Origin: Cyclobacteriaceae bacterium
GTDB taxonomy: Bacteria; Bacteroidota; Bacteroidia; Cytophagales; Cyclobacteriaceae
Reading direction: 5' to 3'
Assembly (NCBI GenBank): GCA_025363495.1
Contig: JANYDR010000253.1
Location: 1-34,747, forward strand
Length of the DNA stretch: 34,747 bases
In this document: positions 1 through 34,747 of the stretch, piece after piece
How positions within the stretch are numbered: the stretch's first letter is position 1
How the letters are laid out: every line of letters starts with the position of its first letter
The notes under the pieces: model-generated
What the model was told of the DNA's origin: nothing
Seen by the model: only the letters and a program-made list of their open reading frames with translations
Databases searched by the model: none
Position numbers and translations under genes: made by a program

Positions 1-183
1 TTCTTTCGAAGCTTTTACAAGGTCTTCCAATGGAATGCTTGAGTAACACCATTGGCACACCGAGTGATTGATATTATTTTTTAAATCGTCAGGAAGAATA
101 TTCATGCCTTTTGCGATTCGAGGTAATCCCACTGAACTCACGGCTCCCACCGCGATTGTCCTGATTGCTTGTTTACGATTCAT
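1..183 (-). CDS. Hydroxypyruvate isomerase-like sugar isomerase, N-terminal fragment
   Basis: Only the first 61 codons lie in the window; the rest runs off the left edge. It starts at ATG (CAT at 181-183). The N-terminus MNRKQAIRTIAVGAVSSVG resembles an export signal, although the strict twin-arginine pair is absent (RK). The following NHSVCQWCYSSIPLEDL resembles the start of Bacteroidota TIM-barrel proteins of the hydroxypyruvate isomerase / xylose-isomerase-like family. Those proteins would be exported sugar or keto-acid isomerases. The assignment rests on this short stretch only; no active-site residue is in view. Too short for the ORF track. Confidence 0.6.
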   Translation of the reverse strand, partial: MNRKQAIRTIAVGAVSSVGLPRIAKGMNILPDDLKNNINHSVCQWCYSSIPLEDLVKASKE

Positions 184-260
184 AGTTCAATTTACCAATG
201 ATTAAATCATTCCACCAATTCGATCATATTATTGTGAACAATGTCACTTACCAACTCTTT

Positions 261-287
261 GCCTACTGCCCTTGCCTACTGCTTACT
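261..287. repeat. Degenerate heptad repeat (unit about GCCTACT)
   Basis: Four consecutive units read GCCTACT, GCCCTT (one base short), GCCTACT and GCTTACT. The array spans the stop codon of the amidohydrolase gene (276-278), so the last residues of that protein are encoded by it. It belongs with the other period-7 arrays seen near gene ends in this window. Confidence 0.6.
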
Positions 288-1553
288 TTCAGTCTCATCT
301 CTATAAATCACCCCATCCTTCATCACAAACTTTACTTTTCTTAGATCGGAAAGATTCTTCAAAGGATCTCCCTCAATCGCCATAAGATCTGCCTTCCATC
401 CCGGCCTTATCGCTCCGATTTCATTTTCCATATGGAGAGCTTTTGCATTGACAGTAGTGGCTGCTTTCAAAATGTCAATCGCTTTCATTCCACCATACTC
501 TGCCATAAGTTCCATTTCAAGGACATTCTCTCCGTGAGGAAAAACTCCTACATCACCGCCCATGCCAATCGTTACACCGGACTTTACTGCGATTGAAAAA
601 CTTTTCTTTTTCTGTTTTACAGTTGGAGTATCTTCTTCCTTACCTTTTTTCCATCCGCGATATCGCTGGGTTGCATCAACTGCTCCTATGGTTGGGAAAT
701 AAGTAACCTTATGTTCCTTCATCAGTTGTGCAATTTCTTCATCGAGAAAGTCCCCATGTTCAATGGTCTCTGCGCCTGCCAGTATCGCGCGACGAATAGC
801 TTCTTTACTTTTAGCATGACTGACAAAATATCTTCCGCTGCTACGTGCAACTTCATTGACAACTTTTAGTTCATCGAGGGTAAATGAAGGCTGATCTTCT
901 CCCTTAGGTCCCCATCTGTAATCCGCATATATTTTTATAAAGTCAGCTCCTTTGCCAATCTGATCCCGCACTACGCGAATAAGATTATCACCATCAGCGG
1001 GTTCAGCACCGAGCATGATTTCCATATCTGTATCATAACCCTTGGGACCGTAAGACCCGGTAGTGACAATTGCCCGGCCTGCCACAAGCATCCTTGGACC
1101 AGGAATAACTCCTTCATTGATGGCTCGTTTCAGCGCAACATCCGAGTAGCCGGCCCCTTCCGTTCCAAGGTCCCGAACCGTCGTAAAACCTGCAAAAAGC
1201 GTGTTTTTAGCATGAACTGTGGCCCGTGCGGTCCTGTAGGAATCCGATTCCTTCAGCACCTGTACGTCCCAGTCGGTAATGTTATAAGGGTATAAAAGCA
1301 GATGGGAATGTCCTTCAATAAGTCCTGGCAAAAGAGTGACGCCGGGCATTGAAATGACCTGAGTTTCCTTAGATGCTTTAATGGATTCCTTAGTTCCTGT
1401 CGAAGTAATTTTATCACCTTCTATTAACACTACCCAGCCGTCATGCATCTCCACTCCGTCGAAGACACGATCAGGTTGTAAAAGATAGGATGACTTTTGT
1501 TGTGCGTTTGCATATGAAACGCAAAGCAGCAAAATGAAAGAGAGGTATCGCAT
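276..1553 (-). CDS. Exported amidohydrolase family protein
   Basis: A 425-residue metal-dependent hydrolase of the amidohydrolase superfamily, in the imidazolonepropionase/prolidase-like group often found as secreted proteins in Bacteroidota. A signal peptide (MRYLSFILLLCVSYANAQQ) precedes the mature protein. Metal-site motifs are visible in order: GHSH (H82, H84), GADFIKIYAD with the lysine expected to be carboxylated, VSHAKS and ETIEHGDF with the middle histidines, and GMGGDVG with the late aspartate. The C-terminal GWKADLMAIEGDPL is the usual end of the composite beta domain. The substrate cannot be told from sequence; a dipeptide or cyclic amide is plausible. The stop codon lies inside a heptad repeat. 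The gene upstream on the same strand is scpA, 157 bp away. Confidence 0.85.
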   Translation of the reverse strand: MRYLSFILLLCVSYANAQQKSSYLLQPDRVFDGVEMHDGWVVLIEGDKITSTGTKESIKASKETQVISMPGVTLLPGLIEGHSHLLLYPYNITDWDVQVLKESDSYRTARATVHAKNTLFAGFTTVRDLGTEGAGYSDVALKRAINEGVIPGPRMLVAGRAIVTTGSYGPKGYDTDMEIMLGAEPADGDNLIRVVRDQIGKGADFIKIYADYRWGPKGEDQPSFTLDELKVVNEVARSSGRYFVSHAKSKEAIRRAILAGAETIEHGDFLDEEIAQLMKEHKVTYFPTIGAVDATQRYRGWKKGKEEDTPTVKQKKKSFSIAVKSGVTIGMGGDVGVFPHGENVLEMELMAEYGGMKAIDILKAATTVNAKALHMENEIGAIRPGWKADLMAIEGDPLKNLSDLRKVKFVMKDGVIYRDETESKQ

Positions 1554-1650
1554 GAGTCGATCTTTGAGAATGAAGATAGTGATGCTTAGTATTTATTCAA
1601 AGTAAATAAACTCACGTTTTATTAGCATCTACAAATACAGTGAATCGTAA

Positions 1651-1706
1651 TCAATGTCACTGATTACCGGTTACGGAATACTGATCACCTATTAACTGAT
1701 GCGGAA
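1651..1706. repeat. Degenerate heptad repeat (unit about TACTGAT)
   Basis: About seven or eight consecutive 7-base units can be laid out without a gap: TCAATGT, CACTGAT, TACCGGT, TACGGAA, TACTGAT, CACCTAT, TAACTGA, TGCGGAA. The array lies between the start of the amidohydrolase and the end of scpA and finishes 4 bases from the scpA stop. Confidence 0.6.
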
Positions 1707-1710
1707 AAAA

Positions 1711-2493
1711 TTACTCTTTAACAGGTTGACCTTCTGAGGTACTCTCAACCGAATCCTTAATCGTCACCCAAAAATTATTATAACCTTCTCCCAGTTGTAT
1801 TTCCAAACCGCCATTGGCGAGCATTTCCAGAATTGCCAAAAAGTTAAAGACCAATGCAACACGGGTTGGAGTGAGTTCCAGCATTTCTGTAAAAGACATC
1901 TGGCGTCTCCGTGTCAGCTCATTAAGGATATATTCTTTTTGACCTTCTACTGTATAAGGATATTGTACTACCTGGTGAACAGGACGGTTCTTTTCTTCAT
2001 CAAAACGTTTAATCACTTTCTCAAAAACCTGCATCAGTTTGTACAGATCCACATCCTGAAGTTCAGCTTCAACATTCACGCTTGCCGCCAGTGATTTTAG
2101 TTCCTTCATGATATTTCCGCGCTTTTCCTTTTGAAGCTCGTCACCTTCCATCTTTTGGAAGGAATCTATCACGGATTTGTACTTTTTGTACTCAAGTAAG
2201 TGTTTTATCAGCTCTTCCCGGGGATCGATTTCATTGCCCTGCTCATCCAATTGCGGCCTTGGAAGCAGCATTTTTGACTTAATCCGCATGAGGGTAGCTG
2301 CCACCAGAATAAACTCGCTTGCCAGCTCTACATTCAGGCTTTCAAGGTGGTGGAGGTAGTCAAGAAAATCGTTGGTAATCTTTGAGATAGGTATATCATA
2401 TATATCCAGTTCATCCCGCTCGATAAAAAAAAGTAGCAGATCGAAGGGACCTTTAAACAGGGGAAGTTTTACTTCAAAAGTTTCTTGTGTCAT
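1711..2493 (-). CDS. scpA: Segregation and condensation protein A
   Basis: ScpA is the kleisin subunit of the bacterial condensin SMC-ScpAB, which organises and helps segregate the chromosome. The N-terminus FEVKLPLFKGPFDLLLFFIE followed by DELDIYDIPISKITNDFLDYL is the family signature that binds the SMC neck. The C-terminal part (RRRQMSFTEMLELTPTRV...FLAILEMLANG) is the winged-helix segment that contacts the SMC head. The ORF track begins five codons earlier (MRCPI), but MTQETFEVKLP at 2493 matches family starts better. scpB is not adjacent. The gene is divergent from dxs, with a 170-bp shared upstream region. Confidence 0.93.
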   Translation of the reverse strand: MTQETFEVKLPLFKGPFDLLLFFIERDELDIYDIPISKITNDFLDYLHHLESLNVELASEFILVAATLMRIKSKMLLPRPQLDEQGNEIDPREELIKHLLEYKKYKSVIDSFQKMEGDELQKEKRGNIMKELKSLAASVNVEAELQDVDLYKLMQVFEKVIKRFDEEKNRPVHQVVQYPYTVEGQKEYILNELTRRRQMSFTEMLELTPTRVALVFNFLAILEMLANGGLEIQLGEGYNNFWVTIKDSVESTSEGQPVKE

Positions 2494-2532
2494 GATTGGG
2501 CACCGCATGTCGCCGTAGCTTTAGCGGAGGCG

Positions 2533-2540
2533 CAAAATTA
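2533..2540 (-). promoter_or_regulatory. Possible -7 element for scpA
   Basis: On the minus strand this reads TAATTTTG, an exact match to the Bacteroidota TAnnTTTG element, about 40 bases before the scpA start. No TTG sits at the ideal distance upstream, so the call is weak. Confidence 0.35.
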
Positions 2541-2579
2541 TTCAAATACCCGACAAAACCGGAATGAAATTCAAATCCG

Positions 2580-2587
2580 TAAATTTG
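2580..2587 (+). promoter_or_regulatory. Possible -7 element for dxs
   Basis: TAAATTTG matches TAnnTTTG and lies about 77 bases before the dxs ATG. There is no clear -33 TTG at the usual spacing. Confidence 0.3.
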
Positions 2588-2663
2588 AGTGAAATTTGAT
2601 CTTAAATCAGCCTAAACAGTTACCTTAAACCGTTGTTTGAGGATTATTACGAGTTAACAGACT

Positions 2664-4589
2664 ATGCTTATCACTCCTGGTAAACTTTTAGCCCAAATCA
2701 ATAGTCCCACAGACCTCAAGAAACTGAACCAAGCCCAATTGGTTCAGCTTTGTCAGGAATTAAGACAATTCATTATTGATAATGTCTCAATCTATGGTGG
2801 GCATTTCGGTGCGAGCCTTGGTGTAACGGAATTAACAGTCGCACTGCATTATGTTTTCAATGCACCTTATGATCAGATTGTTTGGGATGTAGGTCATCAG
2901 GCATATGGCCATAAAATTCTCACCGGTCGTAAAGAAGCATTTCATACCAATCGTATTTATAAAGGCATCTCAGGTTTCCCAAAAAGAAATGAAAGTGTAT
3001 ACGACGCCTTTGGTGTTGGACATTCATCAACATCAGTGTCAGCGGCATTGGGAATGGCCGCTGCATCCAAATATCTTAAGCTGGAAGATAAGCAGCATGT
3101 TGCAGTCATTGGTGATGGCGCCTTGACGGGTGGAATTGCATTTGAAGGGTTGAACAACGCTGGCGTATCAGATGCAAATCTTCTGATTATTCTCAATGAC
3201 AATTGCATGTCAATTGATCCAAACGTTGGGGCATTAAAAGATTACCTGACGGATATCACAACTTCTAAAACCTATAATCGGTTCAAAGATGATGTCTGGA
3301 ATTTATTGGGTAAGTTTTCGAAGTTTGGTAAGAGCGCTCAGGAAATTGCGTCAAAGGTTGATACAGCAATTAAAGCTGCGCTGCTTAGTCAGAGTAACTT
3401 ATTTGAGTCATTGAATCTCCGCTATTTCGGTCCCGTGGATGGACACGACGTAGACCACCTTGTAGCAGTTCTTAATGACCTTAAAAATATAAAAGGCCCA
3501 AAGATCCTTCATTGCGTGACAGTGAAGGGAAAGGGCTATTTACCAGCTGAAAACGGCAATAAAACCACCTGGCATTCTCCCGGTACTTTTGACAAGATCA
3601 CTGGGGAAATACATAAAAAGGTTTACGAAAACCCGCAGCCTCCTAAATATCAGGATGTATTTGGAAATACCCTGGTGGAGTTGGCCAAGGTCAATGACAA
3701 AATCATCGGCATTACACCCGCGATGCCGTCAGGTTCATCTCTTAACATTATGATGAAAGAAATGCCTGATCGTGCATTCGATGTGGGCATTGCCGAGCAG
3801 CATGCTGTTACCTTTTCCGCCGGGCTTGCAACACAGGGACTGATTCCATTCTGCAACATTTATAGTTCGTTCATGCAGCGTGCTTATGACCAGGTAGTGC
3901 ATGATGTTTGTATTCAAAATCTACCGGTAAACTTTTGTCTTGACAGGGCAGGCTTTGCAGGGTCTGATGGACCGACGCATCATGGAGCATATGACCTTGC
4001 CTTCTTCCGTTGCCTTCCAAATATGATTGTGTCAGCGCCGATGAACGAGTCAGAGTTGCGCAATCTTATGTATACTGCGCAGCTTCCCCGAAATGAGAAA
4101 TCATTTTCCATTCGTTATCCAAGAGGACAGGGAGTGCTTCAGGAGTGGCGTACCCCATTTGAGAAAATAGAAATTGGCACGGGTAGAAAAATACGTGACG
4201 GTGAAGAGTTGGCGATTCTAACCATCGGGCATATAGGAAACTATGCTGTGGAGGTGTGTGAAAAACTTGAACTTCAGGGAATCCATGTTGCTCATTATGA
4301 TATGAGATTCGTTAAGCCACTCGATGAAAAACTGCTCCACGAAATTTTTTCCAAGTACAAAAAAATCATCACCATAGAAGATGGATGTATTCAGGGAGGA
4401 TTCGGCAGCGCAGTACTTGAGTTTATGGCTGATAATTCCTACTTAGCAGAGATTCGCCGGCTTGGAATACCAGATGATGTGATTGAGCATGGTGAACAGC
4501 TTGAACTTCACAATGAATGTGGCTTTGGACCAACAGGTATTCAGCAGGCCGTAATATCGATGCTGGAGCCTGTTTCGAAAATGGCTTAG
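2664..4589 (+). CDS. dxs: 1-deoxy-D-xylulose-5-phosphate synthase
   Basis: The first enzyme of the MEP isoprenoid pathway: a thiamine-diphosphate enzyme joining pyruvate and glyceraldehyde 3-phosphate. At 641 residues it is full length. Visible motifs are IYGGHFGASLGVTELTVALH, the ThDP/Mg motif GDGALTGGIAFEGLNNAG continued by NDNCMSIDPNVGAL, the catalytic-glutamate segment DVGIAEQHAVTFSAGLA, and DRAGFAGSDGPTHHGAYD in the pyrimidine-binding domain. The C-terminal transketolase domain ends with LHNECGFGPTGI. It is followed one base after its stop by an alpha/beta hydrolase gene, so the two are probably co-transcribed. Confidence 0.97.
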   Translation: MLITPGKLLAQINSPTDLKKLNQAQLVQLCQELRQFIIDNVSIYGGHFGASLGVTELTVALHYVFNAPYDQIVWDVGHQAYGHKILTGRKEAFHTNRIYKGISGFPKRNESVYDAFGVGHSSTSVSAALGMAAASKYLKLEDKQHVAVIGDGALTGGIAFEGLNNAGVSDANLLIILNDNCMSIDPNVGALKDYLTDITTSKTYNRFKDDVWNLLGKFSKFGKSAQEIASKVDTAIKAALLSQSNLFESLNLRYFGPVDGHDVDHLVAVLNDLKNIKGPKILHCVTVKGKGYLPAENGNKTTWHSPGTFDKITGEIHKKVYENPQPPKYQDVFGNTLVELAKVNDKIIGITPAMPSGSSLNIMMKEMPDRAFDVGIAEQHAVTFSAGLATQGLIPFCNIYSSFMQRAYDQVVHDVCIQNLPVNFCLDRAGFAGSDGPTHHGAYDLAFFRCLPNMIVSAPMNESELRNLMYTAQLPRNEKSFSIRYPRGQGVLQEWRTPFEKIEIGTGRKIRDGEELAILTIGHIGNYAVEVCEKLELQGIHVAHYDMRFVKPLDEKLLHEIFSKYKKIITIEDGCIQGGFGSAVLEFMADNSYLAEIRRLGIPDDVIEHGEQLELHNECGFGPTGIQQAVISMLEPVSKMA

Positions 4590-4590
4590 A

Positions 4591-5361
4591 ATGTCTCCAC
4601 TTTTTTTTCAGGAACAAGGAAGCGGCCCACCGGTAGTATTTATTCATGGGTTTTGTGAAACGCACGAAATCTGGAAAGATTTTATAAAGCCATTTGTAGC
4701 TTCTTATCGCGTCATCAGAATGGACCTTCCGGGCTTTGGCAGTTCCGAATTATTACCAACTCCATTTACCATTGATGAAGTTGGCGAGTCAGTAGCTCAA
4801 ACATTGAATCAACTTAGAATTGATCAGGCCCATGTTATTGGTCACTCATTGGGAGGATATGTTGCTCTTGCTTTGTTGGAAAATCATCCCATGCTTATAA
4901 AGGGGCTTACATTGTTTCATTCATCCGCCTTTGCCGACTCTAAGGAAAAAAAAGAAAATCGTAACAAGATTATAGAATCAGTCAGTAAATATGGGACACA
5001 GCCATTTATTGATACGTTTGTTCCAGGCCTGTTCTTTAACAAAATGAATTCAGCAATTCCACAGGTTTATAAGATAGCGTCACAATCTGGTAAAGACTGC
5101 ATAATAAATTATACGATTGCGATGCGTGATCGACCCGACCGGCAGAAATTGTGGACAAAAAATGAAATTTCTAAGTTACTTATTGCCGGGATTGAGGATA
5201 CATCCATTCCCATTCATATTTCGCGTGAATTAGCGGAAATTGGAAGGAATTTGAAGTTCAATGAGTTGGAGAAAACGGGCCATATGGGCTTTTTTGAGGC
5301 CGAAAAGGAATGCCAGTTGGCTATTACGAGATTTACCGATGAATTATTTTCCAATAATTAG
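4591..5361 (+). CDS. Alpha/beta hydrolase
   Basis: A 256-residue cytoplasmic alpha/beta-hydrolase-fold protein. FIHGFCETHEIW provides the oxyanion HG motif. GHSLGGY is the nucleophile elbow (S86). GIEDTSIP holds the likely catalytic Asp and EKTGHMGFFE the catalytic His, so the triad is complete. The fold covers esterases, C-C hydrolases and haloperoxidase-like enzymes, and the substrate cannot be read from sequence. The ATG begins one base after the dxs stop, showing translational coupling. The link to isoprenoid metabolism is only positional. Confidence 0.85.
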   Translation: MSPLFFQEQGSGPPVVFIHGFCETHEIWKDFIKPFVASYRVIRMDLPGFGSSELLPTPFTIDEVGESVAQTLNQLRIDQAHVIGHSLGGYVALALLENHPMLIKGLTLFHSSAFADSKEKKENRNKIIESVSKYGTQPFIDTFVPGLFFNKMNSAIPQVYKIASQSGKDCIINYTIAMRDRPDRQKLWTKNEISKLLIAGIEDTSIPIHISRELAEIGRNLKFNELEKTGHMGFFEAEKECQLAITRFTDELFSNN

Positions 5362-5446
5362 ATTAAATTTTCGCTTGCATTGGAATTTTTCACGTAATCA
5401 CGCTAAATTGGTGATTCAATTGGCCTCTGTAAGAAATAGGCAGGAA

Positions 5447-5476
5447 TTGAAGTAATTGAGAGAGTTTTTATATTTG
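5447..5476 (+). promoter_or_regulatory. Bacteroidota-type promoter
   Basis: TTG at 5447-5449, a 19-base spacer, then TATATTTG at 5469-5476 match the TTG / TAnnTTTG consensus. The start codon of the downstream membrane protein follows 32 bases later. Confidence 0.55.
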
Positions 5477-5508
5477 TTCTGATTATAAACTGAAAACACT
5501 AAAACACC

Positions 5509-6258
5509 ATGGCTGAAGCTGTAAGTCGTTACGCATCCTGGAATGAAATGGCCCATAACCTTGCCTATGTGTGCTGGGCGCTCGGCATTTTAATTGTGCT
5601 GGGATACCTTGTCAGGTTATCCACGGTCCCTGACAGTAAAGACAAATACGACTTCATCAATAGGTATGAGGTTAATTTTCTTTGGTATGGAAGTCTTGTA
5701 TTGATCCTTGGAGCTTGTTTCTTTTTTAATGGAAACATCGTTGAGCTCACAGTTATCCACCTTTTCGTACGTGGATTCCTTACTGCAATGCTTGGAATTA
5801 TTGCAGCACTAATCGTGCAGAACCTGTTGAAATTCTATTATCCCTTCTTTATTGAGAAGCGTCTTAAAGTTCTTCGCTACAGGCCAAGAATTTCTCCAAA
5901 AACAGGTAAGCCAATGAAATTGCTGAGTGAAGAAGAGGAAGACGTTCACCTCGATGAAGGTATGCAGGCTGAAGAGAATCTTTATTCAGTTGACTACGAC
6001 GTTTGGAAAGACGAAGAAACAGGATTCATCAAGATTGAAAAATACGCTGGTCACCTCCACGCTATTCAGTGTCCTGAGTGTAACTACCAGACATTTAAAG
6101 TAATGCGCGAGGAAATTATCAAGCAGCCTACTGAACTTGAAGAAGGTGAATTAATCAAGCATTATCAGTGCAGCTATTGCGGCTATAAAGCCCGTAAGAA
6201 TGTCGTGTTGAAACAACAGGTCAAGACTCCGGAAGCAGCTACTGCTACACCAGCCTAA
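5509..6258 (+). CDS. Membrane protein with C-terminal zinc ribbon, function unknown
   Basis: A 249-residue protein that I do not recognise as a named family. The N-terminal half has about three hydrophobic segments (AYVCWALGILIVLGYLV, FLWYGSLVLILGACFFF, and GFLTAMLGIIAALIV). A basic stretch and an acidic linker (LLSEEEEDVHLDEG) follow. The C-terminal part carries two CxxC knuckles about 35 residues apart, CPEC and CSYC, with the GYK that often ends rubredoxin-like zinc ribbons. The ribbon is expected to face the cytoplasm, but topology is not certain. The gene has its own promoter-like sequence and is closed by a strong hairpin, so it looks monocistronic. Confidence 0.75.
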   Translation: MAEAVSRYASWNEMAHNLAYVCWALGILIVLGYLVRLSTVPDSKDKYDFINRYEVNFLWYGSLVLILGACFFFNGNIVELTVIHLFVRGFLTAMLGIIAALIVQNLLKFYYPFFIEKRLKVLRYRPRISPKTGKPMKLLSEEEEDVHLDEGMQAEENLYSVDYDVWKDEETGFIKIEKYAGHLHAIQCPECNYQTFKVMREEIIKQPTELEEGELIKHYQCSYCGYKARKNVVLKQQVKTPEAATATPA

Positions 6259-6278
6259 TCCTAATAAGTTATAATTTG

Positions 6279-6316
6279 AAAGCTCCCTCTGATTTAGAGG
6301 GAGCTTTTTGTTTTTA
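6279..6316 (+). terminator. Rho-independent terminator
   Basis: The perfect 10-bp stem AGCTCCCTCT / AGAGGGAGCT has a 5-base loop (GATTT) and is followed by TTTTTGTTTTT. It comes 22 bases after the stop of the zinc-ribbon membrane protein. The A/T flanks extend the stem further. Confidence 0.85.
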
Positions 6317-6336
6317 GACTTCTTTTATAAGAGTGA

Positions 6337-6585
6337 TTAAGACAGAGAGAGCTTTATCTGATCGGCATAAAAATTCATCCTACTGTGACGTGTGTCCAGG
6401 GGAATAATTTTTTCAATGAGATCTTTCTTATGATTGTAGAAGACTTCGAGATAGAAATTTCCCAACAGGTAAAGATTCACCTTGTATCCATAATAGCGAA
6501 TACTCATAACGCAAGAGCCATGCTCATATAACAATCCGATTTGTTTATGGAGTGAATGAAGCCGGAAGTCGTTATAAGTAATCAC
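6337..6585 (-). CDS. Small conserved-looking protein of unknown function
   Basis: An 82-residue protein without signal peptide or membrane segment. The start is GTG (MITYNDFRLH); the next in-frame ATG would remove the first 26 residues. The sequence is rich in Tyr and Phe (YYGYKVNLYLLGNFYLEVFYNHK) and ends NFYADQIKLSLS. Its balanced composition and the absence of any competing ORF suggest real coding. It resembles short hypothetical proteins of Cytophagales that I recall, but I can assign no function. It converges on the zinc-ribbon gene terminator. Confidence 0.6.
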   Translation of the reverse strand: MITYNDFRLHSLHKQIGLLYEHGSCVMSIRYYGYKVNLYLLGNFYLEVFYNHKKDLIEKIIPLDTRHSRMNFYADQIKLSLS

Positions 6586-6823
6586 AAACTAAATTTATCA
6601 AAAAGTATTTCGATGATCAATGATTGATCAGCTTAACTTGAGAGGATTTTTTTGTCGACTTTGGGTCTTATAACCTCTTCCATTTCAGCGTCGCCTGGAT
6701 ACACTCAATATATTCAACCAAGGCCTGTCGTCCTGAGGCTATAGCGTCATAGCAAAAAGCCCTGACCCATATAAATTGGGTTTATAATGATGAATTACCA
6801 GAAATGGAAGGTTAAAATGAATG
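6586..6823. other. Intergenic stretch with a possible coding remnant
   Basis: No intact gene is visible. On the minus strand an open stretch of about 35 codons (roughly 6668-6775) reads like protein (WVRAFCYDAIASGRQALVEY, then IECIQATLKWKRL) but has no start codon and a stop just upstream. It could be a degraded gene end. A short GATGATCAATGATTGATCA repetitive patch lies at about 6612-6630. Confidence 0.3.
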
Positions 6824-6854
6824 TTTGCAAAATCCTTGGCCCTACCTACCTTTG
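6824..6854 (+). promoter_or_regulatory. Promoter of tRNA-His
   Basis: TTTG at 6824-6827, a 19-base spacer and TACCTTTG at 6847-6854 match the Bacteroidota consensus closely. The tRNA starts 12 bases downstream. Confidence 0.7.
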
Positions 6855-6865
6855 CATCCCAATAC

Positions 6866-6940
6866 GGTGGATGTAGTTCAGCTGGTTAGAACATCAGATT
6901 GTGATTCTGAGGGTCGTGGGTTCGAACCCCATCATTCACC
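6866..6940 (+). tRNA. tRNA-His (GTG anticodon)
   Basis: A full cloverleaf can be drawn: acceptor GTGGATG / CATTCAC, D arm GTTC...GAAC, anticodon stem TCAGA / TCTGA with loop TTGTGAT (anticodon GTG at 6901-6903), and T arm GTGGG-TTCGAAC-CCCAT. The extra G at -1 (6866) facing C73 is the identity mark of tRNA-His. CCA is not fully encoded (CCAG follows), so it is probably added after transcription. Confidence 0.96.
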
Positions 6941-6949
6941 CAGGCATAA

Positions 6950-6973
6950 GGCCCCAAATTTAGATTTGGGGCC
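6950..6973 (+). terminator. Hairpin after tRNA-His
   Basis: The perfect 10-bp inverted repeat GGCCCCAAAT / ATTTGGGGCC has a 4-base loop (TTAG) and starts 9 bases after the tRNA. No U-run follows, so it may be a processing or stability hairpin, or a weak terminator between the convergent tRNA and pyrC. Confidence 0.5.
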
Positions 6974-7005
6974 ACAATGGCCGAAGCCGTGGGTTAGTTA
7001 AATGA

Positions 7006-8337
7006 TCAACGATTAAAAGAGAGCCTTTTCCCTCTTCCGCCTTCATTCAAATTACCATTTTCATAAGCTAGCCTTCCAGAAACAAACGTATGAGTAATCT
7101 GCGATTGAAAAGTTTGCTCTTCAAACGGTGACCATCCGCACTTCGCTAAAATATTTTTCTTTTCAACTGCCCACCGACGATTAAGATCTGCGAGAATAAT
7201 ATCAGCAAAATAGCCTTCGCGTATAAAACCACGGTCTTCAATCCGAAAAAGAATAGCAGGATTATGACTCATCTTCTCAACGATCCGCTCCAGCGAAATT
7301 TTCCCCTGATGATAAAATTCAAGCATGGCAACTACACTGTGCTGAACCAAAGGTCCGCCGGACGGAGTTCTGAAATAGGTGTTTTGCTTTTCTTCCAACG
7401 TATGTGGCGCATGATCTGTAGCAATCACATCGATATGATTATCGAGCACAGCATTAAGAATAGCTTGCTGGTCCTGCTTTGTCTTAATGGCGGGATTCCA
7501 TTTTATTTTTGTTCCAAGTCGTGCGTAGTCGGAGTCATTAAACCAGAGATGATGAATACATGCTTCGGCGGTGACCTTCTTTTTTTCAAGCGGAAGTATA
7601 TTATCAAATAGTGCAACCTCACGGGCTGTTGAAATGTGTAGTATATGAAGCCGGGTTCCGTGTTTTTTAGCAAGGCCCACGGCAAAAGAAGAGGATTTGT
7701 AACATCCTTCTTCACTTCTGATGAGAGGATGATATTCAATCGGAATATCCTCGCCGTATTTTTTTCTAAACTCTTCTGTATTTTTTCTAATAGTTGGCTC
7801 ATCTTCACAATGACTTGCAATGAGCCCGGGAAATTTTGAAAAGAAGCCTTCCAGTATAATTGGATCATCCACCAGAAGATTCCCGGTAGAAGAACCCATG
7901 AAGATTTTAAGACCGCACACTTTCTTAAGATCGGTCTTCAGCACTTCCTCTATATTATCATTCGAGGCTCCTATATAAAAGGAATAGTTTGCCAGCGAAT
8001 CGCGTGATGCAATTGAATATTTTTCTTCCAGAAGAGCTTGAGTAAATGTTGGAGGAACCGTGTTGGGCATCTCCATAAAACTTGTAATGCCGCCAGCCAC
8101 TGCTGCCCTGGATTCAGTGTAGATATTTCCCTTATGAGTAAGACCTGGCTCCCGAAAATGGACCTGATCGTCAATAGCACCTGGAAGGAGATGCTGACCC
8201 TTCGCATCAATAATAGTAGCATCTTTTTCAGACAGATGAGAACCAAGTTTTTCAATCCGCTCATTCCGGATCAAAACGTCACTTTCGACGACCTTACCTT
8301 CGTTTACTATCTTCGCGTTGACAATGAGGGTATTCAT
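7006..8337 (-). CDS. pyrC: Dihydroorotase
   Basis: The third step of pyrimidine synthesis: reversible cyclisation of carbamoyl-aspartate to dihydroorotate, cytoplasmic. The 443-residue length fits the larger (class I-like) dihydroorotases. Visible motifs are DDQVHFREPGLTHKG at the first metal site, MEMPNT, GLKIFMGSSTG, SHCEDE and LHILHIST with metal-binding histidines, and ATDHAPHT with the catalytic aspartate. The usual HxH of the first site is QxH here (Q58, H60). I believe this substitution is common in Bacteroidota dihydroorotases. The start is MNTLIVNAKIV, only a few bases from the 5' end of a divergent helicase gene. Confidence 0.9.
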   Translation of the reverse strand: MNTLIVNAKIVNEGKVVESDVLIRNERIEKLGSHLSEKDATIIDAKGQHLLPGAIDDQVHFREPGLTHKGNIYTESRAAVAGGITSFMEMPNTVPPTFTQALLEEKYSIASRDSLANYSFYIGASNDNIEEVLKTDLKKVCGLKIFMGSSTGNLLVDDPIILEGFFSKFPGLIASHCEDEPTIRKNTEEFRKKYGEDIPIEYHPLIRSEEGCYKSSSFAVGLAKKHGTRLHILHISTAREVALFDNILPLEKKKVTAEACIHHLWFNDSDYARLGTKIKWNPAIKTKQDQQAILNAVLDNHIDVIATDHAPHTLEEKQNTYFRTPSGGPLVQHSVVAMLEFYHQGKISLERIVEKMSHNPAILFRIEDRGFIREGYFADIILADLNRRWAVEKKNILAKCGWSPFEEQTFQSQITHTFVSGRLAYENGNLNEGGRGKRLSFNR

Positions 8338-8364
8338 TCGTTGGTAAAGATAAATCCATTTGTT

Positions 8365-9621
8365 TTGGAAGATGTAAATAATTCATGGGAGAGCTTAAAA
8401 CTTAACCCTCAGTTACTGAAGGCAGTGGCAGAAGCGGGCTTTCAAAACCCTACGGAGATCCAGCAAATGGTCATTCCGCTCGCTCTTGGCGGCCAGGCAG
8501 TGATTGGGATCGCCCAAACCGGGACAGGTAAAACGGCGGCCTACCTGTTGCCCGTATTAAAAAAAATAAATTTTGCACAAGGCAAAGAGGCCCGGGCACT
8601 AGTACTGGCACCTACAAAGGAATTAGTTGTTCAGATCGCAGAGCATGCCAGAGCCTTGGCCAAATACACTGACCTGCGGATTGGAGTTTTATACGGTGGT
8701 GTTGGTCCCAAGACACAAATTGAAGTGTTGCAGGCAGGTGTTGATTTATTGATCGCGACTCCTGGTCGATTCATGGAAATTTATTTTCGAAATGAAATTC
8801 CCGTCAAGCAAATCAAAACACTCGTATTGGATGAAGCAGATCGCATGTTGGATATGGGATTCATGCATCAATTGAGAAAAATTTTTGAAGTAATTCCATC
8901 GAAACGACAAAACCTTCTTTTCTCAGCCACCTTTCCCGCAAAGGTTGAAAAGCTATCCCAGGAATTTTTAGAATTTCCTATAAAAGTGGAAGCATCTCCG
9001 CTTGTAATGGCAGCCCAGCAGGTTGAACAGGAATTATTTTACGTACCCAATCTTAAAACGAAAATTCACTTACTGGAATATCTGTTGCGGGATAAAACAG
9101 AATTTAACCGTGTAATGATTTTTACCCGCACAAAAGATTCGGCAAACGATGTGTTTAAATTCCTTGACAGGAAACAAATGGGACCAGTACGTGTCATTCA
9201 TTCCAACAAAGGTCAGAACAGCCGCATTAATGCAATGAATGAATTCAAGGAAGGCGGATTGAGAATACTCGTTACCACGGATGTTGCATCACGGGGAATT
9301 GATGTGACGAATGTATCACATGTTATTAATTTTGAAGTGCCGATGCAGTATGAGGACTACATTCATCGTATCGGTAGAACTGGCAGAGCCTTTCAAACGG
9401 GTAAAGCAATTACGTTCGTGAATGAGGCAGAGCGCTACCATATTCAGAAGATCGAAGAGTTAATGCGGGAAAAAATAGGACATAGAAAATTACCGGACGG
9501 AGTGGAGGTTGATCCAACTCCGTTAGCAGAAGCTCAGAAAATTGCTAAAGAAATTGACAGGCAGAAGCGTTATGAAGATCCGGAGTTCAGGGGAGCGTTT
9601 CATGAGCGTAAACGCAAATAA
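8365..9621 (+). CDS. DEAD-box ATP-dependent RNA helicase
   Basis: An RNA helicase that remodels RNA or ribosome precursors in the cytoplasm. Motifs in order are: Q motif (SLKLNPQLLKAVAEAGFQNP), AQTGTGKT, APTKEL (Lys in place of the usual Arg), TPGR, DEADRMLDMGF, FSATF, FTRTKDSA, TTDVASRGIDV and HRIGRTGR, then a short basic tail. The ORF track extends back to 8038, deep inside pyrC, which is implausible. No in-frame ATG exists near the Q motif; TTG at 8365 (LEDVNNSWESL) or TTG at 8341 are the likely starts. I chose 8365 from the usual distance to the Q motif. Its promoter must overlap pyrC coding sequence. Confidence 0.85.
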   Translation: MEDVNNSWESLKLNPQLLKAVAEAGFQNPTEIQQMVIPLALGGQAVIGIAQTGTGKTAAYLLPVLKKINFAQGKEARALVLAPTKELVVQIAEHARALAKYTDLRIGVLYGGVGPKTQIEVLQAGVDLLIATPGRFMEIYFRNEIPVKQIKTLVLDEADRMLDMGFMHQLRKIFEVIPSKRQNLLFSATFPAKVEKLSQEFLEFPIKVEASPLVMAAQQVEQELFYVPNLKTKIHLLEYLLRDKTEFNRVMIFTRTKDSANDVFKFLDRKQMGPVRVIHSNKGQNSRINAMNEFKEGGLRILVTTDVASRGIDVTNVSHVINFEVPMQYEDYIHRIGRTGRAFQTGKAITFVNEAERYHIQKIEELMREKIGHRKLPDGVEVDPTPLAEAQKIAKEIDRQKRYEDPEFRGAFHERKRK

Positions 9622-9670
9622 TTTATTGATGAGCTAAAACGGTTATTCGTTGATGGAATTTTCAAAATAA

Positions 9671-9700
9671 ATGAGGCGCCTCGATTATTCAGCGCCTCAT
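9671..9700 (-). terminator. Terminator hairpin downstream of rho
   Basis: The perfect 9-bp stem ATGAGGCGC / GCGCCTCAT has a 12-base loop. Read on the minus strand it is followed by TTATTTTGAA, which suits termination of rho transcripts. On the plus strand no T-run follows, so its effect on the helicase gene is less certain. Confidence 0.55.
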
Positions 9701-9735
9701 CAATGAATCATCAAATGATCGAATCAACGAATTAA

Positions 9736-11298
9736 TTATCCATTCATAGAGATCAAAAACTCCGAATTATTTCTAGTTCCCTTCATCTTGCTCTGCAGAA
9801 ACTCCATTGCTTCTATTGAATTCATATCGCTCATATACTTGCGAAGTATCCAAACCCGGGCGAGTTCATCTTCTTTCATCAACAGATCTTCGCGACGTGT
9901 TCCGGAAGCAGGCACATCAATAGAAGGATAAATGCGCTTATTGGAAAGTTTTCTATCAAGCACCAATTCCATATTTCCAGTTCCCTTGAACTCTTCAAAG
10001 ATAACTTCGTCCATCTTTGATCCTGTATCGATAAGGGCAGTGGCGATGATGGTGAGTGAGCCTCCATTTTCAATTTTGCGGGCTGCGCCGAAGAAACGTT
10101 TTGGCTTGTGGAGCGCATTGGCATCCACACCACCGGAAAGTATTTTCCCTGATGATGGCACTACCGTATTATAGGCACGGGCCAAACGTGTAAGAGAATC
10201 TAAAAGAATAACCACATCGTGACCGCACTCGGTCATACGTTTAGCTTTTTCTAAAACAATGCTGGCAATCTTCACGTGACGATCAGCTTGTTCGTCGAAT
10301 GTGGAGGCAATAACTTCAGCGCGCACACTGCGGGCCATGTCGGTTACTTCTTCAGGACGCTCATCGATCAGTAAAACAATCAGATATACTTCAGGATGAT
10401 TTTCCGCAATAGCATTTGCAATTTGTTTCAACAAGACTGTTTTACCGGTCTTTGGCTGAGCGACAATCATACCGCGTTGGCCTTTTCCAATGGGGGCAAA
10501 CAGATCAAGAATACGCGTTGACATATTGTCGGGCGTAGTGCTCAGTTTCAATTTTTCGTTTGGAAACAGTGGAGTGAGATATTCGAAAGCAACACGGTCG
10601 CGAATTTCTTCCGTTGTCTTGCCGTTTACGTTATCTACTTTGAGAAGCGCAAAATACTTTTCGCCTTCTTTTGGAGGACGTATTTGTCCGCGTACGGTAT
10701 CGCCGGTTTTTAAGCCGAGCAATTTTATTTGTGAAGGTGATACATAGATATCATCCGGACTTGCGAGGTAATTATAATCCGACGAGCGGAGAAATCCATA
10801 ACCATCCTGCATTAACTCTAAAACACCTTCATTGGTGATAGCACCATCAAAATCTTTGATGTTAAGAATTCTGGCTTGTTGCTGACGGTCTTGTTGAAAT
10901 TCGCGGGGAGGTGCGTCGTTGGAATTATTGGGAGGCTGCTGAGGAGGTTGTTGCTGCTGTGGCAGAGCTTCTTCAAACTTCGGCTGAGGTTCCTCAAACC
11001 GCTGGGCCCTTTGCTCATTCTCCACTTCTACTGGTTGGGATTCAACAGGAGCAGCTTCCTTTTTTGAAGGCGCTGCTGGAGGAGCAACGTTTTCCCGCCT
11101 TCTGGGCCTCATTTTGCGATCGGCATCATCATTTTGCTTTTTGGCCGGGGCCGCATCTTCTTTCAATGCCTGTTGATCAAGGATTTTGTAAACGAGGTCT
11201 TGCTTGGCAAGCTTCTTGGCGTTTTTTACGCCCATTTTTTCCCCGATGTCCTTTAATTCAGACAGGAGCATGACATTTAAGTCGTCAATAGTATACAT
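9736..11298 (-). CDS. rho: Transcription termination factor Rho
   Basis: A hexameric RNA-dependent ATPase that ends transcription. The N-terminal Rho_N domain covers about residues 1-45 ([20 protein letters not shown]). A low-complexity insert rich in Q, P, E and A follows (about 50-140, with [12 protein letters not shown]), then the RNA-binding cold-shock-like domain ([20 protein letters not shown]). The ATPase domain has Walker A AQPKTGKT, Walker [17 protein letters not shown] and the Q-loop region [20 protein letters not shown]. At 520 residues it is about 100 longer than E. coli Rho, owing to the insert, a feature known in Bacteroidota. It is convergent with the helicase gene and divergent from serS. 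Confidence 0.97.
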
Positions 11299-11562
11299 GA
11301 GATTAAAAAAAAGTAGTTGGTATGTTGATTATAAGTAAGTGAAGAGTCACGCTAAGAAACCGGATGAATTCCGAGACTAAAATTGAGTTTCAATAAGAAA
11401 GAACAGTAAAAGGTTGAATTTATCTATCGGGAACGGCTGTGGGAGCCTGATTGACAGTGCAAGTATAGGTCAAAATGGAATATTATCAAATTCGGCGCTG
11501 AAAATTATACCTGACAAATGGTGTACGAGCGATAAACAGGCAGGTTTCTATGAAGAAGGTTG

Positions 11563-11570
11563 TAATTTTG
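11563..11570 (+). promoter_or_regulatory. Possible -7 element for serS
   Basis: TAATTTTG matches TAnnTTTG and lies 20 bases before the serS ATG. A perfect -33 TTG is missing at the best spacing. The rest of the 292-bp rho-serS gap shows nothing I recognise. Confidence 0.4.
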
Positions 11571-11590
11571 TCGACTAAAAGAATACGTAC

Positions 11591-12874
11591 ATGTTGCAAA
11601 TCAATGTCATCCGGGAGAATATGGAGAAAGTCCTTGCCGGATTGAAGAAAAGGAATTTTAAAGATGCGGAAAACCTGATTAATGAGGTTGTAGAAACAGA
11701 CAAGTTGCGTAAGGACACGCAAAAGAAAGCAGATGATTTAAAAGCAAAGTCAAATACTGACTCAAAAAAAATCGGGGAATTAATAAAAGCAGGGAAGACG
11801 GGAGAAGTAAATGATCTGAAGAGTCAGGTAGCCGCCGACAGGCAGAATATTAAATCCTGGGAAGAAAGTCTTGTTGAATATGAAAGGAAATTAGAAGAGC
11901 TGCTTTATAAAATTCCTAACGTGCCTGCTGAAAAAGTACCTGCTGGCAAAGGGGCTGAGGATAACTTTACCGTATATGAATACGGTTCATTGCCTTCATT
12001 GCCCACAGATGCACAGCCACATTGGGAACTCATTAAGAAGTATGACATTATTGATTTTGACCTTGGAAATAAAATAGCGGGCGCGGGTTTTCCTGTTTAT
12101 AAAAACAAAGGCGCGAAGCTTCAGCGTGCATTGATCAATTTCTTTCTGGATGAAGCATCCAAACAAGGTTATGCAGAAGTTCAACCACCCATCGTAGTAA
12201 ACAAAGCGAGTGGCTATGGTACAGGTCAGCTTCCCGACAAGGAAGGGCAGATGTACTTTATTACGGAGGATGAGCTTTATCTTATTCCAACGGCAGAGGT
12301 ACCAATCACTAATCTTTATAGAGATGTAATGGTAAACGAACAGGATTTACCTATCAGAAATGTTGGCTACACTCCCTGCTTTAGAAGAGAAGCGGGAAGC
12401 TGGGGAGCCCATGTGCGCGGGCTTAATCGTCTTCATCAATTTGATAAAGTTGAGATCGTGCAGATACGAAAAGCTGAAGAATCATATCAGACGCTTGAGG
12501 AAATGAGTGCATACGTGCAAAGTCTTCTCGAAAAACTTGAGTTACCTTACAGGAAGTTGTTGCTATGTGGCGGCGATATGGGATTTAATTCGGCTATGAC
12601 ATACGATATGGAAGTGTATGCCGGCGCGCAGCAACGATGGCTTGAGGTAAGTTCTGTCAGTAACTTTGAAACATTTCAGGCCAATCGCCTGAAACTTCGC
12701 TATAAGAATAGGGATGGAAAGACTCAATTACTTCATACACTCAATGGCAGTGCCTTGGCGCTTCCGCGGATTGTGGCTGCTATTCTTGAAAACAACCAAA
12801 CAAAAGATGGTATTAAAGTGCCCAGTGTATTGGTGCCTTACACCCGATTTGAAATGATAGATGGCAATTCATAA
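11591..12874 (+). CDS. serS: Seryl-tRNA synthetase
   Basis: A class II aminoacyl-tRNA synthetase charging tRNA-Ser. The N-terminal tRNA-binding coiled coil runs over about residues 25-110 (lysine/glutamate-rich heptads). The catalytic domain shows TAEVPITNLYRD, the motif 2 segment TPCFRREAGSWG with HQFDKVEIV, and motif 3 LNGSALALPRIVAAILENNQ. The 427-residue length is standard. The stop codon falls in a heptad repeat that runs up to the start of the next gene. Confidence 0.97.
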   Translation: MLQINVIRENMEKVLAGLKKRNFKDAENLINEVVETDKLRKDTQKKADDLKAKSNTDSKKIGELIKAGKTGEVNDLKSQVAADRQNIKSWEESLVEYERKLEELLYKIPNVPAEKVPAGKGAEDNFTVYEYGSLPSLPTDAQPHWELIKKYDIIDFDLGNKIAGAGFPVYKNKGAKLQRALINFFLDEASKQGYAEVQPPIVVNKASGYGTGQLPDKEGQMYFITEDELYLIPTAEVPITNLYRDVMVNEQDLPIRNVGYTPCFRREAGSWGAHVRGLNRLHQFDKVEIVQIRKAEESYQTLEEMSAYVQSLLEKLELPYRKLLLCGGDMGFNSAMTYDMEVYAGAQQRWLEVSSVSNFETFQANRLKLRYKNRDGKTQLLHTLNGSALALPRIVAAILENNQTKDGIKVPSVLVPYTRFEMIDGNS

Positions 12875-12900
12875 TTCATAACCTATAATTCATAACTCAT
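12866..12900. repeat. Heptad repeat (unit AATTCAT) between serS and a helicase gene
   Basis: Five units in perfect register: AATTCAT, AATTCAT, AACCTAT, AATTCAT, AACTCAT. It begins inside the last codons of serS and ends exactly at the TTG start of the next gene. It therefore supplies the serS stop and the whole 5' leader of the helicase. Confidence 0.75.
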
Positions 12901-14133
12901 TTGACTTTTCAGGATTTTCATTTTGACACCAAACTTCAGGAAGGCCTTGAGTCAATGGGTTATGCGAAGCCTACGCCCATACAGGAGCAGGCTATACCGG
13001 TAATTCTTCAAAACAAAGATGTGATTGCCTGTGCGCAAACCGGTACGGGAAAAACCGCGGCATACATTTTACCGGTACTTCATAAAATAATCAATACAGA
13101 CCATCGACATCTAAACACTTTAATAATTGCTCCCACGCGGGAATTAGCACAACAGATCGATCAGCAGATTGAGGGTTTTGCCTATTTCACAGGAGTAAGT
13201 TCAATACCGGTTTACGGAGGCGGTGATGGAGCTACCTGGGACCAGCAACGAAAAGCACTTGATCACGGCGCTGATATTGTTATTGCTACTCCTGGTAGGT
13301 TAATTGCGTTGCTTGCCGGTGGAACTGTAAAGCTTGAACATTTAAAGCATCTTATACTTGATGAAGCGGACCGCATGCTTGACATGGGTTTCTATGAAGA
13401 CATCGTGCGCATCATTAATTATTTACCAAAGGAGAGACAAACACTTTTATTTTCTGCCACGATGCCTCCCAATATACGGAAGCTGGCGAATAAGATTTTA
13501 AATCAACCTGTTGAGATAAACATTTCAATTGCCAAACCGGCTGAGGGGATTTTGCAGCAGGCTTACCTGGTTTATGATGTCAACAAAGTCACCCTTATAA
13601 AGAAATTGCTTACATCGGGAAACTTCACAACGGTTATCATTTTTGCATCCACAAAAGAAAGCGTAAAGAAACTAGATCAGACTTTGTTAAAAGCGGGTCT
13701 GCCCGTGAAGGCATTTCACTCTGATCTGGAGCAAACGGAACGTGAAGATATTCTTAGGGCGTTCAAGAGTAAGCAAATCAGCATCATCATTGGCACGGAT
13801 GTACTTTCAAGAGGTATTGATGTTGAGGGTATTAGCCTTGTTGTCAATTTTGACGTACCACCGGATCCTGAAGATTATGTGCATCGTGTTGGCCGGACGG
13901 CCCGTGCAGCGACAACAGGTACAGCTATTACATTCATCAATGATAAAGATCAGCGTAAATTCTACAGCATAGAAAATATGATTGGGTCAACGATACCGAA
14001 ACTTCCATTTCCTGAAGGTGAGGGGGAAGCTCCATTATATGAACCGGAGTCAAGACCTAAAAAATCATTTGACAAAAAAAGAAGTCCACAAAAAGGGGGG
14101 AATCGAAGCGGAGGATTTAAGAGAAGAAACTAA
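12901..14133 (+). CDS. DEAD-box RNA helicase, RhlE-like
   Basis: A second DEAD-box helicase of 410 residues. Motifs are: Q motif (FDTKLQEGLESMGYAKPTPIQ), AQTGTGKT, APTRELAQQ, TPGRL, DEADRMLDMGF, FSATM, IIFASTKES, GTDVLSRGIDV and HRVGRTAR. It ends with a basic Lys/Arg/Gly tail (KKSFDKKRSPQKGGNRSGGF), typical of RhlE-type helicases that act on structured RNA. The start is TTG; no in-frame ATG precedes the Q motif. It lies 26 bp after serS and is likely co-transcribed with it. The two helicases in this window are clearly diverged paralogues. Confidence 0.93.
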   Translation: MTFQDFHFDTKLQEGLESMGYAKPTPIQEQAIPVILQNKDVIACAQTGTGKTAAYILPVLHKIINTDHRHLNTLIIAPTRELAQQIDQQIEGFAYFTGVSSIPVYGGGDGATWDQQRKALDHGADIVIATPGRLIALLAGGTVKLEHLKHLILDEADRMLDMGFYEDIVRIINYLPKERQTLLFSATMPPNIRKLANKILNQPVEINISIAKPAEGILQQAYLVYDVNKVTLIKKLLTSGNFTTVIIFASTKESVKKLDQTLLKAGLPVKAFHSDLEQTEREDILRAFKSKQISIIIGTDVLSRGIDVEGISLVVNFDVPPDPEDYVHRVGRTARAATTGTAITFINDKDQRKFYSIENMIGSTIPKLPFPEGEGEAPLYEPESRPKKSFDKKRSPQKGGNRSGGFKRRN

Positions 14134-14135
14134 AC

Positions 14136-14163
14136 GACCTGTAACCTGAATCCTGTAACTAAG
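14136..14163. repeat. Short heptad repeat (unit about AACCTGT)
   Basis: Units GACCTGT, AACCTGA, ATCCTGT and a decayed AACTAAG follow the helicase stop directly and end just before the mutS stop on the other strand. Confidence 0.5.
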
Positions 14164-14168
14164 CAGGA

Positions 14169-16772
14169 CTAGCTACCCTTCTTTAAAGTCAGAAGAATCT
14201 CATTCAGCTTAAGCAATGCTTCTACCGGACTAATAGTATTGATATCAACCTTGCTGAGTAATTCCTGAACTTCTTTAAACTTCGGGTCCATCGCAAAAAG
14301 GCTCATCTGAAAATTCTCTTTGGGCAGATCAGCAAGTTTTTTCTTTGACTCGTTTTTGTGCTTGTCTTTTTCCAGGAAGTGTAAAATTTCATTGGCACGC
14401 AGTACAATCTTATTCGGCATACCTGCCATTTGTGCTACGTGAATTCCAAAACTGTGTTCACTGCCTCCTTCTTTCAACTTGCGCATGAAGAGAATTTTAT
14501 CACCCGCTTCTTTTACACTGACATTGAAATTTTTTACTCTCGAAAAATCTTCTGTCAATTGATTGAGCTCATGATAGTGAGTCGCAAACAATGTTTTAGG
14601 TCTTACTTCCTGAAACTGATGAAGGTATTCTACAATGGCCCATGCGATTGAGACACCATCATACGTGCTGGTGCCGCGACCAATCTCATCCATTAAAATA
14701 AGGCTCCGGTCACTAAGATTATTGAGAATGCTCGCCGTCTCAGTCATCTCCACCATAAATGTGGATTCTCCACGCGATAAGTTGTCTGACGCACCAACCC
14801 GTGTAAAAATCTTATCAACGATACCAATGCGGGCACTCACTGCAGGAACATAACTTCCCATCTGTGCCATAAGAACGATCAACGCCGTTTGTCTTAATAA
14901 AGCTGACTTACCGGCCATATTTGGTCCGGTGATGATTAAAATTTGCTGAGTTTCGTTGGAGAGAAAGATATCATTGGGAACATAATTTTCACCCGCTGGC
15001 AATTGTTTTTCAATTACAGGATGACGCCCTGCCTCAATTATTAATTGGGTAGTATCATTAATTTCAGGTCTTGCGTAACGATTGGCTTTTGCGGTAAACG
15101 CAAATGAGAGTAAACAATCAAGAACAGCAATAACCCGGGCATTTTGTTGAATTTGTGAAACAAAATCGGCTGCGTGATGGACAAGCTCCAGGAAAAGTCT
15201 TTGCTCTATTACTGTCAGCCTCTCTTCAGCATGAAGTATTTTTTCTTCATAGACTTTTAACTCTTCCGTAATGTATCGTTCAGCATTTACAAGAGTTTGC
15301 TTGCGGATCCAATCATTAGGGACCTTATCCTTATTGGCATTGCTTACTTCAAGGTAGTATCCAAAGACTTTGTTGTATGAAATTTTCAGCGAATTGATTC
15401 CTGTTCTTTCAACTTCGCGTTTTTGAATCTGCAATAGGTAATCTTTTCCGGAAAAAGCGATTGCGCGAAGCTCATCAAGCTCTGCGTTTACTCCTTCTTT
15501 GATGATGCCGCCTTGGTGAACAAGCATGGGCGCATCATCTTTTAATTCTTTTTCGATTTTCTCAAGCAGGAATTCACATTTGTTAAGTTGGTCTCCAAGT
15601 TTTTTTAAATCAGGAGTGGTAGTACCTGTGATTAATTCTTTTATCGGAAGAATCGCCAGCAGTGATCTTTTCAGTTGGACCAACTCACGCGGATTGATTC
15701 GTCCTACAGCCACTTTTGAAATAAGGCGTTCCAGATCGGCGATCTGGTGCAGGTGATTTGTAATTTTTTCTCCCAATTCGGGTTCGTGATAGAATTTTTC
15801 TACCACCGATAACCGCTCCTCGATCGCTATCTTTTCTTTTAACGGAAGCACCATCCACTTTCGCAGTTGACGTGAGCCCATTGGGGTGACAGTTTGATCC
15901 AGTATTTGTAGTAGTGGAACACCACCTTCGTGAGGAGAATGGATAAGTTCAAGGTTGCGTATCGTAAATTTATCAAGCCAGACATATGTCTCCTCATCAA
16001 TTCGGGAGATAGAAGCAATATGATGAGTGTCTCTATGCTCCGTTGCTTCGAGGTAGTGAAGAACAGCACCAGCAGCAATGATCGCTTCGTTTAATCCATC
16101 TATACCGAAGCCTTTTAATGTCGAAGTCTTGAACTGACTTATTAATTTCTCTTGGGCGAAATCAAATGCATATACCCAATCATCCAGGGCAAAAGTGGCA
16201 TACTCATCGCCAAAATGTTTTTCTAATTTTTCACGCTGACTTTTGCAAAAAATAATTTCCGATGGACTTAAGCTTTGAAGGAGTTTAAAAATATAATTTT
16301 CTGTTCCCTGGGCACAATAAAATTCGCCGGTACTGATGTCCAGTAATGCAACACCCAAAGTTCCTTTTGCGGCAAACACAGAAGCGAGAAAATTATTTCT
16401 CTTTCGTTCGAGTACATTATCATTGTAGGAAACACCTGGTGTTACGAGTTCTGTTACACCGCGTTTGACAATGCCTTTCACAAACCGCGGATCCTCCAGT
16501 TGATCACAAATAGCAACGCGATGACCAGCCCTGACAAGTTTTGGCAGGTAAGTATCAAGGGAATGGTGCGGGAATCCTGCTAACTCAATTTCAGACGCGG
16601 AGCCACTTCCTCGTTTTGTTAATGTAATATCAAGCACTTTACTGGCTTCAATGGCATCCTCGCCAAACGTCTCATAAAAATCGCCAACCCTGAATAGCAG
16701 CAGGGCACCCGGATACTTCGCCTTGATGGCGTTGTATTGTTTCATAAGGGGTGTTTCTATGGAGGGTGCCAT
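14169..16772 (-). CDS. mutS: DNA mismatch repair protein MutS
   Basis: Recognises mismatches and small loops in DNA and starts repair with MutL. The mismatch-reading motif is [16 protein letters not shown] (Phe-x-Glu). The C-terminal ATPase has Walker A GPNMAGKS, the conserved [18 protein letters not shown] segment, Walker [17 protein letters not shown] and FATHYHEL. Length 867 is normal. The start taken is [14 protein letters not shown]; the internal MKQ is a less likely alternative. It lies 32 bp downstream of the six-TM kinase-like gene on the same strand, so the two may share a transcript. The C-terminal end shows no obvious beta-clamp motif. Confidence 0.97.
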
Positions 16773-16804
16773 GAGGTGAATCTTTTTTGAAAAGCCGAAA
16801 GTAA

Positions 16805-17788
16805 TTATTTGACTTCATTTAATTTTTTACTGATCGAATGGACAACCTGATCAAGTTCTTCAGCAGAGTTCCGCAAACTTCCATGGATTATCTTTTTCTC
16901 TTCAGGATCATCAGTAATGGAGAATAAATTAATAAGTCCTTTGATCCGGCTTACCGGTGACCTCAATAAATGGGCATTGATGAAAGCATAATCGGAAAGG
17001 ACGGCATTCCGTTCGGTGAGTTCATGGGTCCGCTCTTCTACGCGTTTTTCCAGGGCCTCATTTAGTTCCCGGACTTGTCCGTTTAAATAAGTCAGCTTCT
17101 CATTGGCAGTACTCAACTCTTCATTTTGGAGTTGCAGTTGTTTACGTTGGAGAGTAATTACTTCTTTTTGTTGTCGCATTGCCAGGTAGAAATCCCAGTT
17201 GGTCTTTAATACATATGCCATTAATAAATTGAGAATTAACCAGAGTGACACAAAAATAATCCTGATGTTACTGATTGAGCGGATAAACGGTGGTCCTGGG
17301 GTAGGTGAGCGATCAAATGCCATCAGGAAGTCAACGGAAAACATAACCATAATAACGGATAGCAAAAGAAGTGAAAACAAAACATAACGGTCCTTTGGAC
17401 GCGAGAAGAGGAGGTGAATTATCGGAGAGGAAAGTATGAGGTAAAAGGGGTGAAAAAAATAAGATGTTGGTGAAGGCCCTCTTGTTATGGTCGGAAGCAC
17501 AGACACTACAAAGGTCCAGCAGAGAATAAACAGAATTCGAGAGATCAGGAAAAGTTGAAACCGGTTAAGACTGAGACAAACTATTGCAAGTCCTACTAAA
17601 AAGAAAGGTGAAAGGGTCTGGATAGTAGCATTCCGGAAAACAGAAAAGACGCCGCCCATAATAATTTCAGCCAGCATCAATACAGATCCAGCTATGAAGT
17701 AAACCCCGTTAGAAAACACTACCAGTTTCTGATCTTCAAGATCCATTCGTTCTGTAGTGCCTATTTTCCAAATGCTGTCAAGTCTCAT
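16805..17788 (-). CDS. Six-TM sensor protein ending in a histidine-kinase dimerisation domain, no ATPase domain
   Basis: A 327-residue membrane protein. About six transmembrane helices fill residues 25-200 (for example [20 protein letters not shown] and [18 protein letters not shown]). A coiled coil of about 60 residues follows ([20 protein letters not shown]... to [16 protein letters not shown]). The C-terminus holds an H-box, [19 protein letters not shown], with H273 in the phospho-acceptor position, and a second helix ending at [10 protein letters not shown]. The N, G1 and G2 boxes of the HATPase domain are absent, and mutS begins 32 bp later, so no kinase domain is hidden downstream. It may act as a phospho-transfer partner or a dimerisation sensor. 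It is divergent from the LytTR gene, which suggests a shared signalling role. Confidence 0.8.
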
Positions 17789-17855
17789 GGCGGCAAAGAT
17801 GCAGAATTATAGAATTTTGAATGCGGTGGTAGATTTTTTTTACTGGGAGCCGCCC

Positions 17856-17886
17856 TTCTCACCCCAAAACCACACATTTCACCCCC
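17856..17886 (+). promoter_or_regulatory. Pair of TCACCCC direct repeats upstream of the LytTR gene
   Basis: TTCTCACCCCA (17856-17866) and ATTTCACCCCC (17876-17886) are direct repeats whose ACCCC cores start exactly 20 bp apart. They lie in the divergent intergenic region between the kinase-like gene and the LytTR gene. They could be LytTR binding sites, because this domain usually binds two direct repeats about two helical turns apart. The assignment is inference. Confidence 0.45.
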
Positions 17887-17958
17887 TCAATGCCTTCCTG
17901 AGACCCGGGCGCATGAGATTTTTTGCAACTCTTGGATGAATTTTTCAGTTTGCAACGC

Positions 17959-18060
17959 ATGGAACAACCACATACAATGCGATTCGATGGAATCTCATCG
18001 TTTTTCAGAAGGATAGGCGAGAGTGTATCAGCTTCATTGAAGGCTCCTTTCCCATTTTAG
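17959..18060 (+). pseudogene. 5' part of the LytTR gene, cut off by an in-frame TAG
   Basis: ATG at 17959 opens 33 codons (MEQPHTMRFDGISSFFRRIG ... LKAPFPF) and stops at TAG 18058-18060. The next codons, in the same frame with no indel, read LNDNRKNFVLVFVISV and go straight into the first membrane helix of the LytTR protein. In Bacteroidota membrane LytTR proteins a PFPF-type motif directly before the first TM helix is usual. The 33 codons are therefore best read as the true N-terminus, separated by a single nonsense codon (CAG or TAC/TAT to TAG would do). Confidence 0.6.
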
Positions 18061-18084
18061 CTCAATGATAATCGCAAGAATTTC

Positions 18085-18909
18085 GTGCTGGTCTTTGTGA
18101 TCAGCGTATTAGTAACAGGATTCCTCTATTTGTTTAAACTTGAATCGGATATTCATTTTGCCGAAGGGTTAGAGTGGCTGCATGGGTCGATCACGTTTGT
18201 CTGCCTGACATTTAATATCATTTTATTACCCAGAATTTTTCCAGCGGCCATGGATCCAGTTTCGTGGACATATAAAAAATATATTCTACTAAATTTTGCC
18301 CATTTGGGCCTCATCTGGGCTGCGTGTACTCTTATAGAGAAGCCTTTATTCTGCCCTGACTTGTCGTGGTTTATGGTAGCCTCTCATGTTGGTTCACAGG
18401 TAGCGTTGAAAGGAATTATTCCAATAGCGTTTACCACTTTATTTTTGAAGGCCCATCTGCTTCAACAAAATCTTCAGGAGGCAATTATTACTAACCAGGA
18501 ACTTCAGAAAATACAGGTATTGAAAAAAGATGCTCCAAAAGCAGATAATCAGATTACTCTTTACTCTGATACAAGCGAAAGCTTATCTTTTAACCTTCCA
18601 GATCTTCTTTTTGTGGAGGCGGATGACAATTATTCAACTGTAATATGGAAGGAATCGGATGGGGTGAAGAAAAAATTATTACGGGTGAATCTGAAAAATG
18701 TGGAATCACAACTCAACAACTCATTCGCACTTCGTTGTCACCGGTCTTATATTGTCAATGTCAACGCCATCAGCGCGATTAGTGGAAATACCAACGGTTA
18801 TAAATTGAGAATAAACGGAACGGACTTTTCCATCCCGGTATCCCGGCCAAAGGGAAAAGAAGTAATGGAAAAGATCAGTCAGTTGCGCAACATGATGGAA
18901 TTAAGCTGA
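18085..18909 (+). CDS. Membrane-anchored LytTR-type DNA-binding regulator
   Basis: Four hydrophobic helices in the N-terminal half (LVFVISVLVTGFLYLF, TFVCLTFNIILL, YILLNFAHLGLIWAACTLI, and ALKGIIPIAFTTLFL) lead through a short coiled coil to a C-terminal LytTR domain (about residues 175-270). The domain is marked by LLFVEADDNYSTVIW, FALRCHRSYIVNVNAISAI and IPVSRPKGKEV. LytTR domains bind direct-repeat DNA and usually activate transcription. The ORF-track start is GTG at 18085, but the homologous N-terminus probably begins at 17959, beyond an in-frame TAG. The protein made today may be a version restarted at this GTG, or nothing at all. Repeats that could be its operators flank the gene on both sides. 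Confidence 0.8.
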   Translation: MLVFVISVLVTGFLYLFKLESDIHFAEGLEWLHGSITFVCLTFNIILLPRIFPAAMDPVSWTYKKYILLNFAHLGLIWAACTLIEKPLFCPDLSWFMVASHVGSQVALKGIIPIAFTTLFLKAHLLQQNLQEAIITNQELQKIQVLKKDAPKADNQITLYSDTSESLSFNLPDLLFVEADDNYSTVIWKESDGVKKKLLRVNLKNVESQLNNSFALRCHRSYIVNVNAISAISGNTNGYKLRINGTDFSIPVSRPKGKEVMEKISQLRNMMELS

Positions 18910-18910
18910 C

Positions 18911-18980
18911 CATTCGCCCCAGGAGAGATCTCTTCGCCCCATTCTTTACAGGTTGCATCAAAAATCTTGTCTCTCGCCCC
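18911..18980 (+). promoter_or_regulatory. Three TCGCCCC direct repeats on a 20-bp phase
   Basis: CATTCGCCCC (18911-18920), TCTTCGCCCC (18931-18940) and CTCTCGCCCC (18971-18980) share TCGCCCC at distances of exactly 20 and 40 bp, that is, two and four helical turns. They start right after the LytTR stop and end about 70 bp before the next gene. A poor -7-like ACTCTTTG at 18998-19005 would place the last copy near position -35 to -40, as for a class II activator site. Confidence 0.55.
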
Positions 18981-19051
18981 AAAGGTGTGTTGTTCGTACT
19001 CTTTGGGAATGCGCACCGACGTTCTTAGATCTAAAATTAAAAACACTACTT

Positions 19052-19453
19052 ATGAAAACTGCATTTACTTTATCCCTCTTTTTTGTAGCCGTTGCCACAA
19101 TGGCCCAAACGAGTTCTGAATTACCACGTAATGAATTTGTAATCAATCTTTCTGAAAACAGCTTATCCCTGAAACCGGGTGAGGGTAAACAAGTGATGGT
19201 TTCAATTTTACGATCCAAGTCTTATTCAAAGGCAGAGGCGGTTCTTGGCTTCTCAAATAAACTACCGGAAGGAATTACCATACAATACGAGCCGGCAAAA
19301 GGAATTTTTGAAACGAGTGTTGCAACGATCAATGCAAGTCCTGAGACAGCGTTAGGAACATATCAGATAATATTTAATGGCACACTAAATTTTAAGACCA
19401 AGGGATCGATTCTTAAAATTTCAGTAGGCAATGAGAGTGTAGCGTCGAAGTGA
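19052..19453 (+). CDS. Small secreted protein, beta-sandwich-like
   Basis: A 133-residue protein with a clear signal peptide (MKTAFTLSLFFVAVATMAQ). The track ORF starts 33 codons earlier (MHQKSC), but that stretch covers the repeat region and does not look coding, so ATG 19052 is preferred. The mature part (EFVINLSENSLSLKPGEGKQ, then ... LGTYQIIFNGTLNFKTKG) has the alternating pattern of an Ig-like or NEW3-like beta sandwich. No enzyme motif is visible. It is probably exported to the periplasm or surface. The phased TCGCCCC repeats just upstream suggest control by the neighbouring LytTR protein. It ends at a long terminator hairpin. Confidence 0.75.
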   Translation: MKTAFTLSLFFVAVATMAQTSSELPRNEFVINLSENSLSLKPGEGKQVMVSILRSKSYSKAEAVLGFSNKLPEGITIQYEPAKGIFETSVATINASPETALGTYQIIFNGTLNFKTKGSILKISVGNESVASK

Positions 19454-19461
19454 TTTTAAAG

Positions 19462-19493
19462 GATTGAGAAGTTGAGCGTCCAACTTCTCAATC
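19462..19493. terminator. Bidirectional terminator between convergent genes
   Basis: The perfect 13-bp stem GATTGAGAAGTTG / CAACTTCTCAATC has a 6-base loop. TTTATAT follows on the plus strand, and CTTTAAAAT follows on the minus strand. It fills the 41-bp gap between the secreted protein and the methyltransferase-like gene. Confidence 0.8.
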
Positions 19494-19494
19494 T

Positions 19495-20151
19495 TTATAT
19501 CTTCTTAACGGCCACAATCAGCCACATTTCATCTCCTTTTTCTGCTTTGCGATCAACGAAGCGGTCTTGTTTTTTGATGATAGTAAAACCTGCTTTCTTT
19601 AAATCTTCAAGAGCGAAATTAATTCCTAATTCATGTTTACTTTCCTGCTCTTTCCGTGTCAGAGTTCTTCTTTCTTCAGCGACAGGTTCACAAAGAACAA
19701 GGCGACCACCTGCTTTTAAGGATGATTTGATTTGCTCCAGAATTTTATCGTGTTCATTCATCTCATGATAAGTATCAAGAATAAATACTGCATCAAGAGA
19801 GTTTAACGGAAGCCTTGGATTATCATAATCTCCTTTAATAGTTATTACATTTTTTATTGAACGTTTTTCCAGAATAGCCTGAAGGCGATCAAGCTTTGTC
19901 TGCTCAACATCTACCGCGTACACCTTTCCAGTGCTTCCCACTGCAGGGGATAGTTTTACGGTAAGATAGCCCTCATGAGAGCCGACGTCAGCAACGAGAG
20001 TTCCTTGTTTTTGAATTCCGTATTTGATTATTTCATCGGCCTTTTGCCATCGGTCCCGATCTGCCCAGGCACTTTCGGTATAGACATTTTTCCACTGGTC
20101 CTGAAATAACGGGATCCAGCAAATCAAAAGAAGAAGGACATTAGTATTCAT
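19495..20151 (-). CDS. Class I SAM-dependent methyltransferase-like protein with an export signal
   Basis: 218 residues. The N-terminus MNTNVLLLLICWIPLFQ is hydrophobic like a short signal peptide or membrane anchor. After it comes a Rossmann methyltransferase core: motif I VADVGSHEGYLTVKLS, acidic strand-2 end VYAVDVEQTKLDRL, GDYDNPRLPLNSLDAVFILD (motif IV region), and a post-I segment with GGRLVLCEPV. Motif I is GSHEGY rather than the usual GxGxG. Exported methyltransferase-like proteins of this type occur in Bacteroidota, but SAM is not expected outside the cytoplasm. The protein may be membrane-tethered inside, or have another role. The substrate is unknown. Confidence 0.7.
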   Translation of the reverse strand: MNTNVLLLLICWIPLFQDQWKNVYTESAWADRDRWQKADEIIKYGIQKQGTLVADVGSHEGYLTVKLSPAVGSTGKVYAVDVEQTKLDRLQAILEKRSIKNVITIKGDYDNPRLPLNSLDAVFILDTYHEMNEHDKILEQIKSSLKAGGRLVLCEPVAEERRTLTRKEQESKHELGINFALEDLKKAGFTIIKKQDRFVDRKAEKGDEMWLIVAVKKI

Positions 20152-20202
20152 TCTATTCTTGTTGAGTTTATTTAACTATGTCAAATCTCAGTAATTTTCG
20201 AA

Positions 20203-20733
20203 ATGAAAAAGCTTAAGCTTGAAGAATTAGGTAGAATATCTGTGGATGAATTTAAAGATGCTGAAAAACTACCCGTTTGCATTTTCTTGGATAATGTAAG
20301 AAGTCTGCACAACGTAGGGTCTGCATTCAGGACAGCGGATGCTTTCAGGCTTGAAAAAATATACCTGACCGGTATCACAGGAACACCACCTCACCGGGAG
20401 ATACACAAAACCGCATTGGGGGCCACTGAATCCGTTGCCTGGGACTATTCAGAGTCTCCTCGTAAGGCGATTCAGGGTTTGAAGAAAGATGGCTACGTGA
20501 TTGTCGTAGTGGAACAAACAACAGAAAGCAAACCACTGCATGAATTTCAACCAGAATCGCAGAAAAAGTATTGTCTCGTATTTGGCAATGAGGTGAATGG
20601 CGTTAGTGAAGAAGTGCTTGATCAAGCAGATTTGGCTCTGGAGATACCTCAAACAGGGACTAAACACTCATTGAATGTGGCGGTATGCCTTGGGATTGTA
20701 GCGTGGGAGGTTTTGAAAAAACTTAAATTATAA
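20203..20733 (+). CDS. SpoU/TrmH-family RNA 2'-O-methyltransferase
   Basis: A 176-residue SPOUT (knotted) RNA methyltransferase. The three SpoU motifs are present: motif 1 LDNVRSLHNVGSAFRTADAF (Asn and Arg of the active site), motif 2 LVFGNEVNGVSEEVL, and motif 3 LEIPQTGTKHSLNVAVCLGI. It is a catalytic domain only, without the N-terminal substrate-binding extension of RlmB, so the target (tRNA or rRNA) cannot be fixed. It is divergent from the methyltransferase-like gene with 51 bp between them. Confidence 0.9.
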   Translation: MKKLKLEELGRISVDEFKDAEKLPVCIFLDNVRSLHNVGSAFRTADAFRLEKIYLTGITGTPPHREIHKTALGATESVAWDYSESPRKAIQGLKKDGYVIVVVEQTTESKPLHEFQPESQKKYCLVFGNEVNGVSEEVLDQADLALEIPQTGTKHSLNVAVCLGIVAWEVLKKLKL

Positions 20734-20762
20734 AACGCAAACGTGTGATATTCAGGATTTGA

Positions 20763-20770
20763 TACCTTTG
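20763..20770 (+). promoter_or_regulatory. Possible -7 element before the CBM9-like gene
   Basis: TACCTTTG matches TAnnTTTG exactly and lies 21 bases before ATG 20792. The -33 region has no good TTG. A promoter here also argues against the upstream TTG start used in the ORF track. Confidence 0.45.
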
Positions 20771-20791
20771 TCCGATTCAATTTCAAACACC

Positions 20792-21652
20792 ATGAAGAAA
20801 TTATTATTTGTACTCATGCTTGTGGTGACAGTTACCACAATAAACTTTGCGCAGACCTCTGCGTCAAGTGTTTGTGACCTTGCATCAGTTATTCAGGTTG
20901 ACGGACCATCCAATGAGTGGCCGATGGACTGGATTAAAGATGATGACAAGATATTTAGCTACAATGTATGTCATGATGATAATAACATATACATCCGTGT
21001 AAAAACAAGTGATGAAATAACCAAAAGAAAAATTGCGCATTTTGGGTTCACCGTGTGGATGGATCCAAAGGGTAAAAGGAAGAAAAAATTAGGACTTCGC
21101 TTTCCTACAGGCGTTGAAGCAAATGAAAGAATGGAAAAATATCGCGGACCAGGGATGGAGAAAAAAGAGCTGACTACTCCGGAGAGAGATTCCCTTCAAA
21201 AAAAGATGAATAGGGAATTTATCACAGACATACAGATACTTGAACTTCTTGGATTGACAGATGAACCTTTAACAAGTTCGAGGGCGGGTATTACAAATGG
21301 ACTTAAGGTTGGAATTGCTCCTGAAAGCGATGGTAGTTATGTATATGAGGCACTGATTCCGTTTAAATCATTCAGACTTTCCAAGGCTTCTATTGCTACG
21401 TTGGGAATAGGCTTTGAAACAGGAAAATTTACTCCACCACCACAAAAGATAGCCAACACGGTCCCAACGGGTGGTGCTGGCAGTAATAGAGGCTACGGCG
21501 GAGGCGGTGGTGGTTATGGAGGTGGAGGCGGCTACGGTGGAGGTGGTTTTGGCGGCTCCAGTGGACGGAATCGTAATCTTGGTGGTTCCGGTTACCGCAC
21601 TACTCCCATGATGACCTCTGCAAGCGCGTGGACTACTTTAAAACTGAAATGA
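20792..21652 (+). CDS. Secreted CBM9/DOMON-like protein with Gly-rich tail
   Basis: 286 residues from ATG 20792; the track ORF starts 11 codons earlier at a TTG inside the likely promoter. The signal peptide is MKKLLFVLMLVVTVTTINFAQ. The body (IQVDGPSNEWPMDWIKDDDK, YNVCHDDNNIYIRVKTSDE, AHFGFTVWMDPKGKRKKKLG, ... YVYEALIPFKSF) fits the carbohydrate-binding module 9-like / DOMON beta sandwich seen in exported proteins. The C-terminal 70 residues carry a low-complexity GYGGGGGGYGGGGGYGGGGF segment, then GYRTTPMMTSASAWTTLKLK. Function is unknown; ligand binding at the cell surface is a guess. purM starts 13 bp later. Confidence 0.75.
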   Translation: MKKLLFVLMLVVTVTTINFAQTSASSVCDLASVIQVDGPSNEWPMDWIKDDDKIFSYNVCHDDNNIYIRVKTSDEITKRKIAHFGFTVWMDPKGKRKKKLGLRFPTGVEANERMEKYRGPGMEKKELTTPERDSLQKKMNREFITDIQILELLGLTDEPLTSSRAGITNGLKVGIAPESDGSYVYEALIPFKSFRLSKASIATLGIGFETGKFTPPPQKIANTVPTGGAGSNRGYGGGGGGYGGGGGYGGGGFGGSSGRNRNLGGSGYRTTPMMTSASAWTTLKLK

Positions 21653-21665
21653 TATAATTCAGATA

Positions 21666-22862
21666 TTGAAGCCCACTTCAGACAGGTATAATCAACGAGG
21701 GGTTTCGGCCTCGAAGGAAGATGTTCACCAGGCGATACAGCACCTGGACAAGGGACTTTTTCCGAAAGCTTTTTGCAAGATCGTACCTGATCTGCTGGCC
21801 GGTGATGCGAACTATTGTACTATCATGCATGCAGATGGCGCTGGTACAAAATCTTCTTTAGCATATCTATACTGGAAAGAAACCGGGGACCTGTCCGTTT
21901 GGAAAGGCATCGCGCAGGATGCTATTATCATGAATGTTGACGACCTTTTATGTGTCGGCGCAACAGGCCCCATTTTTCTTTCATCAACCATTGGCAGAAA
22001 TAAGAATCGTATTCCCGGAGAAGTAATATCTACTATAATCAATGGCACCGAGGAAGTTTTGACGATGCTCCGGTCACATGGAATGGAGATTTATAGTACA
22101 GGTGGAGAGACTGCTGACGTTGGAGATTTAGTGAGAACTATTATTGTTGATAGTACTGTAACGTCACGGATGAGACGCGAAGATGTTATTGACAACAGTA
22201 AAATTCGGGCAGGTGATGTCATTGTTGGATTGTCTTCCTATGGACAGGCAACGTATGAGTCAGAATACAATGGAGGTATGGGCAGTAATGGACTTACGTC
22301 TGCACGACATGATGTTTTTGATCATGAATATTCCTTAAAATATCCTGAATCATTTGATGCTGAAGTTCCGGAAGATTTGATTTATAGCGGCAGGTATAAG
22401 GTCACTGACCACATTCCTTCCGTTCCTGTTAATATTGGTAAGCTGGTACTTTCCCCCACCAGAACCTATGCACCGGTTTTAATTGAGGTATTAAGTGAAA
22501 TGCGATCGCATGTTAATGGACTGGTGCATTGCAGCGGCGGAGCCCAAACTAAAGTATTGCACTTTATTGAAAATCTTCATGTGATCAAAGATAATTTCTT
22601 TGATGTTCCACCGCTTTTCAATCTCATTTATGAACAGAGCGCAACCTCCTGGCAGGAGATGTACAAAGTCTTTAATATGGGCCATCGTATGGAAGTCTAT
22701 TTGCCAGAAAAATATGCGGAACGCGTGATTTCAATTTCAAATAAATTCGGAGTAGCAGCACAAATTATCGGGCGAGTTGAGGCTGCTGAGAAGAGCCAGG
22801 TTACAATAAGAAGTGAAAAAGGGGAGTTTGTTTACGGGATACCAGTTGCCGCATCCAAGTGA
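21666..22862 (+). CDS. purM: Phosphoribosylformylglycinamidine cyclo-ligase (AIR synthetase)
   Basis: The fifth step of purine synthesis: ATP-dependent ring closure of FGAM to AIR. Family signatures are RYNQRGVSASKEDVHQAI, IMHADGAGTKSSLAYLYW, the catalytic loop AQDAIIMNVDDLLCVGATGP, STGGETADVGDLVRTIIVD and GDVIVGLSSYGQATYE. The LVHCSGGAQTKVLHF segment belongs to the C-terminal domain. At 398 residues it is longer than the E. coli enzyme (345), as I recall for Bacteroidota forms. The start appears to be TTG (MKPTSDRYNQRG); no ATG is available before the RYNQRG motif. It follows the CBM9-like gene by 13 bp. Confidence 0.93.
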   Translation: MKPTSDRYNQRGVSASKEDVHQAIQHLDKGLFPKAFCKIVPDLLAGDANYCTIMHADGAGTKSSLAYLYWKETGDLSVWKGIAQDAIIMNVDDLLCVGATGPIFLSSTIGRNKNRIPGEVISTIINGTEEVLTMLRSHGMEIYSTGGETADVGDLVRTIIVDSTVTSRMRREDVIDNSKIRAGDVIVGLSSYGQATYESEYNGGMGSNGLTSARHDVFDHEYSLKYPESFDAEVPEDLIYSGRYKVTDHIPSVPVNIGKLVLSPTRTYAPVLIEVLSEMRSHVNGLVHCSGGAQTKVLHFIENLHVIKDNFFDVPPLFNLIYEQSATSWQEMYKVFNMGHRMEVYLPEKYAERVISISNKFGVAAQIIGRVEAAEKSQVTIRSEKGEFVYGIPVAASK

Positions 22863-22966
22863 AAAGAGAATTGCTTTCGTTATAGACATTGCCCCAATAG
22901 CAAACCTCAATACCTTCCCAATTATTGTCTATAAAGTTGTTAGTTTTTCAATTTGTTCCAGCCTTG

Positions 22967-23022
22967 CAACAGGTATCCGGCAACCGGCAACTTCCTTCAA
23001 AAATATCCCAACCGGCCATCCC
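22967..23022. repeat. Degenerate heptad repeat (unit CAACCGG)
   Basis: Eight 7-base slots in unbroken register read CAACAGG, TATCCGG, CAACCGG, CAACTTC, CTTCAAA, AATATCC, CAACCGG, CCATCCC. The exact unit CAACCGG recurs 28 bp apart with the phase kept. It lies between purM and the S9 peptidase gene; the rest of that 215-bp gap shows no clear promoter. Confidence 0.55.
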
Positions 23023-23077
23023 ACTTGCCTTTTTATAGCTTAAGAATTCTCTAACTTCATTTTTTAAAACCCTAATA

Positions 23078-25900
23078 ATGAAAAGATCTTTCGTTGTTTT
23101 TTTGCTGGTAAGCATGGCATGTGTTGCCTTTTCTCAGAAGAAATCAACACCAGCCCCCATTCAAAAAAAGGTACTAACACATGCTGTCTATGATTCGTGG
23201 AAGGAGATTAATTACAAGTCTCTAACACCTGATGGAAATTTTGTAGCCTATGCAGTCAATCCACAAGACGGCGATGGTAAGGTTGTTTTTTATAATTTGA
23301 AGACCGCATCATCTGATTCGATTCGGCGAGCTGATAATGTTTCATTGACATTCGATAGCCGTTATGCTATCGTCAAAATAAAACCACAACAAAAACTCGT
23401 GAAGGATCTTCGCCGGCAGAAAAAGAAAAAAGAAGATTTGCCAAAAGATTCCCTTGGCATTTACTCGTTCACTTCCCGCAAAACGGAGAAGATACCTGAT
23501 GTTCGTTCATATAAAATTCCTGAAAAGGCGGCATCATGGATAGCATATCAACTTGAACCAAAGAAGGAGGTAAAACCGAAAGCTGATGATAAAGCAAAGG
23601 CGGAGGTAAAGAAACCAAAAAAGAAAAAGATCAACTCCGATGAGAACGGCTTTACCCTGGTTGTTAGAAAATTAGGGGTAGAAAAAATAGCATCGTTTGA
23701 ATTCGTTAAGGACTATTCATTCGCTAAATACGGACAAGGATTACTTTTTTCATCTGGAGGCAATGATAGTACGATGAAAGCAGGGGTTTATTGGCATGAT
23801 TTAAATCAGCAAAAACTTCAATCATTATTTGAAGGAAAAAGCAAATACAAATTTAAGGGACTCGCAATAAGTGAAGATGGCACACAGGTTTCTTTCCTTG
23901 CAGACAGCGATACAACAAAAGCACTAGTCAGGCACTTTCAATTATATCATTGGAAGTCTGGAAATCAATCGGCAACACTTCTGGATATTGAACGCACACT
24001 TGCTATTCCCCAGAACTGGACAGTAAGTGAAAACTACCCACCGTCATTTTCAAAAGATGGGGGTAAGTTATTCTTTGGATCTGCACCGATACCTGTGGTT
24101 CAAGACACTACACTTTTGCCGGAGGAAATTGTAAGTGTGGAGGTGTGGGGTGGGAATGATGAATACATCTATCCCCAGCAAAACAAGCAGGTGGATGCAG
24201 AAAGAAAGCGCTCCTACACGGCGGCAATCGATTTAGCAGAAAAGAGGATCATTCAATTGGCGGACCGCGAAATCCCTTCAATAGAGTTGGGCGATGAAGG
24301 TAATGCGTCAGTTGCCCTTGGGGAAACAAATGTTCCTTACCGGAAAATGACAACCTGGGACCCTTCTGCTTATAATGATCTTTATCTTTTTGATCTGAAA
24401 GGACAGCAACGCAAAACAATTGCTAAAAAGGTAAAAGGGAATGCAAGTCTTTCACCCAGGGCAAATTATGTCTACTGGTTTAGCTTGCCGGATACTGCCT
24501 GGTTTGCGTACTCAGTTACAAATGAGAAAATTTTTAATCTAAATGATCGGTTAAAACTTAATGTAGCGGACGAAGAGAATGATACACCAGACTATCCGCG
24601 CTCGTATGGAATAGCTGGCTGGACATTAGATGATCAGTTGTTTATCGTTTATGATCGTTACGATCTCTGGGCCCTTGATCCGCAAAATCAAAAGGCACCT
24701 GTCAATCTTACAAAAACGGGCCGGCTGGATAAAATTATTTTCCGTTACGTGCGACTGGACAATGAAGAAAGATTCATAGATCCATCCAAAGAACTTTTGC
24801 TATCGGCTGTGAATGAAATGACAAAAGCATCTGGTTATTACAGGCTTTCTCTCATAGATGGAAAACTAACAAAACTCCTGATGGATAATTATCGCTTTGG
24901 TGGGATCGTCAAAGCGAAAAACTCAAATCAACTTCTTTATACACGGGAGAGTTTCCGCGAATTTCCGGACGTATGGACTGCGGACATCAATTTCAATGGC
25001 GTGAAAAGGATCAGCGACGTAAATCCGCAAATGAAAAATTATTTCTGGGGAAATGTAGAGCCAGTGAAATGGACTTCATTGGATAACATGGCACTGAATG
25101 GAATGCTATTCAAACCGGAAGGATTCGACCCCAAAAAGAAGTATCCGATGATCGTTTATTTCTATGAAAAAGAAAGCGACAATCTATATCAGCATCACAA
25201 ACCTGAACCAGGGCGATCAACTATTAATCGTGCGGTATATACCAGTAATGGGTATCTCGTGTTTGTGCCGGACATTGTTTATCGAACAGGTTTTCCGGGC
25301 GAAAGTGCGATCAATTGTATTATGCCAGGTGTGACGGCACTCGTAGATCGGGGCTTTGTAGATGAAAAAAATATCGGCATCCAGGGACATAGTTGGGGTG
25401 GTTATCAGATTGCGTATATGCTTACAAGAACTAATCTCTTCAAAGCCGCGGAAGCAGGAGCAGTGGTGGCAAATATGATCAGCGCTTATGGGGGCATTCG
25501 GTGGGGAACAGGTCTCAGCCGGATGTTTCAGTACGAACATACACAAAGTCGCATAGGAGGTACATTGTGGGAGAAGCCTATGCATTATATTGAGAACTCG
25601 CCAATTTTCTTTGCTGATAAAATTCAGACGCCATTGTTATTACTTCACAATGACGCGGATGATGCCGTGCCGTGGTATCAGGGTATAGAAATGTATATGG
25701 CTATGCGAAGACTTAATAAACCGGTGTGGATGCTTAACTATAATGGTGAACCGCATTGGCCAGTAAAGCGGGAAAACAGAATTGACTTTCAAACGCGTAT
25801 GATGCAATACTTTGATTATTATCTCAAAGGTGCAGTGGAGCCGGAGTGGATGAAGAAGGGGGTGCCGGCTACGGAAAAGGGAATTACGAAGGGATATTAG
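23078..25900 (+). CDS. Secreted prolyl-oligopeptidase family (S9) serine peptidase
   Basis: A 940-residue exported peptidase with signal peptide MKRSFVVFLLVSMACVAFSQ. The N-terminal two thirds is a beta-propeller-like region (repeated SxDGxxV/F patterns), with a Lys-rich insert near residues 160-190. The C-terminal alpha/beta-hydrolase domain carries the nucleophile GHSWGGYQIAYML (S772), the Asp in NDADDAVPW (about 861) and the His in GEPHWP (893), so the triad is complete. It probably cleaves peptides in the periplasm or outside the cell. The stop overlaps the stop of the convergent OmpA-type gene: TTAG serves both. Confidence 0.92.
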   Translation: MKRSFVVFLLVSMACVAFSQKKSTPAPIQKKVLTHAVYDSWKEINYKSLTPDGNFVAYAVNPQDGDGKVVFYNLKTASSDSIRRADNVSLTFDSRYAIVKIKPQQKLVKDLRRQKKKKEDLPKDSLGIYSFTSRKTEKIPDVRSYKIPEKAASWIAYQLEPKKEVKPKADDKAKAEVKKPKKKKINSDENGFTLVVRKLGVEKIASFEFVKDYSFAKYGQGLLFSSGGNDSTMKAGVYWHDLNQQKLQSLFEGKSKYKFKGLAISEDGTQVSFLADSDTTKALVRHFQLYHWKSGNQSATLLDIERTLAIPQNWTVSENYPPSFSKDGGKLFFGSAPIPVVQDTTLLPEEIVSVEVWGGNDEYIYPQQNKQVDAERKRSYTAAIDLAEKRIIQLADREIPSIELGDEGNASVALGETNVPYRKMTTWDPSAYNDLYLFDLKGQQRKTIAKKVKGNASLSPRANYVYWFSLPDTAWFAYSVTNEKIFNLNDRLKLNVADEENDTPDYPRSYGIAGWTLDDQLFIVYDRYDLWALDPQNQKAPVNLTKTGRLDKIIFRYVRLDNEERFIDPSKELLLSAVNEMTKASGYYRLSLIDGKLTKLLMDNYRFGGIVKAKNSNQLLYTRESFREFPDVWTADINFNGVKRISDVNPQMKNYFWGNVEPVKWTSLDNMALNGMLFKPEGFDPKKKYPMIVYFYEKESDNLYQHHKPEPGRSTINRAVYTSNGYLVFVPDIVYRTGFPGESAINCIMPGVTALVDRGFVDEKNIGIQGHSWGGYQIAYMLTRTNLFKAAEAGAVVANMISAYGGIRWGTGLSRMFQYEHTQSRIGGTLWEKPMHYIENSPIFFADKIQTPLLLLHNDADDAVPWYQGIEMYMAMRRLNKPVWMLNYNGEPHWPVKRENRIDFQTRMMQYFDYYLKGAVEPEWMKKGVPATEKGITKGY

Positions 25901-27945
25901 ATCTTTAGAATAACTAATTCAACCCTTCTATTAAGTGCCCTGCTTTCATCACTGTCGTTTGGCGAAATCGGTTTACTTTTTCCGTATCCCTTTGCTTCAA
26001 ATCGGGTATTGTTAATGCCTTTTTTATTTAGATAGACCACAACACTTTTGGCTCTTCGTACCGAGAGCTTGTTATTGTAATCTTCATTTCCAACGTCATC
26101 AGTGTGGGCTGCGATTTCGATAATAACTGTTGGATTTTGATGCATCAATTCAATAATACGATCTAATTCAGGATAGGATGCCGGTTTTAAATCGGAAGAG
26201 GCCGTTTCAAAAGTTATGTTATTCAGGGTTAGGGACGCACCCTCAGCAATTGGAGTTATTACCATTTGAAGTCGTTGTATGCCATCTGGTCCAATCTCTC
26301 CTTCGCCAGCTACTATAATTACAGTTGAGAAGAAATAGCCCTTCTCACTACTTGCCGCCACCTGATACCGGTCACCTCTTCGAAGCAATATCGACCTCTC
26401 TGACTCGGCAATGATTACCTCATTTTCATCCAGGTTATTGAAAGTCACTTTAGTTTTAACACGTTGCTTCGTTGTTATATCGGTTACTTCTGCCAGGAAT
26501 CTTACCTTATCATGAGTCATAAATAAAGTAATCACAGTATCAGGCTTAAATGTATGTGAATCAAAAATTATTGTCTTTTTAACTTCAGGATACAAATGAG
26601 CAGAGGCGGAGAGCGTGTATTGATTGGCAGATTCAAAAAGTAATTTGGGGCTGGGATGACTAATGCGTAGCGAGTCTTTCAGTAAAGAAATTCCATGTTG
26701 GTCAGTGATATGAGCCATGGAAGCCACGGGAATTTTAAGATCATGGTCCATAGTTACGATCGTGGCATGATAGTCTGATCTTAGATTGATATCAATGTCG
26801 ACTTGTTTATAGGTTTCCTGTTTCCGCAGATCAAAATCCCGAACCTCTTTCAAGTATAATGGATTTCTGAATTCAACTCGAAAGTGTGAGCCAGCCGCCA
26901 ATACAAGACTGAAGCGTCCATCATTGGGATTATTCTCCAGCGTTATTGTTTCTCCGGTGCCCAGATCTTTCACTACAATAATCGCAGGAAGTGTGGTTTT
27001 ATTTTTTTCAGAGCGGACGAAGCCCTGAACAGTTACATTAATCATCTGTCGATACTCCAGCGGTACGGGTAGGGCGTAGATATCTTTTTTGGTATAATAA
27101 AAAATAATATCACCTGCGGCCGAAATAGTTGGAGATTGGTCGTTTTCTTCTGAATTGATAAAATCAAGCGGCTTTGCTTCAGCCCAGGTACTATCAGTAT
27201 TTTTCCTGGTTTGGAATAAATCATACTTACCTTTTCCTTCTGGTACGATGGCGGAAAAAATCAGAGTATGATTGTCGGCCATGATGCGGGGATCCCTCAC
27301 GCATCCCTTATTGATCTGCTCAGGAAGTTTTTTTGGTTCACCCCATTTACCGTCAGGTTGTTTGTGAGAAACATAGATCTCAAAGCAATTCTCCCGACTC
27401 TTTTTATCCAGAGGATTATCATAATTTATTCGAATGAAATAGAGGGAATTTCCGTTAGCGGAAATAGAGGGGAATCCTTCATAATCCTCGGTGTTTATAG
27501 GCGCACCGACATCAATCGGCTCGCTCCATTGGGTAGCATTTATTCTTTCAGAATAAAAAATATCTTCACTCGTCGTGACACCTTCAATGAATGCCGTAAA
27601 AAAAAGTTGATTTCCATCGTAACTCAAACTTGGCCCTGCAAGAAAATTACATTTTTCATTGATGGCAGTAATAGGAATGACTTCACTCCAACTTCCATCC
27701 GCATTTTTTGTAGATTCAAAAAGCTCCCAACGCTCTTCGTCGCGTTTCGGATTTGAATTTCGATTACTTTGAAGAATCATTGTCTTACCGTCGGCGCTAA
27801 TGGTCGGCGCAAATTCTGTAAACTTTTCAGTGCTGATGACATCAACTCGTTTTGGTTCATCTTGATTCTGTTGCGCTGTAAGCGTCGAAGAAAAAAGAAT
27901 TAGAAATAAAATGATTGAAAGCCGGTGAAGACTCAAAGTTGCCAT
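25897..27945 (-). CDS. PD40 beta-propeller / OmpA-domain envelope protein
   Basis: A 682-residue exported protein with signal peptide MATLSLHRLSIILFLILFSSTLTAQ. WD40-like PD40 repeats occupy roughly residues 35-300 (FAPTISADGKTMILQSNRNS, GPSLSYDGNQLFFTAF, FPSISANGNSLYFI, SPTISAAGDIIFYY). A carboxypeptidase-regulatory-like segment follows (VTVQGFVRSEKNKTTLPAII). An OmpA-like peptidoglycan-binding domain occupies the last 110 residues (IEIAAHTDDVGNEDYNNKLS, RRAKSVV). It would anchor to peptidoglycan from the outer membrane side. It starts 12 bp after the CHAT-protease gene, so they form an operon. Confidence 0.9.
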   Translation of the reverse strand: MATLSLHRLSIILFLILFSSTLTAQQNQDEPKRVDVISTEKFTEFAPTISADGKTMILQSNRNSNPKRDEERWELFESTKNADGSWSEVIPITAINEKCNFLAGPSLSYDGNQLFFTAFIEGVTTSEDIFYSERINATQWSEPIDVGAPINTEDYEGFPSISANGNSLYFIRINYDNPLDKKSRENCFEIYVSHKQPDGKWGEPKKLPEQINKGCVRDPRIMADNHTLIFSAIVPEGKGKYDLFQTRKNTDSTWAEAKPLDFINSEENDQSPTISAAGDIIFYYTKKDIYALPVPLEYRQMINVTVQGFVRSEKNKTTLPAIIVVKDLGTGETITLENNPNDGRFSLVLAAGSHFRVEFRNPLYLKEVRDFDLRKQETYKQVDIDINLRSDYHATIVTMDHDLKIPVASMAHITDQHGISLLKDSLRISHPSPKLLFESANQYTLSASAHLYPEVKKTIIFDSHTFKPDTVITLFMTHDKVRFLAEVTDITTKQRVKTKVTFNNLDENEVIIAESERSILLRRGDRYQVAASSEKGYFFSTVIIVAGEGEIGPDGIQRLQMVITPIAEGASLTLNNITFETASSDLKPASYPELDRIIELMHQNPTVIIEIAAHTDDVGNEDYNNKLSVRRAKSVVVYLNKKGINNTRFEAKGYGKSKPISPNDSDESRALNRRVELVILKI

Positions 27946-27957
27946 ATTGTGAGATTG

Positions 27958-30900
27958 TTATCGTCCGATAAGAATAAAGGCCCCCCAATAAAAAGGGGTT
28001 GGGTAAAGTTTTTTTAAATCAAGCTGTGCCTTCCGAAATGCTGCGGCCCTATCCTCCGTGACTATTAAATTTTCATAAAAGCCAGTCATTAATTTTTGAG
28101 TCGCCTCATCGCTTACTTTCCAAAGGCTCATGATCAGATTGGCAGCCCCGGAAATCATGAATGCCCGTTGAAGGCCATATACACCTTCTCCGTTTCGAAT
28201 CGTCCCAGAACCCGTTTCGCATGCCGACAGCACAACTAATTTAGTTTTTTCCAAATTAAGATTCATCACTTCAAGGGCAGTCAATACACCATCATCCTCT
28301 GGTACCTGACTTTGTATTGCAGAGTTATCAGAGGTATTATTTTCCACTCCTGCCATCAGCAACCCCGAACGCATTAGTGGATTATCAAAATTTAAAGCAC
28401 GACTGGTTGAATAAATAAGAGGAACATCCTCCTTCTTCTCAGGTATAAAAAACCCGTGGGTGGCAATGTGCAGAATATCGGGGCTATGAATTCCCTTAAC
28501 ATGACTTTCCGTTGCCTCTTTATCTAAGTAGAAATTTACACTCCATTGATTCTTTCTTAAAAGTCTTTCAATCCTTAGCACTTCTTCTTTAGTACCGGGA
28601 AGAAAAGAAATTTCATTTTTAAATGTATCCTCAGTTTGTGTGCGTGTCGATGAACTTGTAACATCGGATGTCTTGCGTGCCGATCGAAAGTCTGGAGATC
28701 CAAATAAAATAGCCGTTGGAGTGGATGAAAAAACTTCAGAAATAGAAGTTAGCTCCCGTAAATTACTCAATGACCTGACGGTTATTCGATCAATTAGGTA
28801 CTGATTATTTTCGGTATTAAAAAGTGTAACTGGATTGATTTTATTATATACTCCATCAGCTGAAAGGAAAATGGAAGAAGACTCTTTCAGTAAATTATCG
28901 AGTGGTTTCCAAAATCGAACATAGGATCGTATGTTATCCAGGCCATACCGAATGGTGTTACTATAATAGCTGAATTCGCGACCCTCCATTGCCGGACCGT
29001 TTTCAAAGACAGTGAGGGCAGGAGTTTCAAGTTCCGGGGTAACGATAAGGGCTGCATAAACAACTGAGTCTTTTTCAAGACTTAAACGAATAATTTCCAC
29101 GGCTGCCTCTCCTGGCTTTAGTATGTTCTTTATCTCTTGCCATGTAACAGGTCGTTTTTTGAACTCCTCTCCGAAGAGCTCGGACTGAGAGGTGAGCCAT
29201 TTTTCCAGTTCATTCGCTTTTTCATGAATATCCTCCTTTACTTTCTGCTGACTTTGTCTTTCTGCAACTCCTAGCAAAGCAAAATGAAGAAGGCGCTCTT
29301 TCAATTGAAGCCATTCAGTGAACTTAGATAAGAGCTCAGTATTATTGCTTGCCAGGATCCGCTCCCTTACCCTTGTAGATGCATTTAACAAAAGCGCTTT
29401 GGTTTCAAGTCTGAAATTGAAAAGCTCTCCCAGTGCTTCTTTATTATTTTGCTGATAACGAATAATAAACTCTTCATAATCATTTATTACCCGTTGAGTC
29501 TTATTGAGGTAAGCTGTTTTTTCAAAATCAGTGAGTGAAGGGAAGATTTCATTGATTTGTCTGAGATAAAAGGCCGATACTTTTTTAAAAAGGGGATAGG
29601 CCGTATCGAAATTTTCTAAAGCCTGATACAATATTGCGAGATTGTATAAATTATAGATATAGTCTGGGTGGTCCTGACCAAGTAACGTTTCATGTAGTTG
29701 CAAAGCAGATTCCAAAAACGAGCGAGCCTTCTCAGGTTCGTCCATTTCCTGGTAAACGGTTCCCAGATTAGCCTTTTTACTGGCGTAGTTTACCGTATGT
29801 GTAGCTCCATTGAGGTTATCGATCGCGATAGACCGAAGATAAAGTACCTCTGCCTTTTTGAAATCACCCTGAATCTGGTAAAGGGCGGCAAGGTTTTGAA
29901 GACTGATCGCAAAGTCGGGATGCGTCTCGCCTATACTTTTCCGGTCTTCTTCCAAAGCTTCTGTGAGCAGTTTTTCAGCTTTATTATACTGAAGAGTTTG
30001 TATGTAAACGGCTGCAAGATTTTGCTTAACAGCTGACGCCAATAAAGAAGACGTGCCAGAAGTTTGGAGCAGCTTGTGATAGATTTTTTCTGCTTCAGCA
30101 TAGTTTCCTAGCGTGATATAAAATGTGGCGAAAGAATTTAATACCTGGTCTGTTTCTGGCGATTTAAGTTTTGAAAAAGCTATAATTGCTTGTTTGTAGT
30201 TAATTTCTGCTTCGACGAATTTTCCTGTTCGCTGAAGAAGACGTGCTAACTGATAATTTGACTCCGCCCATTGCATTGACTGAATGGGCGCTTTTTCAAC
30301 CACTTTTCTTAAAAGTTCTTCTGCTTTTTTCCAATTACCCGCAGCACTATAAACCTCTGCTAGATTTATAGATAGAGCTTGTTGGAGGGAGGGAATTGGA
30401 ATAGACCCATGATGGGTAAGATGTTGGATTGCTATTTCCGTTTGATTAAGATCAAGAAGCGCACTTACGTAAGTGGATGAGATCTCCAATTGATTTTTTT
30501 CAGGTAGCTCTGACAATAAGGAATAGTTGGTGGCAAATGATTCCATTAATTTCCTTGCAAGATCGGGTCGGTTAGCATTCAGAAATTTTGTTGCTGCGTT
30601 TACATAGTGAGTAGCGCGCAAAGTTGGAGCAAGCGGAGTGAAGTTATTGGACGAAATTGTAAAATTATCCATAGCTCCCTGAATGTCTCCGGTTAACATT
30701 TTCAGGTCAGCTTCGAGCTCCATGACATATCCATATTCTATACCATCAGGCTTAAATAATTTTTCTGCGATTTTTTTTGCTTCGGCAAGTTTATTTTCTG
30801 CCTGAGTCGGTTCTTTGTTTGTTAATAAAAATCGTGCGTAGTTTTGAGCAATTGAAAACCCAATATTACTTTCAGAATCGCTTTTAGTAAGACTTTCTTC

Positions 30901-31752
30901 GGCAAGTTTAAAAAGATTCAGGGCTTTAGCAGGTTGCCTCTCTTGAGAATTCAGTGCTTCGAATAAATAGTGCCGCGCTTTTTGCTCTCCTCCTGCTTGA
31001 CCCTGCTCTGCAAATTTTAACGCATCTGTGTTGTTACCCCCGGCATTCAGTAATTTTACCAACTGGGTTTTGGCCTCCGTATATTCAGGCCATGATTGTA
31101 ATTTATTTTTTTCTACCAGGTTGATAAAGAGCTTTAGTCGCTCCTCCGCGCCCGTAGTGTCTCCTGATTTTGAATAGGCATTTGCGGCATAATAGATAGC
31201 ATTTAAATATTCTTCACCCTCTTCCGGAAATTGCCTTAAGCCGTCGACGGCCTTATTTAAATTTTCTTTAGCAATATCAACTTCGTTTAGGGCAAGGAGG
31301 ACTTGTCCATAATTATTGAGCGTTTTGAAATACAGTACTCCATTTTCTCCTGACAAGAGATTTGATAATTCTTTATAGTCACTTTGCGCGCCAGCCCAGT
31401 TTGATAATGCCTGATTTATCTGTGCTCTTTTACCAAGAGCATCTGCATACCTTTTACTTTTAACCCCTTCTGTCTCGGCAAACAATTTCACCTCCTCATT
31501 TGCAAAGGGAAGTCCTGTGTTGAAATCCCGAGCTTCTATGCAAATAACAGTGAGTAGCTGCAGGGAGAACGCCTGACTTTTGATATCCAATGACCGGGAA
31601 AATTCAAGCGCGGTAGATGCATATTTCATCGCCTCAGGAAAATGATGCGATTGATATTCTGTGACCGCCTTGTCATAATTGACTTTCCAATCTTGTCCAA
31701 GACAGGGCAACATAGCCAAACAAAATATTAAAGTCAGAAGAGCCAACCTCAT
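27958..31752 (-). CDS. Secreted TPR-CHAT protein (caspase-like peptidase domain)
   Basis: 1264 residues with signal peptide MRLALLTLIFCLAMLPCLGQ. The N-terminal ~750 residues are tandem TPR helices, including long TPR_12-like units (AVYIQTLQYNKAEKLLTEAL, HPDFAISLQNLAALYQIQGD). A helical linker leads to a CHAT domain (about 880-1264) that shows the catalytic histidine in DILHIATHGFFIPE (H1099) and the catalytic cysteine in LVVLSACETGSGTIRNGEG (C1178), ending LYPTPFYWGAFILIGR. CHAT is a clan CD cysteine peptidase domain related to caspases. Cytoplasmic relatives are switched on by partner binding to the TPR part. The signal peptide here puts it in the periplasm or at the surface. Its substrate could be the neighbouring OmpA-type protein, but this is unproven. 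Confidence 0.92.
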   Translation of the reverse strand: MRLALLTLIFCLAMLPCLGQDWKVNYDKAVTEYQSHHFPEAMKYASTALEFSRSLDIKSQAFSLQLLTVICIEARDFNTGLPFANEEVKLFAETEGVKSKRYADALGKRAQINQALSNWAGAQSDYKELSNLLSGENGVLYFKTLNNYGQVLLALNEVDIAKENLNKAVDGLRQFPEEGEEYLNAIYYAANAYSKSGDTTGAEERLKLFINLVEKNKLQSWPEYTEAKTQLVKLLNAGGNNTDALKFAEQGQAGGEQKARHYLFEALNSQERQPAKALNLFKLAEESLTKSDSESNIGFSIAQNYARFLLTNKEPTQAENKLAEAKKIAEKLFKPDGIEYGYVMELEADLKMLTGDIQGAMDNFTISSNNFTPLAPTLRATHYVNAATKFLNANRPDLARKLMESFATNYSLLSELPEKNQLEISSTYVSALLDLNQTEIAIQHLTHHGSIPIPSLQQALSINLAEVYSAAGNWKKAEELLRKVVEKAPIQSMQWAESNYQLARLLQRTGKFVEAEINYKQAIIAFSKLKSPETDQVLNSFATFYITLGNYAEAEKIYHKLLQTSGTSSLLASAVKQNLAAVYIQTLQYNKAEKLLTEALEEDRKSIGETHPDFAISLQNLAALYQIQGDFKKAEVLYLRSIAIDNLNGATHTVNYASKKANLGTVYQEMDEPEKARSFLESALQLHETLLGQDHPDYIYNLYNLAILYQALENFDTAYPLFKKVSAFYLRQINEIFPSLTDFEKTAYLNKTQRVINDYEEFIIRYQQNNKEALGELFNFRLETKALLLNASTRVRERILASNNTELLSKFTEWLQLKERLLHFALLGVAERQSQQKVKEDIHEKANELEKWLTSQSELFGEEFKKRPVTWQEIKNILKPGEAAVEIIRLSLEKDSVVYAALIVTPELETPALTVFENGPAMEGREFSYYSNTIRYGLDNIRSYVRFWKPLDNLLKESSSIFLSADGVYNKINPVTLFNTENNQYLIDRITVRSLSNLRELTSISEVFSSTPTAILFGSPDFRSARKTSDVTSSSTRTQTEDTFKNEISFLPGTKEEVLRIERLLRKNQWSVNFYLDKEATESHVKGIHSPDILHIATHGFFIPEKKEDVPLIYSTSRALNFDNPLMRSGLLMAGVENNTSDNSAIQSQVPEDDGVLTALEVMNLNLEKTKLVVLSACETGSGTIRNGEGVYGLQRAFMISGAANLIMSLWKVSDEATQKLMTGFYENLIVTEDRAAAFRKAQLDLKKLYPTPFYWGAFILIGR

Positions 31753-31933
31753 AGAATTATTAAGATAAAGACTGTTTGGCCCTTTTTGTAGTCTTTTATT
31801 GAATATTTACCACAGTATCACCTTAAACAGGGAGACCAGAGTTTGATTTTTGGGATAAAATGAGAAAGAACTCTCGGTTAAACGATTTTTTTGAACTTAT
31901 AGAAGATGTTGGTATCGGCTTGAAGAACCTGTC

Positions 31934-33991
31934 TTAATGATCGTCGTTCCCGTCTTTCGGGTCCGTCTTGTTAGGGTCTGTCTTGTTAGGGTCTGTCTTG
32001 AAATACTTGTCGTCGTCATCATCGACAGGTTCTTTCTTCTCCTCACGGACGCCAACTTCAAGAATTTTAAATTCAGTACGTCGATTACGGGCACGACCTT
32101 CTGAGTTGTCAGTACCATCACGATTGGTGTTACGGGCAATGGGCTTGGATTCACCGTAACCTTTTGCAACCAACCGGGCAGGGGCAATTCCTTTCTTGAT
32201 AAGGTAATTTACAGTTGATTGCGCCCGGCGTTGTGAAAGCCTTTGATTGTAATCTTCTGAATCAACACTATCCGTATGTGATCCTAATTCAATTTTGATC
32301 TCGGGATTATCAATGAGGACCTCATACAATTTATCGAGCTCAGTAGCGGCTTCAGGTTCGATATCAGCCTTGTCAAATTTGAAATAAATATTTTTCAAAC
32401 GATACGCAACGTTCTTTTCCAATCGGTCAAGTACAAGAAGCGTATCAAGGGTAATGTTGGTGATTAATTCTTTCAATGATTCCGGTGGAATAGACTTTCC
32501 GCTAGTGCTGTATTTTCCACGCTTTACAAGATATCCATCAGTTTCGCCAAGTAAAGTATAGTCTTCATTCTCAAACACACGGAACAAAAATTTGCCATCA
32601 TTGCCGGTAGTAAAATCCTGCATTACATCTCCTCGTCCATCAAGGATCGAAACTTTGGTATTTGGAAGTATCTCCCTTGTACTGTCTTTCTTGAGACTGT
32701 ACGTAATCCCCTGAAGGTAATAGTTGACAACTTTCAGGTTAGGATCGTCATTAATGAAGGTATAGATGTCATCATCTCCTTTACCACCTTCGCGATTAGA
32801 AGTAAAGAACCCGCGGTCCGGTTTGAAAAGAAATAATCCGAAATCATCGCCGGTGGAGTTTACCGGCTGGCCAAGATTTTCAACCGACGTTTTTCCGTTT
32901 AATCGGTTTATAACATAGATGTCAAGCATTCCATAACCCGGATGTCCATCGGATGATATATAAAGCTTTCCATTCTCAGAAACATAGGGGAACATTTCAT
33001 TTCCTGACGTATTGATGTCCGGCCCCATATTTCTCACGCGCGAAAAACGGCCGCGCGAATCCATTTGCGCTGTATAAATATCAAGTCCTCCGAAACCACC
33101 CTTACGATTTGAGGCAAAATAAAGTGTTCGTCCATCCGCACTGAAAGCGGGTGAAGATTCCCATGAGTCCGGTTGGTTAATATTGATTTGTGTTGGCTCA
33201 CTCCATTGCCCGTTGCGGAAACGCGACAGGTATAAATCAACATCATTTGCACCCTTGCGTTTTCCTGAATTACCTTTTGCAAACACCATTGTTTTTCCAT
33301 CAGGCGAAAAAGTAATAGTGCCGACATTTACATTGGGTGTATTAATAAATTCCGGTAAAGGTTTTATTGTTGTGACGTCTACATTGGCACCCTGCGATTC
33401 AGCTTTGTATAAATCAGTGTAAGGCGTGCCGGTCGTAGCATAAATACGCTCGTTTGAACGCGACGAAGTAAAATATAATTCTCCGTTGAGATACGCGGGG
33501 GAGTATTCACTGAAATTTGAATTAAGAGCCTCTAGATTTTTTATTCTGTAATAACTTTTTTTCTCGCCCAGTTTTTCGAGGTAATCAAGACCGGCAAGCT
33601 CCTTGTTGGCACGATCGCGCATATTATCAATTGTCGCATCAGAGCTAAGTTGTTCCAGTGTTTGCTTTGCTTCAGCATATTTTCCATTGGCCTCTTGCGC
33701 TTTGGCCAGGTAGAACAAAACTGAATCTTTATTTACGCCAGGTCCACCAGCTTTGGAATAAAACTTCTCTGACTCTTTTATTCGGTTAGACTGGCGATAG
33801 CTTTCAGCGATGTAATAGTTGGCTTTACCGTTATTGGGTTGCTTGTTTAAAACACCCTGGTAATAGTTGATGACGTCCTCGAATTTTCCATACTTGAAAT
33901 TTTTCAGGGCCTTCTTTTCAGGACTACACGATGCCATCACCAAAAGAGCGAAAGCAATTCCCAATGTCAGGTTTATATAACTCCTCATCAT
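31934..33991 (-). CDS. PorE-like lipoprotein: TPR, PD40 propeller, CRD, OmpA domain
   Basis: 685 residues from ATG 33991; the track start is a TTG six codons earlier. The signal peptide ends in a lipobox-like VMASC (C22). Then come TPR-like helices (about 25-130, YYIAESYRQSNRIKESEKFY), a PD40 propeller (about 160-410, SPAFSADGRTLYFASNRKGG, GKLYISSDGHPGYGMLDIYV), a CRD-like sandwich (about 420-500) and an OmpA domain (IELGSHTDSVDSEDYNQRLS, RRAQSTV). This domain order is that of PorE of the type IX secretion system, but several paralogues share it, so the name is tentative. The C-terminal tail is Asp/Lys-rich with PNKTD repeats. Confidence 0.85.
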   Translation of the reverse strand: MMRSYINLTLGIAFALLVMASCSPEKKALKNFKYGKFEDVINYYQGVLNKQPNNGKANYYIAESYRQSNRIKESEKFYSKAGGPGVNKDSVLFYLAKAQEANGKYAEAKQTLEQLSSDATIDNMRDRANKELAGLDYLEKLGEKKSYYRIKNLEALNSNFSEYSPAYLNGELYFTSSRSNERIYATTGTPYTDLYKAESQGANVDVTTIKPLPEFINTPNVNVGTITFSPDGKTMVFAKGNSGKRKGANDVDLYLSRFRNGQWSEPTQININQPDSWESSPAFSADGRTLYFASNRKGGFGGLDIYTAQMDSRGRFSRVRNMGPDINTSGNEMFPYVSENGKLYISSDGHPGYGMLDIYVINRLNGKTSVENLGQPVNSTGDDFGLFLFKPDRGFFTSNREGGKGDDDIYTFINDDPNLKVVNYYLQGITYSLKKDSTREILPNTKVSILDGRGDVMQDFTTGNDGKFLFRVFENEDYTLLGETDGYLVKRGKYSTSGKSIPPESLKELITNITLDTLLVLDRLEKNVAYRLKNIYFKFDKADIEPEAATELDKLYEVLIDNPEIKIELGSHTDSVDSEDYNQRLSQRRAQSTVNYLIKKGIAPARLVAKGYGESKPIARNTNRDGTDNSEGRARNRRTEFKILEVGVREEKKEPVDDDDDKYFKTDPNKTDPNKTDPKDGNDDH
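31959..32000. repeat. 15-bp tandem repeat coding for the PNKTD tail
   Basis: GGGTCYGTCTTGTTA is present in two full copies and most of a third, inside the 3' end of the PorE-like gene. It encodes TDPNK units in the C-terminal tail. Confidence 0.8.
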
Positions 33992-34031
33992 GTAATCTGA
34001 AAGGTACAAAAAAGTAAAATCTATGCAGATT

Positions 34032-34535
34032 TTAGCCTGCTACCGCTGTTTTAGGTAGATAACGAGCCACCCAGGAACTTCTCACAGGCTGTTTCCAGTC
34101 CGCTGTCCATTCGTCCTTCGTATTTACCAGATTGTTAAACGTAATTGTATCAGGTGATAGTGTCCTGCTTTCAAAGAGACTTTTTAATTCTGTTAAAGGG
34201 TAAAGGGAGATTTTGTCATTATGAAGAAAAGCTATCTCTGACCTATCGAAGAAGTCAAGCCCTAATTCGTTTTGCAGGCTTTTCAGGTAACGCACACTTC
34301 CGTCAATTGAGCAGCCACTTGCGCCGTGCTGTTGCTCATCAACAGCCATTATAACAAACTGATCAAATTCGACGGTGAAAGAAGTATGAAGAGGAGTTCC
34401 ATGAGCAGACCACTGTTCGCACAGTTCTTTCAATCCTGCTGAGAGTTGTTTTTTTTCTGTGGATGAGAAAGTCCTGCTGGACTGATAAATCCAAATTCGC
34501 GAGTGACCCGGTAATGATTCAAATGGAAGATACAT
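34032..34535 (-). CDS. Conserved Bacteroidota protein of unknown function (often named ABC transporter ATPase)
   Basis: A 167-residue soluble protein starting MYLPFESLPGHSRIWIYQSS. It resembles a Bacteroidota family frequently labelled ABC transporter ATPase, yet no Walker A, Walker B or ABC signature motif is present. Distinct segments are QFVIMAVDEQQHGASGCSID and FFDRSEIAFLHNDKISLYPL. The single Cys in GASGCSID and the nearby acidic residues could be functional, but this is speculation. It lies 25 bp after gpmI and 40 bp before the PorE-like gene, so the three probably form one transcript. Confidence 0.75.
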   Translation of the reverse strand: MYLPFESLPGHSRIWIYQSSRTFSSTEKKQLSAGLKELCEQWSAHGTPLHTSFTVEFDQFVIMAVDEQQHGASGCSIDGSVRYLKSLQNELGLDFFDRSEIAFLHNDKISLYPLTELKSLFESRTLSPDTITFNNLVNTKDEWTADWKQPVRSSWVARYLPKTAVAG

Positions 34536-34560
34536 AGACCAACAATTTTATCTTTCAAAC

Positions 34561-34747
34561 TCAGCTTTCGATCAAAATGTTCCCCTTCATCTCTGCTGGA
34601 ATGGGAACTCCAATTATTTTTAGGATCGTGGGAGCAAGATCGCCCAACTTTCCATCCTTGATTTTTCCTTTGTATTCGTCGTCAACAAAAATGCATGGAA
34701 CCAGATTAGTGGTATGTGCAGTGTTTGGCGAACCGTCTTCATTTTTC
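34561..34747 (-). CDS. gpmI: 2,3-bisphosphoglycerate-independent phosphoglycerate mutase, C-terminal fragment
   Basis: Only the last 62 codons are in the window; the gene continues past the right edge. The stretch NEDGSPNTAHTTNLVPCIFV and KDGKLGDLAPTILKIIGVPI followed by PAEMKGNILIES is characteristic of the C-terminus of GpmI, the Mn-dependent glycolytic enzyme converting 3- to 2-phosphoglycerate. The THTTN-like histidine segment (AHTTN) belongs to the metal/phosphatase domain. Not in the ORF track. Confidence 0.9.
   Translation of the reverse strand, partial: KNEDGSPNTAHTTNLVPCIFVDDEYKGKIKDGKLGDLAPTILKIIGVPIPAEMKGNILIES

Follow-up and report, generated by a model that had tools for sequence, protein, structure and literature searches.

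We identified two sets of direct repeats flanking a LytTR regulator gene in a 34,747-nucleotide stretch of DNA (the window) from an uncultured Cytophagales member. These repeats are very probably docking sites through which the regulatory switch controls itself and an adjacent gene encoding an exported protein. The regulator is a membrane-anchored one-component LytTR protein, and we consider it highly likely that it binds both sets of repeats, autoregulates its own gene and controls the adjacent exported Ig-like gene, most likely by activation. The sequence itself shows the array, its phase, its conservation, its uniqueness genome-wide, its travel with the target gene and the co-occurrence of regulator and target. 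The assembly comprises 4.55 Mb in 688 contigs and is 87.6% complete; relatives are labelled Cyclobacteriaceae or Flammeovirgaceae. The window and 17 same-genus orthologs of the LytTR gene (46–85% identical) gave a comparison set of 18 loci, in which kinship among the genomes means that ortholog counts are not independent.

Analysis of the gap between the LytTR gene and the target gene revealed four half-sites with an exact 20-bp period (18913/18933/18953/18973). The initial annotation had described an array of three copies of TCGCCCC at 18914, 18934 and 18974. These positions are exact and all three copies are present (extended, the first and second read TTCGCCCCA and the third CTCGCCCCA), but the degenerate half-site D3 at 18953 had been overlooked. 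This degenerate copy is conserved, reading TTyACATCAAA in relatives, and many half-sites read TTCACCAC. A second operator, not included in the initial annotation, precedes the LytTR gene (17858/17878). Because a period of 20–21 bp corresponds to two helical turns, the half-sites all occupy the same helical face.

Table 1. Features of the LytTR locus and the adjacent target gene, in window coordinates
Feature	Sequence	Coordinates	Strand	Basis or remark
Half-site U1, upstream operator	CTCACCCC	17858..17865	+	Ortholog conservation, 1.6 bits/column
Half-site U2, upstream operator	TTCACCCC	17878..17885	+	20 bp from U1; conserved
−33-type box, LytTR promoter (TTG at 17923)	TTTTTTGCAAC	17919..17929	+	1.67 bits/column, 16 orthologs
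−7 box, LytTR promoter	TCAGTTTG	17945..17952	+	19 bp past TTG; 1.73 bits/column
LytTR regulator frame from ancestral ATG		17959..18909	+	Pfam PF04397, 1.7e-16; orthologs 46–85% identical
Half-site D1, downstream array	TTCGCCCC	18913..18920	+	Sequence and relatives
Half-site D2, downstream array	TTCGCCCC	18933..18940	+	+20 from D1; sequence and relatives
Half-site D3 (degenerate), downstream array	TTGCATCA	18953..18960	+	+40, in phase; 1.42 bits/column in relatives
Half-site D4, downstream array	CTCGCCCC	18973..18980	+	+60; sequence and relatives
Probable −7 region, predicted target promoter	GACGTTCT	19018..19025	+	45 bp after D4 start
Target gene, 133-aa exported single-domain Ig-like protein		19052..19453	+	Co-occurs with LytTR; beta-sandwich model, pLDDT 85.5
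Terminator-like hairpin 3′ of target gene		19459..19496	+	Terminator scan

The number of TCGCCCC copies alone is unremarkable (3 in 34.7 kb versus 2.3 expected), and the signal is their clustering and phase rather than their number. Three heptamers per 35 kb would suit an origin by chance or from a decaying minisatellite, but the phase is conserved in many species in which the spacers have diverged, leaving such an origin a negligible probability. Half-sites carry 1.3–1.6 bits per column versus 0.4–0.6 for spacers. Comparison of the gap in relatives, as the initial annotation had proposed, showed that the repeats and their 20–21-bp phase are conserved: the upstream pair at 20–21 bp is retained in 17/17 same-genus orthologs and the downstream array in most, and operators are kept in orthologs of about 50% identity, including those of Chryseolinea and Pseudochryseolinea. 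When pairs were scored against the fixed half-site TTCRCCCC, a score of at least 14/16 at 20–21 bp was reached upstream in 18/18 loci and downstream in 10/18 (0.02–0.03/18 in dinucleotide shuffles), counts that serve as description only because the consensus was first seen in those loci. Motif-pair scores peaked at 20–21 bp and at no other spacing; this peak and the held-out sets described below are stronger tests than the pair-score counts.

The proposed genome search for TCRCCCC pairs likewise pointed to this locus. The whole 4.55-Mb genome contains four occurrences of TCRCCCCN{3,33}TCRCCCC. Three of them flank the LytTR gene (17859, 20 bp; 18914, 20 bp; 18934–18974, 40 bp), and the fourth (C652:2022, 20 bp) falls inside the coding sequence of a transglutaminase-like gene and is probably a chance match. 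A reversed control pattern gave three matches in the same genome, so the pairs stand out by their place and spacing, not by how many there are. A sequence-only profile built from 31 operators and searched in 59 genomes returned only two matches in the window's own genome at E ≤ 1, both flanking the LytTR gene, and its best matches in relatives were at the ortholog locus. With 12 LytTR domains in the genome, the repeats could in principle be bound by a different regulator encoded elsewhere, from the LytTR or another family. We regard this as improbable, since the motif is confined genome-wide to the LytTR locus, its presence tracks this LytTR gene and its target, and like arrays adjoin remote membrane LytTR genes. 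The bare pair pattern TTCACCMC, tried in 292 genomes of the order, was dominated by background and proved useless without LytTR context.

Conserved phase, restriction to this locus and co-occurrence also bear out the prediction, made in the initial annotation, that the array would be a LytTR operator for the exported-protein gene. The target gene is present in 16/18 regulator-bearing genomes versus 2/41 others (Fisher 2e-10, phylogeny ignored). Two genomes without a LytTR ortholog, one with a distant target homolog (G046) and one with a broken target copy (G024), lack the array. Counting against the operator reading, the paralog in the window's own genome (on C85) has no such array. Dawidia and Parachryseolinea carry another downstream gene, encoding a CarboxypepD_reg domain of the kind present in TonB-dependent receptors. 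In one genome (G044), where two further genes intervene between LytTR and the exported gene, the four half-sites are found beside the exported gene and not behind LytTR, at −139/−119/−99/−78 relative to the target (−139/−119/−99/−79 in the window).

The location of the repeats, after a stop codon and ahead of the following gene, would also suit an element acting in RNA, such as a 3′ end, an attenuator or a leader. This reading is very improbable, as the G044 array goes with the target gene rather than with the LytTR 3′ end, the motif also precedes the LytTR promoter, the repeats fold no better than shuffles (z 0.54) and no Rfam family scored above its threshold. RNA folding, Rfam and terminator scans offered no RNA explanation for the repeats. 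The terminator scan did detect a strong hairpin of 16 pairs (19459–19496) between the target gene and a convergent methyltransferase gene. Pfam assigned no family to the target protein, whose fold model is a single Ig-like/PapD-like sandwich; a role in the envelope would be a guess.

The positions of the half-sites relative to promoters bear on the direction of control. The promoter scan used was of the E. coli type and does not cover Bacteroidota promoters, for which the −7 consensus is TAnnTTTG (PMC9723704). The LytTR promoter carries conserved boxes of the Bacteroidota type, TTTTTTGCAAC and TAAGTTTG, 19 bp apart, with TAAGTTTG found in most relatives and TCAGTTTG in the window. At this promoter, the repeats lie upstream of the conserved −33 box, a position that fits an operator, and the U1/U2 pair is most likely the autoregulatory operator of the LytTR gene. 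For the target gene, whose promoter is predicted, the −7 region reads nnCGTTTT in relatives, and its CGT does not vary among the 13 that were aligned. Measured in relatives from the start of the promoter-proximal half-site, the distance is about 46 bp to the −7 box of the LytTR gene and about 45 bp to nnCGTTTT at the target, placing the center of this half-site near −54. The initial annotation placed the last copy near −35/−40, which is probably incorrect: some 45 bp separate the start of this copy, D4, from the probable −7 box.

The sites of most LytTR activators are found upstream of the −35 box, whereas membrane-bound CoxC represses from sites that overlap this box (PMC11347149), and an AgrA dimer binds two direct repeats with the proximal repeat near −60 (PMC4227749). 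A center near −54, close to that of AgrA, together with the location of the half-sites upstream of the −33 box, favors activation with positive feedback. CoxC, a membrane-fused LytTR protein with three repeats at 18–21 bp, is a repressor (PMC11347149), suggesting an alternative in which the protein would occupy the same operators and repress both genes until a signal releases it. We consider repression unlikely, although the least unlikely of the alternatives: the sites of CoxC overlap the −35 box, whereas the half-sites here precede the probable −33 box, as is typical of LytTR activators. In the window, the interval from the upstream operator to the −33 box (17885–17919) is about 21 bp longer than in aligned relatives; an insertion of this length equals two helical turns, so that phase is kept, and it might weaken activation.

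We propose that the four half-sites, with the consensus TTCRCC(C/A)CA and a 20–21-bp period, would form a DNA operator recognized by the LytTR protein whose gene directly precedes the array, and that the same protein would read the two-half-site operator ahead of its own promoter. An envelope or membrane signal would alter a membrane domain of about four helices, which a long linker helix would connect to the C-terminal LytTR domain. LytTR subunits, presumably as dimers, would then bind half-site pairs cooperatively upstream of weak Bacteroidota promoters, and binding would activate both genes. The outcome would be a positive-feedback circuit whose sole evident outside target is the neighboring exported Ig-like protein.

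The regulator itself has three or four hydrophobic N-terminal helices followed by a C-terminal LytTR domain, the sole domain found by Pfam, which gave no MHYT match. In its predicted structure, the last of four helices extends as a long linker to a LytTR fold that matches 3d6w, ComE and AgrA–DNA structures, with a TM-score of 0.78–0.80 of the target for the LytTR part against the AgrA–DNA structures 4xqj, 4xqn and 3bs1. The frame contains an in-frame TAG at 18058–18060, where relatives read PFYLND without a stop, so that the open part spans 18061–18909 (GTG start at 18085). Because this TAG is absent from relatives, the copy in the window may have been damaged, may start anew at GTG 18085 or may reflect a misread or assembly error. 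One ortholog (L029, G037:C60) has an in-frame TAG that separates its membrane part from its LytTR domain, and it retains its operators. The product of the divergent gene preceding the regulator (16805–17788, minus strand) is a membrane protein that matches no Pfam family and whose C-terminal stretch resembles a histidine kinase.

Direct-repeat operators of LytTR regulators, and autoregulation through them, are already known, and the locus shows two features of the class, namely a LytTR-domain regulator and same-strand repeats about two turns apart (20–21 bp). Its geometry agrees with that of known LytTR operators, which consist of 9-bp repeats 10–13 bp apart (PMC11347149). Like AgrA/ComE-type operators of Firmicutes, the locus combines a LytTR domain with direct repeats about two turns apart and, probably, a proximal repeat that precedes the −35 box, but the regulator here is membrane-fused without a receiver domain, the consensus is TTCRCC(C/A)CA, and there are four half-sites at the target. 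The initial annotation held that the motif differs from Firmicutes LytTR sites, which is not wholly so: an ACC(A/C)C core is common to many of these half-sites and to published LytTR-system repeats such as ACCACTTAT (PMC6193735), and is shared with the LytTR Regulatory Systems (LRS) HdrRM and BrsRM of S. mutans. The locus also resembles LRS in having conserved direct repeats at the regulator's own promoter (17858/17878), where they would be autoregulatory. LRS pairs a soluble regulator with a separate membrane inhibitor, whereas here there is one polypeptide, and no separate transmembrane inhibitor is present at the locus, where the preceding gene is divergent and the next encodes the exported Ig-like protein.

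Similar in layout are the LRS-like membrane LytTR operons of Bacteroides, whose repeats with another half-site are listed in the LRS paper (PMC6193735) and are the only described Bacteroidota motif found in the literature searched. These regulators likewise have transmembrane segments ahead of the LytTR domain, and their repeats, 22 bp start-to-start, precede TGTA-19-TATCTTTG, nearly the same arrangement as TTG-19-TAAGTTTG here. They differ in their half-site (TCCGGTATTCA), in their NfeD/DUF2154 membrane partner gene, which has no match among the neighboring proteins in the window, and in that no downstream target with an array has been described for them. CoxC, in which a membrane sensor is also fused to LytTR and several direct repeats occur at 18–21 bp, differs in its MHYT domain, its sites overlapping the −35 box and its repression.

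Similar arrangements occur across the phylum. Among 41 genes for remote membrane LytTR proteins, drawn from other families and classes, 29 had a TTCRYCCC pair at 19–22 bp (score at least 13/16) immediately behind the gene, compared to about one in shuffles and 0/18 behind other LytTR genes used as controls. A motif-free repeat test peaked at 20 bp (13/41 at 8/9 identity versus 0–5 at other spacings). About eleven of the 41 loci had suggested the consensus beforehand; in held-out sets, the motif-free 20-bp peak recurred (9/26 and 6/16, with 0–3 at other spacings), and the motif pair was found in 17/26 and 4/16 (0.5 and 0.1 in shuffles) and in 0/18 held-out controls, nearly all soluble LytTR proteins. 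The downstream gene was codirectional in 27/28 loci with an array versus 8/13 without (p 0.008). Target genes behind the remote arrays are unrelated, encoding, among others, Acyl_transf_3, DUF2306, Erythro_esteras, cytochrome c and amidohydrolase proteins. Upstream pairs are rare in the remote family, suggesting that autoregulation through a TTCRCC(C/A)CA-type motif is specific to the window's clade.

These results make it reasonably likely that the membrane LytTR proteins of Bacteroidota constitute a large family of local switches, each self-contained and comprising a regulator, a TTCRYC(C/A)CA array with a 20-bp period and one exchangeable, often envelope-related target. Under this proposal, exchangeable targets would include exported Ig-like, TonB-receptor-like, acyltransferase 3, DUF2306 membrane and erythromycin-esterase-like proteins and cytochrome c. 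The open-access papers searched contained no description of the TTCRCC(C/A)CA consensus, the double operator or the phylum-wide regulator–array–target arrangement. For these membrane-bound regulators, for which we found no described targets, the operator yields specific base-level predictions, and since target and site adjoin the regulator, the target of many of them could be read off the genome. A two-gene reporter would allow a test of how LytTR proteins tethered to the membrane locate their DNA; having the site beside the gene may matter mechanically, as DNA near its place of synthesis may be the easiest for a membrane-bound factor to reach.

Variation in half-site spelling may track that of LytTR residues. 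Flavobacterial half-sites often read TTCATCAC or TTGGTCAC, and the residue after NYx is Thr with C, and Glu or Lys with T, at half-site position 4 (table 26/3/1/15), making it a possible specificity residue; this covariation is a lead only, because the tree leaves one supported independent contrast. At one Flavobacteriales locus (L109, 3343–3400), the LytTR domain ends a very long frame that is followed by three CACCACA-like repeats 19–20 bp apart.
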